From positions 186,001 through 250,000 of the forward strand of contig NZ_CP066802.1 in assembly GCF_016598775.1 (NCBI RefSeq): DNA of 64,000 nucleotides. The letters run 5' to 3'. Made by a program: the position numbers and the translations under genes. Below are positions 1 to 64,000 of the stretch, piece after piece. Position 1 is the first letter of the stretch; the number at the start of each line of letters is the position of its first letter. A model generated the notes under the pieces. The model worked only from the letters and a program-made list of their open reading frames with translations, did not search any database and was not told the origin of the DNA. This stretch comes from Actinomyces weissii (GTDB lineage Bacteria > Actinomycetota > Actinomycetes > Actinomycetales > Actinomycetaceae).

Positions 1-1756
1 GGCTCCTCGTGCTCGGGCTCATACTCGTAGGCCACCGGTTCAGCTGAACATGGCACGATCGGGAGGGGCTCATAGTCGAAGACGCCGGTAGGTGGAGCTT
101 CAAGCTTGTGGGAGCGGAAGGGAGGGACTCCGCGCAGCAGGTACAGGCACTCGTGGCCGGGCAGGCGCGAGACCTCATCGGGGGTGAGCAGGTCACGACC
201 CTGAGAACGGAAAGAACGGGACCAGGATCCGTTGCTGCCCCGCTGCTCGCTGGTGTCCTCCTGGGTGATCGTCTCCTTGCCCAAGCGCTTGGAGATGAAC
301 TCGGTCGTGGACTGCTCGTTGCCGCCCAGGAACAGCAGGGAGTCGCAGTTACCGACGATCGTCTCCCAGTCATCGCGGTAAAGCGCCTTGCCTTGTGAGT
401 AGTTCTGCAGGATGACAGAGGTCGAGATCCCGCGTGAACGCATGACGGCGATCTTCCGCTCAAAGGAAGGCATCTTGCCGATGTTGGCGAACTCGTCCAT
501 GAAGCACTGCACGTTTATAGCCAGGCGCCCTCCGTTGTGGTCCGCCAGGTACATGTTCCGCTCAAAGAACGTCTCGTAGAAGATCGACGCCAGAAAGCTG
601 AAGGCCTGGTGAGTGTCAGGGATAACAAGGAACAGGGCAGTGGGGCGGGTGCCTACCCGGTCTGCCTGGATAGAGTCCGAGCCCAGGATCCGACGCAGCG
701 ACACCATCTGCAAGGGCGCCATGCGCACGCCCAGCGAGATGATAATGCTCTTCTTTGTCTCACCCGCACCTTGTAGGTAGGTGTTGTACTGGGAGCAGGC
801 GAAGCGCAGGCCGTCAAGCATGGTCTGGGCCTCGTCGTCATAGGCAGAGGGGTTGGCGGTGTAGTCCTCCACATACTCCTTGGTGGCCGCGAACAGGGCA
901 TCGATCTCGCTCATCGAGTTCTCGTCCTGCTCAGAGGCGCTCATCTGCGCCAGCATGTCCACCACGTCAAGCAAGGTGCCTTCGGTGCCTTTGGTGAAGT
1001 AGGTGTAGGAGATCAGGGCGGTCAGCAGGGCGCGTTCTGCCTTCTCCCAGAAGTCGCTGCTCCCTGTCTTCTGGCTGCCAGTGGTGTTGGTGATGAAGTT
1101 CTCTGTGAGGATGGCGCAGTCCACCTCTGCCTGCTCAGGGTTGAAGTAGGCCAGCGGATTGAAGGTGTCCGAGCGGGCAAAGTCGATCAGGTTGAGGCAG
1201 CGGATCTCGTACCCATGTTCACGCAGCTGCACGCCCATCGAGGACATGATCTCGCCCTTGGGGTCTGTGACCACGTAGGAGGTATTGGCCTGCGCCAGGT
1301 TAGGCATCACGAAGTAGCGTGACTTTCCCGAGCCCGACGAGCCGATCACCAGTACATTGAGGTTTCGCTGAGTCTTGCGTGAGTCCAGGCTCAGGGACTC
1401 CGTGCGCGTGAACAGCAGGTCATGGCGGCGGTCGCCGATAAAGGGTCTTATCTCCCCCGGGCGTCCCCAACGGGCAGAACCTTGCTCCTCCCCCGGACGG
1501 GTGGCCTTGCGGGCGCCGTAGTGGTAGACCCACACGAGTGCGAGGAAGGCGACCACCGCCAGGCCAGCCAGCACATCAGTCATATGGGTGGATACGTGCA
1601 GGGGGTTGTCTGTAAGGTCCAGCCAGAAGCGCCCGAGGATGCTCACCGGGTCCATTCCGGCGGCAGCGTCGGCACGCACCTGCCACGAGGTCTTGTCACC
1701 TGCCCACCAGCCGATGGCGGCAAGCAGTACGGCGAACAGGGCCTTACCACGACTCA
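1..1756 (-). CDS. VirD4/TraG (PcfC-like) type IV coupling ATPase, C-terminus cut by window edge
   Basis: This protein is the inner-membrane coupling ATPase that brings a relaxase-DNA complex to a conjugative type IV secretion channel. Two N-terminal hydrophobic segments (residues about 5-20 and 61-79) precede a Walker A motif, GSSGSGKS (about 139-146). Further on is the family hallmark MDEFANIGKMPSFERK (Walker B region), followed by a conserved RSRGIS. At least 585 residues are present and no stop is reached before position 1; the visible end is Glu-rich. The ATG lies inside the end of the preceding gene, with 13 bp of overlap, so the two are probably translationally coupled. A PcfB-like gene upstream matches the pcfB-pcfC order of Gram-positive conjugation modules. 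No relaxase or VirB4-type gene is visible, so whether the element is complete is unknown. Confidence 0.93.
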
Positions 1757-2256
1757 TTGCTCTCGCTCCTACTCGGGGACGGTGGGCGGATGTGCAGACG
1801 GCGCACGAGCCGACTTATCTGAGTGGCTGGGTGCAGTTCGTCAGCACGCTCGTCAATCAGGCACAGGACCTCAGCACGGGTCAACCGTGCCCGGTCCGCG
1901 TTGATTTGGGCCTGGGCAGCACGCGAGACGTTCAGGAACACGTTGACGACCTGCTCCAAACTGGCCGATTCGTGCTCCTGGTCCTCCAGGGACCCCATGG
2001 CCGGGTCTAGGGGGCGGGAGACCTCTGCGCGCAGGCGTTCTATCAGGGGCGCGGGGCTGCCGACGGCCACCACCATGCCCTCTCCCAGGGGATACAGCCA
2101 GGCGGGCAGGCGGTCTACGCCCAGCTGGTGGATCAGGGCGGTGGCGTCCCGGTCGCGCACGTCTATCAGCTCCACGTCCGCCAGCTCCTCAAGGGAGGCT
2201 CGGGCCGCCTCCTCATCACTGCTGGTGCGGGTGAGCGCCAGTACCCTCGGCCTCAT
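1744..2256 (-). CDS. Conjugation-module protein of unknown function
   Basis: A 170-residue protein of a family I do not recognise. Its first 75 residues alternate strands and helices, with a 'GVDRLPAWLYP' segment reminiscent of a thioredoxin-like fold, but there is no CxxC pair, so no redox role is implied. The C-terminal half is helical, charged and Arg-rich. Its start forms an ATGA overlap with the gene before it, and its end overlaps the coupling ATPase by 13 bp. This compact arrangement ties it to the conjugation operon and supports it as a real gene. Confidence 0.7.
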   Translation of the reverse strand: MRPRVLALTRTSSDEEAARASLEELADVELIDVRDRDATALIHQLGVDRLPAWLYPLGEGMVVAVGSPAPLIERLRAEVSRPLDPAMGSLEDQEHESASLEQVVNVFLNVSRAAQAQINADRARLTRAEVLCLIDERADELHPATQISRLVRRLHIRPPSPSRSESNESW

Positions 2257-2585
2257 GGCTGGTCAACCCACCTCGCTGACTCGTCATGCGTGAGCCGGTG
2301 CGCGAGGGTGAGGCACTCGGTGCGCTCCTGCCCGTCGTCATCGGTAACGGCCAGGCAGCAGAGCTCCCCCAGTACCAGGACGGCGTCGCCTTCAGCGAAA
2401 CCTGTCTCGGCGACGAACTGACCTAGACTCCCCTCCGCGCGAACCCACTCCAGAAGCTCCTGCGGCCCGTCGACCTTGATCCTGAGCAAGGCTACGTACC
2501 CCTCCGCAGAGGAGTGAACTATCGGGGCTGAGGCGACGGTGCCTGCAAAGAAGATGCGAGCGGGCTCAAGAGGGGCGCCCATCAC
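2253..2585 (-). CDS. Small OB-fold/SSB-like protein of the conjugation operon
   Basis: A 110-residue protein (109 if the in-frame ATG at 2582 is used instead of the GTG at 2585). The pattern 'IFFAGTVASAPIVHSS', then 'YVALLRIKVDG', 'VAETGFAEGDAVLVLGEL' and a final strand resembles the five-strand barrel of single-stranded DNA-binding proteins. Such genes are common in Gram-positive conjugative elements. The start overlaps the stop of the PcfB-like gene, and the stop overlaps the next start as ATGA. The fold is inferred from the pattern only; the usual aromatic DNA-stacking residues are not obvious. Confidence 0.6.
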   Translation of the reverse strand: MMGAPLEPARIFFAGTVASAPIVHSSAEGYVALLRIKVDGPQELLEWVRAEGSLGQFVAETGFAEGDAVLVLGELCCLAVTDDDGQERTECLTLAHRLTHDESARWVDQP

Positions 2586-3160
2586 CGTGCTCCGTGGCCC
2601 AGGGAGATCCGTGGTGCAGGTACAGCATGACGGGTGCCGACGATCGAGCGCTGACGACGCTGGATACCTGATAGCACCTGACGCTTCGTGCGGGGGCGAG
2701 CTGCCTGTGCGGCGCGCGTGGGAGACTGGCGGACAGAGCGCGTCTGCTGCAAGGGGGTGCGCGTCCCGAGGCGGGCACCGGCCTGCTTCAAGGAGTGGCG
2801 GACGCTGTCTACGTCACGACCAGAGAAGTGCACGTAGGTCTTTCCGTCAGCAGCCTTCTCGACTGAGAAGCTAATGCCTCGACGACGCAGGTCAGCCTTG
2901 ACCGAACGTAGGAGCTCTGGGCTGATCTCCTTGGACTGCAGGTCTCCGCCGGACAGGCGCTGAAGCCGCTTGACGCTCATCTGTCCCGTGTCGAGCATGG
3001 CACTTTTGGCCTGTGACAGGCCTGTGGTGGCCAGGCGCATGAGCTGCCCGAGCGACTCCTTTGTCAGGCTGGTGACGTGTCCCGCCACGGTCACGCTTTC
3101 TCGGGCGACGGCTATCGAGAGCTGTAGGGCCTGCTGCCCACCTTCCTCTGCGAGCATCAC
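2582..3160 (-). CDS. PcfB/DUF3801-like conjugation accessory protein
   Basis: A 192-residue protein whose first 125 residues match the DUF3801/PcfB pattern: an N-terminal helix, 'GHVTSLTKESLGQLMRLAT', a segment ending 'SGGDLQSKEISPELLRSVKA', and 'GISFSVEKAADGKTYVHFSG'. The remaining 65 residues are a basic Arg/Gln-rich tail. In pCF10-type systems PcfB works with the coupling protein PcfC. Here too it lies upstream of a VirD4-type ATPase, separated by two small genes. A GGAGAGA ribosome site precedes the GTG at 3160; the ATG at 3157 is the alternative start. Confidence 0.7.
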   Translation of the reverse strand: MMLAEEGGQQALQLSIAVARESVTVAGHVTSLTKESLGQLMRLATTGLSQAKSAMLDTGQMSVKRLQRLSGGDLQSKEISPELLRSVKADLRRRGISFSVEKAADGKTYVHFSGRDVDSVRHSLKQAGARLGTRTPLQQTRSVRQSPTRAAQAARPRTKRQVLSGIQRRQRSIVGTRHAVPAPRISLGHGAR

Positions 3161-3523
3161 TCTCTCCTTCTTCCTGCGTACTCAATCTTCCCTGACTGCC
3201 GTTCTGCGTTTCTTTCCGCATGCTCGCAGTCGTAGCCGCTGGCTGCCGGCAGGCTGATCCTGACTGGTTGTCTTGAGTGTGCTCACGCCAAGGTGCATAG
3301 CTCCTTATTCTGGGTGGCGCGGGGAAGGTGCAGCGCTGGTTGCCTGCGTTCTCCTGGCCGTGCGTCAACGATCGGCCCGCCAGTAGATGGGGTTCATTGC
3401 GTCGTACCCTGGCACGTCAGGCCCGGCAGGGCCCTGTCAAGGTACTGGATGAGTTCAATATTACTGACCAGGTCGAGAAGGAGCATGGGTACCACTACCC
3501 GGTTCGTCGCCGGGGCGGCTAAT
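3161..3523. other. 363-bp stretch without a supportable gene
   Basis: This stretch sits between the PcfB-like gene and the next minus-strand reading frame. It is less GC-rich than the housekeeping DNA. The longest plus-strand frame ends in 'EFNITDQVEKEHGYHYP', which looks protein-like, but the part before it is Arg/Trp noise and I cannot assign it. It could be a degraded gene end or the promoter region of the small conjugation operon. Confidence 0.4.
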
Positions 3524-3934
3524 TCAGCGGTGGCGCTCCCGACGGATTGATGACCGCAAGCTGGGGTCCTGCTTGACGGCCTGGGCTCCAGAGCGGATGG
3601 AGCGCAGTACGTCGTCCTTGGCCAAGGTCATGGGGGTGCGCAGCGCTCGGGCACGGTCTATGCCGGAGATGAGCACGGCTGGTGCTCCCAACCTGGACGC
3701 GCGGGCAGCCAGCGACTCCACGCGCCTGGCCCGCGCAGCGAGGCCAGCAGACCTGTCACGAAGCGAGACCAGGGTCGCTACTGCTCTTGCGGGGGACCGC
3801 CAATGTCCTGCGGGGCCGCGTACGTTGTCATAGTGGACAGAGCCAGCCCGGTCAACCACGCTTGTATGCCCTACGGCAGGATCGGAGGCAGCCGCCCGGA
3901 GTATCTCCGGTATGCCTACGTAGCCATGCGTCAT
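3524..3934 (-). CDS. Hypothetical protein, possibly the 3' part of a broken gene
   Basis: A 136-residue frame, Ala/Arg-rich and mostly helical after residue 45, not recognised. No convincing ribosome site precedes the ATG. The frame begins inside another minus-strand frame (3852-4109) that reads similarly non-random protein. The simplest explanations are one gene split by a frameshift near 3930, or a small independent gene. Confidence 0.35.
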   Translation of the reverse strand: MTHGYVGIPEILRAAASDPAVGHTSVVDRAGSVHYDNVRGPAGHWRSPARAVATLVSLRDRSAGLAARARRVESLAARASRLGAPAVLISGIDRARALRTPMTLAKDDVLRSIRSGAQAVKQDPSLRSSIRRERHR

Positions 3935-4295
3935 GGGCGGCCAAGGGTGTCCAACGTGCCGCCTGTCCTATCTCTGCAGCAGTGAGGTAGCGGTCTAAGC
4001 AGCCGGTCCAGGAGTCGAAGACACTCACTCCGATCACCACCAGGTGCGTGGAGGCTCCCGCTTGGGAGAACTGGCGGATGGTGCTCAGGGTTGTCTCCGA
4101 GCGTAGCAAGGTCCCTTATGCCGCTACCGAGTACCCGTGCGCGGCCGGGTGCTCCAGCGCCTTTCCGACGAGCCGGCCTGACAGCTCTGCCGTCTCCCGG
4201 GGCATTAGCTCTGGGTCGGCAGACGCGCACAGACGGTTGCAGCTTGGGTGGTACTGCCGCAGGTCGTCACCTACGACCGCGACAAATGCGGCCAT
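3852..4295 (-). pseudogene. Interrupted reading frame upstream of the conjugation genes
   Basis: The ATG at 4295, with GGGGAA about six bases before it, opens a 59-codon frame ending at TAA (4118-4116). The same frame then continues without another stop to 3852, reading 'TLLRSETTLSTIRQFSQ' and 'THLVVIGVSVFDSWTG'. The next frame over then continues as the 136-residue ORF. One nonsense change plus one frameshift would explain all three pieces. The product is not recognised, and separate small genes cannot be excluded. Confidence 0.35.
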
Positions 4296-4873
4296 TAGGC
4301 TTCCCCTGCCGGTACTGGCTAGTAGGCTACCGTGGTCCGCTGATTCTCGGGCAAACAAGGTCTGCCCTTTTCGTGGAGCAAGCTGTTGTGCCCCAAGTAG
4401 AGGGTTGATTCTTGGGGCTCTCGGAGTGTGGTCACTGTCAGGGGCAGTTGCCTAGGGCTTGTTGCCTGACTGCGCTGGTTCAGGCCGGTGGGTTCTGCCG
4501 CCAGGGTCTTAGCCTGCTTGCTTGATGTCGACTTAGCCCTGTGCTGAGTATCGGGTCTTGAGGGCAGGTACCGCCCCCTCCAGTCCGGTACGGGACTCCG
4601 GTCTGGCCGACCAGTTTTGTCACTGGTGGAGGACTGTGCCGGTTCCCCGGTGCTGGAGGTCACGACTCTTTGGCTTGATCGTGCGGTTGTTGAGGGTTCA
4701 ATGATCGGTGTGGGGGTATGTAGACCCCCACCAGTGACAGGTTCCCCTGAAGGTTCTGCCAGGAGGGGAGGAGCCGCTGGCCGGCTGGGAGGACGGCGGG
4801 CTTTGAGGGCGGCGGCCCGAACCTCGCTGCGGCAGCCCTTTACAGCCGTGCTGGCACGCTGGCCCCGGCGTCG
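4296..4873. other. 578-bp intergenic stretch at the edge of the accessory block
   Basis: No convincing gene is visible. A 114-codon minus-strand frame (4319-4663) is Ser/Thr/Gln/Arg-rich, has no family resemblance and overlaps the repeat element at 4618-4739, so it is not called. The stretch separates the conjugation remnants from the DUF3024 gene and may hold the boundary of the integrated element, but no attachment-site repeat could be identified. Confidence 0.5.
4618..4739. repeat. 122-bp terminal-inverted-repeat element, copy A
   Basis: The ends are a perfect 12-bp inverted repeat, TGTCACTGGTGG and its complement. The left end extends to TGTCACTGGTGGAGGACT, identical but for one base to the left ends of copies B (8602-8724) and C (46620-46741). 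The interior shares no clear similarity with the other copies and encodes nothing. No target-site duplication flanks it. It resembles a miniature inverted-repeat element, but the fixed length with variable interior is unusual. Confidence 0.7.
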
Positions 4874-5197
4874 TCAGTGGCAGAACGCTGGGTCCTCCTG
4901 GGAGGCCAGGTGGTCCAGGAGCACCTGTACGTCGGCGACGGGCGGCAGGCGGTGCTCATGGAAGTGCCCGCGGCGGTCCACCCAGTAGAGCGACCACATG
5001 CGCGCGTACTTGATGTAGCGCAGCCTGGCCAAGGGCCTGCGCCAGGGGCGTCCGTCCGGCAGGGGCTCCACCTGGAAGATGGTGGCGTGCGTGTTGGCTG
5101 TGGCCAGCTCCAGCCTGAGCCGCCCCTGCTCCCGTGCAGGCGCCAGCTCCTCGCACCAGCGGCGGATGGTCGCGACTTCAGCTTCAGGGAGGGCCAT
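4874..5197 (-). CDS. DUF3024-like protein
   Basis: A 107-residue protein. The C-terminal half carries the DUF3024 signature: a basic 'RYIKYARMWSLYWVDRRG' segment, a His-containing loop, then a short helix ending in an acidic/aromatic tail. The function of the family is unknown. It is a single gene with no operon partner and marks the return to ordinary chromosomal composition to the right of the conjugation block. Confidence 0.75.
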   Translation of the reverse strand: MALPEAEVATIRRWCEELAPAREQGRLRLELATANTHATIFQVEPLPDGRPWRRPLARLRYIKYARMWSLYWVDRRGHFHEHRLPPVADVQVLLDHLASQEDPAFCH

Positions 5198-5353
5198 GCG
5201 GTGAGCCTAGGCGGGGCAAGGGGTTTCCCCCAGCGGTCCCGGTGGGTAGTCCTGCCCGCGACACGCCGACGTGCCCACCCGGGTGACCCCTAGATAGTGG
5301 CTCCGCTCACCCCTAGGACGTCGGTCCGGGGTGCCGCGAGATCCTGCCGCAAA

Positions 5354-5374
5354 CTTCGGTAGATCTACCCGAAG
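5354..5374. promoter_or_regulatory. Inverted repeat upstream of the nrdD promoter
   Basis: CTTCGGTAGA and TCTACCCGAAG form a near-perfect inverted repeat with one extra C. It ends six bases before the proposed -35 hexamer of nrdD. It could bind a regulator or be the terminator side of an undetected transcript. The sequence gives no further clue. Confidence 0.35.
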
Positions 5375-5379
5375 GTCCC

Positions 5380-5408
5380 TTGCTGACCACAACATATTGT
5401 GGTGTTAT
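5380..5408 (+). promoter_or_regulatory. nrdDG promoter with NrdR-like operator
   Basis: TTGCTG (5380-5385) and TGTTAT (5403-5408) are separated by 17 bp and make a plausible sigma-70-type promoter. The spacer is filled by CCACAACATATTGTGG (5387-5402), an inverted repeat with seven of eight pairs matching. It resembles the NrdR box, the operator of the ATP/dATP-sensing repressor of ribonucleotide reductase genes. Its position between -35 and -10 would let the repressor block polymerase. NrdR boxes usually occur in pairs; I see only one clear box. Confidence 0.6.
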
Positions 5409-5468
5409 GAGGATGTGACCACCGGATGATGTGTTACGGCAGTGTCATTCGGTTGTATGGTCGATACC

Positions 5469-5513
5469 GGTGCCGCCGCCCCGGGTCGCTCCCGGAGGAT
5501 GTGCGGCGGCACC
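5469..5513 (+). promoter_or_regulatory. Strong hairpin in the nrdD leader
   Basis: An 11-bp perfect stem, GGTGCCGCCGC with its complement, encloses a second CCGGG/CCCGG helix. It lies about 60 nt into the predicted 240-nt leader of nrdD. There is no U-run, so it is not a classic terminator. Conserved cobalamin-riboswitch motifs were looked for and not found. It may act as an attenuator or mRNA stabiliser. Confidence 0.5.
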
Positions 5514-5649
5514 AACCGCCCACCAGGCGGACAGGCAGCCAGACCCAACCAGCACAGCCACCGCAGGCCAGGCTGGCTGGCCCTGGTACTGACCGGCACC
5601 ACCGGCCAGCCGCTCCGCCCGCCGGGCACGCGCACATCCCGCTCCAGAT

Positions 5650-7605
5650 ATGCCCGCCACGTCATCGATGGAGACCACCGTGAACGCCAGCACCCCTCAC
5701 GCCGACCCCAGCCTCGTCGCCGTCGGCTCCGCCGACTCCGCCGTCGCCAACGGCTCCCGACCCACCATCGACGCCGTCGCCACCATCACCGAGTACCTGG
5801 ACCGCTCCGACTGGCGCGTCAACGCCAACGCCAACCAGGGCTACTCCCTGGGCGGCATGATGCTCAACACCTCCGGCAAGGTCGTGGCCAACTACTGGCT
5901 CTCCCAGGTCTACCCCCAGGCCGCCGGGGACGCCCACCGCGAGGGCGACATCCACATCCACGACCTGGACATGTTCGCCGGGTACTGTGCCGGCTGGTCC
6001 CTCAAGTCCCTGCTGCAGCAGGGCTTCAACGGCGTGCCCGGCAAGATCGCCTGCAACCCGCCCCGCCACTTCTCCTCCGCGGTGGGCCAGATCGTCAACT
6101 TCCTGGGCACCCTGCAGAACGAGTGGGCCGGGGCGCAGGCATTCAGCTCCTTCGACACCTACATGGCTCCCTTCGTGCGCCTGGACCACATGAGCTACGA
6201 GCAGGTGCTCCAGTGCATGCAGGAGCTCATCTTCAACCTCAACGTCCCCTCCCGCTGGGGCACCCAGACGCCCTTCACCAACCTCACCTTCGACTGGACC
6301 TGCCCCGCCGACCTCGCCCAGGAGCAGCCCCTGATCGGTGACGAGCTGTGCGACTTCACCTACGGGGACCTGGCTGAGGAGATGGCCATGATCAACCGCG
6401 CCTTCATGGAGGTCATGACCACCGGGGACGCTGACGGGCGCGTCTTCACCTTCCCGATCCCCACCTACAACATCACCAAGGACTTCGACTGGGACAGCCC
6501 CAACGCGGACCTGCTGTTCACCATGACCGCCAAGTACGGCCTGCCCTACTTCCAGAACTTCATCAACTCCGAGCTGGACCCAGGCATGATCCGCTCCATG
6601 TGCTGCCGCCTCCAGCTGGACCTGCGCGAGCTGCTCAAGCGCGGCAACGGCCTGTTCGGTTCCGCCGAGCAGACCGGCAGCGTCGGCGTCGTCACCGTGA
6701 ACATGGCCCGCCTGGGGTACCTGCACGCGGGGGACGAGGCCGCCCTCACCGCCGCCCTGGACCGCCTGCTCGACCTGGCCAAGGAGACCCTGGAGCTCAA
6801 GCGCACCGTGATCCAGCACCACATCGACGCCGGGCTGTTCCCCTTCACCAAGCGCTGGCTGGGCACCCTGGACAACCACTTCTCCACCATCGGCGTCAAC
6901 GGCATGAACGAGATGGTCCGCAACTTCACCGCCGACGCCTACGACCTGACCGACCCGCGCGGCCACGCCCTGTGCGTGCGCCTCCTGGACCACGTGCGCG
7001 CCAAGATGGTGGAGCTCCAGGAGTCCACCGGCCACCTGTACAACCTGGAGGCCACCCCCGCCGAGGGCACCACCTACCGCTTCGCCAAGGAGGACCGCAA
7101 GCGCTTCCCCGGTATCCTGCAGGCCGGTACCCCGGACAACCCCTACTACACCAACTCCTCCCAGCTGCCGGTGGGCTACACGGACGACCCCTTCCTGGCC
7201 CAGGAGATGCAGGAGGAGCTGCAGACCAAGTACACCGGCGGCACCGTCCTGCACCTGTACATGAACGAGCACGTCTCCTCCGCGGCGGCCTGCAAGGAGC
7301 TGGTGCGCCGCTCCCTGACTGCCTTCCGCAGCCCGTACATCACCATCACCCCCACCTTCTCCATCTGCCCCAACCACGGCTACCTGGCTGGTGAGCACCG
7401 GTTCTGCGGCAAGTGCGCCGCCCTGCACCCCGACGCCGCACCGGTGGAGTGCGAGGTGTGGACCCGAGTCATGGGCTACTTCCGGCCCGTGCAGTCCTTC
7501 AACATCGGCAAGAAGGGCGAGTACGCCGAGCGCACCATGTTCACCGAGGCTGCCGCTGCCGGGCACGGGGCCGTCACCTCCCGGCTGACGGCGCTCAGCG
7601 CCTGA
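5650..7605 (+). CDS. nrdD: Anaerobic (class III) ribonucleoside-triphosphate reductase
   Basis: A 651-residue glycyl-radical enzyme that reduces ribonucleotides to deoxyribonucleotides without oxygen. Visible landmarks: the active-site loop MCCRL (317-321), 'GSVGVVTVNMARLGYL' (343-358), a four-cysteine zinc site (C573, C586, C589, C601) and the glycyl-radical motif RVMGY with Gly609 near the C-terminus. The conserved core starts around residue 38, so the N-terminal ATP-cone found in many NrdD proteins is absent. The ATG at 5650 lacks a strong ribosome site; the ATG at 5668 is an alternative. The activase gene nrdG follows after 166 bp. NrdR control and a long structured leader are suggested upstream. 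Confidence 0.97.
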   Translation: MPATSSMETTVNASTPHADPSLVAVGSADSAVANGSRPTIDAVATITEYLDRSDWRVNANANQGYSLGGMMLNTSGKVVANYWLSQVYPQAAGDAHREGDIHIHDLDMFAGYCAGWSLKSLLQQGFNGVPGKIACNPPRHFSSAVGQIVNFLGTLQNEWAGAQAFSSFDTYMAPFVRLDHMSYEQVLQCMQELIFNLNVPSRWGTQTPFTNLTFDWTCPADLAQEQPLIGDELCDFTYGDLAEEMAMINRAFMEVMTTGDADGRVFTFPIPTYNITKDFDWDSPNADLLFTMTAKYGLPYFQNFINSELDPGMIRSMCCRLQLDLRELLKRGNGLFGSAEQTGSVGVVTVNMARLGYLHAGDEAALTAALDRLLDLAKETLELKRTVIQHHIDAGLFPFTKRWLGTLDNHFSTIGVNGMNEMVRNFTADAYDLTDPRGHALCVRLLDHVRAKMVELQESTGHLYNLEATPAEGTTYRFAKEDRKRFPGILQAGTPDNPYYTNSSQLPVGYTDDPFLAQEMQEELQTKYTGGTVLHLYMNEHVSSAAACKELVRRSLTAFRSPYITITPTFSICPNHGYLAGEHRFCGKCAALHPDAAPVECEVWTRVMGYFRPVQSFNIGKKGEYAERTMFTEAAAAGHGAVTSRLTALSA

Positions 7606-7771
7606 GGAGGCAGGCGGGGCCGAGGGCTGCGGGAGGCCGGTGCAGAGGGGCGGCCTGGGCTCAGGGGGGCGCCGTGTCCCGTGGCTCAGGGGCGACGACG
7701 GGGCTGGCTGGTCTGGCTGGCGCCGGTCCCGCTGGCGGCGTGCTTAAAGGAGCAGGCGAGTAGGAGGTGAC

Positions 7772-8590
7772 ATGAGAGGACCCGGCGACGACGACGCCGC
7801 GCCCCCGGACTCCCCGACGGCGCCCGCGGGCGTGGGTGCGGCTCCACCGGACGCGGCCAGCGCCCGCCCGGCCGACGCCCTGGTGATAGCCGGGCTCGTG
7901 CCGCTGAGCACCGTGGACTGGCCCGGCCACCTGGTGGCCACGGTCTTCACCCAGGGCTGCCCCTGGAACTGCTTCTACTGCCACAACCACGCGCTCATCC
8001 CTACCCGCGTGCCCGGCACGGTCCCCTGGGCGGCGGTGCGCGAGCTGCTGGGCCGCCGCCACGGCCTGCTCGACGGCGTCGTACTCACCGGCGGGGAGGC
8101 GCTGCGCCAGGACTGCCTGGCCGACGCCGTCCGCGAGGTGGTGGAGGCGGGGTTCCAGGTGGGGCTGCACACCGCGGGCTGCTACCCGCGCCGCCTGGCG
8201 GACCTGGTCGCCTCCGGCCTGCTGAGCTGGGTGGGGCTGGACGTCAAGGCCCTGCCGGCGCACTACCCGGCGGTGGTGGGGCGGCCTAACAGCGGCCAGA
8301 AGGCCTGGGAGTCGCTGGACGTGCTGCTGGCTGCCCAGGGGGAGGGCGGCCCGGACTTCGAGGTGCGCACCACGGTGGTGCCCGGCGACGTCACCGCCGC
8401 GGACGCCCTGGAGGTGGCCCGGCGCTGCCGCGACCTGGGGGTGCGGGCCTACGCCTTGCAGCAGGCGCGCACGCAGGGCGCACCGGAGGGCTTTACGGCA
8501 GTGGCCCCCGGTTGGGACGCCCAGTGCGAGCGCCTGGCAGCACAGATAGAGGCGCTGGGCTTCGAGCGCTTCGAGTACCGGCCGGCTTGA
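7772..8590 (+). CDS. nrdG: Anaerobic ribonucleotide reductase activating protein (radical SAM)
   Basis: A 272-residue radical-SAM enzyme that generates the glycyl radical on NrdD. The iron-sulfur motif is CPWNCFYC (C63, C67, C70, the CxxxCxxC form), preceded by the typical 'VPLSTVDWPGHL' segment, with the SAM-contacting GGE at 107-109. A 35-residue Ala/Pro-rich N-terminal extension precedes the domain. A near-ideal AGGAGGTGAC site precedes the ATG. The gene lies 166 bp after nrdD and is probably cotranscribed with it. It is longer than the roughly 150-residue E. coli-type NrdG and resembles the longer actinobacterial form. Confidence 0.95.
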   Translation: MRGPGDDDAAPPDSPTAPAGVGAAPPDAASARPADALVIAGLVPLSTVDWPGHLVATVFTQGCPWNCFYCHNHALIPTRVPGTVPWAAVRELLGRRHGLLDGVVLTGGEALRQDCLADAVREVVEAGFQVGLHTAGCYPRRLADLVASGLLSWVGLDVKALPAHYPAVVGRPNSGQKAWESLDVLLAAQGEGGPDFEVRTTVVPGDVTAADALEVARRCRDLGVRAYALQQARTQGAPEGFTAVAPGWDAQCERLAAQIEALGFERFEYRPA

Positions 8591-8601
8591 GCCGGGCACG
8601 T

Positions 8602-8724
8602 TGTCACTGGCGGAGGACTGGAACAGCACGGCACCGCCGGCTGGCAGGGCTGAATGTTGAAATACCGTGCTTTCTCAAGCGACCGCCTTGCTGGCGTAAG
8701 GGCTCTAAGCCTTCGCCAGTGACA
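8602..8724. repeat. 123-bp terminal-inverted-repeat element, copy B
   Basis: The left end TGTCACTGGCGGAGGACT and the complement of the right end TGTCACTGGCGAAGGCTT agree at 11 outer bases and continue with few mismatches. It begins 11 bp after the nrdG stop. The interior is unlike copies A and C. It may lie in the 3' UTR of nrdDG. The rest of the 304-bp gap before the next gene holds nothing recognisable. Confidence 0.7.
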
Positions 8725-8894
8725 GAACCTGGCGCGCATCTGCGCCCGCCTGGTCGCTTGCCAAACCGGCAAGATGGTGGACCACGCTGTCGGCACTGCC
8801 TGATCCTGGCCCGGGCGGTCACAGGCTTTGAGCCCGTGCCCGGCCCGCGGCCGTCCCGTAAGGCGCGGGAACGTACAGACAGGGGAGGGGCAGC

Positions 8895-9407
8895 ATGGAT
8901 AGTCGCGCTACAGGGCGTGTACTTCGACAGATGGCGCAGGCGGCGGTTGTCGGTGCCGGTGCCACGGTGGTCATGGACGTCGGGGCAGAGCTGCTGCGCC
9001 GCACCCGCGGCACCAGGTCCCTCGACTACGCACTGGTGGGCAGGTGGGTGGGGCACATGCCGCGCGGCAAAGTCGCCCACCGGTCGATCCGGGAGGCTGA
9101 GCCGGTACCCAGTGAGAAGCTGATCGGCTGGACGGCGCACTACGTGATCGGGACGGGCATCGCCGTCATCTTGGTGGCCGCCAGGCCCGCGTGGCTGGAG
9201 CGTCCCACTCTCGTTCCGGCGCTGGTGGCCGGGGTGGGGACGGTCGCCGCACCCTGGTTCCTGATGCAGCCGGCCTTCGGGATGGGGGTGGCGGGTTCCA
9301 GGACCCCTGACCCCGCCGCCGTTAGGATAGGCAGCCTACGTGCTCATACCCTCTACGGGCTCGGGCTGTGGGTCTGCGGGCGTGCGGCTCGGGCTGTGCG
9401 GCGCTGA
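8895..9407 (+). CDS. DUF2938 family membrane protein
   Basis: A 170-residue integral membrane protein with about four hydrophobic segments (roughly 15-30, 78-96, 100-125 and 150-165). Family signatures are visible: 'SLDYALVGRWVGHMPRGK', 'LIGWTAHYVIGTGIAV' and 'GTVAAPWFLMQPAFGMG'. The function of DUF2938 is unknown. Its last 72 bp overlap the 3' end of the convergent XRE/cupin regulator. GGGGAGGGGCAGC precedes the ATG. Confidence 0.85.
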   Translation: MDSRATGRVLRQMAQAAVVGAGATVVMDVGAELLRRTRGTRSLDYALVGRWVGHMPRGKVAHRSIREAEPVPSEKLIGWTAHYVIGTGIAVILVAARPAWLERPTLVPALVAGVGTVAAPWFLMQPAFGMGVAGSRTPDPAAVRIGSLRAHTLYGLGLWVCGRAARAVRR

Positions 9408-9977
9408 GGCGTACGGGGCGCTAGCGGGTGCGGCTACCCGCCGGTGCCTGCCCTGGCGTCCCGGCATACTCAGTATCTCCACCGGCCCCCGACCGTCGGT
9501 GCCGAACCAGTGGGGAAGTCGCGTGTCGAACTCGGCAGACTCCCCGGCCTCCAGCAGCAGGTCCTGATCTCCTACTACCAGCCGGAGCCGCCCGGAGAGC
9601 ACGCACAGCCACTCGGTCCCTTCGTGCTGGCACAGCCGCGGCACGCAGCGGGTGGCAGGAAGCAGCATCTTTGAGCACCGCTGCCCCCTGGCCGCCTGCG
9701 TCAGTGGCAGGACGATGCTGTCGCGCCGCTGGACGACGACGGGCAGGGACATGCGTGGGCGCTCGCTGGGATGCTCGTCGATGAGGGCGTCCAGTGAGAT
9801 CTGGTAGAGGTCAACCAGGGGTACAACCAGCGCCAGGCTGGCCTGCCGCTTGCCTGACTCAAGCCGGGAGAGGGTGGATACGCACAGACCCGTTGCCTGG
9901 GCCACCTCTTTGAGCGTGAGCTGGCGTGCGTGCCGGGCCGCACGCAACCGGATTCCTACTCCTCTGGCTGCCGCCAT
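9336..9977 (-). CDS. XRE-family regulator with C-terminal cupin domain
   Basis: A 213-residue predicted repressor or activator. The N-terminal helix-turn-helix spans about residues 8-65 ('LTLKEVAQATGLCVSTLSRL'). A cupin barrel spans about 110-175, with 'HEGTEWLCVLSGRL' and 'LEAGESAEFDTRLPHWF', suggesting a small-molecule sensor. A Pro/Ala/Ser tail of about 35 residues is encoded entirely within the DUF2938 gene on the other strand. XRE-cupin regulators often sit next to the gene they control, so DUF2938 is the likely partner. Confidence 0.88.
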   Translation of the reverse strand: MAAARGVGIRLRAARHARQLTLKEVAQATGLCVSTLSRLESGKRQASLALVVPLVDLYQISLDALIDEHPSERPRMSLPVVVQRRDSIVLPLTQAARGQRCSKMLLPATRCVPRLCQHEGTEWLCVLSGRLRLVVGDQDLLLEAGESAEFDTRLPHWFGTDGRGPVEILSMPGRQGRHRRVAAPASAPYASAPHSPSRTPADPQPEPVEGMST

Positions 9978-10263
9978 GACCTCCCCCGACTACCTACGGC
10001 TCCTTGCCCCAGGAGGGTAGCGCACGGGGTGTGGCAGCCAGCTGCTGCGGGCGTGCTTTCCTCTGGAATCACGACCTGCTGCTGGTTCCGGGCTGCTGGG
10101 CTGTGTTCTCGTGCCTAGGTCTGCAGTCCCTTGGGTCAGGCGCCCCGGGTGACGATCTCGCTCGGCGGTCTTCTGGGTGGGTGCGAAGGGTCGCTCCTCG
10201 GCTGGTCCCAGCGAGAGCAGGTCCAGGAGACCCGGCAGTCAGGGGAGGGTGGTGCAGACAGTT
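9978..10263. other. Intergenic stretch between the XRE gene and the iron-transport promoter
   Basis: No gene or clear structure is visible apart from the promoter and operator at its right end. Small frames here are Arg/Pro/Gly-rich and lack codon structure. Confidence 0.5.
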
Positions 10264-10310
10264 CTTGACTAATATGGGCAGGCACACCTAACTTAATTCA
10301 GCCTTAGTTA
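10264..10310 (+). promoter_or_regulatory. Iron-transport promoter with probable iron-repressor operator
   Basis: TTGACT (10264-10269) is a good -35 hexamer. The imperfect palindrome TAACTTAA...CCTTAGTTA (10289-10310) covers the expected -10 position. Arms of the TTAG/CTAA type resemble DtxR/IdeR-family operators, which repress iron uptake when iron is plentiful. The surrounding bases are AT-rich against a GC-rich background, as expected for a promoter. The repressor assignment is inferred from the site and the genes downstream. Confidence 0.55.
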
Positions 10311-10374
10311 ACAAGCGGGCTCTCCGGTGGCTCCGGCCGCACCTGTCCAGCTGTCTCTTGAAAGAAAGAAGCGC

Positions 10375-11574
10375 ATGCGACGTCGAACTCTTCTCCTGGC
10401 CCTTCCCGTCTCTGCCGTACTGGCTGGCTGCGGAGTCTCCTCCCGAGCCGGGTCGGGCGCGACCAGCTCTGCCAGCCCAGCAGTAACCGCTGCCGGGGCG
10501 CAGGAGACCACTAGCGCGGGAGGCTTCACCGTCACTGACGTCGTGGGGCGGCAGGTCACCTTTGACTCCCAGCCCACCAGGGTGGTGATGAGCGAGTCCC
10601 GTCAGGCCTACTCCCTGGCCTTCCTCAACAAGACCAACCCCATCGACAAGGTGGTCGCCTGGGGCAAGGACCTGCAGAAGGCGGCACCCGACTTCTACGA
10701 GAAGCTGCTGGAGGTGGCGCCAGCCGCCGCCGATATCCCCACTATCGGCTCCTTCAAGGCCGGTGACCTCACCGTGGAGTCGCTCATCAGTCACCAGTCC
10801 GACGTCGTCGTGCTCACCCTGGACTCCTACAACGAGGGCGTGCAGGGTGGCTTCATCAGCAAGATGGAGGACCACGGGCTGCGCTACGTCGTCACCGACT
10901 TCCGGCGCGACCCGGTGAAGAACACCGAGCCCTCGGTCAAGCTCCTGGGCGAGATCATGGACTGCCGTGAGGCGGCCAGCAAGTTCCTGGACTTCTACGC
11001 CAAGCAGGTAGACCCGGTGGTGAAGACGGCCCAGACCCTGACCTCCAGGCCCACGACCTTCCTGTGGCGGGGGCCCGGCCTCAACGACCCGTGCTCCACC
11101 TTCTCCACCGCCAACCTGGGTGCGGTGGTCACGGCTGCGGGCGGCACCAACATCGCCGATGACCTGCTGCCCGGGGAGGAGGGCGTGCTCACCCCCGAGC
11201 AGGTCATCGCCTCCAACCCACAGAACATCATCGCCACCGGTGGAGAGTGGGGTAAGCAGAAGCTTAAGGACACCGCTAGCACCAGCTACGTCCACCTGGG
11301 CTACCAGGCTGACGAGGCCTCCGCCAGGGCCAGCCTGGAGCAGCTCCAGGACCAGCCGGGCTTCGACCAGCTCACCGCCTTCGCGGACCGGCGCGTCTAC
11401 GGCGTCTACCACCAGTTCTACGACGCCCCGTACAACTTCGTGGCCTACATGGCCTTCGCCAAGTGGCAGAGCCCGGAGGCCTTCGCTGACCTGGACCCCC
11501 AGAGCGCCTGGGAGGAGTTCCACAAGAGCTTCATGCCTTGGGAGGCCCAGGGCGTCTTCATCGTCGCCATCTGA
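10375..11574 (+). CDS. Iron-chelate ABC transporter substrate-binding lipoprotein
   Basis: A 399-residue exported lipoprotein that captures a ferric siderophore or heme-like ligand. The chosen ATG gives a signal peptide, MRRRTLLLALPVSAVLAGC, with lipobox LAGC. An upstream start at 10327 would bury that signal. The mature part begins with 'FTVTDVVGRQVTFDSQPTRV', typical of the FepB/FhuD/TroA-like fold, and has two lobes joined by a long helix. The permease start overlaps the stop codon (TGATG), so translation is coupled. The ligand cannot be named from sequence. Confidence 0.92.
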   Translation: MRRRTLLLALPVSAVLAGCGVSSRAGSGATSSASPAVTAAGAQETTSAGGFTVTDVVGRQVTFDSQPTRVVMSESRQAYSLAFLNKTNPIDKVVAWGKDLQKAAPDFYEKLLEVAPAAADIPTIGSFKAGDLTVESLISHQSDVVVLTLDSYNEGVQGGFISKMEDHGLRYVVTDFRRDPVKNTEPSVKLLGEIMDCREAASKFLDFYAKQVDPVVKTAQTLTSRPTTFLWRGPGLNDPCSTFSTANLGAVVTAAGGTNIADDLLPGEEGVLTPEQVIASNPQNIIATGGEWGKQKLKDTASTSYVHLGYQADEASARASLEQLQDQPGFDQLTAFADRRVYGVYHQFYDAPYNFVAYMAFAKWQSPEAFADLDPQSAWEEFHKSFMPWEAQGVFIVAI

Positions 11575-12722
11575 TGGGGCGGTCTGACTCTGTCGTGCGG
11601 GCGGCGGCCCCGCAGGGGGGCAGCCAGACCCCGGCAACAGGCTCCACTACAGGCACCACCTGCACGGCTGCAGGCTCTGCCGCCGCATACTCCTCCTACC
11701 GACGTCGGACGCTGGCGCGTGTGGGAGTGCTGCTCGGCCTCGCCGGGCTGCTCCTGGCGGTCTTCACAGCCGCCCTTATGGTGGGTCCGCTGGGACTGAC
11801 TCCAGGTCAGGTGCTCTCTTCGCTCCTGTACTCCGACTATGACCCTGCCGTGGCCACCGTCGTGGTCAACCTGCGCCTGCCCCCGGTGCTGCTGGCGGTG
11901 CTCGTGGGCGGGTCCCTGGCCCTGGCGGGGGTCCAGATGCAGACCATCCTCGACAACCCCCTGGCAGAGCCCTTCACCTTGGGTATCTCTGCGGCCTCCG
12001 CCCTGGGGGCGGCCCTGGCCATCGTCACCGGGTTGGTCCTGCCCTTGGCGCCAGGCTCGACCTTGGCCGTGGCGGCCATGGTCGCGGGGCTGAGCGCCTC
12101 CCTGTCCATCGCCGGGGTCTCACGGCTGCCCGCGGTGAACAAGGAGACCACGATCCTGCTGGGTATAGCCCTGGTATTCAGCTGTCAGGCCCTGCTCTCC
12201 CTGGTGCAGTACCGGGCCTCCACCGAGAGCCTGCAGCAGATCGTGTTCTGGTCGATGGGCTCGCTTATGCGTGCCACCTGGCCCGCCGTCATCACCGTAG
12301 CGCTGGCGCTGGCGGTTGCCACCCCCGTGTTCTGGGTCAATGGCTGGCGCCTGACCGCCGTGACCCTGGGTGAGGCCCGTGCCGCAGCCATGGGGATCAA
12401 CGTCTCGCGCCTGCGGTCCTGGACCCTGGTGGGGGTGGCTCTGCTGGCCTCCCTGTCAGTGGCCTTCGTCGGCATCATCGGCTTCGTAGGACTGGTGGGG
12501 CCGCATATGGCCCGGGGCCTGGTGGGGGAGGACCAGCGTTTCCTGGTGCCAGCATCCATCCTGGCCGGAGCGCTGCTGCTGACTGCCGCCCACGCGGCCA
12601 GCCAGGTGATCGTGCCAGGAGTAGCGGTGCCCGTGGGAATCCTCACCGCCCTGGTAGGGGTGCCGGTGTTCCTCACTATCATCCTGGGTCGCCGGCAGGC
12701 AGCAGCCAGGAGCGGGTCATGA
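11574..12722 (+). CDS. FecCD-family iron-chelate permease
   Basis: A 382-residue permease with about nine or ten membrane helices after a 45-residue Ser/Thr/Ala-rich cytoplasmic N-terminus. Family landmarks: 'RLPPVLLAVLVGGSLALAG', 'NPLAEPFTLGISAASALGAA', 'LGEARAAAMGINV' (the ATPase-coupling region) and 'GFVGLVGPHMAR'. The ATG at 11574 shares its A with the TGA of the binding-protein gene. The ATPase gene starts four bases before this gene ends. Only one permease gene is present, so the channel is probably a homodimer. Confidence 0.94.
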   Translation: MGRSDSVVRAAAPQGGSQTPATGSTTGTTCTAAGSAAAYSSYRRRTLARVGVLLGLAGLLLAVFTAALMVGPLGLTPGQVLSSLLYSDYDPAVATVVVNLRLPPVLLAVLVGGSLALAGVQMQTILDNPLAEPFTLGISAASALGAALAIVTGLVLPLAPGSTLAVAAMVAGLSASLSIAGVSRLPAVNKETTILLGIALVFSCQALLSLVQYRASTESLQQIVFWSMGSLMRATWPAVITVALALAVATPVFWVNGWRLTAVTLGEARAAAMGINVSRLRSWTLVGVALLASLSVAFVGIIGFVGLVGPHMARGLVGEDQRFLVPASILAGALLLTAAHAASQVIVPGVAVPVGILTALVGVPVFLTIILGRRQAAARSGS

Positions 12723-13468
12723 GCCTGGACGTGGAGTACCTGCACTTCGCCTACGGCAAGCGGGCGGTGCTCAAGGGTGTGGACGCCAGCTGGCAGACGG
12801 GTCAGGTGGTGGGTCTCCTGGGGCCGAACGGCTCTGGCAAGTCCACGTTGGTAACCTGCCTGGCCCAGCTGCGCCGTTACGCAGGGTCCGTGACCTTCGC
12901 GGGGCGGCGTGGGCGCGAGCTGTGTGGCGTCACCGGCTACATGCCCCAGGGCCTGCCGGGAGACGCCGCCCTGACCGCCCTGGAGTCAGTGCTCACAGCC
13001 TCACGGCGGGGCCTGTCCTGGCGCACGAGCCGGGCAGACATCGCTCTGGCCTGGGAGGCCCTGGAGGAGCTCGGGGTCGCTGCGCTGGGTGACCGCCCCT
13101 TGGGGCATCTTTCCGGCGGGCAGCGTCAGCTCGTGGCCCTGGCCCAGACCCTGGTGCGCAGGCCCGAGCTGCTCCTTCTGGACGAGCCCACCTCAGCCCT
13201 GGACCTGCACCGCCAGGTCTCCGTGCTCTCCCACGTGCGCCGCATCTGCCGCCGCGACCCGAGCTGTCTGGCCGTCGTCGCCCTGCATGACCTGAACCTG
13301 GCAGCACGCTTCTGCGACCGGCTGGCTGTGCTGGCGGGTGGCCAGATCCTGGCTGAGGGGACGCCGGTAGAGGTGCTGCGCCCCGAGGTGCTGGAGCAGG
13401 TCTACGGCCTGCGGGTGCGGATCGTGCCCGACGGCGAGCACGTCATGGTGGCTCCGGAGGTCGAGTAG
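12719..13468 (+). CDS. Iron-chelate ABC transporter ATPase
   Basis: A 249-residue ATPase of the FepC/FhuC type that powers the preceding permease. Walker A is GPNGSGKST (35-43), the signature is LSGGQ (131-135), Walker B is LLLLDEP (151-157), and the switch His is in 'VVALHDLNLAARF'. An ATGA overlap with the permease gene indicates tight coupling. It is the last gene of the three-gene iron operon. The 167 bp that follow contain a CTGGCGCCAG palindrome but no clear U-rich terminator. Confidence 0.95.
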   Translation: MSLDVEYLHFAYGKRAVLKGVDASWQTGQVVGLLGPNGSGKSTLVTCLAQLRRYAGSVTFAGRRGRELCGVTGYMPQGLPGDAALTALESVLTASRRGLSWRTSRADIALAWEALEELGVAALGDRPLGHLSGGQRQLVALAQTLVRRPELLLLDEPTSALDLHRQVSVLSHVRRICRRDPSCLAVVALHDLNLAARFCDRLAVLAGGQILAEGTPVEVLRPEVLEQVYGLRVRIVPDGEHVMVAPEVE

Positions 13469-13635
13469 CGGCGGTGGTGCGGAGGCTCCCGGGTCAGCGT
13501 CCGCCTCTAGGGGGCGGCTGGCGCCAGCTGGCGTGGAGCACTGCGTGGCAGCGTCCGGGAACGCGCCGGGCGGGGCGGCTCCGCCTGCCAGGCCCGGTTG
13601 GATGACTGCCAAGGAGGCGCGTCTAGACTGGCAGG

Positions 13636-14523
13636 GTGCTTGAGTCCTGGCAGACCATGCGCCTTTCATTACGCCGGTTCATCTCAGGGGCGGTCGCGGT
13701 TGCAGGGGCCGTCGTGTGCCTGCTGTCTCCTTTCGTGGCGGTGTCCCCGCGCCCGGGCCTGTTGGTGCGGCTGGCAGTCTGGGGGCTGCTGGTGGCGGTC
13801 GTGGCGGGGGCGCTTTGGCTACGACGCCGGGACCGTCTGGCCTATGAGCACGCCCTGTCTGATGAGGCCGCGGCTCGCGCTGTGGCCGAGGACCGTCTGG
13901 CGATATCCCGCGACCTGCATGACGCGATCTCGGGCAGCCTAGGGGCGATCACGGTACGTGCTGCTGTCGCCCAGCGCCTGGAGGAAGACAGCGCCGGTCT
14001 GCGGCGGGCGCTGGCCGATATCGAGGCGGCCTCCCGCGACGCGACCCGCGGCCTGCGCAGGACGCTCACCGTCCTACGGGGGGAGGGGCTGCCTGCGGCT
14101 GGCAAGGAGCCTGTAGATGGCGCCGCCGTCAGCAAGACGCTGGCCCAGGAGGTCGAGCGTACTCGTGCTGCTGGTCTGCGGGTCGAGCTGGACCTTCGCT
14201 TAGAGGCGTTTCCGGTTGGGTTGGGGCCGAGTGTCGTAGCCGTGGTGCGTGAGGGGCTGGACAACGTCGCCCGCCACGCTGGCCCGACCAGTGCCAGGGT
14301 CAGTGTGCGGCGGGAGGGCGAGTGGGTCCTGGTCGGAGTCGTCGACGACGGGGCCGCCTCCGGGTGGGTGGCTCAGCCTGGGGCGGGGCTGGGACTGAAA
14401 GGGCTCCGGGAGCGGGTCCAGGAGCTTGGAGGGTACCTGGACGCGACCTCGACCGGTGCTGGCTTTGCGCTGTGGGCGCGTCTGCCGGTGCGCCCGGTGG
14501 GGCTGGCAGAGGCCGCGCTGTGA
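13636..14523 (+). CDS. NarL-type sensor histidine kinase
   Basis: A 295-residue kinase (GTG start; ATG at 13657 is an alternative). Two membrane segments (about 16-36 and 42-62) are followed by a HisKA_3 dimerisation/phosphoacceptor region with 'AISRDLHDAISGSLGAI' (His95 phosphorylated), then an HATPase domain with 'REGLDNVARHAGP' and the Gly-rich 'GAGLGLKGLRERVQELGG'. There is almost no extracellular loop, so it may sense the membrane or a partner protein. The response regulator follows with a GTGA overlap. The upstream iron operon is a possible but unproven target. Confidence 0.92.
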   Translation: MLESWQTMRLSLRRFISGAVAVAGAVVCLLSPFVAVSPRPGLLVRLAVWGLLVAVVAGALWLRRRDRLAYEHALSDEAAARAVAEDRLAISRDLHDAISGSLGAITVRAAVAQRLEEDSAGLRRALADIEAASRDATRGLRRTLTVLRGEGLPAAGKEPVDGAAVSKTLAQEVERTRAAGLRVELDLRLEAFPVGLGPSVVAVVREGLDNVARHAGPTSARVSVRREGEWVLVGVVDDGAASGWVAQPGAGLGLKGLRERVQELGGYLDATSTGAGFALWARLPVRPVGLAEAAL

Positions 14524-15242
14524 GGCTCCTGCCCGAGCAGCAGTGGCTTGGACCTGAGACGGAGGCGGCGCCGTCGGCGACACCTGTGCGGGTCCTGGTG
14601 GCGGAGGACCAGCCGCTGTTGCGGGCCACGCTGACCGCCTTGATCGACGCAGAGCCTGACCTGGAGGTGGTGGCTCAGGCGGCTGACGGCCAGGAGGCGG
14701 TGGGGCTAGCAGCCAGTACGCGGCCTGACGTCGTGCTCATGGACGTGCGGATGCCGCGTCTGGACGGGATCGAGGCTACCCGCCGTATATGTACGGACCC
14801 GGCGCTGGCTGGCACGCGCGTGCTGGCGCTGACCATGTTTGAGGTTGAGGAGTACGTACTGGGGATGCTGTGGGCGGGTGCCAGCGGGTTCCTCCTGAAG
14901 GACGCGGAGCCGCAGGCTGTCGTTGACGCAGTACGCACGGTCCGTGCCGGGCAGTCGCTGCTCAGCCCGCAGGCGCTGTCAAGGCTGGTGGCCGGGGAGG
15001 CCAGTGAAGACAGGTCCGCCGCGATAGCTGGCCTGGCGGACGTGCTGACGCCTCGGCAGCGTGAGGTGCTGGTGCTGATCGCTCGGGGCTTGTCCAACCG
15101 TGAGATAGAGGAGCGGCTGTCGATTACCAGGGCCACCTGCCGTACACATATCACCGCCCTGCTGGTCCGCCTCGGTGCGCGCGACCGTGCCCAGCTGGTA
15201 GTAGCCGCCTATGAGGCTGGCTTGGTGGTCCCTGGCCGCTAG
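14520..15242 (+). CDS. NarL/FixJ-family response regulator
   Basis: A 240-residue DNA-binding regulator. The GTG start overlaps the kinase stop; a longer in-frame extension to 14322 would run through the kinase gene and is rejected. The receiver domain (about 22-140) has the acidic pair 'AED' near residue 29 and phosphoacceptor Asp75 in VVLMDVRMPR. The LuxR-type helix-turn-helix (about 174-225) reads 'LTPRQREVLVLIARGLSNRE'. It is the cognate partner of the kinase by adjacency. Confidence 0.94.
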   Translation: MRLLPEQQWLGPETEAAPSATPVRVLVAEDQPLLRATLTALIDAEPDLEVVAQAADGQEAVGLAASTRPDVVLMDVRMPRLDGIEATRRICTDPALAGTRVLALTMFEVEEYVLGMLWAGASGFLLKDAEPQAVVDAVRTVRAGQSLLSPQALSRLVAGEASEDRSAAIAGLADVLTPRQREVLVLIARGLSNREIEERLSITRATCRTHITALLVRLGARDRAQLVVAAYEAGLVVPGR

Positions 15243-15435
15243 CCGGTGCGGGCGGCGTGGTGGCGGCAGGCGACCAGTCGTGCCGGGGAGGCTGGTCACT
15301 CGGCCTGGGCGCCTTCACACTCCCCCCTGGGTCCGCGGTCGGCAGGACGCACAGCCTGGTGTCAACGGCGGCGTCAAGCGCTGACTTAAGCATCCAGTAG
15401 GCTTCTGTGGGGTCGCCTGTGTAGTCGGCAGGGGC

Positions 15436-16167
15436 TCAGGCACTGCCAAGGACCGCGCTGAGATTGGTGAGCACGTGCACGCAGATCGGTGGCCACAGGT
15501 TCTTGGACCACCGGTACAAGGCCCCGACGGCGATCCCGAAACCCACGTGGGGCAGCACCCCGATGATCTCCGTCAGGGTCCACGCGCTTGCGTGTATGGC
15601 GCCAAAGGCCACCCCGGAGACGACGACGGCGAGCCAGGCGGGACAGTGCTCGGCGAGCTTGGAGAGCAGGAGCCCGCGGAAGACCAGTTCTTCTACGATC
15701 GGCCCAGCCACCGCCAGAGCCGCCACCAGGACCGGCAACGAGTATGACTGGAGGGCGGTCCAGATCCGTGTGTCGTTGGCCAGGTCGGACTGCAGACCCA
15801 GTACCTGTTCCAGCAGCTTCTGCAGGACGGCCCCTAGGACCGCGGCCAGCCCCGCGCCGAGCAGCCCGGTCACCAGGACACCTAGCGTGCGCCAGGGGCG
15901 GGCGCGGGCCTGCGCCCACCCGCTTCCCAGGTCCTCGCGCAGCACCCAAGTCCCCAGGACTGCCAGGAGGAAGAAGGAGGCTATGCCAGCGTTGGCGCGG
16001 TGCGCGTGGGGAAGCCAGTAGAGCGAGTCCAGCACGTGGACGGCCAGGTACAGGCAGATGAACAAGGTCTTTCCTGACGGTATACGGTGTGGAAGAGAGG
16101 TCATGGGGTAAGTGTCGGAAAGGGGTGCCCGTTCTGCTTCGTTCGGTAGGTGGATAGGGTCCATCAC
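15436..16167 (-). CDS. CPBP-family intramembrane protease
   Basis: A 243-residue membrane protein with about six hydrophobic helices. The CPBP (Rce1/Abi) signatures are present: 'VEELVFRGLLLSKL' with the glutamate pair, 'GVAFGAIHASAW' with a catalytic His, and 'LWPPICVHVLTNLSAVL'. Family members cleave prenylated or membrane peptides, or act in bacteriocin self-immunity. The substrate is unknown. The start could be 16167 or the ATG at 16104, just before the first helix. It is a single gene, convergent with the response regulator. Confidence 0.88.
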   Translation of the reverse strand: MMDPIHLPNEAERAPLSDTYPMTSLPHRIPSGKTLFICLYLAVHVLDSLYWLPHAHRANAGIASFFLLAVLGTWVLREDLGSGWAQARARPWRTLGVLVTGLLGAGLAAVLGAVLQKLLEQVLGLQSDLANDTRIWTALQSYSLPVLVAALAVAGPIVEELVFRGLLLSKLAEHCPAWLAVVVSGVAFGAIHASAWTLTEIIGVLPHVGFGIAVGALYRWSKNLWPPICVHVLTNLSAVLGSA

Positions 16168-16415
16168 TGGTCAGACCGTGGTCCTACACCGGGGGGCACC
16201 TCAGGTGCTGTGGCCCGGCGCCTAGCCTGCTGTGTGCTTGTCTCCGGCTACTGTGGTGGGCAGCCCGTGACCCTGATCGGGGAGCGTGGAGTAGCAGCCA
16301 GGGGCGGGCCGGGCCTCGGTGTGCTCGCTCATACAGCGGCGTCGGTGGTGCGGATTAAAGTCGGGCGGGTCGTGGTTGGGGCGGGTGCCCGTGCAACTCG
16401 ACAGACAGGAACAGC

Positions 16416-16859
16416 ATGACCTCCGTCAACCTGCTCGCCCAGCACCAGGACAACCTCAAGAGCCTCGTGGCCCTGACCGGCCAGGTGGATGACGCCTTCC
16501 GGGCCGTCGGGCTCAGCGACCGCCTCGCAGAGCTGATCAAGGTGCGCGTCTCCCAGATAAACGGCTGCGCCTTCTGCCTGCGTACCCACACGGCGGACGC
16601 GCTGAAGGCGGGGGAGAGCCAGGAGCGCCTGACGGTGCTGCCCACCTGGTGGGAGACCCAGTACTTTGACGCCCAGGAGCGGGCGGCGCTGGCGCTGGCC
16701 GAGCAGGTCACCCGCATGAGCGTGCCCGAGGACCGCTCCTGGGACGACGGCTCCCTGACTTCCGAGCAGGCTGGTGCCGTGGTGTGGGTGGCCACCGTGA
16801 TCGGTGCCTGGAACCGGGTGGTGCTGGCCAGCCACCCCAAGGTCGGCCCCCAGGCCTGA
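16416..16859 (+). CDS. Carboxymuconolactone decarboxylase/AhpD-like protein
   Basis: A 147-residue helical protein of the CMD/AhpD superfamily. The redox-type motif 'NGCAFCLRTHT' provides C51, C54 and H58, and 'LAELIKVRVSQINGC' is characteristic of the superfamily. Members such as AhpD act as alkylhydroperoxidases; many CxxC homologues are uncharacterised stress proteins. A peroxide-related role is plausible only by family. A 15-bp hairpin lies 44 bp after the stop. The gap to its left (16168-16415) shows nothing clear. Confidence 0.9.
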   Translation: MTSVNLLAQHQDNLKSLVALTGQVDDAFRAVGLSDRLAELIKVRVSQINGCAFCLRTHTADALKAGESQERLTVLPTWWETQYFDAQERAALALAEQVTRMSVPEDRSWDDGSLTSEQAGAVVWVATVIGAWNRVVLASHPKVGPQA

Positions 16860-16902
16860 CGCTTGACGGGGGAGAACTCCTTCCGAGGTTTCCCAACCTG
16901 TG

Positions 16903-16937
16903 CTCGTGCAGCGGGTCCGCGCGACCCGCTGCACGAG
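16903..16937. terminator. Strong 15-bp hairpin, probable terminator
   Basis: CTCGTGCAGCGGGTC pairs perfectly with GACCCGCTGCACGAG around a five-base CGCGC loop, 44 bp after the AhpD-like gene. There is no U-run, which is common for actinobacterial terminators. Confidence 0.65.
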
Positions 16938-17089
16938 TCGTCTCAGGGGGTGCCCCTATGTGGTGCGTCAAGCCGCGGCAGCTGGTTCAGGCACTGGTTG
17001 AGGGGTGTAGAGGGCGTCGTCTGTGGTTATGGCGTGTGGCACAGGTGCGGGGTGACCTGGGTGTGGCGGGGCGTGCCCACCCCACCCCG

Positions 17090-17152
17090 ACTTGTGCATT
17101 TCGGCGCGAGTGGTGCCGGAATACCGCACCACTCGCGCCGAAATGCACAAGT
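17090..17152. repeat. 63-bp dispersed palindrome, copy 1
   Basis: Two perfect 27-bp arms beginning ACTTGTGCATTTCGGCGCGA surround a nine-base loop. Copies are at 53142-53204 (perfect) and 35032-35086 (shorter). Flanking bases are also shared: the roughly 25 bp to its left match the complement of the bases to the right of the 53-kb copy, and GGAGGCG follows on the other side. It lies between convergent genes in a 569-bp gap (16860-17428) that holds no gene. It may be a REP-like repeat doubling as a bidirectional terminator. Confidence 0.85.
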
Positions 17153-17428
17153 GGAGGCGAAGGGGGTGCCCTGGATGCCGGCGAGTGTGTGCCGCTTCGA
17201 GGCTGTGAAGGTTCCATGAAGTATTGATATCGTCAGCCTCTGACACGAATGTGGTGCATCCTGTCTCTAGACAGTGGTCAGATCCCTCTGGCCTCAGTGA
17301 AGTGACCGCCTGTCTGAGTGTCGACAGGGGTGTGACTTAGCGACAAACCCATCAGCTACGAAGTGTTAGGCTCCGTGCTGGTGAAGCCGTGGGACTCTTA
17401 GAAACGGCGCGCGCCGTCGTCCGGCTCG

Positions 17429-17851
17429 TCAGCGTCCTGTACGCAGGGGGCGCAGCCGGGTGGTCGGCAGGCGCAGTTCGATGCCGTCGATGAGGTTCAC
17501 GGCCTTGGCGACCTTGGCGGACAGGTCGTCTACGGTCCGGGCCACGACCACACGATCGCGGTGGATCTCCCGGATCCTGACCCGCACCCAGCCAGCCCTG
17601 CCTGGAGCCTCGTCCTCCTCCTGAAGCAGCCAGTCCTCCGCCAGGAGGCGCAGGCCGATCTCGTCCAGGACGGCCTCGGCCTCATCGAGGTCCATGGCCT
17701 CGCCTCTGCGGAGCCACAGCCGGTCATAAGGGATGAAGCGGCCGTCGTCAGTGAGCTCGATGTAGCCCACGTGCTCGCCGTCCTCCCGGCGCAGGTGCTC
17801 GAAGACGTTCTCGCGGAGCGGGTGGCTTTCCTGCCGGGATGGGTGGCTCAT
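17429..17851 (-). CDS. Conserved hypothetical protein
   Basis: A 140-residue acidic protein, not assigned to a named family. It reads as a compact domain of strands around 'VGYIELTDDGRFIPYDRLW', a helix rich in Glu/Asp (about 52-75), then 'GWVRVRIREIHRDRVVVA' and a C-terminal helix. The end is Arg-rich. It is divergent from dnaK, with 216 bp between the starts; that interval holds the HAIR boxes. Confidence 0.7.
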   Translation of the reverse strand: MSHPSRQESHPLRENVFEHLRREDGEHVGYIELTDDGRFIPYDRLWLRRGEAMDLDEAEAVLDEIGLRLLAEDWLLQEEDEAPGRAGWVRVRIREIHRDRVVVARTVDDLSAKVAKAVNLIDGIELRLPTTRLRPLRTGR

Positions 17852-17965
17852 GCCTGTAAGGCTACTGGTGCAGCGGGCCGGGCTGACGGTGGCGGGCGTC
17901 CCGTCTGCACCACCGCGAAGTGGTGCAGGTCACGCGGCAGTCGGAATGAAAACGCCCCCAATGAG

Positions 17966-17986
17966 GTTGAGCCAGTCAGACTCAAG
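17966..17986. promoter_or_regulatory. HAIR box 1 (HspR operator) of the dnaK operon
   Basis: GTTGAGC, seven bases, ACTCAAG matches the HspR inverted repeat CTTGAGT-N7-ACTCAAG, with the right arm perfect and the left arm differing at two positions. It lies just upstream of the -35 hexamer. Confidence 0.88.
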
Positions 17987-17993
17987 GTTGAAG

Positions 17994-18022
17994 TTGACAG
18001 GCTCTGACTCAACCACAATCCT
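17994..18022 (+). promoter_or_regulatory. dnaK operon promoter
   Basis: TTGACA (17994-17999) and AATCCT (18017-18022) are 17 bp apart. The promoter is bracketed by two HAIR boxes, and the second overlaps the -10, so HspR binding should block initiation. A further half-site, GACTCAA, lies in the spacer. Confidence 0.75.
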
Positions 18023-18040
18023 GAGTGCATACGACTCAAG
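18020..18040. promoter_or_regulatory. HAIR box 2 (HspR operator) of the dnaK operon
   Basis: CCTGAGT, seven bases, ACTCAAG matches the HspR consensus at all but one position. It overlaps the -10 hexamer of the dnaK promoter. Confidence 0.9.
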
Positions 18041-18067
18041 TGTCCGACAACCAGCTAGGAGCAACAC

Positions 18068-19921
18068 ATGGCACGCGCCGTCGGTATCGACCTCGGAACC
18101 ACCAACTCCGCCATCGCCGTCCTGGAGGGTGGCGAGCCCACGATCATCCCCAACGCCGAGGGCGGGCGCACCACCCCTTCCGTGGTCGCCTTCTCCAAGT
18201 CCGGCGAGGTCCTGGTGGGTGAGGTCGCCAAGCGCCAGGCGGTCACCAACGTGGACCGCACCATCTCCTCCGTCAAGCGCCACATGGGCACTGACTGGTC
18301 GGTGAGCATCGACGACAAGAAGTACACCGCCCAGGAGATCAGCGCCCGCATCCTGGCCAAGCTCAAGGCCGACGCCGAGGCCTACCTGGGTGAGACGGTC
18401 ACCAACGCCGTCATCACCGTCCCCGCCTACTTCAACGACGCCGAGCGCCAGGCCACCAAGGAGGCCGGCACCATCGCGGGCCTGGTGGTGGACCGCATCG
18501 TCAACGAGCCCACCGCCGCGGCCCTGGCCTACGGCCTGGACAAGGGCAAGGAGGACGAGCTGATCCTGGTCTTCGACCTGGGTGGCGGCACCTTCGACGT
18601 GTCCCTGCTGGAGGTCGGCAAGGACGAGGACGGCTTCTCCACCATCCAGGTGCGCGCCACCAACGGCGACAACCGCCTGGGCGGCGACGACTGGGACGCC
18701 CGCATCGTCGACTGGCTGGTCAAGCAGGTCAAGGACAAGAACGGCGTGGACCTGGCCAAGGACAAGATCGCCATGCAGCGCCTCAAGGACGCCGCCGAGC
18801 AGGCCAAGAAGGAGCTCTCCAGCGCGATGAGCACCAACATCAACCTGCAGTACCTGTCCATGAGCGAGGCCGGGCCCGTGCACCTGGACGAGAAGCTCAC
18901 CCGCGCCCAGTTCGAGGAGATGACCGCCGACCTGCTGGCACGCACCAAGGTGCCCTTCCACAACGTCATCAAGGACGCCGGGGTGCAGCTCTCCGAGATC
19001 GACCACGTGGTCCTGGTGGGCGGCTCCACCCGTATGCCCGCGGTCTCCGAGGTGGTGCGTGAGCTCACCGGCGGCAAGGAGCCCAACAAGGGCGTCAACC
19101 CTGACGAGGTCGTGGCCGTCGGCGCCTCCCTGCAGGCGGGTGTCATCCAGGGCGACCGCAAGGACGTGCTGCTGATCGACGTCACCCCCCTGTCCCTGGG
19201 CATCGAGACCAAGGGCGGGGTCATGACCCGCCTGATCGAGCGCAACACGGCCATCCCGACCAAGCGCTCCGAGGTGTTCTCCACCGCTGAGGACAACCAG
19301 CCCTCCGTGCTGATCCAGGTCTACCAGGGTGAGCGCGAGTTCGCCCGCGACAACAAGCCGCTGGGCACCTTCGAGCTCACCGGTATCGCCCCCGCGCCCC
19401 GGGGCGTCCCGCAGATCGAGGTGTCCTTCGACATCGACGCCAACGGCATCGTCCACGTCTCCGCTAAGGACCGTGGCACCGGCAAGGAGCAGTCCATGAC
19501 CATCTCGGGCGGCTCGGCCCTGCCCAAGGAGGACATCGACCGCATGGTCAAGGAGGCTGAGGCCCACGCCGAGGAGGACAAGAAGCGTCGCGAGGAGGCT
19601 GAGACCCGCAACGCCGCCGAGCAGCAGGCCTACTCCATCGAGAAGCTGCTCAAGGACAACAAGGACAAGCTGCCCGAGGACGTCCACTCCGAGGTCTCCG
19701 GCGCGGTCGACGAGCTGAAGAAGGCCCTGGAGGGCACGGACATCGAGCCCGTCAAGGCCGCCCAGGAGAAGCTCGGCACGGTGGCGCAGAAGGTCGGCGA
19801 GGCCCTGTACGCCTCCGAGCAGGCCGCCCAGGCCGCTGGTGAGACGGCCCCGCAGGAGGCCCCCGCCGCGGAGGACGACATCGTGGACGCCGAGATCATC
19901 GACGACGAGGACTCCAAGTGA
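18068..19921 (+). CDS. dnaK: Hsp70 chaperone DnaK
   Basis: A 617-residue ATP-dependent chaperone. The nucleotide-binding domain has '[12 protein letters not shown]' (6-17), '[15 protein letters not shown]' and '[16 protein letters not shown]'. The substrate domain contains '[14 protein letters not shown]', and the lid ends in the acidic EEVD-like tail '[12 protein letters not shown]' typical of actinobacterial DnaK. AGCTAGGAGCAAC precedes the ATG. It is the first gene of the operon with grpE, dnaJ and hspR, controlled by HspR through two HAIR boxes. In actinobacteria DnaK also acts as HspR co-repressor. Confidence 0.99.
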
Positions 19922-20547
19922 GCCAGGACAGCAGCAGGCCCCACGAGGGCGAGGTCGACCCCGAGCTCGCGGAGGCGGTGGAGTCAGCCTTCGACGGCGT
20001 CAGCATGGACGCCACCGAGGCTGCCCCAGCCGCGGACGCTCCGGCCCCGGCCGACGGCGAGCCGGGCGCGGCGGAGTCCCCCGCCGAGCCCAGCGAGCTG
20101 GAGGTGGCCCAGGCCGCAGCCGCCCAGGCGGCTGAGGACCTGGCCCGGGCCCGCGCTGACCTGTACAACCTCCAGCAGGAGTACCAGGGCTTCGTGCGGC
20201 GCTCCCGGGAAGGGGCCGCGGGCCACCGCGAGGCGGGCCAGGCCGCCGTCGTGGAGTCCCTGATCCCGGTGCTGGACGAGGTCGCGCTGGCCCGCCAGCA
20301 CGGGGACCTGACAGGGCCCTTCGAGGCCGTGGCGGGCAAGCTGGAGTCCGTCCTGGGCGACAAGTTCGGCCTGGTGCGTTTCGGGGAGGTCGGGGAGGTC
20401 TTCGACCCGGCCCTGCACGAGGCGCTGATGGCTGTGGAGTCCTCCGAGGTGGAGGAGCCGACGATCTCCTTGGTCCTGCAGCCGGGCTACCGGCTGGGGG
20501 AGAAGGTGGTGCGGGCGGCCCGGGTCCAGGTGACCAACCCCGCCTGA
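19918..20547 (+). CDS. grpE: Nucleotide-exchange factor GrpE
   Basis: A 209-residue cofactor that releases ADP from DnaK. The GTG start overlaps the dnaK stop (GTGA). An acidic Ala/Pro-rich N-terminus of about 60 residues precedes the long coiled coil ('[20 protein letters not shown]') and the beta-domain containing '[17 protein letters not shown]' and '[20 protein letters not shown]'. Downstream, the operon is broken by a 419-bp gap before dnaJ, which is unusual. Confidence 0.97.
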
Positions 20548-20562
20548 CCCACCCACCGCTCT

Positions 20563-20624
20563 CGCGAGACCGGGACATATGTACCGCGAGACCGGGACAT
20601 ATGGCTCACGAGACCGGTAAGAGC
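20563..20624. repeat. 22-bp tandem repeat, nearly three units
   Basis: CGCGAGACCGGGACATATG is followed by three variable bases and repeated at 22-bp spacing (20563 and 20585). A third, decayed unit, CACGAGACCGG, begins at 20607. It starts 16 bp after the grpE stop. ATATG inside so GC-rich a region is conspicuous. The function is unknown; protein binding or a recombination target are possibilities. Confidence 0.8.
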
Positions 20625-20631
20625 ACAACCA

Positions 20632-20671
20632 GGTGGCGCGGGCAGCCTCTGTCCGAGGGGCCCGCGCCACC
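20632..20671. terminator. 12-bp hairpin after grpE
   Basis: GGTGGCGCGGGC pairs perfectly with GCCCGCGCCACC around a 16-base loop. It lies downstream of the tandem repeat and could terminate or attenuate transcription, lowering dnaJ-hspR expression relative to dnaK-grpE. No U-run follows. Confidence 0.45.
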
Positions 20672-20966
20672 TGCCCCGCCCGCACCACGCCCGGTGGGCC
20701 GTTAGGGGCCTGGCAGGCAGAGGGTCACCGGGCCCTGGCCAGAGGGACACCAGCCCGGGCCGACAACAGGTACAGCGGCGGCGCCGCTCGGCCCGCACCA
20801 CGCCTGGTGGGAGCCCCGCCCGCACCGGCACAGGGAGGCCACCAAGCCCCTACCGCCAGCTATCAGCCACCAGGCCACCAACAGAGTCAGCCGAACCCCA
20901 ACAGAACCCCCAGCAAGCCCAAACAGGACCTTCAACAGACCCCCAGCAGACAGGAGGCGGTGACCG

Positions 20967-21989
20967 ATGGCCAGCCAGGACTGGATGACTAAGGACTTCT
21001 ACGCGGTCCTCGGCGTCAGCAAGGACGCCGACGCCGCCACCATCAAGAAGGCCTACCGCACGCTCGCCAAGAAGTACCACCCGGACCGCAACCCCGGGGA
21101 CGAGGCCGCGGCAGAGCGCTTCAAGAACATCGGCGAGGCCTACGCCGTCCTTTCTGACGAGGGTGAGCGCAAGCAGTACGACGCCATCCGCTCCATGGCC
21201 GGCGGCGGAGCCCGCTTCACCTCCGGCAGCGGTGGGGCGGGTGCCGCAGGCTTCGAGGACATCCTGTCCTCCATGTTCGGGGCCTCCTCCGCCAGCTACG
21301 GGGGTCGCCCCGGAGCCGAGCCCGACATCGACGACCTGCTGCGCATGTTCGGTGGCCAGGCCAGCCCCACCCGCAAGCACGGCCGCCCCGGCGCCTTCGA
21401 CTTCGGCTTCGGCGGCTTCGGCGGGCGCAGCCAGTCCCAGCGCGGTGCGGACGTGACCACCACCGTCACCCTCCCGCTGCGCGACGCCGTCGCCGGCACG
21501 GAGGCAGAGCTCACCGCCGACGGCCGCACCACCCGCGTGCGCATCCCCGCAGGCGTGACGGACGGCAAGCGGATCCGCCTGCGTGGCAAGGGCCGCCCCG
21601 GCAGCCACGGCGGGGAGAACGGCGACATGATCGTCACCATCAAGGTGGCGGAGCACCCCGTATACGGCTTCGACGGCGCCAACCTGACCATGACCCTGCC
21701 GGTCACGCTATCCGAGGCGGCCCTGGGGGCGGATATCGAGGTGCCGCTGCTCGACGGCGGGACCGCCCGCATGCGCGTAAAGGCCGGTACCTCCTCGGGC
21801 ACCACCATGCGGCTGCGCGGTAAGGGGCCCAAGGTGAAGGACGGCAGGCACTGCGACCTGCTGGTGACACTGGAGGTCGCCGTGCCCAAGCGCCTGTCCA
21901 AGGAGGCCAGGAAGGCGCTGGCGGACTTCGACGCCGCTATGGGGGGCACCGACCCCCGGGCGCACCTGCGTGAGGCGGCCAGCAGATGA
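20967..21989 (+). CDS. dnaJ: DnaJ co-chaperone without zinc finger (type II)
   Basis: A 340-residue J-protein that stimulates the DnaK ATPase. The J domain (about 10-75) has HPD at 38-40. A long Gly/Phe/Ala-rich linker (about 75-155) includes '[11 protein letters not shown]'. Two beta-sandwich peptide-binding domains follow, each with an 'RLRGKG' loop. The four CxxCxGxG repeats of classic DnaJ are missing; only one Cys is present. This makes it type II (CbpA-like) despite its operon position. AGGAGGCGGTGACC precedes the ATG. hspR overlaps its end by four bases. Confidence 0.95.
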
Positions 21990-22387
21990 GACGCACCGGT
22001 CAGGGCCTCGGCTTCCCGGCTGCTGACGCGGCTGACCGGGCGGTCTACGTGATCTCGGTGGCGGCTGACCTGGCAGGCATGCACCCCCAGACCCTGCGCC
22101 AGTACGACCGTCTGGGGCTGGTGCGTCCGGCCCGCACCTCCGGGCGGGGCCGCCGCTACTCCCAACGTGACGTCGAGCGTCTGCGCCGCGTGCAGGCCCT
22201 GAGCCAGGAGGGGGTGAACCTGGAGGGCATCAGCCGGATCCTGGAGCTGGAGCGCCAGGTGGAGCTGCTGGAGCTGGAGAACCGGGCGCTGCGGCTGCGC
22301 CAGGCGGCGGCGGAGCGCTTCTTCGCGGCTGCTGCCGACGGCGAGGTGCGGGTGGTCACCCGCCCGCCTCGGGGCCCACGCGGCTGA
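21986..22387 (+). CDS. hspR: Heat-shock repressor HspR (MerR family)
   Basis: A 133-residue repressor of the dnaK operon and clpB. The MerR-type winged helix covers about residues 18-85: '[20 protein letters not shown]', then '[20 protein letters not shown]'. A coiled coil rich in Leu/Glu follows (about 86-115), then a short basic tail. Its start overlaps the dnaJ stop (ATGA), giving autoregulation as part of the operon. Its operators are visible at 17966-17986, 18020-18040 and 31351-31371. Confidence 0.96.
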
Positions 22388-22453
22388 CGAGGGCGGCGCC
22401 AGGGAGGCGTTGCCATGTACCCTGGTCAGGAAACCCCGTCGAAGGAAGGTACC

Positions 22454-22966
22454 ATGTCCAACCCTGTGATTCCCGGCCAGCCCTACACCCCTCAGGGTGG
22501 GACCCCTGCTCCCTCTGCGGGTTCCGCCCCGGTCTACGCCTCCTACCAGGCTGGCCAGGCGCAGCCGGGCGCCTACAGCCCCGCCCCCGGCTACCCCTCC
22601 GCCCCATCGGGCCCGGCTGCTGGTGCGCCGATGTCGGGGGCCCCGGTGCCGGGTGCCCCGGTGGCAATGGCGCCAGCAGGCCCGTCCGCTGACTCCCTGT
22701 TCACCAACCTCTTTGACACCACCCGCGTCTTCGCCCAGAAGTACGGCAATATCGTGTTGATCCTGGGGGCTGTGGGCTACCTGGGCTCGTGGTTCTTCGG
22801 GCTGATCACCAGCGGCATGCTCCTGGGTAACGACTACTCTGGCAACACGGCGGTCGTGAACTTCATCAGCCAGCTGCTGCCGGGCCTGCTGAAGGCCTGC
22901 GTGGAGCTGTTCATCCTGCGGCTGATCATTGAGATCGCCGCCAACCTCGGCAAGGACAAGAACTGA
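22454..22966 (+). CDS. DUF4282-like membrane protein
   Basis: A 170-residue protein. The first 80 residues are Pro/Ala/Gly-rich and probably disordered, like the cytoplasmic tails of many actinobacterial membrane proteins. Then come 'SLFTNLFDTTRVFAQKYG' and two long helices (about 98-122 and 140-165), matching the DUF4282 pattern. GAAGGAAGG precedes the ATG; an upstream start at 22415 has no better site. The function of the family is unknown. Confidence 0.75.
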   Translation: MSNPVIPGQPYTPQGGTPAPSAGSAPVYASYQAGQAQPGAYSPAPGYPSAPSGPAAGAPMSGAPVPGAPVAMAPAGPSADSLFTNLFDTTRVFAQKYGNIVLILGAVGYLGSWFFGLITSGMLLGNDYSGNTAVVNFISQLLPGLLKACVELFILRLIIEIAANLGKDKN

Positions 22967-23031
22967 CTGGCAGCCCTGGGGCGGGGCGGGTCGGCTCCGT
23001 CCCAGGTGCCCACCTTACGGGGGACGAGCAC

Positions 23032-23721
23032 GTGGATGACGAGCCGCTGTACGGTAAACGTGTCAGCCCCGAGGAGCTCGCCCAGATCCTGCGCGAGCAA
23101 GGTATCCAGCCGCCCCAGCCGGTGCGACGCCAGGACGTCGATGGCAGGGCCGCAGGCCGGGGCGCGAGCAGCCGCCACCGTGGAGGGCAGACGGCGGCTG
23201 CTGCCCATGAACGGCGCGCGCACGGCCGTCCTCGCAGCCGCTGGGGGCTTTTCGCACTGGGGCTGCTGACCATGCTGGTGCTGCCGATGCTGGTCTCCGT
23301 GCTCTCCGTCCAGTACGTGACGGGGGGCAGCAGCTCTGCGGCGGCGGTGGTGCCGCAGTCGGGTGAGGTGTACCTGCAGCAGGGCACCCAGGCAGGGATC
23401 TACTCCACCCAGTTCGGCTACCGCACTGTTGACTGCCAGGTCACCGGCCCGGACGGCGCGGCCGTGCTGACTACGGCTACCGGCCCCAGCGCCAACGCCA
23501 CCTTCGCGGTCCCCCGGTCAGGTCTCTACCAGGTCTCCTGCCCGGGAGCCTCCCCCTCCGCCGTGGTGCTGGTGGGGCCGGCGCTTATGGAGTCACGGCT
23601 CTGGGCGGCGGTTGTAGGCGTGCTGCTCAGCGGACTGATCGGCCTGCTGGGCCTGGGCCTGACTGTCGCAGGGATCGTGCGCGGAGTGCGGGGAGGGCGC
23701 AACAGGCGGCCTGCTGCCTGA
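23032..23721 (+). CDS. Hypothetical two-pass membrane protein
   Basis: A 229-residue protein not matched to a named family. A basic cytoplasmic N-terminus of about 70 residues includes a short helix 'SPEELAQILREQGIQ'. A first membrane helix (about 73-95) leads to a roughly 85-residue external beta-rich domain with two Cys ('DCQVTGPDG' and 'SCPGAS') that could form a disulfide. A second helix (about 195-220) precedes an Arg-rich end. The start is a GTG at 23032. Confidence 0.75.
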   Translation: MDDEPLYGKRVSPEELAQILREQGIQPPQPVRRQDVDGRAAGRGASSRHRGGQTAAAAHERRAHGRPRSRWGLFALGLLTMLVLPMLVSVLSVQYVTGGSSSAAAVVPQSGEVYLQQGTQAGIYSTQFGYRTVDCQVTGPDGAAVLTTATGPSANATFAVPRSGLYQVSCPGASPSAVVLVGPALMESRLWAAVVGVLLSGLIGLLGLGLTVAGIVRGVRGGRNRRPAA

Positions 23722-23768
23722 ACAGCCGTCACCAGGTTCTAGCAAGGGCATTTGCAAGGACATGCGCA

Positions 23769-23802
23769 GGAGGTCCCCGCACCGGCAGGTGCGGGGACCT
23801 CC
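23769..23802. terminator. Bidirectional terminator
   Basis: A perfect 15-bp stem, GGAGGTCCCCGCACC with its complement, closes a GGCA loop between convergent genes (the membrane protein ends at 23721, the antitoxin-like gene at 23851). Confidence 0.8.
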
Positions 23803-23850
23803 CCCTGACAGCTCAGGCTGAGAGCTGCTGGCGGCCCAGGCCGCAGCAGG

Positions 23851-24030
23851 TCACTGACCGATAGCCTTGTCGGCGGCGTCGCGGGCGGCGTCGATCTTGT
23901 CGTCGAACTTGCCGCCGGTGACCTTCTTGGCCAGGCCTCCGGCCGCGTCGAGCGCCTTGTCGGTGGCGGTCTCGATCTTCTCGGCGTCAACGAGCTCTGC
24001 AGCCTTGTTCTTCAGGTCCTCAAGTCCCAT
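23851..24030 (-). CDS. Small MT0933-like (antitoxin-type) protein
   Basis: A 59-residue charged helical protein beginning MGLEDLKNKAAELVDAEKIE and containing 'ALDAAGGLAKKVTGGKFDDK'. The Ala/Lys/Asp pattern and length resemble the MT0933-like antitoxin family (mycobacterial Rv0909-type) and related small CsbD-like stress proteins. AAAGGGGAGC precedes the ATG. No toxin gene is adjacent, so a toxin-antitoxin role is doubtful and a stress-protein role is equally possible. The strong terminator lies 48 bp beyond its stop. Confidence 0.75.
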   Translation of the reverse strand: MGLEDLKNKAAELVDAEKIETATDKALDAAGGLAKKVTGGKFDDKIDAARDAADKAIGQ

Positions 24031-24141
24031 GTTGCTCCCCTTTCGTCGGGTGACGGCGCGCCGGCTGGCAGCCCGTCTCCCGCAAATCGTCTCAGGACAG
24101 GTGCGAGCCTGCCAAGCCGCGAAGGCTGGTTAGGGGCCTTG

Positions 24142-24870
24142 TCAGCGCAGGGAGGAAAGGATCGTCTCCTTCAGGCTGTCCTGCGTGGACTTCTCCCCCG
24201 TGGTAATGGCCATCTGGGCGTACTCGCCTGACTCCGTGGGCACCGTGAGCAGCAGGCCGTTGACCTCAACGTCCTTGTCCTTCGAGGTGTAGGACAGCAG
24301 GTGGGCCTTCCCGTCAGCAACCTCCTCAGTGCTGTACTCCCCCGTCGTCACACCAGGCTGGCTGGCGAGGGCGAGCCTCATGACGGCCTCAGAGACCGGG
24401 GTGGAGGCAGGGAAGGTCTGCTTGATCACGGCGATGTTGTCCGTGAACGTTGCCTGGGAGTCGATGCGGACGACGTAGAGGTCAATCAGTTCCATCTGGG
24501 AGCGCAGGGTATCCTCGCTGATACCCGTCTGCTCGGCCAGCTGGTTGAAGTCCACCAGCGCGGTGGAGTCACCGTACAGGGGCAGCCAGTCGGCGGGCAC
24601 CGCGAAGCTCAGCTGGCTGCTGGGGGCGGTGACGATCTGGGTGCCTGGGGCGGCCTCCTTCTTGGGCCGCTCAGTCTTCTCAGTCTTCTCTGGAGTCGCA
24701 GGGGTGCTGTCGCTGTCGCTGGCGCCTTCACTGGCTGCTGCGCTGCTGGGCGAGCTGGCGGTCCTGCTGGCACCCGGTCCGGGCAGAAGCGAGCAGCCGG
24801 AGGAGAGCAGGGCCAGGGCGGTCGCGCACACCACCAGGGCTGCTCGGGGGCGAAGAGTGAATACCGACAT
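24142..24870 (-). CDS. Exported lipoprotein, paralogue of the next one
   Basis: A 242-residue lipoprotein of unknown function. The ATG at 24870 gives a signal peptide ending in the lipobox LSSGC; the longer frame upstream would hide it. A Ser/Thr/Glu/Pro-rich linker (about 30-75) leads to a globular domain starting 'SSQLSFAVPADWLPL'. The domain ends 'AQMAITTGEKSTQDSLKETI'. This layout mirrors the lipoprotein encoded 130 bp upstream, suggesting duplication. The domain recalls the PsbP/Mog1-like fold of actinobacterial lipoproteins, but that is a guess. Confidence 0.8.
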   Translation of the reverse strand: MSVFTLRPRAALVVCATALALLSSGCSLLPGPGASRTASSPSSAAASEGASDSDSTPATPEKTEKTERPKKEAAPGTQIVTAPSSQLSFAVPADWLPLYGDSTALVDFNQLAEQTGISEDTLRSQMELIDLYVVRIDSQATFTDNIAVIKQTFPASTPVSEAVMRLALASQPGVTTGEYSTEEVADGKAHLLSYTSKDKDVEVNGLLLTVPTESGEYAQMAITTGEKSTQDSLKETILSSLR

Positions 24871-25000
24871 GGGTGCTCCTTGGGTACTGGTTGAAGAGGA
24901 CTCGGGCTGCCGTCCCGCTCCTGAAGACCATAGGGAAAGTCGCAGGGCCAAGGAATGGGGCCTGCACCCCGTCCTGCAGGCTTGCGCTGAGGGCCGACCC

Positions 25001-25771
25001 TTAGCGCAGGGTGCTGGCAACTACCCCGAGCAGCTCCTCGGCGCGCTCGGTGGAGAAGGTATAGATCCGGCTGGTCACCTGGGATCCCTGGGGCCTGGGC
25101 AGGTAGGCGTGCGCGATGTACACGCCGTCGCCGGGGTTGTAGGTGACCCCGTAGTGGATGGTCCCGTTGGCAGACTCCACTGAGGAGATCTTCACGACGG
25201 TGAGCCCGTTCTCGGCGGCATAGTCGTTTATGAGCTTCTCGATGACCTCCTGGGGCAGGGGTAGCGCGATCTTGGAGCAGATCATCTGCTCACGGTAGCC
25301 TTCAGCGTTCCAGGTGGGGGCCGTGGCCATCAGGTCCATGAGAGACGTGCTGGTCTCCAGCTCGGAGGTCTCCAGGCCGGTGATCTCGGCGAGGCGCTGC
25401 TTCTCGCTGGCGTTAAAGGCGTTGAAGACCTCCCAGGAGGCTGGCACCGCGAAGGAGATGCTGGTCAGCGGCGCCTTGGCCGTCTGGTAGCCCGCTGGCG
25501 GCGTGGCTGGCGGTGCAGGCGTGTTCCTCCAGGACGCCGCCGGGCGGCTGGGCGTAGGGGTGGGCGTGGGGGACAGGGACGGCAGCGGCACTACCTCGAA
25601 GCTGCCGTGTTTGGTCGGCTTGTGCGACTCTGTCGGCTGTGCCGTGGCGGCAGCGCCTGCCGTGCTGGTGGGCTTGCTGCTGGCCTGGTGGCTCCTGCTG
25701 GCACAGGCGCTCAGAGACAGTCCCAGGCACAACAGGGAAACGGTTAGCAGGGCGGGAGGGCGACGGCGCAT
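25001..25771 (-). CDS. Exported lipoprotein, paralogue of the previous one
   Basis: A 256-residue lipoprotein with a signal peptide and lipobox LSAC near residue 23. A Pro/Thr/Ser-rich linker (about 30-95) is followed by a domain starting 'LTSISFAVPASWEVF'. The shared 'SFAVPA(S/D)W' start, a central helix with 'LIxLY/LMDLM' and the C-terminal 'YTFSTERAEELLGVVASTL' helix mark it as a paralogue of the downstream gene. The stop lies 130 bp before that gene's start, so the two may be cotranscribed. The function is unknown. Confidence 0.8.
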   Translation of the reverse strand: MRRRPPALLTVSLLCLGLSLSACASRSHQASSKPTSTAGAAATAQPTESHKPTKHGSFEVVPLPSLSPTPTPTPSRPAASWRNTPAPPATPPAGYQTAKAPLTSISFAVPASWEVFNAFNASEKQRLAEITGLETSELETSTSLMDLMATAPTWNAEGYREQMICSKIALPLPQEVIEKLINDYAAENGLTVVKISSVESANGTIHYGVTYNPGDGVYIAHAYLPRPQGSQVTSRIYTFSTERAEELLGVVASTLR

Positions 25772-26118
25772 TTGGGCCTCCGTAGTTCAGGGGCAGGGTC
25801 TGGCAGGTGCTAGGGACTGTGCAGGTGCCAGGTGGGCCCCATGTTAGACCGGTCGCAGAGCCGCAAGATCGCACATGGGTAGCCCTCTCCAGCCAGACGG
25901 ACGCTCCCCCGCTAGGGGGAGACGACGTCGCGGCGGTCAGCCTGCGGCAGGAGGCGTGCTGCAGCAGGGCCGAATAGTGTGGGGAGGCGCCGACGGTGCA
26001 CGCGTGCTGGCGCCGACCACCCGCCCGCACCGCGTGCTTCTGACTGTGCGGCCGCACAGCCTCAGCCGTGCGGCCACCCTCCCCGCACAAGACCCTTAAG
26101 GCAGAAGGACCTGGACAG
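25772..26118. promoter_or_regulatory. lysX upstream region with palindromes
   Basis: A 347-bp divergent gap between a lipoprotein gene and lysX. It holds a perfect 16-bp palindrome, CTGTGCGGCCGCACAG (26044-26059), about 60 bp before the lysX start, with a half-copy CCGTGCGG following. A CTCCCCC/GGGGGAG hairpin lies at 25904-25921. The palindrome is a good candidate operator for the lysX operon. No -35/-10 pair is convincing. Confidence 0.45.
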
Positions 26119-29100
26119 ATGACGACCAGTAGGAGACTCAAGGAACCGCTGCTGGTGAGGGTACTGCCTGGGCTGCTATACGCCATCGCTGTGCTGGCGC
26201 TAGTTAGCAGCGTGCTCAGTGGCGTGCCGGTCGTGGAGCGGGCCACGGGCTTCCTGCTGACCTGGGTGGTTCCCCTCCCGGTGCTGGACTGGTTCTCCGC
26301 GATCGTCACCTTCCTACTGGCTGCGGGCATGGAACGCCGTAAGCGCACCGCCTGGAGGATCCTGGTCTTCCTGGCTGGCCTGCACGCGGTCCTGCTGGCG
26401 CTGACGCTGCCCACGCTGCTGCTGGCGGACCTGGCGGCGGAGGCGGAGGAGTACGACCCGTTGGTGGTGTACGTCCTGGGGGAGAACCTGCTACTGCTGG
26501 TGGCGGTGCTGGTGGTCCTGTTCCTCTACCGCAGGTACTACACGGTGCGCTCCCAGCCAGGCAACCTCCGCCGGGCGACATTGGCATTCCTGCTCCTGGC
26601 GGGCACGGTCACCGCCGTCGTCATAGTGGCAACGGGGCTGCTGGACGGCTTCGGCGCGGAGCAGATGCTGTCCCTGCTCACCGGTGAGGGTCCCCAGGGC
26701 TGGCTCACCAGCCTGCTGGGGCTGGGGTGGGCACTGGCCTTCATTCTGGCCTTCTGGATGCTGCTGCGCTCCCAGAAGGAGGACGCGCGTATCAGCACGG
26801 AGGAGGAGCTGCGGGTACGTGAGCTGCTGGCCGCCCACCCGCAGGACTCCCTGGGGTACTTCGCCACCCGCCGTGACAAGTCAGCCCTGCTCAACGAGCA
26901 CGGTGGCGTCACCTACCGCGTGAGCCTGGGAGTGGCGCTGGCCTCCGGTGACCCCCTGGGTGACCCGGTCACCTGGGTGTCCTCCGTCCAGTCCTTCCTG
27001 CGCCACGCCGCCGCCTACGGCTGGACCCCCGCCGTCGTCGGGGCCTCGGAGGCGGGTGCCCGGGCTTACCTGGAGGCCGGTCTGCGGGCCCTGCATATCG
27101 GCGACGAGGCTGTGCTGCGCTCCGCCACCTTCCGGCTGGACGCCCTGCCTGAGGTGCGGCGGGCCGTGCGTCACCTGAGCCGGATGGGCTATACCGTGCG
27201 CATCCGCCGTCACCGCTCGATCCCTACCGAGGAGCTGGCCAGGCTCGGCGCCCTGGCAGACAGTTGGCTGGCCGGGGAGCCGGAGCGGGGCTTCTCGATG
27301 GCGCTGGGCCGCCTGGCTGACCCCGCTGACGGCTACTGCGTGATGGTGGAGGCCCTGTTCCCGCCGCAGGACCCGCGCGGCGAGGTGGCGGCCCTGCTGT
27401 CCTTCGCCCCCTGGGGCGCGGACGGGCTCAGCCTGGACGTGATGCGCCGTCACCCGCAGGCGGACAACGGCGTGAACGAGCTCATGGTCTCCTCCTTGAT
27501 GGCGCAGGGCCGGGAGCTGGGAGTGACCCAGGTGTCATTGAACTTCGCCGTGTTCCGCTCCGCCTTCACGCAGGGGGCCCGCCTGGGGGCTGGGCCCTTC
27601 CAGCGGCTGTGGCGGCGTCTGCTGCTCCTGGCCTCCCACTGGTGGCAGCTGGAGTCGCTCTACCGCTCCAACGCCAAGTACGAGCCCGATTGGGTGCCCC
27701 GCCTGGTCTGCTACCACGACGCCGGAGACCTGGCCCAGGTCGCCCTGGCCACCGCCGTCGCCGAGGGCTTCGTGACCGTGCCCCGCTGGTGCGCCCCGGA
27801 GCAGACGGCGCAGCCTCGCCGTTGCGAGGGGTGCTCCGCCCAGCTCCTGGCGGCCACGGTAGGGGCTGTGAAGGCTCGCGGTGACACTGGGCCGCGCCGC
27901 TCCCGCCAGCAGGAGGCCCGGCTGGCCTGCCGGGCGAGCATGCTGGAGCAGGGACTGGCCCCGTACCCCGCCAGCGTGCCGGTGGACGCCCGCTGCGCGC
28001 AGGCCGCAGGCGGCTGCACGGTGGCGGGCCGGGTGCTGGCCGTGCGTGATCACGGCGGCGTCGTCTTCGCGGACCTGCGGGACTGGAGCGGGGACCTGCA
28101 GGTGGTGCTGGAGACCGGCCGGGCCGGGGGCCAGGCCGTGGACCGCTTCCGCCGCCTGGTGCGGGCGGGAGACCAGGTGGCCGTCACCGGCGTCCTGGCC
28201 GCCTCCCGTACCGGCACGCGCAGCCTCCTGGCGGACACCTGGCAGATGACCTCCAAGGCCCTGCTGCCCCTGCCGGACAAGCGCCGCGGGATCCGCGACC
28301 CGGAGGCCCGGGTGCGGCAGCGTCACCTGGCCCTGATAACCAGCCAGCGCCAGCGCCAGATGCTGGTGGCCCGCTCCCAGGCGGTGCAGGCCGTCCGCAA
28401 CACCCTGCTGGAGCGCGGCTACCTGGAGGTGGAGACCCCGATCCTCCAGGCGGTGCACGGCGGGGCCAATGCCCGGCCCTTCCGCACCCACATCAACGCC
28501 TACGACCTGGACCTCTACCTGCGTATCGCCCCTGAGCTGTACCTCAAGCGGCTGATGGTGGGCGGCCTGGACCGGGTCTTCGAGATTGGGCGCAACTTCC
28601 GCAACGAGGGTGCCGACGCCACCCACAACCCCGAGTTCACCATGCTGGAGGCCTACCAGTCCTACGGCGACTACCACACCATGAAGGACGTGGTGCGAGA
28701 CCTGACCATCGCGGCGGCTCAGGCCGCCCTGGGCACCACCGTGGTGCGCGGCCAGGTCGGCGGAGTGGAGCATGAGATCGACCTGGCGGCCCCCTGGCGC
28801 AGCGTCACCGTGTGCGACGCCGTCTCCGCCGGGTTGGGTGAGCCGGTGGACACCAGCACCCCGGTGGAGGAGCTGCGCGCCCACGCAGGCCGCCTGGGAA
28901 TCAGCTGCGACCCGCGCTGGGGCTGGGGCGAGCTGGTGCAGGAGCTGTACGAGCACCTGGCGGAGGGCACCACGGTGGGCCCCACCTTCTTCACGGACTT
29001 CCCGGCGCAGACCTCCCCCCTGACCCGCCCGCACCGCCAGGACCCGGTGCTGGCCGAGCGCTGGGACCTGATCGTCTTCGGGGCGGAGGTGGGCACGGCT

Positions 29101-29337
29101 TACTCTGAGCTGGTGGACCCGGTGATCCAGCGCGAACGGCTGACCGCTCAGTCCCTGGCCGCCGCCGACGGGGACCCGGAGGCCATGGAGCTGGACGAGT
29201 CCTTCCTGCAGGCCCTGGAGCAGGGCATGCCGCCCACCGGCGGGCTCGGGGTCGGCCTGGACCGGCTGGTCATGATGCTTACGGGGGCCTCCATCCGGGA
29301 GACCATCGCCTTCCCCCTGGTCAGGCCGCAGCGATGA
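26119..29337 (+). CDS. lysX: Lysyl-phosphatidylglycerol synthase / lysyl-tRNA synthetase fusion (LysX)
   Basis: A 1072-residue two-function protein that charges tRNA-Lys and transfers lysine to membrane phosphatidylglycerol, making the envelope less anionic and more resistant to cationic peptides. The N-terminal 230 residues hold about six membrane helices. A DUF2156/GNAT-like transferase domain (about 245-560) follows. The LysRS part starts with an OB fold near 633 ('GRVLAVRDHGGVVFADLRDW'), then the class II core with motif 2 'FRNEGADATHNPEFTM' (about 826-841) and motif 3 'GLGVGLDRLVMML' (about 1042-1054). The ATG at 26119 is preferred over 26068. A separate housekeeping LysRS is expected elsewhere. 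The next gene overlaps by four bases. Confidence 0.95.
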   Translation: MTTSRRLKEPLLVRVLPGLLYAIAVLALVSSVLSGVPVVERATGFLLTWVVPLPVLDWFSAIVTFLLAAGMERRKRTAWRILVFLAGLHAVLLALTLPTLLLADLAAEAEEYDPLVVYVLGENLLLLVAVLVVLFLYRRYYTVRSQPGNLRRATLAFLLLAGTVTAVVIVATGLLDGFGAEQMLSLLTGEGPQGWLTSLLGLGWALAFILAFWMLLRSQKEDARISTEEELRVRELLAAHPQDSLGYFATRRDKSALLNEHGGVTYRVSLGVALASGDPLGDPVTWVSSVQSFLRHAAAYGWTPAVVGASEAGARAYLEAGLRALHIGDEAVLRSATFRLDALPEVRRAVRHLSRMGYTVRIRRHRSIPTEELARLGALADSWLAGEPERGFSMALGRLADPADGYCVMVEALFPPQDPRGEVAALLSFAPWGADGLSLDVMRRHPQADNGVNELMVSSLMAQGRELGVTQVSLNFAVFRSAFTQGARLGAGPFQRLWRRLLLLASHWWQLESLYRSNAKYEPDWVPRLVCYHDAGDLAQVALATAVAEGFVTVPRWCAPEQTAQPRRCEGCSAQLLAATVGAVKARGDTGPRRSRQQEARLACRASMLEQGLAPYPASVPVDARCAQAAGGCTVAGRVLAVRDHGGVVFADLRDWSGDLQVVLETGRAGGQAVDRFRRLVRAGDQVAVTGVLAASRTGTRSLLADTWQMTSKALLPLPDKRRGIRDPEARVRQRHLALITSQRQRQMLVARSQAVQAVRNTLLERGYLEVETPILQAVHGGANARPFRTHINAYDLDLYLRIAPELYLKRLMVGGLDRVFEIGRNFRNEGADATHNPEFTMLEAYQSYGDYHTMKDVVRDLTIAAAQAALGTTVVRGQVGGVEHEIDLAAPWRSVTVCDAVSAGLGEPVDTSTPVEELRAHAGRLGISCDPRWGWGELVQELYEHLAEGTTVGPTFFTDFPAQTSPLTRPHRQDPVLAERWDLIVFGAEVGTAYSELVDPVIQRERLTAQSLAAADGDPEAMELDESFLQALEQGMPPTGGLGVGLDRLVMMLTGASIRETIAFPLVRPQR

Positions 29338-30170
29338 GCGGCCCGCGCGCCACCCGGCCCGCACCGGCGGGGCAGCCTAGACAGCCTGAGGTGCCTGGGC
29401 GGTCCGAGGGTGCTGAGCGGTCCGCCAAGTCCGGGCCGACGGCGCAGCCGCGGCAGACCGTCAGGGGGCCGGGGCGGGGCCAGGTGCAGGAGCGGGACCT
29501 GGGCCGGGGCCAGGTGCAGGGCCAGGACCAGGGCCGGGGGCGGCTGCTGTCCCGGCTGCTGGCCGGGCTGGTCGTGGTCACCTACAACAGCTGGGTGCTC
29601 TGGTGGCTCAACGACGACCCCCTGGTCATGCACGGCTACCTGTCCGAGCTGGCGGCCCAGGACCAGCCCTACCAGTGGCTCTTCCGCCTGGGTGACCTGC
29701 TGGCCGCTGTCGGCTTCCTGCTGACGGCCTGGTGGGGGCGCCGCGCCTGGAGTCACTGGCTGGGTCCCTGGGCGCGGTGGGTGGCTGCGGCCGTAGCGGT
29801 GGCCGGGCTGGGTACGGCCCTGGACGTCTCCTGCAACCTGCCCTGTGCGGAGAGCCGGGACCCGGTGTGCGCCGCCACCCCCTACCTGGTGCGGCACCTG
29901 CACGAGCTGGCCTCCGTGCTGGTGGGGGCGGCGCTGGTGGCGGCTATCGCCCTGGTGGCCTGGGCCCTGGCACGGCGCGACGGCTGGGGGTGGCGGTCTA
30001 TGGGGGTGGCGGGCCTGGCCCTGCTGGTGTCCGGCCTGATGGTGGGCAGCGTGCTGCTGCCCCTGGTCCTGCCTGCCTCCCGGGGCCCGGTGCAGGCGCT
30101 GCAGGTGCTCCTGTGCTCAGCCTGGGTGGCGCTGCTGGCGCTGCGGCTGGAGGGCGCGGGCCGTGCGTGA
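29334..30170 (+). CDS. DUF998-like membrane protein in the lysX operon
   Basis: A 278-residue membrane protein. The first 70 residues are Gln/Arg/Gly-rich and contain an imperfect repeat ('GRGQVQERDL', 'GRGQVQGQDQ') mirrored in the DNA. Five or six hydrophobic helices follow, with 'LGTALDVSCNLPCAESRDPVC' just over one loop and 'RHLHELASVLVG', typical of DUF998. Three Cys in one external loop may form disulfides. The start overlaps lysX (ATGA), which suggests a role linked to aminoacylated lipid, but none is established for the family. Confidence 0.8.
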   Translation: MSGPRATRPAPAGQPRQPEVPGRSEGAERSAKSGPTAQPRQTVRGPGRGQVQERDLGRGQVQGQDQGRGRLLSRLLAGLVVVTYNSWVLWWLNDDPLVMHGYLSELAAQDQPYQWLFRLGDLLAAVGFLLTAWWGRRAWSHWLGPWARWVAAAVAVAGLGTALDVSCNLPCAESRDPVCAATPYLVRHLHELASVLVGAALVAAIALVAWALARRDGWGWRSMGVAGLALLVSGLMVGSVLLPLVLPASRGPVQALQVLLCSAWVALLALRLEGAGRA

Positions 30171-31149
30171 GCTGCGAGGCGCCGGTAGGTCGGCTGCGGT
30201 GGACAGGCCGGTGGCTGGGGTGCCAGCTGCCTTGACGACGCCGTGGCGGCGCCGTCTGCTGGGGCACTGGGTGGTCTGCTGGCCGGGGCACAGCGCGAGC
30301 CGGTCATCGGAACGGTATCAGGAACAGGCCCAGGGGCAGGCGCAGGACCCGGTTCAGGAGCAGTTCCGGGAACCTGCCCAGGCACCGACTGTGCTGCTGC
30401 TCAACGGCTGCGGGCTGGGTGCGGCCAGCTGGCAGAAGGTGGTGGACGGGCTGGCGGGACACCGGGTGATCGCCGTCGACCGGCCAGCCTACCAGGGCGG
30501 GTACAGCGCCCCGCCGCCCAGCCTACCGGGGCTCACGCGCCTAGTCTCCCGGCTGCTGCAGGAGGTGGCTGCGGGACCGGTGGTGGTGGTCGCCCACTCG
30601 ATGGCGGCCTTCCAGGCGGAGGCCCTGGCCCGTCTGCACCCGGAGCAGGTGGCGGGGGTGGTGCTGGTGGACCCCTCCATGCTCTCCCGCCGTCTGCTGC
30701 GCCCCCTGAGTCCGCGCACCGCCCGCCGCGCCAGCAGCCTGGTGCGCCTCGCCCTGCACTGTCCGCCGGTGCAGGTGATAGCGGCCGGGGGCTGGCGCGA
30801 GGCCTTGAGGTGGCAGACCCGTGACCCGCAGGCGGTGGTGGTGGAGCCCTGGGCGGGCACCTGGGCCGGTCCTGAGGCGCTCGCGGACGCCGCCGCCCAG
30901 TGGCTCTCCTTCGGGGGGCAGGTGGAGGCGCTCTGGCAGCTGCGGGCACGGCAGAAGCGGTCCTGCCAGGTGCCTGCCGTGGTGCTGGAGGCGCCGCCGG
31001 TGCCGACGTCGCAGCAGGTTACGGTGCTGGCGGACGCCTTCAGGACGCTGCGCCGACGGCGGGTGCCAGGCAGCCGCCACCTGCTGATGCTGGACGCCCC
31101 CCAGGTGGTGGTGGCTGAGGTCAAGCGGCTGCTGCAGGCGGCTAGCTAG
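30163..31149 (+). CDS. Alpha/beta hydrolase in the lysX operon
   Basis: A 328-residue hydrolase (GTG start overlapping the DUF998 gene by eight bases). The fold begins near residue 75 with 'TVLLLNGCGLGAASWQ' (oxyanion-hole strand). The nucleophile elbow is AHSMA, with Ser146, and the catalytic His is near 306 in 'GSRHLLMLDAP'. The N-terminal 70 residues are basic and Gln-rich. Linkage to lysX is notable because aminoacyl-phosphatidylglycerol hydrolases of this fold (AhyD in Enterococcus, PA0919 in Pseudomonas) sit beside their synthases. That role is inferred here. Confidence 0.85.
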   Translation: MRELRGAGRSAAVDRPVAGVPAALTTPWRRRLLGHWVVCWPGHSASRSSERYQEQAQGQAQDPVQEQFREPAQAPTVLLLNGCGLGAASWQKVVDGLAGHRVIAVDRPAYQGGYSAPPPSLPGLTRLVSRLLQEVAAGPVVVVAHSMAAFQAEALARLHPEQVAGVVLVDPSMLSRRLLRPLSPRTARRASSLVRLALHCPPVQVIAAGGWREALRWQTRDPQAVVVEPWAGTWAGPEALADAAAQWLSFGGQVEALWQLRARQKRSCQVPAVVLEAPPVPTSQQVTVLADAFRTLRRRRVPGSRHLLMLDAPQVVVAEVKRLLQAAS

Positions 31150-31232
31150 CCCCTGCGGGCCTGGTGCGCTCCAGGAGACAGTCGCATGCACCTCACCGCA
31201 GCCAAGCTAGCCCTTGCAGGACTGGTGCGCTC
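31145..31232. repeat. Imperfect 27-bp direct repeat
   Basis: GCTAGCCCCTGCGGGCCTGG at 31145 recurs as GCTAGCCCTTGCAGGACTGG at 31206, and both continue TGCGCTC; 24 of 27 bases match. The first unit covers the stop codon of the hydrolase gene and the second lies in the clpB upstream region. The origin is unclear. Confidence 0.7.
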
Positions 31233-31350
31233 GCAGTGCCCGGGGTCTGCTGGGACCGGCTCCCGCAGGCCCGGCGCGTACCAGCTGCCGCTGCTCGCCA
31301 CCGCACCGCAGGGTCGCCGTCGTGACCGTCAGCACCACACCCTCAGAAAA

Positions 31351-31371
31351 GTTGAGTGGAATAGACTCAAC
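31351..31371. promoter_or_regulatory. HAIR box of clpB (HspR operator)
   Basis: GTTGAGT, seven bases, ACTCAAC is a perfect inverted repeat one base per arm away from the HspR consensus. It lies 75 bp before the clpB start and places clpB in the HspR regulon with the dnaK operon. The rest of the 297-bp gap contains only the direct repeat described separately. Confidence 0.9.
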
Positions 31372-31446
31372 CTGCTCGCGGTTGGACCCCACAGAGCCGC
31401 CACCCCCAGCCTCGGGTAGCGCGTAACTGCTGAGGAGAGCACGCAG

Positions 31447-34146
<2,700 letters not shown>

Positions 34147-34180
34147 GGCCAGCCTATTAGGGCCGCTGGTCAATAGGTGT

Positions 34181-34203
34181 GGGGTCGCCTTTGTGGCGAC
34201 CCC
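34181..34203 (+). terminator. clpB terminator
   Basis: GGGGTCGCC and GGCGACCCC pair around TTTGT, 34 bp after the clpB stop. A perfect nine-base stem with a short loop. Confidence 0.8.
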
Positions 34204-34286
34204 ATACCGCTTTGGTAACTACCGGTGGATTGAGTGGCTCCTCCTGCAGCCACTATCTGGCGTAAATACAAGGATCGCTCTAGGTA

Positions 34287-34292
34287 TATAAT
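34287..34292 (+). promoter_or_regulatory. -10 hexamer of the TetR-family gene
   Basis: A perfect TATAAT about 40 bp before the start, in a conspicuously AT-rich 70-bp patch. No clear -35 is found at 16-18 bp. Confidence 0.5.
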
Positions 34293-34330
34293 TCTTAGGA
34301 AGCACTTAACAAGCATGTAAGACTGTGGTC

Positions 34331-35008
34331 ATGGCATCTTTCATTGAAGGCAAGGACGCCGTTGTAGCTGCCCCCGTACGCCGTGGTCCGGGCCGCCCGC
34401 CGGCAGGCTCGGAGGACAAGCACGCCCGCGTCCTCGACGAGGCCGTCAAGCTCTTTGGCTCTGCCGGGTACGCCGCCACCTCCCTGGCGGACATCGCCAA
34501 CGCGGCGGAAATCTCCAAGGCCGGGCTCCTGCACCACTTCCGCTCCAAGGAGGAGCTTTTTGTGGAGGTGCTGCGCGCCCATGAGGAGGCGGAGAGCAAG
34601 GCGGTGCCCTTTCCCGGCGGGGACAACCCCTGGCTGGTACTGACCGCCTGGATCGAGCGGCTGCGCCACAGCCTGGCCTGCCGCGAGCTCGCGGCAGTCA
34701 ACGTGGCCATGAGCGGCGAGGTGCTGCAGATGGGGCCAACCGCCCGCCAGTGGAAGACCCAGCGCCTGGAGGCGGAGGTGACGGCGCTGGCGGAGTGCCT
34801 GGAGCGGGGCAAGACGGCTGGCTTCATCCGTCAGGAGGCGCCCTCCTGGGGCCTGGCCCGCACCGTGGTCGCCCTGACTGACGGCCTGCTGGTGCAGTGG
34901 TTCTGCGCCACCGACGGCGGCGTCGAGCAGGCGGAGGCGCGGGGCGCGGACGTGCTCTCGGAGCTGAAGCTCTACGTGGACATGCTCAAGGCCCGCTGGG
35001 CACTCTGA
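34331..35008 (+). CDS. TetR-family transcriptional regulator
   Basis: A 225-residue repressor-type regulator. After a basic Pro-rich N-terminus comes the TetR helix-turn-helix (about 28-75): 'ARVLDEAVKLFGSAGYAATS', 'LADIANAAEISKAGLLHHF' and 'SKEELFVEVLRAHEEA'. The ligand domain is helical and ends 'ELKLYVDMLKARWAL'. A GTG at 34325 is a possible alternative start. No target gene is adjacent in an operon-like arrangement; it is flanked by clpB with its terminator and by a repeat-rich gap. Confidence 0.92.
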   Translation: MASFIEGKDAVVAAPVRRGPGRPPAGSEDKHARVLDEAVKLFGSAGYAATSLADIANAAEISKAGLLHHFRSKEELFVEVLRAHEEAESKAVPFPGGDNPWLVLTAWIERLRHSLACRELAAVNVAMSGEVLQMGPTARQWKTQRLEAEVTALAECLERGKTAGFIRQEAPSWGLARTVVALTDGLLVQWFCATDGGVEQAEARGADVLSELKLYVDMLKARWAL

Positions 35009-35031
35009 GCCCTCCGGTCGCACGGCGACTG

Positions 35032-35086
35032 GTGCATTTCGGCGCGAGAGGTGCGGGAACACCGCACCTCTCGCGCCGTTCTGCAC
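35032..35086. repeat. Dispersed palindrome, copy 3 (partly decayed)
   Basis: Arms beginning GTGCATTTCGGCGCGAGAGG pair with three mismatches near the outer ends. The inner AGG/CCT pairs replace the TGG/CCA and TTG/CAA of copies 1 and 2, so pairing is kept although sequence differs. It lies 23 bp after the TetR gene, between convergent genes. Confidence 0.8.
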
Positions 35087-35162
35087 AACTCGAAGGGCGA
35101 CGACGGTGCCGTCCGCACGCCTCTGGGGGGCTACGTCACTCCACGCCTGCCGGTACAAAAAC

Positions 35163-35192
35163 CGAGGCCTCGCACCGGAGTGCGAGGCCTCG
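35163..35192. terminator. 13-bp terminator hairpin
   Basis: CGAGGCCTCGCAC pairs perfectly with GTGCGAGGCCTCG around CGGA. On the minus strand a run of T follows the stem (ACAAAAACC read in reverse), so it is best placed to end minus-strand transcription from the GDPD gene, though it could serve both directions. Confidence 0.75.
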
Positions 35193-35333
35193 TCGTCGGA
35201 TACGGGGGCGCGGTCCCTGATTCGCGTCATCCCCGAGCACTGCGGTAGGTCAACGGAGTCCCTGATCTCCTCGTACCGTCTTGTGTTCCGACCCCTAAAG
35301 CATAAAGGGGCCACCGGTCGGTACGCATCTTTC

Positions 35334-35357
35334 AGATTGGCGTAATTCCGCCAATCT
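35334..35357. promoter_or_regulatory. 9-bp inverted repeat in an AT-rich patch
   Basis: AGATTGGCG and CGCCAATCT flank TAATTC. The surrounding 120 bp are far less GC-rich than the window average. No adjacent gene start explains it, so it could belong to an unannotated small RNA or be a protein-binding site. Confidence 0.4.
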
Positions 35358-35589
35358 TCAGATTCTCCTCATTACAGTTATGTCACAGGGCCGGGCCGCC
35401 TCGTAACAGATAGGGCAAGGGGCAGGGGGAAGCCGCTGGTGGTAGGCCCTGGTGGCGTCCGGCCACAGCCCGCCGCGCCCACCCGCCCTGCTCAGGCAAG
35501 GCAAGTGCCAGCAGGTGCCTGCACGGGTCAGGGTCCTGCGTGGGCCAGGTATTCCACGTCGTGCGAAGGCCTGGCTCCGACTACCCGCC

Positions 35590-36417
35590 TCAGATCCCGG
35601 CGCGGGCCAGGTCGCCCAGCTCGTGCACCCGGTCCGTGAACACCCCGGTCACGCCCCAGCTGAACAGCTCCTCGGCGCGCTCCCGGGAGTTCACCGTCCA
35701 CACGTTCACGCCGTAGCCCAGGGCCCGGATCTCCTCCACCCGGCCCCGCTCCAGGCCCTCGTCCGCCGGGTTGACGGCCTCCGCCCCCAGCTCCTCCACG
35801 TAGGAGCGCCAGTCGTCCAGCAGCAGCCCCTGCTCCGTGAGCAGCGCCAGGCGGGTGCCCGGACGACGTCGCCCCACCCGGTCCAGCAGCACCGGGTTGA
35901 AGGAGGACACCAGCACCTGCCCCCCGCCGCAGGCCGCGTGCTCGTCCAGCAGCGCCGCCACCCCGTCAACCAGCCGCCTGCAGGCCGCCGCCCCCGCCTC
36001 ACAGGACTTGATCTCCACGTTCACGTGCATGCCGTGACGGCGCACCACCTCCAGGCTGGCCGCCAAGGTCGGCAGCCCCTCCCCGGCAAAGGGCCGGGAA
36101 CCGTCCGCGGCCTGGAACCAGGAGCCCGCGTCGATCCCCGCCAGGTCCGCCGCCGCCAGGTCGTAGTAGCTGCCGACGCGGTCGGTGGTGCGGTCCAGCC
36201 GCGAGTCGTGGATGACGATCACGGTGCCGTCGCCGATCACGTCCACGTCCAGCTCCACCCACTGGGACCCGTGGCGCCCCGCCAGGTCAAAAGCCGCCAA
36301 GGTGTTCTCCGGGGCCAGGTCCCGCGCCCCCCGGTGGGCGATCACCAGCCTCTGCCTCTGCGGGGCGGGTCGCGGGCACGGGGCGGGCGGGAAGGCGGAA
36401 CTCACTGGCGCACTCAT
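35590..36417 (-). CDS. Glycerophosphodiester phosphodiesterase family protein
   Basis: A 275-residue GDPD-type enzyme that hydrolyses glycerophosphodiesters to glycerol 3-phosphate and an alcohol. The active-site motifs are present: 'AHRGARDLAPENTLAAF' (His28, Arg29, Glu37), 'VELDVD' (Glu55, Asp57) and 'VIHDSRLDRTTD' (His70). The TIM barrel ends 'VNVWTVNSRERAEELFSWGV' and 'GVFTDRV'. There is no signal peptide, so it is cytoplasmic. The start at 36417 is preferred because the longer frame overlaps the divergent nadE gene. Confidence 0.93.
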   Translation of the reverse strand: MSAPVSSAFPPAPCPRPAPQRQRLVIAHRGARDLAPENTLAAFDLAGRHGSQWVELDVDVIGDGTVIVIHDSRLDRTTDRVGSYYDLAAADLAGIDAGSWFQAADGSRPFAGEGLPTLAASLEVVRRHGMHVNVEIKSCEAGAAACRRLVDGVAALLDEHAACGGGQVLVSSFNPVLLDRVGRRRPGTRLALLTEQGLLLDDWRSYVEELGAEAVNPADEGLERGRVEEIRALGYGVNVWTVNSRERAEELFSWGVTGVFTDRVHELGDLARAGI

Positions 36418-36499
36418 AGAGTGATCGTGCCACGAAAGGCCGCACCTTTGAGTGCCGGTCCCCATGGCTGCGGGCCGGAAACGTGACAGACTCCCGTCC

Positions 36500-38683
36500 A
36501 TGAGCCAGCTCCTGAGTGAACGTCCCACCATCGCCTTCCGCTCCGCCTACGACCAGGGCTTTGCGCGGGTGGCGGCCGTTACCCTGCCGGTGGTGCTAGC
36601 CGACCCGGTCTCCAACGCCCAGGCCGTCATCGAGCAGGCCCGCAGCCTCAGCGCGCAGGGCGTGTGCCTGGCCGCCTTCCCCGAGCTGTGCCTGACCGGC
36701 TACTCCATAGACGACCTGTTCCTTAACGAGGTGCTGCTGCAGGACACCCTGGCCGCCATCGAGTCCCTGCGGGCGGCCACCGCCGAGCTGGGCACCGCCC
36801 TGGTGGTCGGCGCCCCCCTGCGCGTCGGCAACCGCGTCTACAACTGCGCACTGGTCATCTGCGGCGGCCAGGTGCTCGGCGCCGCCCCCAAGTCCTACCT
36901 GCCCAACTACCGTGAGTTCTACGATAAGCGGTACTTCGCCGCCGGGGACAGCCCGGAGGAGGGGCGGGTCACCCTCCCAGGGGTGCGCCAGCCCTCCGGC
37001 AGCAGCCGCCAGGGCCCGTCCGGCCCCGGCGAGCACGCCGACGCCGTCGTCCCCTTCGGCCCGGACCTGCTCTTTGAGGTGGAGGACGTGCCCGGGCTGG
37101 TGTTCCACGTGGAGGTCTGTGAGGACATGTGGGTGCCGGTACCCCCCTCCTCCATGGCCGCCCTGGCCGGGGCCAACGTGCTGCTCAACCTCTCCGGCTC
37201 CCCCATCACCGTAGGCAAGGCCGAGGACCGCAAGCTCCTGGCCCGCGCCTCCTCCGCCCGCAACCTGGCCGCCTACGTGTTCGCCGCCGCCGGGCAGGGT
37301 GAGTCCTCCACCGACCTGGCCTGGGACGGACAGACCTTCGTCTACGAGAACGGCGAGCTGCTGGGGGAGACCGAGCGCTTCCCCGAGGGGCCGCGCGCCA
37401 CCGTCGTCGACGTCGATATCGAGGGCATGGTGGCGGAGCGCCTCCGCCAAGGCAGTTTCGACGACAACCAGCAGACCTTCTCCCGTGCCGCGGGCACCGA
37501 CCACCGCAGCACCTTCACCAGCCCCTCCCGCTTCCGCCGCCTGTACGTCAGCCGCGAGCTCCTGCGGGTGCCTCGCACCGACATCGGCCTGCTGCGCACG
37601 GTGGACCGCTTCCCCTTCGTACCCGACGACCCGCAGCGCCTGGCCCAGGACTGCTACGAGGCCTACAACATCCAGGTGGCCGCCCTGGCCCAGCGCCTGC
37701 GCGCGATCGGCCTGCCCAAGATCGTTATCGGCGTCTCCGGGGGCCTGGACTCCACCCACGCCCTGATAGTCGCCGCCCGGGCGGTGGACCGGCTGGGCCT
37801 GGGCCGGGAGCACATCCACGCCATCACCATGCCCGGCTTCGCCACCAGTGCCGAGACCAAGCAGAACGCCCTGGCGCTGGCCCAGGCCCTAGGCTGCCAC
37901 GTCGAGGAGCTGGACATCCGGCCCACCGCCACCCAGATGCTCACCGAGATGGGGCACCCCTACGGGCGGGGTGAGCGCGGCCCCGAGGTCTACGACGTCA
38001 CCTTTGAGAACGTCCAGGCCGGGCTGCGCACCGACTTCCTGTTCCGTATCGCCAACCACCGGGGCGGCATCGTGCTGGGCACCGGGGACCTGTCCGAGCT
38101 GGCCCTGGGCTGGTGCACCTTCGGGGTGGGGGACCAGATGGCGCACTACGGCGTCAACGCCGGTATCCCCAAGACCCTGATCCAGCACCTGATCCGCTGG
38201 GTGGCCTCCGAGCACCTGTTCAACGAGGCCGCCAGCCAGGTGCTGCTGGCCGTTCTGGACACGGAGATCAGCCCCGAGCTGGTGCCCGCCGCCGACGGCG
38301 AGCCCATGCAGTCCACCCAGGCCAAGATCGGCCCCTACGCGCTGCAGGACTTCCACCTGTGGCACCTGCTGCGGCGCGGCTCCCGCCCCAGCCGGGTCGC
38401 CTTCCTGGCCGAGAAGGCCTGGGCGGACGCCAGCGTGGGCGCGTGGCCCGCCGGGCTGCCCGAGGCGGAGAAGGTGGCCTACGACCTGGCTACCATCCGC
38501 AAGTGGGAGCTGGTGTTCCTCAGGCGCTTCTTCTCCAACCAGTTCAAGCGCTCCACCCTGCCCAACGGCCCCAAGGTGGTCTCCGGCGGCTCGCTGTCCC
38601 CGCGCGGGGACTGGCGCATGCCCTCGGACTCCAGCGCCACCGCCTGGATCGCCGAGCTAGAGCGCAACGTCCCCCAGGACTGA
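36500..38683 (+). CDS. nadE: Glutamine-dependent NAD+ synthetase
   Basis: A 727-residue two-domain enzyme making NAD+ from nicotinate adenine dinucleotide, with ammonia supplied by its own glutaminase. The N-terminal nitrilase-fold glutaminase has the Glu62-Lys131-Cys207 triad (FPELCLTGYS, PKSYLPNY, VEVCEDMW). The synthetase domain carries the PP-loop 'GVSGGLDSTHAL' (about 411-422) and 'GTGDLSELALGWCTFG'. It ends with the long C-terminal region typical of actinobacterial NadE. The ATG at 36500 is preferred over the in-frame 36452. The HAD gene follows two bases after its stop. Confidence 0.97.
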   Translation: MSQLLSERPTIAFRSAYDQGFARVAAVTLPVVLADPVSNAQAVIEQARSLSAQGVCLAAFPELCLTGYSIDDLFLNEVLLQDTLAAIESLRAATAELGTALVVGAPLRVGNRVYNCALVICGGQVLGAAPKSYLPNYREFYDKRYFAAGDSPEEGRVTLPGVRQPSGSSRQGPSGPGEHADAVVPFGPDLLFEVEDVPGLVFHVEVCEDMWVPVPPSSMAALAGANVLLNLSGSPITVGKAEDRKLLARASSARNLAAYVFAAAGQGESSTDLAWDGQTFVYENGELLGETERFPEGPRATVVDVDIEGMVAERLRQGSFDDNQQTFSRAAGTDHRSTFTSPSRFRRLYVSRELLRVPRTDIGLLRTVDRFPFVPDDPQRLAQDCYEAYNIQVAALAQRLRAIGLPKIVIGVSGGLDSTHALIVAARAVDRLGLGREHIHAITMPGFATSAETKQNALALAQALGCHVEELDIRPTATQMLTEMGHPYGRGERGPEVYDVTFENVQAGLRTDFLFRIANHRGGIVLGTGDLSELALGWCTFGVGDQMAHYGVNAGIPKTLIQHLIRWVASEHLFNEAASQVLLAVLDTEISPELVPAADGEPMQSTQAKIGPYALQDFHLWHLLRRGSRPSRVAFLAEKAWADASVGAWPAGLPEAEKVAYDLATIRKWELVFLRRFFSNQFKRSTLPNGPKVVSGGSLSPRGDWRMPSDSSATAWIAELERNVPQD

Positions 38684-38685
38684 GC

Positions 38686-39561
38686 ATGTGCGCGCTGGCA
38701 GTGGATGCTCCTGGTACCCCGGACAGTCTGGCGGCTCCGGGGGGCACAGGGGCAGGGGACGCCCCCACCCGGTACGTGCTGTCCACGGACCTGGACGGCA
38801 CCATCATCTTCGACGCCGCCGTCAGCCCCGCAGACCTCCAGGCCCTGCGGCGCTGGCGGCAGGCCGGCAACCTGCTGGTGGTCAACACCGGCCGCTCCGT
38901 GGCGGCCCTGGGCAGCGCCCTGGCGGGTACCGGAGTCGAGTTCGACTACGCGGTGCTGTACACCGGGGCCGTCACCACGGACGCCGCAGCCCGCCCCCTG
39001 TCCGTCAACCCCATGCCGCAGGGCGTGGTGGAAGCGGTTATGGAGGAGCTGGGGGATGAGCCTGGGCTGCGGGTATTCACCACCACCCTGGAGCGGGACT
39101 ATATCCTCCACGACGGCCTCCCGGGCGTGCCCAGCCTGCTGACACTCTTCTCCCCGGCGACGCTGGCGGACCTGGCGGGCCGTACCGTAATCGGGATGCC
39201 CTTCCAGGCGCGGCGCGAGTCCGTGCTGCAGCGCGTGCAGGACCTGGCCCGGCAACGTCTCGGCCAGCAGGTCTGGGCCGTACGCAATCAGGACTTCGTG
39301 GACTACGTGCCTGCCGGGCACACCAAGGGCACCGGGCTGGCACGCCTGGTATCGGACCTGACGGCACCGGGTGGCCCCTGCGAGGGGGAGCGGTTGGAGA
39401 CCTGGAGCATCGGTGACTCCTGGAACGACATACCCATGCACCGAACCGCTGACCACTGCGCCTGCCTGCCCTGGTCCCCGCCGGAGGTCAAGGCGGTCTG
39501 CGACCAGGAGGTACCCTCCCTGTCGGCCCTGGTGGACGAGGTGCTGGGGGCACGGGCCTAG
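38686..39561 (+). CDS. HAD-superfamily (type IIB) phosphatase
   Basis: A 291-residue hydrolase of the sucrose-phosphatase/Cof-like group. The nucleophile motif is 'LSTDLDGTII' (Asp35, Asp37); 'LLVVNTGRSVAAL' is motif II, and 'WSIGDSWNDIPMH' is motif IV with the GDxxND signature. 'AGHTKGTGLARL' carries the motif III Lys. The first 25 residues are a Gly/Ala-rich extension. The gene is placed two bases after nadE, so the two are cotranscribed. The substrate is unknown; a sugar or nucleotide phosphate is likely by family. Confidence 0.9.
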   Translation: MCALAVDAPGTPDSLAAPGGTGAGDAPTRYVLSTDLDGTIIFDAAVSPADLQALRRWRQAGNLLVVNTGRSVAALGSALAGTGVEFDYAVLYTGAVTTDAAARPLSVNPMPQGVVEAVMEELGDEPGLRVFTTTLERDYILHDGLPGVPSLLTLFSPATLADLAGRTVIGMPFQARRESVLQRVQDLARQRLGQQVWAVRNQDFVDYVPAGHTKGTGLARLVSDLTAPGGPCEGERLETWSIGDSWNDIPMHRTADHCACLPWSPPEVKAVCDQEVPSLSALVDEVLGARA

Positions 39562-39566
39562 GCGCT

Positions 39567-39584
39567 CCGGGGCCGAGGCCCCGG
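39567..39584. terminator. Compact palindromic terminator candidate
   Basis: CCGGGGCC, GA, GGCCCCGG lies between the convergent HAD and serpin genes. The two-base loop means the hairpin would open slightly; there is no U-run. Confidence 0.45.
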
Positions 39585-39627
39585 CAAGGGGCGGACGGGG
39601 AGCATGCTGACCTCCCCGGGGCTGCGC

Positions 39628-40998
39628 CTAACCGGCAGCCGCCGAGGCCGGGTCCATGACTGCGGCCTCGAACACGGCCAGGCCGCTGCCCAGCTCCACC
39701 ACCCGCAGCACGAAGGGGTGGTCCACGAAGAAGTCCACCGGCCTGGTATCGGGCTCCAGCGGGGCGGCGAACTCCTTGACGCTTATCTCGGTAAGGGCGG
39801 CCCCGAGCGTCCCCGGCTCCAGGACCTGCAGGCGGACCTGCTGAACGGCCTGGTCCACCTCCAGGTTGTTGCCGATATGCGTCAGGTGGTTCAGCTCCAC
39901 CCCCAGCTGCCTCAGCTCGGCCAGGAGGTTTACGGCCTCGGTGCGCAGGTCCAGGCGGGGCAGGCGCAGGTTGACCTGCGACAACTGCGCCTCAGGGCCG
40001 CTGAGGGCCTCGGTGGCCTCCTGCCAGGTGTCCAGTGGCAAGGACCCTAGGCCGCCGGGCTCGTCCGGCAGGACCACGTCCAGTGCCAGGCCCGGCCCCT
40101 GCTGGCTCGGCGTGTAGGGCAGGCGCACCGCCCGCCACCCGGGGCCGGCTACCAGGGGCAGGCTGAGTGTGCCCGTCATAAGGTCCGCCTGGCTGAGGGA
40201 CCCGTCCAGGCGGTGGAAGTCCTGGCGCTTCTGGGTCTGTTCTCCCTCAAAGGGGCTTTCCCACCGGGCCGCTAGCAGCAGGGCGTTCTGTAGCACCAGC
40301 AGGTTGTTGCCAGTGACCTTGATACCGGACTTGTCGATAAGCCCACCGGTGTGCAAGCTGGCCCAGGCGTCCAGGGTCTCCTGCGCCTCCTGCACGGATA
40401 CCTGGCTCACCGTGGCCCCGTACCAGCTGCGCACGGCTTCCGTGTACTCCGTACGAACCAGCTGCTTAGTGCCTATCTGCACCAGGTTGTTGGCGATGTG
40501 CAGCAGGGGGGTGTCCGGGAGCACATCGGGCTTGAAGCTCTTCAGGGTCTCGGTGTCGGCGGTGTCCAGGCGTTGTAGGGCCTGCAGGGCGGCGTTCCAG
40601 CGGGTGTCCCGTTCATCTGCGCCTGCCTGCGTGTCCGTCCCGAGCAGCAGGGGGGCGACGCCGTCGCCAAGCCTGTCCGCCTGGGTGTAGAGCATGGCCA
40701 GGGTCAGGCTGGTGCCTGCCGGGCTCAGCAGGACGTTGCTCGTGCCTGACTTCCGCAGGCGGTGGGCCAGCTGCCGGGCGCTTAAGGCGCTGGAAGCCCG
40801 GGCGACGCTGCTTGCGGGGCCCGCCGTAGACGGCGCACCGGCGGGCCCTGCTGGCGCCGGGGGACTGCCAGCAGGTGAGGTGGAGCAGCCAGCCAGGGCC
40901 ACCAGCAGTCCGGAGGCGGCTAGTGCCTGGGAGGTGTGCAGGACCCGCCTGCGGCTGGGACTAGCTGGTCCAGGTGCCCCGAGGTCGTTTTCGCCCAT
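39628..40998 (-). CDS. Serpin-family lipoprotein 1
   Basis: A 456-residue secreted lipoprotein with the serpin fold. A signal peptide with an RRR pair ends in lipobox LAGC; a Pro/Ala/Ser linker follows. Serpin landmarks in order: 'NVLLSPAGTSLTLAMLY', 'LDAWASLHTGGLIDK', 'LVLQNALLLAARWESPF', 'LRLPRLDLRTEAVNLL' and 'FFVDHPFVLRVVELGSG'. The hinge of the reactive loop is degenerate ('EPGTLGAALTEIS'), with Gly at P12. Counting from P15 Gly puts P1 near a Phe, uncertain by a few residues. It may be a weak inhibitor or a non-inhibitory serpin. It is the paralogue of the gene at 41690. Confidence 0.88.
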   Translation of the reverse strand: MGENDLGAPGPASPSRRRVLHTSQALAASGLLVALAGCSTSPAGSPPAPAGPAGAPSTAGPASSVARASSALSARQLAHRLRKSGTSNVLLSPAGTSLTLAMLYTQADRLGDGVAPLLLGTDTQAGADERDTRWNAALQALQRLDTADTETLKSFKPDVLPDTPLLHIANNLVQIGTKQLVRTEYTEAVRSWYGATVSQVSVQEAQETLDAWASLHTGGLIDKSGIKVTGNNLLVLQNALLLAARWESPFEGEQTQKRQDFHRLDGSLSQADLMTGTLSLPLVAGPGWRAVRLPYTPSQQGPGLALDVVLPDEPGGLGSLPLDTWQEATEALSGPEAQLSQVNLRLPRLDLRTEAVNLLAELRQLGVELNHLTHIGNNLEVDQAVQQVRLQVLEPGTLGAALTEISVKEFAAPLEPDTRPVDFFVDHPFVLRVVELGSGLAVFEAAVMDPASAAAG

Positions 40999-41084
40999 GT
41001 GCCCAGTATGCCGGGGCCGGCCTGGTGGGTGCGGGAAGCTAGTGGCCTGATCTTAGGGGCGGGTACGGTGGCCCGCCGTCGGGC

Positions 41085-41534
41085 TCATCGCGCGGCGTAC
41101 CGGTACACGTTGGTCTCGCGCAGCTCGAAGCCGCAGCGCTGGTAGAGGCGGTTAGCGGCCTCACGGGAGGGTCGGGAGGTCAGGTCCACCGTGCGCGCAC
41201 CCAGCTGCGCGGCGTGCTCCACCGCCGCCTGCACCAGGGCTGCCCCTGCCCCCTGGCCGCGGGCAGCCGAGTCGACGACGACGTCCTCGATCCAGGCGCG
41301 CAGCCCCGTAGGGATCTTGAAGGTGGCCAGGGTCAGCATCCCTAGTATCGGGCGCTGCCCCTGCTCGTCAGCGGTCTCCGGGCGGAACACGAACAAGAAG
41401 ACGCCCTCCTGGGCCACCAGCTCCGTGCACTGGGTGGAGGTCAGGGCCGGGGCGGAGCGGGACAGCTGGGGGATGAGGCGTGCCATGGCCTCGACCAGCT
41501 CAGGCGTAGAGCTGGTGAATAGCTCAACCGACAT
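41085..41534 (-). CDS. GNAT-family N-acetyltransferase
   Basis: A 149-residue acetyltransferase. The acetyl-CoA-binding motif A reads 'IEDVVVDSAARGQGAGAALV' and is followed by 'LTSRPSREAANRLYQRCGF', typical of GNAT enzymes acting on amino groups. CCAGGAGGAACC precedes the ATG at 41534; the longer upstream frame lacks a site. It lies between the two serpin genes on the same strand (gaps of 86 and 155 bp). A functional link to the serpins is not evident. Confidence 0.92.
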   Translation of the reverse strand: MSVELFTSSTPELVEAMARLIPQLSRSAPALTSTQCTELVAQEGVFLFVFRPETADEQGQRPILGMLTLATFKIPTGLRAWIEDVVVDSAARGQGAGAALVQAAVEHAAQLGARTVDLTSRPSREAANRLYQRCGFELRETNVYRYAAR

Positions 41535-41689
41535 GGTTCCTCCTGGAGGTCTCGGGGTGGTCACCTGCCGTGCCCGGCGTGCTCCGGGTCCGGTCAGGGA
41601 CGGCTGCTCAGGAACTGAGGCTACCGCGTGGGACCAGCACAGGCCGGGCAACCGTCCCGGCGTCGTGTGCGGGCTGCCAGGCGGTGCGC

Positions 41690-43090
41690 CTACAGGGCGG
41701 AGCGGGACGCCGGGTCCATGACCACGGCCTCGAACACGGGCATACCGGTGGCCGCGTCGACGATACGGGCCACGAACGGGTGGTCCACGAAGAACTCCAC
41801 CGGATCGCCAGCAGGGAGCGGGGCCGAGACCCCCACCTGCACCTCCGTCAGGGCAGCCGCCACCGTGCCCTCCTCGTCCACCACCAGGCGCGCCTGCTGC
41901 ACCGTCTGGTTGACCACCATCTCAGGCCCGATATGGTCCAGGCTCCCCAGCTCAACGTCCAGGGAGCTGAGCTCCTGCAGCAGGTCAGTGGCCTCCGTGG
42001 TCAGGTCCAGGCGAGGCAGGCGCAACCGTACCTCCGGGCCGCTGCGTCCCTGGCGCTCCAGCTCGGTCAAGGCGGCGGTGGCCTCGCTCCAGGCCTGCTC
42101 GCCCAGCTCGGTGGGGTGGACGGTCCTGCGGGGCAGCACCACGTCCAGCACCAGGCCCCTGCCCTCCTTAGCCGCAGGCCCGTAAGGCAGCCGCAGGGCC
42201 CGCCACTGCGTGTCCTCCACCAGCGGAAGGTGGGCGGTGGTGACCATCAGGTCAGCCCGGCTGCGCCCCTGTCCGGGCAGGTGGAAGACCTGGTCCTTCA
42301 GGGTCTCCGTAGGCCGGAAGGGCAGGGCCCAGCGGGCCGCCAGCAGCACGGCGCTCTGCAGCACCAGGCGCGTGCTGCCGTCCAGCTGTAGGCCTGAGCG
42401 GCGCACCAGTCCCCCTGTGTGGAGCCTGGCCCAGGCGTTGGTGGCCTCGGTGGCCTGGTCCAGCGCCACATAGCTGACGGCGGCGTCGTACCAGGTGCGC
42501 ACGGCGTCCACGTAGGACTGGTTGACCGTGTCCTTGGCGGAGCCCACCAGCAGCAGGTTACTGGCCAGGTGCAGCAGGGGCTGCTCCGGCAGCCGGTCGG
42601 GGTCAAAGTGCTGCAGCTCGCGCACCGAGAGGGTGTCAAAGCGCTGCAGGGCCAGCTGGGCGCGCCGCCACATGGTGTCCCGCGCCGTCGCGTCGTCGTC
42701 GGAACCGGCCCCCAGCAGATCCGCTACGCCCTGCCCCAGGGAGGGGGCCTGGGCGTACAGCATGGCCAGGGACAGGCTCAGTCCCGCCGGGCAGACCAGG
42801 GCGTTGGAGCCGGGGGAGGCCTCCAGCCGTTGCCGCAGCAGGCGGCTGCCCAGGCTGCTGGCAGCGTCCGCCGCCACCATAGAGGTGGTCACGTCCGCCG
42901 GAGGGCTGGTGGGGCGGACCTGCGAGGGCAGAGAGTCGATGGCGCGCAGGGCCCGGGTCGGCGAGCCGGGGGCCACCCCCTCCAGCGCCGCACAGCCACC
43001 TAGACCGGACAGCGCCGCGGCGGTGGCTAGGGCGGGCACCCCCAGGACGACGGAACGACGGCTGGGACAGGCAGGGACCGTAGCGCGCAT
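41690..43090 (-). CDS. Serpin-family lipoprotein 2, inhibitory-type hinge
   Basis: A 466-residue secreted lipoprotein. The start at 43090 gives a signal peptide with a twin Arg and lipobox LGGC; a longer frame to 43303 runs over the divergent gene. Serpin landmarks: 'NALVCPAGLSLSLAMLY', 'TNAWARLHTGGLVRR', 'LVLQSAVLLAARWALPF', 'VRLRLPRLDLTTEATD' and 'FFVDHPFVARIVDAATG'. The hinge 'EEGTVAAALTEVQ' fits the inhibitory consensus (E-E-G-T-x-A-A-A), so the loop should insert and trap a protease. By count P1 is near a Ser followed by Ala. It probably protects the cell surface from host or neighbour serine or cysteine proteases. Confidence 0.92.
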   Translation of the reverse strand: MRATVPACPSRRSVVLGVPALATAAALSGLGGCAALEGVAPGSPTRALRAIDSLPSQVRPTSPPADVTTSMVAADAASSLGSRLLRQRLEASPGSNALVCPAGLSLSLAMLYAQAPSLGQGVADLLGAGSDDDATARDTMWRRAQLALQRFDTLSVRELQHFDPDRLPEQPLLHLASNLLLVGSAKDTVNQSYVDAVRTWYDAAVSYVALDQATEATNAWARLHTGGLVRRSGLQLDGSTRLVLQSAVLLAARWALPFRPTETLKDQVFHLPGQGRSRADLMVTTAHLPLVEDTQWRALRLPYGPAAKEGRGLVLDVVLPRRTVHPTELGEQAWSEATAALTELERQGRSGPEVRLRLPRLDLTTEATDLLQELSSLDVELGSLDHIGPEMVVNQTVQQARLVVDEEGTVAAALTEVQVGVSAPLPAGDPVEFFVDHPFVARIVDAATGMPVFEAVVMDPASRSAL

Positions 43091-43268
43091 ACCCCTAGTC
43101 TGCTTGCCAGGCGCTCCCGGTGCTAGGCGTGCCCGTGGCCGGAGTGTCGGCACCGGCTGGGAGAGCCCGAAAGGCCGGTCCGCTGAGGGCCGGACGAGTA
43201 CTCTCTGAACAGGTCCAACGTCCCACCCCTCCCGCCGCCTGGCTGCGGGACCGTGCAGGAAGGCCGCC

Positions 43269-44672
43269 ATGACGCCCCCGCCACAGAGCAGCAACCAGAC
43301 CAACCCGCAGCCTCCCGCCCCCGTGGCTGAGGGCGAACGTACCTACGCCGCCGACGAGCTGTTCTTCTCCACCACCGACGCCGGGGGCCGGATCCGCCGC
43401 GCCAACTCCACCTTCATGCGCCTGTCCGGCTTCCCCCGCGGCGCCCTGGTGGGGCGGGCGCACAACGTGGTGCGCCACCCGGACATGCCCGCCGGGCTGT
43501 TCCGCAGCCTCTGGGAGGACGTCGAGGCGGGCCGAGCCGCCAGCGCCTACGTCACCAACCGCAGCGCCGACGGCGGCTTCTACCGGGTCTTCGCCACCAT
43601 CGTCCCCTCCACGGGTGGGTACCTGTCAGTACGTACCCTGCCGATGCGCACGGGGCTGCGTGACCAGGTGGAGGCGGCTTACGCCCGGGTCCTGCAGGTG
43701 GAGCAGGCCTCGGCGGCCGCAGGCTCCACCCGCCGGGAGGTGGCCGCCGCCGGGCAGGCCGCCCTGCTGGAGGAGCTGCAGGCCCTGGGCTACCGCGACA
43801 GCGTGGACTTCACCCGCCAGGTGCTGGCCGAGGAGGTCAGTGCCCTGGTGGCCTCCGGCGTCGACATCCCGGAGATCGCGGGGGAGGGGCCGGTGGCTCG
43901 TGTCCTGGCGGGCCTGAACGCTATCGAGGAGGCCACCGGCGGGCTGGTGGCGCAGATCGACGAGTGCAGCCGCCTGGTGTCCCTGCTGGGCACCCGTGCC
44001 ACTGAGATCGGGGCCCTGTCCGCGCGCCTGGGGGCCCTGCGCAGCTCCTTGCGGGAGCTGGCGGCGGACGCGGGCCGCCTGGGGGACTCGGACGCCGCCG
44101 ACGTCGTGGCCAGCCGCTACCAGGAGGTGGACGCCTTCGTCCTGGAGTGCTTTGAGCAGCTGCACCCGCTGGCCGGGCAGGTCGTGGAGCTGCGGGGCGA
44201 CGTCGACTCGGTGCGCTTCGGTATCGCCCTGCTGCGCCTGCACAACCTGGCGGCCGGGTTCTTTGCCGTGCAGCTGCTGGACGGGCAGGACGAGCTGGGG
44301 GAGAACGACGCCGTCGGCTCGCTGGAGGAGCTGGTGGGGGCGCTCAGTGCGGGCGCGCGCTCCCTAGCGGGGCGCCTGGAGCTGTTCCGGGCCCGCGCCG
44401 AGCTGGTGGGCGGGGAGCTGGAGGTCGTGGCCAAGGCGCTGACGGACACCCACCAGCCCCTGCTGGACCTGCTGGGGGCGGCGGCGGACGCGGGAGCCGC
44501 TGACGAGTCCTCCGCCCGCACCGCCCGCTCCCTGGTACGTGACGGATTCCCGGAGGCCCGCGACCTGGCCGACCTGGCCGGGGCGGTGCGCGACCTGGAG
44601 GTGCCCTACCGGGCTGCGGAGATCGAGGCGCACCTGGCCCGGCTGCGAGTGGCCCTGGCGGAGCTCGCCTGA
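43269..44672 (+). CDS. Soluble PAS-domain protein resembling the Aer aerotaxis sensor
   Basis: A 467-residue cytoplasmic protein. After a 24-residue Pro/Gln-rich start, a PAS domain (about 25-125) carries the Aer-type signature 'RLSGFPRGALVGRAHNVVRH' and 'PDMPAGLFRSLWEDV' (65-84). Aer PAS domains bind FAD and sense redox state. The rest (about 135-467) is helical, with 'VDSVRFGIALLRLHNLAAGF' as a distinctive segment. There are no membrane helices, HAMP domain or chemoreceptor hairpin, so it cannot be a normal chemoreceptor. No chemotaxis genes are in the window. The output mechanism is unknown. Confidence 0.8.
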   Translation: MTPPPQSSNQTNPQPPAPVAEGERTYAADELFFSTTDAGGRIRRANSTFMRLSGFPRGALVGRAHNVVRHPDMPAGLFRSLWEDVEAGRAASAYVTNRSADGGFYRVFATIVPSTGGYLSVRTLPMRTGLRDQVEAAYARVLQVEQASAAAGSTRREVAAAGQAALLEELQALGYRDSVDFTRQVLAEEVSALVASGVDIPEIAGEGPVARVLAGLNAIEEATGGLVAQIDECSRLVSLLGTRATEIGALSARLGALRSSLRELAADAGRLGDSDAADVVASRYQEVDAFVLECFEQLHPLAGQVVELRGDVDSVRFGIALLRLHNLAAGFFAVQLLDGQDELGENDAVGSLEELVGALSAGARSLAGRLELFRARAELVGGELEVVAKALTDTHQPLLDLLGAAADAGAADESSARTARSLVRDGFPEARDLADLAGAVRDLEVPYRAAEIEAHLARLRVALAELA

Positions 44673-44707
44673 GACCGGGCGGCTCTGCCGGGGCGGGCCG
44701 CGGCGCT

Positions 44708-44785
44708 GGTTCCGCGCTGCTGGCGCGCTTCCCCGTTGCGGGCGCGGGTTCCGCGCTGCTGGCGCGCTTCCCCGTTGCGGGCGCG
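44708..44785. repeat. Exact 39-bp tandem duplication
   Basis: Two identical 39-bp units, each starting GGTTCCGCGCTGCTGGCGCG, fill most of the 115-bp gap between the convergent PAS and methyltransferase genes and end two bases before the latter's stop codon. The perfect identity suggests a recent duplication. Confidence 0.9.
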
Positions 44786-44787
44786 GG

Positions 44788-46129
44788 CTAGGCGCGGTGC
44801 AGCTCCACCAGCACCTCGGCGTGGTCGGTGTGCGGGAACATATCGAACAGCCGCGCCCGCACCACCCGCAGCGAGGGCATCGCCTCCAGGTCCGCCGCCA
44901 GGCTGGCCGGGTTGCAGGAGGAGTACAGCACCCGCTCCACCCCGGAGGCCTCCACGGCAGCGGCCAGCTCCCCGATCCCCCGGCGCGGCGGGTTGACCAC
45001 CAGCAGGTGCGGCGCACCACCCAGGGCCGACGCCGCCCCCGGGTCCAGCACGCGCGCGTCACCCGCCTCAAAGCGCACCAGCTCCGGCCCCAGGCCCATC
45101 AGGTGGGCGGAGTCGCGGGCGCCGTCGATCGCACTGGCCGACAGCTCCACCCCCAGCACCTGCCGCCCCGGCCCCGCCAGCGCCAGGGCGAAGCCGCCGA
45201 CGCCGCAGAACAGGTCCCACACCCGCAGCGGCCCGGCCCCGCCGTCGTCTGCAGGGGCCAGGGCCCACTGGCGCGCCTGGTCATAGAGGGCCTCGGCCAC
45301 CGCCGTGTTCGTCTGGAAGAAGGAGCGGGTCGGCAGCCACAGGGGCAGCTCCACCCCGCTACCCGGTAGGCGCAGCCGCATGAGCAGCCGGTCCCCGCCC
45401 GGCTCCTCAGTCAGCACCACCTCCTCAGGCCCCTCCAGCACCGCCTGGTGCACCGGCTGGATATTCGCGCTGGCCACCGCCAGGCCCGGCAGCACCCGCC
45501 GCAGCCCCGGCAGCGCCGCCCGCAGATCCTGCACGTGCCGGTGCGAGCGCAGCACGAAACGCACCATCAGGTCCCCGTCCGGCGAGGCCGTGACCAGCAG
45601 GTGCTTCAGCTCCCCCCCGACGCCGGGGCACGTCATAGGGCTCCAGCCCTAGGTGCCCCACGAAGTCAGCGAGCACCCCCAGCGCCGCGCGCAGCGCTGG
45701 CACGTGCAGGGGGCAGTCGCGCAGGTCCACGCCCGCGCCAGCGCCGTCGAGAATGCCCAGAACCGGCGCCCCCGCCCGCCCGGACACCACCATCTTGGCC
45801 TTGTTCCGGAAGGTCTGGGGGGCACTGGCCACGGGGGGAGCCCAGGACTCCACCGGCACCGGGTTGGCCCCGGTGGCCAGCAGCGCCGCTACCCGGTCCT
45901 GCTTGGCCGCCAGCTGTAGGGCCACCGGCAGGTCCAGGTGCGGGCAGGAGCGGCAGCGCCCGGCCGTGTGCCGCTCGCAGCGCAACGAGCCGTGAGCAGC
46001 TGCCTGCTCCGCCGTCGGCAGCGGGCTGTCGGCAGCGGTGGGGGTGTGACCGGCTGGTGCGGCACAGGCTCTTGCCGGGGCTGCTCGCAGGTGCGCCGGG
46101 TCCGAGGTCATGCCCCGATTCTGCTTCAC
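44788..46129 (-). pseudogene. rlmC: RlmC-type 23S rRNA (uracil-5-)-methyltransferase gene, frameshifted at a seven-G run
   Basis: The N-terminal part is read from a GTG at 46129: 'CERHTAGRCRSC' plus 'DLRDCPLHV' make the four-Cys iron-sulfur site, and 'FRNKAKMVVSGRAG' and 'LEPYDVPRRRG' match RlmC/RumB. The reading then fails, while the neighbouring frame continues exactly where expected: 'GELKHLLVTASPDGDLMVRF', the SAM motif 'WDLFCGVGGFALAL', 'VNPPRRGIG' and the catalytic Cys in 'VLYSSCNPASLA'. The frames meet at seven G (plus-strand C at 45612-45618); six would restore one 446-residue protein. It may be a true pseudogene, a slippage-controlled gene or a sequencing error. The start overlaps the upstream gene (GTGA). 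Confidence 0.88.
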
Positions 46130-46587
46130 TTGAAGGCCAGGAGCAGGCCCCCAAAGAAGAAACCGACCCCAAGCACGCAGATTGCCAGTCCCAGCCAGTG
46201 CATCGGGATGAAGAACAGGGAGTTGCGTGTGCCGCTCCCCCGCAGCAGCTGCTGGCGCTGGACTTGCAGCAGCCGCTCGACCTGGGCGGTGGCCTCCTCC
46301 GCGCTCCTCGGGGCGGCAGCCCCCGGCTCCAGCTGGAAGGTGCCCTCCTGGACCCGCTGCCAGCTGCGTGCACGCAGCTCCTCCAGATAGGTCTCGGCCT
46401 GCTGCCGCGGGCGCAGCACGTTGAGCCAGTAGCCCATAAGGAAGGTCAGGGTGCCGCCGAGCAGCAGCCCGAGGCCGACGGGAAGGTAGTTCGGAGAGCC
46501 CGGCTTAGCGCCGATGCTCCCGATGGCAATCAGTCCCAGGGCGACGAACGGAATCGTGAGTATGCCCCAACCACGCCAGATAATCAT
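46126..46587 (-). CDS. Hypothetical membrane protein upstream of the rlmC-like gene
   Basis: A 153-residue protein with three hydrophobic segments (about 9-29, 37-57 and 126-150). Between the second and third lies a charged helical cytoplasmic stretch, 'RPRQQAETYLEELRARSWQR' onward to 'ATAQVERLLQVQRQQLLR'. No family is recognised. Its TGA overlaps the GTG of the rlmC-like gene, so translation is coupled. Repeat element C lies directly upstream and may carry or disrupt its promoter. Confidence 0.72.
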   Translation of the reverse strand: MIIWRGWGILTIPFVALGLIAIGSIGAKPGSPNYLPVGLGLLLGGTLTFLMGYWLNVLRPRQQAETYLEELRARSWQRVQEGTFQLEPGAAAPRSAEEATAQVERLLQVQRQQLLRGSGTRNSLFFIPMHWLGLAICVLGVGFFFGGLLLAFK

Positions 46588-46619
46588 GGGCTGAGCCTAT
46601 CGCCACGGGGTTGGTCTTC

Positions 46620-46741
46620 TGTCCACGGCGGAGGGTTAGAAGGGGGCTGGGTGGCAGCGGCGACGGCGGAGTCGTTGGAATCCCACGGTTCTTGCGCGCA
46701 CGCCGGGGTTACCCGGAGCCTCTAGTCCTCCGCCAGTGACA
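46620..46741. repeat. 122-bp terminal-inverted-repeat element, copy C
   Basis: Read on the minus strand it begins TGTCACTGGCGGAGGACT, identical to copy B's end. The other end is TGTCCACGGCGGAGG, a diverged inverted copy. The length equals that of copy A, but the interior is unrelated. It occupies the gap between the aldolase stop (46755) and the membrane-protein start (46587). Confidence 0.7.
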
Positions 46742-46754
46742 AACCGCCTGTGGC

Positions 46755-47639
46755 TCAGGCCACCGAGGCCTGGTAGACCGACTTGATCGAGGCGTCCAGG
46801 GTGGCGTTGAACTCGGCGTCGGACTGGTCCGCCCGCAGCCCCTCCAGCAGCGCCCGGGAGAAGGAGGCGATCATGCCCGGGTTACGGGCCAGCCGCCGGT
46901 TGGCCTCCTCCCGGCTGTAGCCGCCGGACAGCGCCGCCACCCGCACCACCCGCGGGTGGCGCACCAGCCCGGAGTAGAAGGTGGCCACTGACGGGATAGT
47001 CAGCTTCAGCAGCACCTCCTGGCCGGGGCGCAGCCGGTCCAGCTCGGCGTTCAGGGCCGACAGGAGCAGCAGCTCGATCCCAGGCTTGGCGGGGGCATTG
47101 ATATCCACCTCCGGCTCGATGATGGGAGTGAGCCCGGCCGCCAGGATCCGCCGCGCCAGCTCGAACTGCTGGGCCAGTACCTGCTTGATGCCCTTGGGGT
47201 CGGCCCGCAGGATCACGGAGCGCATCTTGGTGCCGAACACCTTGGCCTCCACGGCTTTGGCCAGCAGCTCGTCCAGCCCGGCGATCGGTTTCATCAGGCG
47301 CACGCCGTCGGACTCCTCCGCCAGCCCCTGGTCCACCTTGAGGAAGGGCACCACACCCTTGACGTCCCACAGGTACTCGGCGGTGGGGCGGCCCTCCACC
47401 TGGCCGTCCAGGGTGCGCTCGAACAGGATCGCGCCCAGGACCCGCCGGGAGCTGAAGGCGGGGGAGGTCATGACCCGGCAGCGCATGGCGTGCACCAGCG
47501 CGAACATCTCCTCCTCGCTGCTCCAGGACTCTGGGCTCAGGCCGTAGTTCTGCAGGGCGCGCGGGGTGGAGCCGCCCGACTGGTCCAGCGCGGCAATGAA
47601 ACCGGCTCCGGCGCGCATCCTGCTCATCTGCTCGGACAT
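46755..47639 (-). CDS. Class I fructose-bisphosphate aldolase
   Basis: A 294-residue glycolytic/gluconeogenic enzyme of the bacterial (staphylococcal/lactobacillal Fda-like) class I type, which uses a Schiff-base lysine and no metal. Landmarks: 'GFIAALDQSGGSTPRALQNY' near the N-terminus, 'VVPFLKVDQGL' and 'FGTKMRSVI', 'LTPIIEPEVDI' with the barrel glutamates, and 'LLKLTIPSVATFYS', which carries a likely Schiff-base Lys. The gene is monocistronic. Its promoter region contains GTAACG-TCGT-CGTTAC (47677-47692), a possible operator. ATG at 47639. Confidence 0.94.
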   Translation of the reverse strand: MSEQMSRMRAGAGFIAALDQSGGSTPRALQNYGLSPESWSSEEEMFALVHAMRCRVMTSPAFSSRRVLGAILFERTLDGQVEGRPTAEYLWDVKGVVPFLKVDQGLAEESDGVRLMKPIAGLDELLAKAVEAKVFGTKMRSVILRADPKGIKQVLAQQFELARRILAAGLTPIIEPEVDINAPAKPGIELLLLSALNAELDRLRPGQEVLLKLTIPSVATFYSGLVRHPRVVRVAALSGGYSREEANRRLARNPGMIASFSRALLEGLRADQSDAEFNATLDASIKSVYQASVA

Positions 47640-47676
47640 GGTGACCTCCTAGCGAGGCACGGCCTAAGGCCGCCCC

Positions 47677-47705
47677 GTAACGTCGTCGTTACCACCAGTG
47701 TATGA
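47677..47705. promoter_or_regulatory. Inverted repeat and -10-like hexamer between fba and ispF
   Basis: GTAACG and CGTTAC flank TCGT (47677-47692), 38 bp upstream of the aldolase start. TATGAT (47700-47705) is a -10-like hexamer facing ispF. Both are plausible control sites in this divergent gap; no regulator can be named. Confidence 0.35.
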
Positions 47706-47781
47706 TTCCTGTCACTTTCTTGGGTGGGTGGTGGGTTGCGGCTGCGGGGCGGCGGGCGCGCTGCTGGGGCACACTGGGCGC

Positions 47782-48318
47782 ATGCCCCACACGCAGTCCA
47801 GTCCGTCACCCCTGCTGCCCCGCACCGGCATCGGCACCGACGTGCACGCCTTCGCCACCGACCCCAGCACCCCCCTGCACCTGGCCTGCCTCCAGTGGCC
47901 GGGGGAGACCGGCCTGGAGGGGCACTCTGACGGCGACGTCGTGGCCCACGCCTGCTGTGACGCCCTGTTCTCCGCCGCCGGGCTAGGGGACCTGGGCTCC
48001 AACTTCGGCACCGCTGAGCCGCAGTGGAAAGGCGCTGCCGGGGCGGTGCTCCTGGCGGAGGCCGCCCGGCGGGTGCGGGCCGCTGGCTTCGAGATCGGCA
48101 ACGTGGCGGTGCAGCTGGTGGGGGCGCGCCCGCGCGTGGCCGCCCGCATGGACGAGGCCCGCCAGGCCCTGTCGCAGGCCGCTGGTGCCGCAGTCTCCTT
48201 CTCGGCGACGACGACGGACCACCTGGGCTTCCTGGGCCGTGAGGAGGGGCTGCTGGCCGTGGCCACCGCCCTGGTCTACCCCGTGCCCACTGAGCAGCCG
48301 TCACAGGAACAGCCATGA
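47782..48318 (+). CDS. ispF: 2-C-methyl-D-erythritol 2,4-cyclodiphosphate synthase
   Basis: A 178-residue enzyme of the MEP isoprenoid pathway. The metal-binding motifs 'GIGTDVHAF' (Asp20, His22) and '[18 protein letters not shown]' are present, followed by '[20 protein letters not shown]' and '[18 protein letters not shown]', which carry the cytidine- and substrate-binding residues. The usual 'HFPDTD' loop is changed to 'NFGTAEPQW', a small departure. The ATG at 47782 matches the family start; 47698 would add 28 unrelated residues. ispD is not adjacent. The VOC gene overlaps the stop by four bases. Confidence 0.94.
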
Positions 48319-48746
48319 GCGCCCCGACGGCCCGAGGCCTGCACCACGTGGAGCTGTGGGTGGGCGACCTGGAGCAGGCCCGCGCGCAGTGGGGCTGGCT
48401 GCTGGGCTCCCTGGGGTGGGAGCGCGCCCAGGACTGGCCCGAGGGCAGCCTGTGGGAGGCGGCCTGCGGCCCCTACCTGGTGCTGACCACGCCGCCGCTC
48501 ACCGCGCCCCAGCCTCATGACCGCCACCGGCCCGGCCTGAACCACCTGGCCCTGTGCGCCCCGGACCGGACCACCGTGGACCAGGTCAGCCAGGAGGCCC
48601 CGGAGCGGGGCTGGCGGCCGCTGTACGCCGAGCGCTTCCCGTACGCGGGCGGGCCGGAGCACTACGCCGCCTACCTGGAGGACGCCCAGGGCTTCAAGGT
48701 GGAGGTGGTGGCCCCGCGGCAGGTCCCCGCAACGCGCATCGGGTGA
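48315..48746 (+). CDS. VOC-family (glyoxalase/dioxygenase-like) protein
   Basis: A 143-residue single-subunit VOC protein. Paired beta-alpha-beta modules start '[20 protein letters not shown]' and '[20 protein letters not shown]', and the last strand has '[16 protein letters not shown]' with the metal-ligand Glu. His10, His in 'NHLAL' and that Glu form the expected metal triad. The substrate is unknown. The start overlaps ispF (ATGA). It precedes cysS with a 165-bp gap. Confidence 0.9.
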
Positions 48747-48911
48747 GAGCCTGGTAGGTGGACCAGGTGTCGGGCAGCTTTGGAGGCGTCGGGCCTGCCG
48801 GGTGAACAGGGCGGTCCGCCGCGACTCCACCACGCAGGCCCGGGAGCCGTAACGGGCCCGCCCGCGGCGGCGGCCTGCCCTGCTCCGGAGGGGGCCGGGT
48901 ATGTTTGGGAC

Positions 48912-50594
48912 GTGAGTGCCCTCCAGCCTGAACCCCTTGCGCTGCGCCTGTACGACTCGGCCGCGCACGCCGTCGTGCCCCTGGCCCCCACGGCCACCCC
49001 CGGCGTGGTCAAGATCTACCTGTGCGGTGCCACCGTGCAGGGCTCCCCGCACATTGGCCACATGCGCTCCGCCATCGCCTTTGACGTGCTGCGTCGCTGG
49101 CTGGAGCGCTGCGGCCAGCAGGTGGTGCTCATCCGCAACGTCACCGACATCGACGACAAGATCCTGGCCAGGTCCGCGGCCGCGGACCCGCCCGTGCCGT
49201 GGTGGGCCTGGGCCCAGCGCCACGAGCGGGAGTTCGACGCCGCCTACCGCGCCCTGGGGGTGGCCCCGCCCACCTACGAGCCGCGTGCCACCGGGCACGT
49301 GCCCGAGATGATCGACCTGATCTCCCGGCTGCTTGAGCGCGGCCACGCCTACGTGGGCAGCCCCGGCAACGTCTACTTTTCGGTGTCCTCCCTGCCAGAC
49401 TACGGCTCCCTGACCAACCAGCGACCCCAGGACCTGACCAGCACGGAGGACGAGTCCCAGGTGGACGCCGCCGTGGAGGCCGGTAAGCGTGAGCCCCGCG
49501 ACTTCGCCCTGTGGAAGGCCGCCAAGGCGGGGGAGCCCGCCGACGCCGCCTGGGACACCCCCTGGGGCCGGGGGCGGCCCGGCTGGCACCTGGAGTGCTC
49601 GGCCATGAGCCACCGCTACCTGGGGGAGGAGCTAGACATCCACGGCGGGGGCATCGACCTGCGCTTCCCCCACCACGAGAACGAGCAGGCCCAGTCCCAC
49701 GGGGCGGGCTGGGGCTTTGCCCGCCACTGGGTGCACAACGCCTGGGTGACCATCAAGGGCGAGAAGATGAGCAAGTCCCTGGGCAACTCACTGGTGGTCA
49801 GCGAGCTGCTGCGCCACCACGAGCCCGCCGTGCTGCGCCTGGCCCTGGGGACCGTCCACCACCGCTCCACCGTGGAGTTCTCCGCGGAGAGCCTGGCCGA
49901 CGCCGCCGCCCTGTGGGAACGGCTCACGGGGGCGCTGCTGCGGGCCCGTGAGGTCTCCACAGCGGTCGACGCCGCCGCCGCCGCCCTGCGTGCGCGCGCC
50001 CTCCCGGCGGAGTTCACCGCCGCTATGGACGAGGACCTGAACCTGGCCGGGGCCATGGCGGTGGTGCACGCCACCCTCAAGCGGCTCAACACGGCGCTCG
50101 CGGCGCCGGGACAGGCGGGGGCGGCGCAGGCGGGCCGCGGCGCGGCGCCGGAGTCGACCGGCGCGGCCGAGACGACCGGCGTGGCGCCGGAGATGGATGG
50201 CGCGGCGTCGGAGTCGACCGGCGCGGCCCAGGAGGCCTCTGTCGCCGTGACGTCTGGCGCCGCCACCTCTAGTGCTGACACCTCCGGCACCGCCCCGGAG
50301 GGCAGCGACCTGGTCACCAGCACCGCCCTGGACCTGCGTGCCCAGCTGGACGTGCTGGGCCTGGACCCCCTGTCCGAGCCCTGGCGCGCCAGCGTGCTGG
50401 GCGCGGGCAGCGCCAGCGGGCAGGACGCCGCCCTGACCGCCCTGGACCACCTGGTGGCCGCCCTGGTGGAGGAGCGGGCCCAGGCGCGCGCCGCCAAGGA
50501 CTGGGCCCGTGCCGACGCCCTGCGCGACCAGCTGGCCCGCGCGGGCGTCGTCGTCGAGGACTCGGCGGCCGGTGCCCGCTGGCACCTGGCCTGA
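48912..50594 (+). CDS. cysS: Cysteinyl-tRNA synthetase with low-complexity insertion
   Basis: A 560-residue class I synthetase. '[18 protein letters not shown]' holds the zinc Cys and HIGH motif, '[15 protein letters not shown]' carries further zinc ligands, and '[12 protein letters not shown]' is the KMSKS loop. The anticodon region is interrupted at about residues 400-470 by an Ala/Gly/Thr/Ser/Glu-rich insert. Its core, residues 410-442, consists of repeats such as [20 protein letters not shown] and GAASEST (DNA 50139-50237). This makes it about 90 residues longer than usual. The GTG start at 48912 is chosen because the conserved '[10 protein letters not shown]' follows. It is upstream of a TrmH-family gene, a common actinobacterial pair. 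Confidence 0.96.
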
Positions 50595-50675
50595 TCCGCC
50601 TGCGTAACCTTGTGGCGCCTGGGTTCCGGGCTGCCGTACCTTAGCCACAGACCAGCCCCGAACACGGAGGACCAC

Positions 50676-51695
50676 ATGCCAGGCAATGACCGAGTGCACG
50701 GCGCCCTGCGCCGACCGGGAAAGAAGAAGGGACCGCTCAAGGGCTCCGGGGGGCAGAAGAGCCACGCCCTGGAAGGCAAGGGCCCCACCCCCAAGGCGGA
50801 GGACCGCGTCGGCCACCCCAAGGCGCGGGCCAAGGCCCGGGCGGAGGCCCGCGCCGCCCAGCCCACCCGCGCCAAGCAGCTGGAGAGGCTCAGGCGGCGC
50901 TTCGGGGTGCCGGAGGGGCACGAGATCGTCTGCGGTCGCAACGCGGTGGCGGAGGCCGCCCGGGCCGGGGTGCCGATCTCCCGCGTGTTCATGGCGGTCT
51001 CCGCAGAGAGCGACGACCGCCTGGGGGCGGTGGTGCGCCGGGCCGCCCTGCTGGGGGCCCCGGTGCTGGAGACCACCAAGCTGGACCTGGAGGCGCTGAC
51101 CGACGGCGCCGCCCACCAGGGCGTGGCCATTGAGGTGCCCGCTTACGAGTACCAGGACCTGGCGGACCTGCTGGAGCGCGCCCGTGCCCTGGGCCGCACC
51201 CCGCTGCTGGTCGCCCTGGACCAGGTCACCGACCCACACAACCTGGGGGCGGTGCTGCGCAGCGCCGGGGCCTTCGGGGCCGACGGCGTAGTCATCCCCG
51301 AGCGGCGCAGCGTGGGCGTGAACGCCACCGTCTGGAAGGTCTCCGCCGGGGCCGCCGCCCGCGTGCCGGTGGCCCGGGAGACGAACCTGGTGCGGGCCCT
51401 GGAGCGGCTCAAGAAGGAGGGCTGCTTCGTGGTGGGCCTGGACGGCGGCGGCCAGACCCTGGTGGAGGAGCTGGGCTTCGCGGACTCGCCCCTGGTGCTG
51501 GTAACCGGGGCGGAGGGGACGGGCCTGTCCCGGCTGGTGCGGGAGACCTGCGACGTGATCGCCTCCATCCCCATCAACGGGCGGGTGGAGTCCCTCAACG
51601 CCGCCGTGGCCACCGGGATCAGCCTCTACGAGGTGGACCGGTTGCGTCGTCGGGCGGCCGCCTCCGCACAGGACGCCGCCTCCGCGCAGAACTGA
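50676..51695 (+). CDS. TrmH/SpoU-family RNA 2'-O-methyltransferase (RlmB-like)
   Basis: A 339-residue methyltransferase that probably modifies 23S rRNA or tRNA ribose. A very basic Lys/Arg/Gly-rich tail (about 1-75) precedes the substrate-binding domain ('EIVCGRNAVAEAARAGVPIS'). The SPOUT knot domain follows, with 'VTDPHNLGAVLRSAGAFGAD', 'LVTGAEGTGLSRLVRETCD' and 'SIPINGRVESLNAAVATGI'. ACGGAGGACC precedes the ATG. It sits 81 bp after cysS and is likely cotranscribed with it, as in many actinobacteria. Confidence 0.95.
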   Translation: MPGNDRVHGALRRPGKKKGPLKGSGGQKSHALEGKGPTPKAEDRVGHPKARAKARAEARAAQPTRAKQLERLRRRFGVPEGHEIVCGRNAVAEAARAGVPISRVFMAVSAESDDRLGAVVRRAALLGAPVLETTKLDLEALTDGAAHQGVAIEVPAYEYQDLADLLERARALGRTPLLVALDQVTDPHNLGAVLRSAGAFGADGVVIPERRSVGVNATVWKVSAGAAARVPVARETNLVRALERLKKEGCFVVGLDGGGQTLVEELGFADSPLVLVTGAEGTGLSRLVRETCDVIASIPINGRVESLNAAVATGISLYEVDRLRRRAAASAQDAASAQN

Positions 51696-51780
51696 GCCTG
51701 CCCTACACGACTCGCGTCCCAATGGCACAATGGGGCCAGACCAGGACGCCCGCCCCGGGCCCCGGGCAGAGGAGGCCACC

Positions 51781-53022
51781 ATGACCAAGGACGCCAACGC
51801 GAGCTGGAACCGCACCGAGGGTGTGCTTGTCGCGCCCGGTACGGCCCCCGAGGCCGTGGCAGAGTTCCTGGCCGCCCGCAACGTGGTGGGGCGCCTGGAG
51901 TGGTACCCCAGTACCCCCCACCTGCTGTCCCTCACCCTGGCCTGTGACGTACAGGGGCGGGTGGCGGTGACCCCCTCCAACCGCGGCGGCGTGGTGGCCG
52001 GTCTGGGCACCAGTGCCCTGACTGAGGCGCTGGCCCGCGAGTTCCAGGCCGACGTGACCATCGGCCCGGCCTCCTTCGACGGCCTGCCGGAGGGGGTCGA
52101 GCTGCCGACGGTCACCACCACAGCCAGCCCCACCTCCCGCACCGTGGTGGTCTCCCCGCTGAGCGCCTACACGGTGCCGCTGCAGGCCACCCTCCTGGAG
52201 CGTCCCCTGGCGGTGGCCTCCGCCCCGGCCCTGGACCGCCGTCTGGTCATGTACTCCGGTGAGGGCCAGGAGCTGGGGGTCTTCGGCTGGGACGAGGACT
52301 CCCTGCCGGCGCTGGTGCTCACGGTGGACGGGCACGACATGACCGTGCGGGCAGTCACCTCCACGGAGGGGGAGGACGACGCCGTCTACTCCTGGGCCAT
52401 GACCTCCAGGTACGTGCTGGGAGGGGTGAAGGACCCGGGTCCCTCCCTGACCGCATTCGTCAAGGAGCTGCTGGAGGACCGTACGGACGCCTCGGTGATC
52501 GCGGCGGCCGTGCCTGGCGCGGACCTGCAGGCGGTGGCGCAGGCGATCCAGACCCCCGGCATGGAGGGGATGCTGGCGCTGGTGGAGGCGCTGGGGCTGC
52601 CGGACTTCGTGGGTCTGGTGCTCAACGGGCGGCTGGCTCCGGCGGAGGTGCCGGGGGCGGTGGTGCACGAGCCGCGCGGCCTGTCCAACGCCGTCTCCCG
52701 CTCGGTGGGCCTGATGCTGCAGGACCCCTCCACCCCCGGGGCTGGCTTCTGGCGCTCCTACGTGCGCACGGTCACCGACCAGGCCTGGCTGGTGCGTGCG
52801 GGGCTCGCCCTGGAGGCGGGGCTGGGTGGCGCACTGGTGGGTGTGGCGCTGCGACGGCGGGGCCGCACCGGGGTGACGCCGCGCTGGACCATGGCTGCGG
52901 GCGTGCTGCTGCTGCTGGACTCGGTGGTGGAGGCCTCCACGGCCTCATGGGTGCGGCACCTGGAGCTGCGACGCCGGGCTGACGAGGAGATGGCCCTGGT
53001 CGCAGAGGAGCTCGGCGCCTGA
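51781..53022 (+). CDS. Hypothetical protein of 413 residues
   Basis: A protein I do not recognise. Residues 1-290 look like a soluble alpha/beta domain that includes 'LGVFGWDEDSLPALVLTVDG' and 'DAVYSWAMTSRYVLGG'. The C-terminal 90 residues hold two moderately hydrophobic helices (about 335-352 and 365-385) and end in a charged helix. The N-terminus is cytoplasmic-looking with no signal peptide. CAGAGGAGGCCACC precedes the ATG. It may be the last gene of the cysS-trmH transcript (85-bp gap). Confidence 0.75.
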   Translation: MTKDANASWNRTEGVLVAPGTAPEAVAEFLAARNVVGRLEWYPSTPHLLSLTLACDVQGRVAVTPSNRGGVVAGLGTSALTEALAREFQADVTIGPASFDGLPEGVELPTVTTTASPTSRTVVVSPLSAYTVPLQATLLERPLAVASAPALDRRLVMYSGEGQELGVFGWDEDSLPALVLTVDGHDMTVRAVTSTEGEDDAVYSWAMTSRYVLGGVKDPGPSLTAFVKELLEDRTDASVIAAAVPGADLQAVAQAIQTPGMEGMLALVEALGLPDFVGLVLNGRLAPAEVPGAVVHEPRGLSNAVSRSVGLMLQDPSTPGAGFWRSYVRTVTDQAWLVRAGLALEAGLGGALVGVALRRRGRTGVTPRWTMAAGVLLLLDSVVEASTASWVRHLELRRRADEEMALVAEELGA

Positions 53023-53141
53023 TACACGCTTGACTGGGGGAGACTGGCCCCGCCGTCTTCCTGGCCAAGGCACTCTCCAAGACCTTCGGCACCGGAGCCC
53101 AGCTGCCTGCTACGCCGGGCTCGCACCCCTCACCCGCCTCC

Positions 53142-53204
53142 ACTTGTGCATTTCGGCGCGAGTTGTGCCGGAATGCCGCACAACTCGCGCCGAAATGCAC
53201 AAGT
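53142..53204. repeat. 63-bp dispersed palindrome, copy 2
   Basis: Perfect 27-bp arms (ACTTGTGCATTTCGGCGCGA...) around CGGAATGCC. It differs from copy 1 only at the TGG/CCA versus TTG/CAA pair and one loop base, so both arms changed together. It lies between the convergent ends of the 413-residue protein gene (53022) and the gene ending at 53231. Flanking bases match copy 1 in inverted orientation. Confidence 0.85.
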
Positions 53205-53230
53205 CAGGGTGGGGCGGGCACGCCCCGCCG

Positions 53231-53674
53231 TCAGAAGATGAGGAGGTGCTGCATCAGCTGCCGCAGGCCGAGCGCCAACAGGCTGAACACCATGGACGCC
53301 CCGATTCCCAGCAGCAGGAGCTTGCTGGGGACGGGAGGCGGCACCTCCCACGGGTCAAGGGTCAGCTTTCCCGGCAGATTCCGCGTGAAGCGGGGCTCTA
53401 CGTAGAACACTGGCACCACCTGACCTGCCGCCAGCACAAAAGATATCCGCGGCATATGGCAGAGCAACGTGTCCCGGCAAGTGACGTGCACCGGACCTGC
53501 GGGCACCTGGTAACGCTGGACAGCCATAGCGCTGCGTGGGATCTCCTGCCCGTTGATCCAGGTGCGTGGCACCACACGCCCGGGGCGGCACATCTGGTAG
53601 CGCAGCTCCACCACGCCGGTGGGCGCTGCTGGGCCGGGTGCGTAGGGCCCTGGCGGCTGCCCGGGTGCGGTCAT
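53231..53674 (-). CDS. Hypothetical tail-anchored protein
   Basis: A 147-residue protein, not recognised. A Pro/Gly/Ala-rich start precedes a beta-rich domain (about 20-105) with 'VELRYQMCRPGRVVPRTWIN' and three Cys. A single membrane helix near the C-terminus (about 117-140) would anchor the domain. It lies six bases downstream of the DUF4032 gene, so the two are an operon. Confidence 0.68.
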   Translation of the reverse strand: MTAPGQPPGPYAPGPAAPTGVVELRYQMCRPGRVVPRTWINGQEIPRSAMAVQRYQVPAGPVHVTCRDTLLCHMPRISFVLAAGQVVPVFYVEPRFTRNLPGKLTLDPWEVPPPVPSKLLLLGIGASMVFSLLALGLRQLMQHLLIF

Positions 53675-53680
53675 ACGCGC

Positions 53681-55066
53681 TCACTCCCCCTTGAAGCGCA
53701 GCCCAGCCGTGAAGCCCATGGGGTTCTGGTCGTACTCGGACAGGGACTCCTGGTCGCGGGCGGCGAACTCGGCGTCGTCCTCCAGGAGCTCCTCCTCCGG
53801 CTCCGGGGCGAAGATCTCCTCCATCTCCTGGGCGTCCCCCAGGGACAGGTAGGACTGCTCGTCCCAGTGCTGCGGCAGCACGGAGCGGACGTAGTCCTCC
53901 ACCGCCTCCTGCATAGGCACGTCGTAACAGGCCCGTTCAGACATGTACCAGCGGTGCTCCAGCACCTCGTGGAAGATCTCCGCGGGCTCCAGCTTGCGGC
54001 GCAGCTCGGCGGGCACGGCGGCGATCGTCGGCTCGAAGACGTCCGCCAGCCAGGCGTGCGCCACCAGCTCCAGCGGGTCGTGGTTGCGGCCGGTCAGCGC
54101 CCGGTACGCATTGAGGTCGTTTAGCATGCGCTGGCCCTGGCGCTCCTGCACGTCCAGGCCGGTCAGGCGCATCACCTGGCGGTGGTAGTGCCCGGCGTCA
54201 ACCACCTTGGGCTGGATCGAGATGCGGGTGTCGCCGTCTGCGGTGGTGGTGGAGATGTCCAGCTCGCCGACGTCGTAGCCCAGCTCGTTGAGCTTCTCGA
54301 TCCGGGAGGCCACCCGCCAGCGCTCCCCCATGGAGAAGCTCTCCTTGGCGGTGAGCACCTCCCACAGCTCGGTGTAGCGGGTGACGATCCGGTCCCCGAC
54401 GCCGATGGTGTCCACGCTCTGCTCCAGCAGCGCCCCGGCCTGCAGGTCCATAAGCTCGCCGATGATGTTGGTGCGGGCCACGTCGATGTCGTAGAGGCGC
54501 TTACCCTCCGTGAGCCCGTCCGTGTACAGCTCGCCGGTCTCCGCGTCCACCAGGTAGGCGGCGAAGGCCCCGGCGTCACGACGGAACAGGGTGTTGGACA
54601 GGGACACGTCCCCCCAGTAGAAGCCCAGCAGGTGCAGGCGTACCAGCAGCACCGCCAGGGCGTCGATCAGGCGGGTGGCGGTCTCCGGGCGCATGTACTG
54701 GCTGAACAGGGCCCGGTAGGGCAGGGAGTAGGCCAGGTGCTCGGTGACCAGCACCGAGTTGAGCTCCTCGCCCTGGGCGTCGTGGCGGCCGGTGATGACC
54801 GCGGTGGGGGTCACGCAGGGGGCGCCCAGGCGCACCAGGTCACGCAGCATCTCGTACTCGCGGTGGGCCACGTGCTCACCAATCTCCTTGACCGCGATCA
54901 CGCGGCCGGAGAGCTTGGCGAAACGCACCACGTGCCGGGACAGGCCGCGGGGCAGGGCGGCCAGCACCTCTGCCGGCCAGTCCTCCAGGGGGATGTCCCA
55001 GGGGAGGTCCAGCAGGGCCGGGTCGACCTTCGCTGCGGTGATCTTCAGAGCCTTAGGCATGGGCAC
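53681..55066 (-). CDS. DUF4032 protein with kinase-like fold
   Basis: A 461-residue protein (GTG at 55066; ATG at 55060 is equally possible). It combines a lipopolysaccharide-kinase-like core with the DUF4032 C-terminal domain. Kinase-like elements are 'RVIAVKEIGEHVAHREYEML' (Lys and helix C Glu), 'VLVTEHLAYSLPY', the catalytic-loop-like 'YWGDVSLSNTL' and 'AYLVDAETGELY' in place of DFG. The C-terminal part contains 'HRQVMRLTGLDVQERQGQRM' and an acidic end. The activity is unproven, but the pattern predicts ATP binding. Such proteins are common in actinobacteria. Confidence 0.85.
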   Translation of the reverse strand: MPMPKALKITAAKVDPALLDLPWDIPLEDWPAEVLAALPRGLSRHVVRFAKLSGRVIAVKEIGEHVAHREYEMLRDLVRLGAPCVTPTAVITGRHDAQGEELNSVLVTEHLAYSLPYRALFSQYMRPETATRLIDALAVLLVRLHLLGFYWGDVSLSNTLFRRDAGAFAAYLVDAETGELYTDGLTEGKRLYDIDVARTNIIGELMDLQAGALLEQSVDTIGVGDRIVTRYTELWEVLTAKESFSMGERWRVASRIEKLNELGYDVGELDISTTTADGDTRISIQPKVVDAGHYHRQVMRLTGLDVQERQGQRMLNDLNAYRALTGRNHDPLELVAHAWLADVFEPTIAAVPAELRRKLEPAEIFHEVLEHRWYMSERACYDVPMQEAVEDYVRSVLPQHWDEQSYLSLGDAQEMEEIFAPEPEEELLEDDAEFAARDQESLSEYDQNPMGFTAGLRFKGE

Positions 55067-55183
55067 ATTCTCTCAGTTGGACGTTGCTTGGGGGCCCGGT
55101 GGCGAGCCTCACGCGTGGCGTGCTCCTGCTGGCGGCCGTCTGGTGGAAGCTAGGTGCTTGCCGGAGCGGGGCTGGGCTAGGCG

Positions 55184-55222
55184 GAGCCCCGCCGTCGACC
55201 TTGAGGGACGACGGCGGGGCTC
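55184..55222. terminator. 14-bp terminator hairpin
   Basis: GAGCCCCGCCGTCG pairs perfectly with CGACGGCGGGGCTC around an 11-base loop. It lies 57 bp beyond the stop of the minus-strand ABC ATPase gene and upstream of the DUF4032 gene, so it most likely ends the ATPase transcript. Confidence 0.75.
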
Positions 55223-55278
55223 GTTGTGCCAGAGGCTCCTGTCAGGTCCAGGAACGTGGCGTAGGGGCTTCTGCCAGC

Positions 55279-56406
55279 TCAGGCAGGCAGGCGCTTGCCG
55301 GTGGAGGCGGAGAAGATGTGCTCCTGGCCGGGGCGGATGCGGACGTAGACGATCTCGCCGGGGGCCGGGGCGGTGTGCGGGGGAACGCGGACGATGATCT
55401 GGCTGGAGTCCTCGCCGGAGCCGAGCTTGCTGTCAGAGCCCTCAGCGCCCTCCAGCTCACCGTAGACGTAGGCGTCCGAGCCCAGCTCCTCCACGAAGGA
55501 CAGACGCACCGGGATGGAGTGCTCGTCCGTGGCGGAGACGACCTCCAGGGCCTCAGGGCGGAAGCCGATGGTGACCTTGTTCTTGTCCTCGGGGGTGATG
55601 GCGTCCAGCGTGGCCCGCGACAGGCGGATCCTGGCCTTGCCGATAGTGGCCACGTCGCCCTGCACGTCGAACAGCCCCAGGTTCATGGCCGGGGAGCCGA
55701 TGAAGCCGGCCACGAACTCGTTGGCGGGCGTGTCGTACATCTCACGGGGGGTGCCGACCTGCTGCAGGATGCCGTCCTTGAGGACCGCGATACGGTCACC
55801 CATGGTCAGGGCCTCGGTCTGGTCGTGGGTCACGTAGACGGTGGTGACACCCAGGGAGCGCTGCAAGGAGGCGATCTGGGTGCGGGTCTGCACGCGCAGC
55901 TTGGCGTCCAGGTTGGACAGCGGCTCGTCCATCAGGAAGACCTTGGGCTTGCGCACGATGGCCCGGCCCATGGCCACACGCTGACGCTGACCACCGGAGA
56001 GGGCCTTGGGCTTGCGGTCCAGGTACTCGGTCAGGCCCAGGATCTTGGCGGCCTCACGGACGCGCTTGTCGATCTCCTCCTTGGGGGTGCCCGCGATCTT
56101 CAGGGCGAAGCCCATGTTGTCGTGCACCGTCATGTGGGGGTAGAGGGCGTAGTTCTGGAAGACCATGGCAATGTCACGGTCCTTGGGCTGGACGTCGGTC
56201 ACATCGCGGTCACCGATCAGGATCCGGCCGGAGTTGACGTCCTCCAGGCCCGCGAGCATGCGCAGGGAGGTGGACTTACCGCAACCCGAGGGACCGACCA
56301 GGACCAGGAACTCGCCGTCCGCGATCTCCAGGTTGAGCTGGTCCACCGAGGGGCGGTCGTTGCCGGGGTAGACGCGGGTGGCGTGATCGAAGGTCACGGT
56401 TGCCAT
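55279..56406 (-). CDS. Sugar ABC transporter ATPase (MsmK/UgpC/MalK type)
   Basis: A 375-residue ATPase with the MalK architecture. The ATPase domain has Walker A GPSGCGKST (38-46), the Q-loop 'VFQNYALYPHMTV', signature LSGGQRQRVAMGRAIV and Walker B VFLMDEPLSNLD. A TOBE/OB regulatory domain (about 240-375) follows, with 'EFVAGFIGSPAMNL' at its junction. GAAGGGAAG precedes the ATG. No permease or binding-protein gene is adjacent, as for the shared ATPases (MsmK, MsiK) that energise several carbohydrate importers. It is divergent from the Ser/Thr kinase gene. Confidence 0.96.
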   Translation of the reverse strand: MATVTFDHATRVYPGNDRPSVDQLNLEIADGEFLVLVGPSGCGKSTSLRMLAGLEDVNSGRILIGDRDVTDVQPKDRDIAMVFQNYALYPHMTVHDNMGFALKIAGTPKEEIDKRVREAAKILGLTEYLDRKPKALSGGQRQRVAMGRAIVRKPKVFLMDEPLSNLDAKLRVQTRTQIASLQRSLGVTTVYVTHDQTEALTMGDRIAVLKDGILQQVGTPREMYDTPANEFVAGFIGSPAMNLGLFDVQGDVATIGKARIRLSRATLDAITPEDKNKVTIGFRPEALEVVSATDEHSIPVRLSFVEELGSDAYVYGELEGAEGSDSKLGSGEDSSQIIVRVPPHTAPAPGEIVYVRIRPGQEHIFSASTGKRLPA

Positions 56407-56640
56407 ATTTGCTTCCCTTCACCGGCAGGTACGTGCCGGACGATCCGTGGTGAAAGGTGCCGATGCGTTGTGTCCGCACTGACACGATTGCCGTCGGCCA
56501 TCGACGGCAGGCACATCTTTACACACTCTGGTCTTTTGCAACAGCCTTATGACCAAGTGAGTACGTAGTGGCGTCAATGGGGAGCGCAGGGCGCCTGCTC
56601 CGCAGCCGGTGCGCGCCCCGCGACCGGTACGCTGCTGCCT

Positions 56641-58782
56641 ATGATGAGCACTCCGGGTCCCTCTGGCGCCGCGGCGCAGGTGCCGCGTACCGCGCGTGGC
56701 CTGCGTGAGGGCTCGGTGGTGGGCGGCTACGAGCTGGTGCGCCGCATGGGGGCCGGTGGTATGGGGGTGGTCTGGGACGCCGTCGACGGCGGAGGCAGGC
56801 ACGTGGCCGTAAAGGTCCTGCACCCCCAGGTCGCCTCCGACCCGGTCTCCCGCCGTCGCCTGGAGCGCGAGGCCGCGGTCCTGAGCCGCCTGAAGGACGA
56901 GCGGGTGGCCCGCATCCTGGACCTGGAGCCCGCCCCGGACGGGGACACCCCCGCCTTCGTGGTCACCGAGCTGGTGGACGGCCCCACCCTGCAGCACGAG
57001 GTGGACCACGAGGGCCCTTACGACCCCCAGCACGACGCCACCGAGCTGGCGGACCTGGCGCACGGCCTGGTGGGGGCCCTGCAGGCGGTGCACGAGGCGG
57101 GCGTGATCCACCGAGACCTCAAGCCTGCCAACGTGATGCTGGGTCCCAAAGGACCCGTGCTGATCGACTTCGGTATCGCCCAGAGCGAGGACGACACCAG
57201 GCTGACCCGCACGGGCCAGGTCACCGGCACCCCGGGGTTCATCTCCCCGGAGATGCTGGACGGCGGCCGTCCTGACGCCGAGGTGGACCGTTACGCCTGT
57301 GTCGGCGTGATCCTGTTCGCTGTCACCGGGCAGGCTCCCTTCGGGGCCGGGCCCTGGCAGACCGTCTTCCGGCGCGTCTACGACGGCACCCCGGAGCTGG
57401 GCGACCTGCCGGAGAAGTGGCCCGCGCTGGCGGTGGCCTTCACCCAGGCCCTGCACCCGCACCTCGAACGGCGTATGCGGGTGGAGGACCTGCTGACCGT
57501 CCTGGACGAGGTGGCCGACGGCGGCAACGGCGAGTGGGCGGTCAAGGAGATCCTGGGCCCGGACGCCCTAGGGGTGGACGAGGAGGACACTGACACCGGC
57601 TCCTTCCCGGTTGTCGGATACACCGGAGACGGCTCCGCGGGCAGCCAGGAGACGACTGCCCCGGCCTACGGCTCCACCGGCTACGGGGCCGCTTCCGCCG
57701 GGGTGGCGCCCTCAGCCGCCGCGGCCCACTCAGGGGGCTACGAGGGGGCGGGCAGGACTGCTGCACCCAGCGGGGGCACTGCCGGGGGCTACGGCCTCTA
57801 CGGCAGCAGCGAGGCCCTGCCGCCAGCAATCACCCCTGGGCAGTCCTATGGCATCACTCCTCCCGCCAGGCCAGCCTCCCAGGCCTACCCGGGCGCGGTC
57901 GGCGCCGGTGGCGGTCGTGGTGCCGTGCCTGTTACAGGCGGGGCGGTCGCCTACGGGCACTTGTCGGGGCCATACACGGGTGCGGCGCCGGTCGCGGCTG
58001 TCGGCTACGGCGCCGGGGCCCAGGGGGTGCCGTCGGCAGCTAGTGGTGCCCTGCCCCCGTCAGCCCCCAGCGCAGGCTCGGTGGGCTACGCCGGGGGCTC
58101 TGGGTGGGGTGCTGCCGGGGCCTATCCGCTCGGTCCGGCAGGGGGATCACGGGAGAGCCTGAACGCGGCCCTGCCGCAGTGGGCGCGGGAGCCGGAGCGC
58201 TGTAAGGCGCTGACCGCTGTCGGGGGCCTGCTGCTGGTGACGCTGGGCCTGATGCGGCCGATATGGGCGCTGGGCCTGCTGTTCGTCTGGGAGGTGCTGG
58301 CCGGTGCGGTGGGACGTGCCGACGACGCCCTGCGCTGGCGGCGGCTCCAGCAGGGGCGTATGGGCGGGGACACGGCCTGGCAGCTGTGGCGCTCCCCGCT
58401 GTACCTGCTGAGCTCCTTCTTCTTCACCCTGCTGGGGGCCTTGCTAGGGGCGCTGGGCTTTATGGGGTCCTTCATGCTCCTGACCTCCTTGGCGCAGCTG
58501 GACAAGCTCGATACGGGGGAGCTGACCCACTACCAGTACTACGTGCGCTCTGCCCTGGTACTGGCGGGCATCACGGGCGTGGTTACCTTGATCACCTGGT
58601 TCGTCCCCTGGGGGCGGAGCATGCGTCGGGGCTCGGCGATCATGCTGGGCGCGGCGGTTCCCAAGGGTGCGCCCCGTCTGGTGCTGAGCCTGGTGGGGGT
58701 GCTGCTGGCCCTGCTCGCGCTGGCGCTGCTGAGCGGCGGCTACCTGCCGGTGCTGAGCCTGTACCCTCTCGCTGGGCGCTGA
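56641..58782 (+). CDS. Transmembrane serine/threonine protein kinase
   Basis: A 713-residue Hanks-type kinase. The kinase domain (about 25-290) has the Gly loop 'MGAGGMG' (36-42), Lys58 in 'VAVKVL', 'HRDLKPANV' (157-165, catalytic Asp159), DFG (176-178) and 'TGTPGFISPE' in the activation segment. A Gly/Tyr/Ala/Pro-rich linker of about 190 residues (about 325-510) follows. The C-terminal 190 residues contain about five membrane helices with almost no external domain. This differs from PknB (PASTA repeats) and PknD-like kinases, so the input signal is probably membrane-borne. Confidence 0.94.
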   Translation: MMSTPGPSGAAAQVPRTARGLREGSVVGGYELVRRMGAGGMGVVWDAVDGGGRHVAVKVLHPQVASDPVSRRRLEREAAVLSRLKDERVARILDLEPAPDGDTPAFVVTELVDGPTLQHEVDHEGPYDPQHDATELADLAHGLVGALQAVHEAGVIHRDLKPANVMLGPKGPVLIDFGIAQSEDDTRLTRTGQVTGTPGFISPEMLDGGRPDAEVDRYACVGVILFAVTGQAPFGAGPWQTVFRRVYDGTPELGDLPEKWPALAVAFTQALHPHLERRMRVEDLLTVLDEVADGGNGEWAVKEILGPDALGVDEEDTDTGSFPVVGYTGDGSAGSQETTAPAYGSTGYGAASAGVAPSAAAAHSGGYEGAGRTAAPSGGTAGGYGLYGSSEALPPAITPGQSYGITPPARPASQAYPGAVGAGGGRGAVPVTGGAVAYGHLSGPYTGAAPVAAVGYGAGAQGVPSAASGALPPSAPSAGSVGYAGGSGWGAAGAYPLGPAGGSRESLNAALPQWAREPERCKALTAVGGLLLVTLGLMRPIWALGLLFVWEVLAGAVGRADDALRWRRLQQGRMGGDTAWQLWRSPLYLLSSFFFTLLGALLGALGFMGSFMLLTSLAQLDKLDTGELTHYQYYVRSALVLAGITGVVTLITWFVPWGRSMRRGSAIMLGAAVPKGAPRLVLSLVGVLLALLALALLSGGYLPVLSLYPLAGR

Positions 58783-58936
58783 CGGTCCTGGGCAGGGGCC
58801 GGACCGGCGTCCTGGGCCCAGACGGTGTGAGAACGTGACCAGGCCCCCTGGCGAAACCAGGCCAGCCTAGATAGGTTTCAGTAGTTAAAGGCTGCGCCTT
58901 TGCCAGTCTTCAAGTCTGTTGTGCGGAGGAGTTCTA

Positions 58937-59758
58937 GTGGCTGCCGATTCAGGACGTACCCACAAGTCGCAGGTGCGCGCCCAGGCCCGGGCCCAGGCCC
59001 AGGTGCTGCGGGAGCAGCAGGAGCAGGCTGAGCGGCGTCGCAAGATCACCCGGCGCGCTCTGATCGGCGGCGGGGCGGTGGCGGCTGCGGGGGCCGTCGC
59101 GGGCCTGGTCTACTGGGACAACTCCACCACGGGCACCTCAGTGCCCTCCCAGGCGGCGGCCGACGCCAGCCTGACCTTCGGCAAGGGCTTCCTGCCCGGT
59201 ACCACGAACGACGGCGCCAAGGTCCTGGACGTCTACTTCGACTACTCCTGCAGCCACTGCGCCTCCTTTGACGTGCTGCACGAGGAGGAGGTCAGGACGC
59301 TCGTCGAGGAGGGCGTGGTCACCCTGGCCCTGCACCCCTGCAAGATCCTGGGGCAGCCCTGGACCGACATCGCCCTCAACACCCTGGGGGTGGTGCTGGA
59401 GCACGAGCCCGACAAGGCCTACGCCTACCACAACGCCGTCTTTGAGCTGTACCTGGACGCGGCGCAGAAGAAGAGCGGCGAGAACCTGAACCTGGCAGGC
59501 CTGAAGAAGGCGGCTGAGGGGGTCGGAATCAGCGGGAAGACTGTGGCGGGCTTTGACAACGCCGTGTCCAAGAACCGCTTCGAGGCCTGGATAGAGGCTG
59601 GTACCAAGACCTTCGCGGACAAGGGCTTTACCGGCACCCCGGTGGTCGCCTACGACGGCAAGGTGCTGGAGCTGGCCGCAGTGGCCTCGCCCACGGGACT
59701 CACTGACCAGATCAGGTCTGCTGACGGTGCCGCGACCCCGGGCGCTGTCGCGCCCTGA
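58937..59758 (+). CDS. DsbA-like thiol-disulfide protein, membrane-anchored
   Basis: A 273-residue protein with a basic Gln/Arg-rich cytoplasmic start, one membrane helix (about 41-60) and an external thioredoxin-fold domain. The active site is 'VYFDYSCSHCASFD' (Cys105, Cys108), and the cis-Pro loop is 'GFTGTPVVAYDG'. It probably oxidises or isomerises disulfides in exported proteins, as in actinobacterial pilus and surface-protein folding. GCGGAGGAG precedes the GTG start. It lies 154 bp after the kinase gene, with no shared function evident. Confidence 0.92.
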   Translation: MAADSGRTHKSQVRAQARAQAQVLREQQEQAERRRKITRRALIGGGAVAAAGAVAGLVYWDNSTTGTSVPSQAAADASLTFGKGFLPGTTNDGAKVLDVYFDYSCSHCASFDVLHEEEVRTLVEEGVVTLALHPCKILGQPWTDIALNTLGVVLEHEPDKAYAYHNAVFELYLDAAQKKSGENLNLAGLKKAAEGVGISGKTVAGFDNAVSKNRFEAWIEAGTKTFADKGFTGTPVVAYDGKVLELAAVASPTGLTDQIRSADGAATPGAVAP

Positions 59759-59895
59759 CCTTCCCTGCCGTCCCCGACCAGCCGCGCCTGGTGGCCGGCT
59801 GCGGCCCCGGCGGAGACGAGGCGTAGGGGAGGTGGGGAGAGGCCTGGTGGGCTCCATTCGGTGAAGCAGCCGGAAGCAGGTAGGCTTTGCCGCAC

Positions 59896-59971
59896 GCCGT
59901 GTTAGCTCAGTTGGTAGAGCAGCTGTCTTGTAAACAGCAGGTCATCGGTTCGAGTCCGATACGCGGCTCCA
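59896..59971 (+). tRNA. tRNA-Thr (anticodon UGU)
   Basis: A complete cloverleaf: acceptor GCCGTGT with ACGCGGC (one G-U pair), D-arm around GCTCAGTTGGTAGAGC, anticodon stem CTGTC/AACAG region with loop CTTGTAA (anticodon TGT), T-arm ATCGG-TTCGAGT-CCGAT, discriminator T and encoded CCA. TGT reads ACA threonine codons. No integrase or attachment-site duplication is seen beside it. Confidence 0.97.
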
Positions 59972-59992
59972 AGCAGGCGCTAGAGCAGTCGC

Positions 59993-60670
59993 TCAGGGCA
60001 GGCGCCAGTCCACCGGCTGCGCGCCCTGGGCCACCAGCAGCTCGTTGGCCCGGGAGAAGGGCCGCGAGCCAAAGAACCCCCGTGAGGCGCTCAACGGCGA
60101 CGGGTGCGGGGAGGCCACCACCGGCGTCGCCCCCAGCAGCGGCTGCAAGGACTGGGCCTGCCGCCCCCACAGGATCGCCACCAGCGGGCCGCCACGCTCC
60201 ACCAGCGCCTCAATCGCCCGCTGCGTGACCTGCTCCCAGCCCCACCCCTGGTGGGAGGCCGGTGCGCCTGGACGCACCGTCAGCACCCGGTTCAGCAGCA
60301 TCACCCCCGCCTGCGCCCAGGGGGTCAGGTCCCCGGAGGTGGGCCGGGGCACGCCCAGGTCCGCCACCAGCTCCGTGAAGATGTTCTCCAGGCTGCGCGG
60401 AGGCCGGACACCCGGGGCCACGGAGAAGCTCAGCCCCATGGGGTGCCCCGGCGTCGGGTAGGGGTCCTGCCCCACGATCAGCACCCGCACCTGCTCCAGC
60501 GGGTAGGTGAAGGCCCGCAGCACGTCTGTGCCCGCAGGCAGGTAGCCGCGCCCCGCCAGCGTCTCTTCGCGCAGGCGCGCCCCGATCTCGTGCACCACCG
60601 GCTCCACCGGAGCCAGGGCCCGGGCCCAGGAAGGGTCGATTATCTCGCTCAGGGGCTTCGCGTTGCTCAC
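59993..60670 (-). CDS. ung: Uracil-DNA glycosylase
   Basis: A 225-residue family 1 UDG that removes uracil from DNA as the first step of base-excision repair. Both catalytic motifs are visible: '[19 protein letters not shown]' (Asp69 activates water) and '[20 protein letters not shown]'. '[19 protein letters not shown]' is also family-specific. The GTG at 60670 is preferred over 60709, since it agrees with the usual N-terminal length. It is convergent with the tRNA, ending 22 bp from it, and divergent from the LytR_C gene. Confidence 0.97.
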
Positions 60671-60770
60671 GCCAGGGAGCGTAGACGAGTTATGGCACAG
60701 CTCGGCCACAATCTACCGCTGGGCTTGTGTCACAACCAGCGCCTGCCGTATGTGCCGGTAGCCTGGGAGC

Positions 60771-61397
60771 GTGAGTCAGTACAGCTATTCGCCCGACGAG
60801 TTCGACGCAGACGAGGACGGTGTGACCCCGGTCGGCGTGCACCGTGCCCAGCTACCGGCGTGGCGAAGCTGGCTCCCTCTTCTGCTCGTGATCGTGATCG
60901 CCCCGATGCTGGCCTGGGGGGCCGTGACCCTGCTGGGTGGGGCCGCTGGCGGCAAGCCCGCCGCCAAGGCCACCTCGGTCGCGCAGGTTCCTGAGACGGA
61001 GGCGCCGCAGGAGCCGGGACCCGCCCCGACCACCGAGGTGGGGCAGGTGGCCCCGGGCACCGGCAGCGCCGAGCCCACTGACGGCGGCAGCAAGGCCAGC
61101 GGCTCCACCGACTTCACCCTGGGGGTGACCGTGCACAACGGCACCACCGTCTCCGGCCTGGCGGGCCGCACCGGTGACCGCCTGCGCAACGCCGGGTACA
61201 CCTCGGTGACCGTGTCCCAGGGCATCTACTCAGCCACCGACCCCCAGGTCACCACCGTGTTCTACGGCTCGGACGCCAACCTGGCCTCGGCGCAGGCCAT
61301 CGCCCAGACCCTGGGGATCGACAACGTCGTCAGGTCGACCGACGCCACAGGCTCCAACCCGCTGGTGGTGGTGCTGCGCTCCGACTTCCAGGAGTAA
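60771..61397 (+). CDS. Membrane-anchored LytR_C domain protein
   Basis: A 208-residue protein with a short acidic cytoplasmic start, one membrane helix (about 33-56), a Pro/Ala/Gly/Thr-rich external linker (about 60-115) and a C-terminal LytR_C domain: 'VTVHNGTTVSGLAGRTGDRL' then 'VTTVFYGSDANLASAQAIAQ'. This domain accompanies cell-wall glycopolymer ligases (LCP proteins), but here it stands alone. The start is a GTG at 60771. The GH15-like gene begins nine bases after its stop. Confidence 0.9.
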   Translation: MSQYSYSPDEFDADEDGVTPVGVHRAQLPAWRSWLPLLLVIVIAPMLAWGAVTLLGGAAGGKPAAKATSVAQVPETEAPQEPGPAPTTEVGQVAPGTGSAEPTDGGSKASGSTDFTLGVTVHNGTTVSGLAGRTGDRLRNAGYTSVTVSQGIYSATDPQVTTVFYGSDANLASAQAIAQTLGIDNVVRSTDATGSNPLVVVLRSDFQE

Positions 61398-61405
61398 GAG
61401 ACGGG

Positions 61406-62833
61406 GTGCGACGCCGTAGCCTGCTGCGCGGTGCCGTCCTCCTGCCGGCTGCTGCCCTGCTGGGGGTGCTGGGCGGCAGGCTCGTGCGCGGGCGCGCTGC
61501 GCCGTCGCTGCTCAGCGAGGGGCTGGCGGTAGGGCCCGACGGCGTGGTCTGGCCGCTGGCACCCGGGCAGCGTCCCACCTACCTGCCCGGAAGCCGTGTG
61601 CTCGCCAGCGGGCCCGCCTGTGCGGGACCGCCGTACCAGGGCGTGGAGTCGGAAGGTAGTGGCCCTGAGGAGCAGGCCCGGCTGGCGCGTGACCGCCGTG
61701 CTGCTGCGCTGCTGCCAACCGGACGCTGGGCCGCCCTGTGCTCTGACGCCCTGGACGACCTGCTGGCCCTGACCGGCCCGGTGCTCGCCGAGCAGGCCTG
61801 GGACTGCGCGGTAAGCACGGTGCCAGTCTCCCAGGAGTCCGCAGCCGGGCCTGCCGCGACCATGCGCTACCCGCGGGGCGCCGTCGTCGCCGCCCCGGTG
61901 AGCTGGTGGCGCTACGTCTGGCCGCGTGACGCCGCCTTCGCGGCCCTGGCCCTGTCCCGGTGCGGCCTGCTGGACGAGGCCCTGGACGTGCTCAGCCACC
62001 TCGCCTCCCTACAGGACCTTGAAGGAGGTCTTCAGGCCCGCTACACCGCGGCGGGGGAGCGCCCCGACGCCCGCCCGCCCCAGAGCGACGGCGTGGGCTG
62101 GTTGGCCTGGGCCACCGGGAAGGTCCTGGCGCAGGTACCCGTTGGGGCGCGGGGCGCGCAGGTGGCCGTCCTGGAGACCGCCCTGGTGCGCAGCGGTGAG
62201 CGGCTGCTGCGCCTGACCGCAGGCACCACCAGCCTGCCCCCGGCCAGCCCTGACTACTGGGAGGTGCGCGAGCGCTTCACCACCCTGGGCACAGCCGCCC
62301 CCACCCTGCTGGGGCTGGAGGCCGTCTCCCAGCGGGCCACCCTGCCTGCCGGGCTGCGCGCCCAGGCTGCCAGCCGCGCCGCCAGCCTGCGGGAGGCCAT
62401 TACGGCGGCCTTCGCCCCCGGCTGGGGGCGCTACCCGAGACTGGCAGGCGCCGCCGTCGGCTCACCCGGGCACATAGACGCCGCGCTCACGCTGGTGCTG
62501 CCGCCCTTCACGGCGGCGCTGCCCGGGGCCCTGGAGGTGCGCGCCCACGCCGTGGAACGGATGGCCCGGCCCGGTGGGGGAGTGGCCCCCGGGGAAGGGT
62601 GGCGGCGTGACGGGGTCTCCTGGACCCCGGAGACGGCGCTGCTGGCCTGGTCGGCGGCCGGGCTGGGAAGGCGCGAGGAGGCGGAGCGGCTCCTGGGCTG
62701 GTTGGAGAGCCACCGCACCCGGGCCGGGGCACTGCCCGAGAAGGTGCTGGCGGACGGCACCCCAGCCGGTCCGGCGCCCCTGGCCTGGACCTGTGCCCTG
62801 GTGCTGCTGGCAGCCCACGAGCTTCAGGGCTGA
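61406..62833 (+). CDS. GH15-like glycoside hydrolase with N-terminal signal/anchor
   Basis: A 475-residue protein with an (alpha/alpha)6-barrel pattern of the glucoamylase/GH15 kind. 'WWRYVWPRDAAFAALALS' is the family hallmark, followed by the Gly-rich 'LASLQDLEGGLQARY' and a C-terminal 'PEKVLADGTPAGPAPLAWTC' with a candidate catalytic Glu. An RRR start and hydrophobic segment (about 1-26) indicate export, possibly by Tat. It is shorter than two-domain bacterial GH15 enzymes, which carry an N-terminal beta-sandwich. The substrate is uncertain; alpha-glucan or trehalose-type sugars are likely. Probably cotranscribed with the LytR_C gene (nine-base gap, GTG start). Confidence 0.85.
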   Translation: MRRRSLLRGAVLLPAAALLGVLGGRLVRGRAAPSLLSEGLAVGPDGVVWPLAPGQRPTYLPGSRVLASGPACAGPPYQGVESEGSGPEEQARLARDRRAAALLPTGRWAALCSDALDDLLALTGPVLAEQAWDCAVSTVPVSQESAAGPAATMRYPRGAVVAAPVSWWRYVWPRDAAFAALALSRCGLLDEALDVLSHLASLQDLEGGLQARYTAAGERPDARPPQSDGVGWLAWATGKVLAQVPVGARGAQVAVLETALVRSGERLLRLTAGTTSLPPASPDYWEVRERFTTLGTAAPTLLGLEAVSQRATLPAGLRAQAASRAASLREAITAAFAPGWGRYPRLAGAAVGSPGHIDAALTLVLPPFTAALPGALEVRAHAVERMARPGGGVAPGEGWRRDGVSWTPETALLAWSAAGLGRREEAERLLGWLESHRTRAGALPEKVLADGTPAGPAPLAWTCALVLLAAHELQG

Positions 62834-62920
62834 GTGCTCCGTGCGCTCCTGCCGTGCGGTCCCACTGTGCGGCGGGCCTCCCCGGTGTGCGGCAGCGGTG
62901 CTGGCCGTCCGCCAGGCTCG

Positions 62921-63051
62921 CTGCTGAAGGGCTGGCCAGGTGCCGGGCTGCTGGCTGCTGCTGGTCTGGCTGTCGGTGCAGCTCGCCTGGGCGCTGACTC
63001 AGGCTGCCTCTGCTGGGGCTACCGGATCTCTGCTGAAGGGCTGGCCAGGTG
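62921..63051. repeat. Exact 22-bp direct repeat after the GH15 gene
   Basis: CTGCTGAAGGGCTGGCCAGG plus TG occurs at 62921-62942 and again at 63030-63051, 109 bp apart, in the 230-bp gap between convergent genes. No gene lies between. It may be a duplication footprint. Confidence 0.75.
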
Positions 63052-63063
63052 GGCCGTCGGGCT

Positions 63064-63576
63064 TCAGTGCCGGCTCGCCTGCTCCAGCAGCCGCAGGTAG
63101 CGCGCGCCCAGGGCCTCATGGGGCACCCGCACGCCGTCGTGGCTCCAGGAGATCAGGTTCTCCAGGCTGAAGCTGCGGGCGCAACGGGCGCAGGACAGCG
63201 GGGTCGTCGGACGCCGGGTACGGTTCACCTCGTGCCCCGCCGGGCAGCGACCCAGCCAACGCCCTTTGACCCGCGGCGCCTCCGGTGGGACCAGCCGGGA
63301 GCCGCTGGCCCCGATCTGGCGCGCCTTGGCCACCCACACGGCGTCGTGACCGTGCTGGTTGCCCACCAGGGCGTGCGCGATCTCATGCAGCAGCGTCTCG
63401 CGCACCTCGGCCTCCGAGTAGAGGGCCATCAGGTGCCGGGAGACGCTGATACGCCGGTTGTGCTCGTCGCACTGCCCAGCGCGCCGCCGCGCCCGGTCCA
63501 GCCGCACCTCCCAGCCGTGGAGCCCGTGCGCGTCCAGGAGGTCCTGGGCCAGGCAGAGGACCTCCGACAGATGCAT
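63064..63576 (-). CDS. SprT-like zinc metalloprotein
   Basis: A 170-residue SprT/Spartan-like protein. The metalloprotease motif is 'ETLLHEIAHALVGNQHGHD' with HEIAH at 64-68 and a third His about ten residues later. A zinc-ribbon-like C-terminal part has 'GRCPAGHEV' and 'LSCARCAR'. Eukaryotic relatives cut DNA-protein crosslinks; bacterial members are largely uncharacterised. It is convergent with the GH15 gene and divergent from the partial gene at the right edge. Confidence 0.92.
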   Translation of the reverse strand: MHLSEVLCLAQDLLDAHGLHGWEVRLDRARRRAGQCDEHNRRISVSRHLMALYSEAEVRETLLHEIAHALVGNQHGHDAVWVAKARQIGASGSRLVPPEAPRVKGRWLGRCPAGHEVNRTRRPTTPLSCARCARSFSLENLISWSHDGVRVPHEALGARYLRLLEQASRH

Positions 63577-63718
63577 AACCGCATCCTAAAGGGCAGGCAG
63601 GCTCTCCGCAGGCTCCCTGTAGCGGCTGCCCCTGTAAGAAGGTTGTGTTTGATAACTCATCCACAGGTGTGTGAGACAACCTGCCCAGCAGCCCGGGCGG
63701 GTGTGCGAACATGCGCCG

Positions 63719-64000
63719 GTGAGTAAGAACCCGCAGCGCGCCACCGGCTCCACCAAGGTCGCTGGACGCACCCGACGCCCGGGCCCCGCCCGCGTGGTCC
63801 TGCTCCTGCTCGGCCTCGGGCTGGCCGTGACTATGCTGCTGGCGCTGCGCGTCATCCTGAACTGGGACCTGGCTGGGGTGCGGCGCGCACAGGCCCCCAC
63901 CGCCCAGACGGCTGCCGGAGAGGCGGGCCCCGCCCCGGTCCAGCTGGACATGGAGGGCTTCGACCCCGGGCACCTGATCGACGACGCGGTCTTCTACGAC
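63719..64000 (+). CDS. Signal-anchored protein, truncated by the window end
   Basis: The N-terminal 94 residues of a protein that continues past the window. A basic start (SKNPQRATGSTKVAGRTRR) is followed by one membrane segment (about 27-47) and an Ala/Thr/Gly-rich external linker. The visible end, 'MEGFDPGHLIDDAVFYD', resembles the start of a repeated actinobacterial secreted-protein domain of the form 'F-x-P-G-x-I-I-S-D-x-x-F'. The start is a GTG at 63719. The function is unknown without the rest of the gene. Confidence 0.65.
   Translation, partial: MSKNPQRATGSTKVAGRTRRPGPARVVLLLLGLGLAVTMLLALRVILNWDLAGVRRAQAPTAQTAAGEAGPAPVQLDMEGFDPGHLIDDAVFYD

Follow-up and report, generated by a model that had tools for sequence, protein, structure and literature searches.

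Serpins form the superfamily described by the Pfam profile PF00079, which presumably corresponds to family I4 of MEROPS. A bacterial example is miropin of Tannerella forsythia, a surface lipoprotein. According to a review, it inhibits neutrophil elastase, cathepsin G and trypsin as well as papain and bacterial proteases (PMC6718151). Other bacterial serpins come from commensals: the serpin of Bifidobacterium longum and the siropins target proteases of the host, neutrophil elastase among them, and are assigned to Group T in a 2021 phylogeny, which also names PDB entry 5ncs as miropin (PMC8233489). That entry is among the PDB sequence matches of the serpins described here. A literature search on serpins in Actinomyces and Actinomycetaceae, with limited coverage of subscription journals, gave no title on Actinomyces serpins among the matches listed, and a search on bacterial serpins and loop selection, likewise of limited coverage, gave no title on bacterial loop diversification among the matches listed.

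The window, i.e., the whole stretch of 64,000 nucleotides of Actinomyces weissii DNA that was analysed, carries two serpin genes, here called A and B (Table 1). Both open reading frames are intact, running from ATG to TAG with no internal stop. Their products score far above the curated cut-off of 27 bits for PF00079, with 133.7 bits for A (E 1.2e-38, profile positions 7-370 of 370) and 138 bits for B (E 6e-40, positions 2-370 of 370). No serpin match besides these two occurs in the 2.56 Mb single-contig genome. NCBIfam gives no family for either protein, their named close relatives are Actinomyces proteins, and the named genome collection that was searched yielded two loci, both distant. The preliminary description had recognized two paralogous serpins with lipoprotein signals at this place, and the positions of the reading frames, the profile matches and the lipoboxes in the translations all agree with it. 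It is well supported that A and B are an ordinary bacterial serpin pair, and probably lipoproteins. Beyond this, we consider it likely that they act as surface-tethered suicide inhibitors with a bait specificity that has been repeatedly retuned across the genus, a reading in which the fold family, signals, hinge conservation, loop variability and gene history come from sequence and prediction, and inhibitory activity, lipidation, surface exposure and target class are inferred.

Table 1. Positions of the serpin pair, the intervening gene and their sequence elements in the window.
Feature	Position	Strand	Description
Serpin A	39628-40998	minus	456 aa, probable lipoprotein precursor
Serpin B	41690-43090	minus	466 aa, probable lipoprotein precursor
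GNAT-family acetyltransferase	41085-41534	minus	149 aa; PF00583, E 1.4e-16; core gene of the genus
Signal of A	40885-40998	minus	Twin Arg, hydrophobic stretch, lipobox LAGC (Cys38); from the translation
Signal of B	42992-43090	minus	Twin Arg, hydrophobic stretch, lipobox LGGC (Cys33)
Hinge of A, P17-P7	39787-39819	minus	EPGTLGAALTE; from the translation and a 47-sequence alignment
Hinge of B, P17-P7	41843-41875	minus	EEGTVAAALTE; each letter the commonest among 47 genus serpins
Reactive loop of A, P6-P1	39769-39786	minus	ISVKEF; P1 Phe410, P1' Ala411 by canonical counting
Reactive loop of B, P6-P1	41825-41842	minus	VQVGVS; P1 Ser422, P1' Ala423 by canonical counting

Serpins had been called uncommon in bacteria, which does not apply to this lineage. 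The survey of the genus that had been suggested as a check found them in 38 of 49 genomes, and they occur in 77 of the 213 genomes of the family (genus included) and in 109 of the 394 genomes of a class sample. For the comparisons below, 47 full-length genus serpins were retained, representing 37 of the 38 serpin-bearing genomes; the partial reading frames of G029 and G013 (an extra copy in pieces) and a fragment in G002 were left out before counting.

The lipoprotein signal sequences read ...PSRRRVLHTSQALAASGLLVALAGC in A and ...PSRRSVVLGVPALATAAALSGLGGC in B, both with a twin arginine, and TatC is encoded in the same genome. By pattern, the combination of twin arginine and lipobox is present in 42 of the 47 genus serpins and absent from five (G034a, G033b, G005b, G039 and G017c). 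By gene order, all of these five except G039 are one of two adjacent copies. The twin-arginine signal was also considered as a serpin-specific trait, and this was rejected on a control set of 30 substrate-binding-protein loci from seven genomes, two of these outside the family. Scored by nearly the same pattern as the serpins, this set has a lipobox in 25 of the 30 loci, the script having probably used the wrong frame in the five others, and a twin arginine in 21 of these 25, at least one of which (L059) precedes the likely start. The signals of A and B are thus of the group's usual type, with nothing special to serpins, and the two proteins are probable lipoproteins.

The gene between the serpins was correctly placed and identified as an acetyltransferase in the preliminary description; its association with them did not stand. 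It starts at an ATG at position 41534 (the queries started two codons upstream, at 41540) and is found in all 49 genus genomes, including the 11 serpin-free ones, so that it is a neighbour rather than a functional partner of the serpins. A promoter and terminator scan of the locus yielded a single promoter-like site, on the plus strand within B, along with three terminator-like sites, and was uninformative as to an operon. The window shares the gene order ClpB, TetR, GlpQ, NadE, HAD, GNAT, serpin, PAS protein and methyltransferase with genomes G044 and G002, which represent the two closest species as judged from serpin B. In both, the serpin at the locus is the ortholog of B, the interval from HAD to GNAT is free of serpins, and an ortholog of A is absent from the locus. 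Serpins flank the GNAT gene on both sides in G017 as well, and also in G013, where one copy is in pieces. On the tree, A and the metagenomic protein P0121 are sister to the B clade, whose members include G044, G002, P0006 and P0007 (support 100/99; 100/97 for the joint clade of A and B). This position suggests that the duplication predates the diversification of the B clade and that A would have been lost in G044 and G002. Other serpin duplications in the genus appear separate on the tree, where nine genomes are also represented in a second, distal serpin clade. The fragment G002:C8:192965-193537 was considered as a relic of A and rejected, its nearest relatives being in this distal clade.

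The two paralogs also appear to differ in evolutionary rate, A evolving faster than B. A is 72% identical to P0121, with 260 of 351 residues in common outside P6-P10' and none of six at P6-P1; the corresponding values for B and P0002 are 95% identity, 429 of 450 and six of six. P0121 and P0002 probably lie on one contig, as the longest contig is 6614 bases for both. Structure prediction, proposed earlier as a way to place P1, gave a complete serpin fold with sheet A for each protein. The reactive loop is modelled as a strand (P15-P4 in A, P15-P3 in B), and the closest structural matches of both models are loop-cleaved serpins.

Canonical counting from the Gly at P15 places P1-P1' at Phe-Ala in A and Ser-Ala in B, in line with the earlier prediction, and the hinge letters EPGTLGAA and EEGTVAAA are confirmed in the translations. 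The inhibitory hinge consensus at P17-P9 is ExGTEAAAA in the 2021 phylogeny (PMC8233489). Both hinges agree with it, with Leu at P9 in both proteins and Glu at P13 in neither. Compared with the genus majority, B (EEGTVAAAL) is identical, whereas A (EPGTLGAAL) differs at P16, P13 and P12. The Pro at P16 and the Leu at P13 are each unique among the 47 sequences, and the Gly at P12 occurs in three of them, A included. The hinge of A was earlier described as degraded, which is accurate as far as the unusual P16 and P13 are concerned and inaccurate for the P14 Thr and the small P12-P10 residues, which are kept.

The preliminary description also raised the idea that one of the two is a decoy; in this case, A would be a decaying or noninhibitory, substrate-like copy, with B alone working as an inhibitor. 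The two unique hinge residues, the 72% identity of A to P0121 next to the 95% of B to P0002, and the lack of an A ortholog in the corresponding loci of G044 and G002 would fit such decay. Nonetheless, the reading frame of A is free of stops, P14 Thr, P12 Gly and P11-P10 Ala are retained, the hinge of its relative P0121 (EAGTVGAALTE) is less odd than its own, and the predicted model shows the loop as in B. Departures at near-invariant sites, defined as those conserved in 44 or more of the 46 remaining sequences, number five of 58 in A and five of 60 in B. These are the two highest values among the 47 serpins, the next being four, so that by this measure erosion is no greater in A than in B, and both are at the divergent end. 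The decoy is thereby weakened, and we judge it doubtful; that both proteins are inhibitors remains the preferred reading.

Across the genus, a nearly fixed hinge adjoins a variable bait. In all 47 serpins, P15 is Gly, P14 is Thr and P12-P10 are small, and Glu at P17 (46/47), Val at P13 (43/47), Glu at P7 (46/47) and Ala at P1' (39/47) predominate. The P6-P1 columns, on the other hand, rank between the 85th and 96th percentiles in entropy, with a gap in one sequence. The other 46 sequences carry Met (n = 12), Ser (n = 10), Gly (n = 7), Leu (n = 6), Thr (n = 5), Ala (n = 3) and, once each, Phe, Arg and Val at P1. Pooled over 16 pairs chosen by hand from the tree, the hinge has a dN/dS of 0.09, compared with 0.42 in the body, 1.19 at P6-P1 and 0.92 at P6-P10', with pS between 0.19 and 0.24; one of the pairs (G021/G001) is unresolved on the tree, another (G034a/G034b) consists of two genes of one genome, and three (G013b/G017b, G040/G031 and G022/G020) are below the starred support level. 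Among 344 windows, the one starting at P5 has the highest pN, followed by the one starting at P6, and the pN ratio of reactive loop to body is 3.28 (interval 2.25-4.43, bootstrap over pairs). Ranked by dN/dS alone, the P6 window is sixth, exceeded by two further loop windows and three windows of the body. In these comparisons, the genus serpins show a marked contrast between conservation of the trap and rapid change of the bait. A second set, comprising 70 metagenomic clusters that resemble P0045 (from 166 proteins taken), restricts how far the P6-P1 pattern can be generalized. Here, the six most variable of 395 windows start between P2 and P4', the P6-P1 window ranks 22nd, and P6, P5, P3 and P2 are fixed.

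A variable loop may also reflect relaxed constraint, in which case its sequence would be irrelevant and differences at P1 would hold no information on targets. The bootstrap over pairs gives a dN/dS of 1.2 at P6-P1 with an interval of 0.66-2.21, which includes 1, so a value above 1, and with it positive selection, is not established across the 16 pairs. P1 differs in seven of them, once through a gap, and is the same in nine of the 15 with letters on both sides, and P6-P1 is identical in six of the 16; all of this is compatible with relaxation. Relaxed constraint is harder to reconcile with the conservation of the flanking P1' Ala and P7 Glu and with the near absence of gaps. An acidic residue, moreover, never occurs at P1 (0/46), compared with 35 of 188 cells at P5-P2 (Fisher p 0.0003), or 0/40 compared with 28/160 on the 40 distinct loops (p 0.0017), although these p values are optimistic because related sequences are not independent, and P6 is likewise free of acidic residues (0/47). 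We therefore regard relaxed constraint as unlikely, and repeated retuning of the bait as the better account of the loops.

The inhibitory mechanism that we favour would proceed as follows. A and B would be lipid-anchored and face outward, where a serine (or cysteine) protease would cleave the P1-P1' bond of the exposed loop. The hinge would then draw the cut loop into sheet A, and the protease would be trapped. Each lineage of the genus would keep this mechanism and retune its bait, holding the hinge and mostly the Ala at P1' while P6-P1 changes. B is the conserved copy, found at this locus also in the closest species, and A an older, faster evolving duplicate with a Phe bait in place of Ser. 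The P1 preferences of these loops fit elastase-, chymotrypsin- or subtilisin-like enzymes. The targets would thus most likely be proteases of these types that favour a small or hydrophobic P1, from the host or from neighbours; the loop data favour neither source. For animal serpins, an arms race of this kind has been described. By analogy, duplication, loss and rapid bait change under a nearly frozen trap may reflect such a race across the genus, against proteases of hosts or competitors, with a non-canonical Gln-P25 shutter that would still be functional, a possibility that we put forward tentatively.

Another conceivable role is protection of the cell from its own secreted subtilisin-like proteases, as the genome of A and B has one S8 match and one S1 match. 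S8 matches, however, occur in 32 of the 38 serpin-bearing genomes compared with 10 of the 11 serpin-free ones (Fisher p 1.0), leaving six serpin-bearing genomes with no S8 match, and S1 matches occur in all 49 genomes and cannot discriminate, counts that cover many draft genomes and include matches regardless of secretion. The cell's own S8 proteases were accordingly rejected as an evident target, and self-protection seems quite unlikely to us compared with inhibition of foreign proteases. One feature shared by the whole subfamily bears on inhibition itself. Position P25, which we take to be that of the shutter His334 of alpha-1-antitrypsin, is Gln in all 47 genus serpins, A and B included, and the canonical His is thus absent throughout; in alignments with the PDB sequence matches, conserpin and thermopin have His. 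Among 20 more distant serpins (at most 38% identical to A), 16 have Gln and four His at P25, and inhibitory-type hinges, as judged by eye, are found in both groups. Hence, a subfamily that is noninhibitory owing to its differing shutter is very improbable, even if changes of a comparable kind, in the shutter and breach of a Streptomyces clade, are read as possibly noninhibitory in the 2021 phylogeny (PMC8233489), since the combination of a near-frozen hinge with a hypervariable bait is hard to explain without loop insertion.

Most species of the genus have probable lipoprotein serpins whose bait loops often differ between relatives, and these constitute a natural panel. Such loops can be read off, produced and paired with proteases. 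The panel would help show whether bacterial serpins act against hosts, against neighbours or for the cell itself.

Compared with described systems, A and B resemble the bacterial members of the serpin superfamily in their full-length profile match, predicted fold, P15 Gly, P14 Thr and small P12-P10 residues, and differ from them by the Gln at P25 and by Pfam scores of 134-138 bits, whereas other genera of the family reach 301 bits. Among Actinomyces serpins that were already annotated, P0004 of A. bovis has 68% identity to B. B shares its locus order with G002, where P1 is Arg and the locus has no A copy. Thermopin of Thermobifida fusca (PDB 1SNG) ranks second among the PDB sequence matches of A (E 7.3e-13) and has His at P25 where A has Gln. 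Miropin is a bacterial serpin like A and B. The pair itself thus belongs to the known serpins, and it is the genus-wide loop pattern that merits follow-up.

Nine of the 49 genomes in the genus sample hold a second, distal serpin clade, as resolved in the serpin tree, and this clade displays a loop variety of its own. It also comprises the nearest kin of the internally deleted serpin frame on contig G002:C8. At L024 (G013:C19), a 1589-codon open frame contains a serpin match; it may be a fusion or a mere open frame of GC-rich DNA. In the window itself, a uracil-5-methyltransferase seems, when inspected by eye, to be split over two overlapping frames (45425-46129 and 44788-45636), through a frameshift or an assembly error.

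Features and loci considered
Feature	Location	Strand	Remark
Uracil-5-methyltransferase	window 44788-46129	minus	PF05958 match in tested portion 44791-45636
Serpin frame with internal deletion, 287 aa	L036:8672-9532 (G002:C8)		A. bovis-like genome
Distal serpin clade loci	L039, L044-L046, L024-L026, L031, L042		
Tandem second serpin copies	L040:9105-10565; L049:7124-8599		no lipobox by pattern

The 70 metagenomic clusters similar to P0045 vary mainly at P10, P4, P1, P3'-P5', P8' and P13', and their loop sequence resembles that of the tandem copies at L040 and L049.
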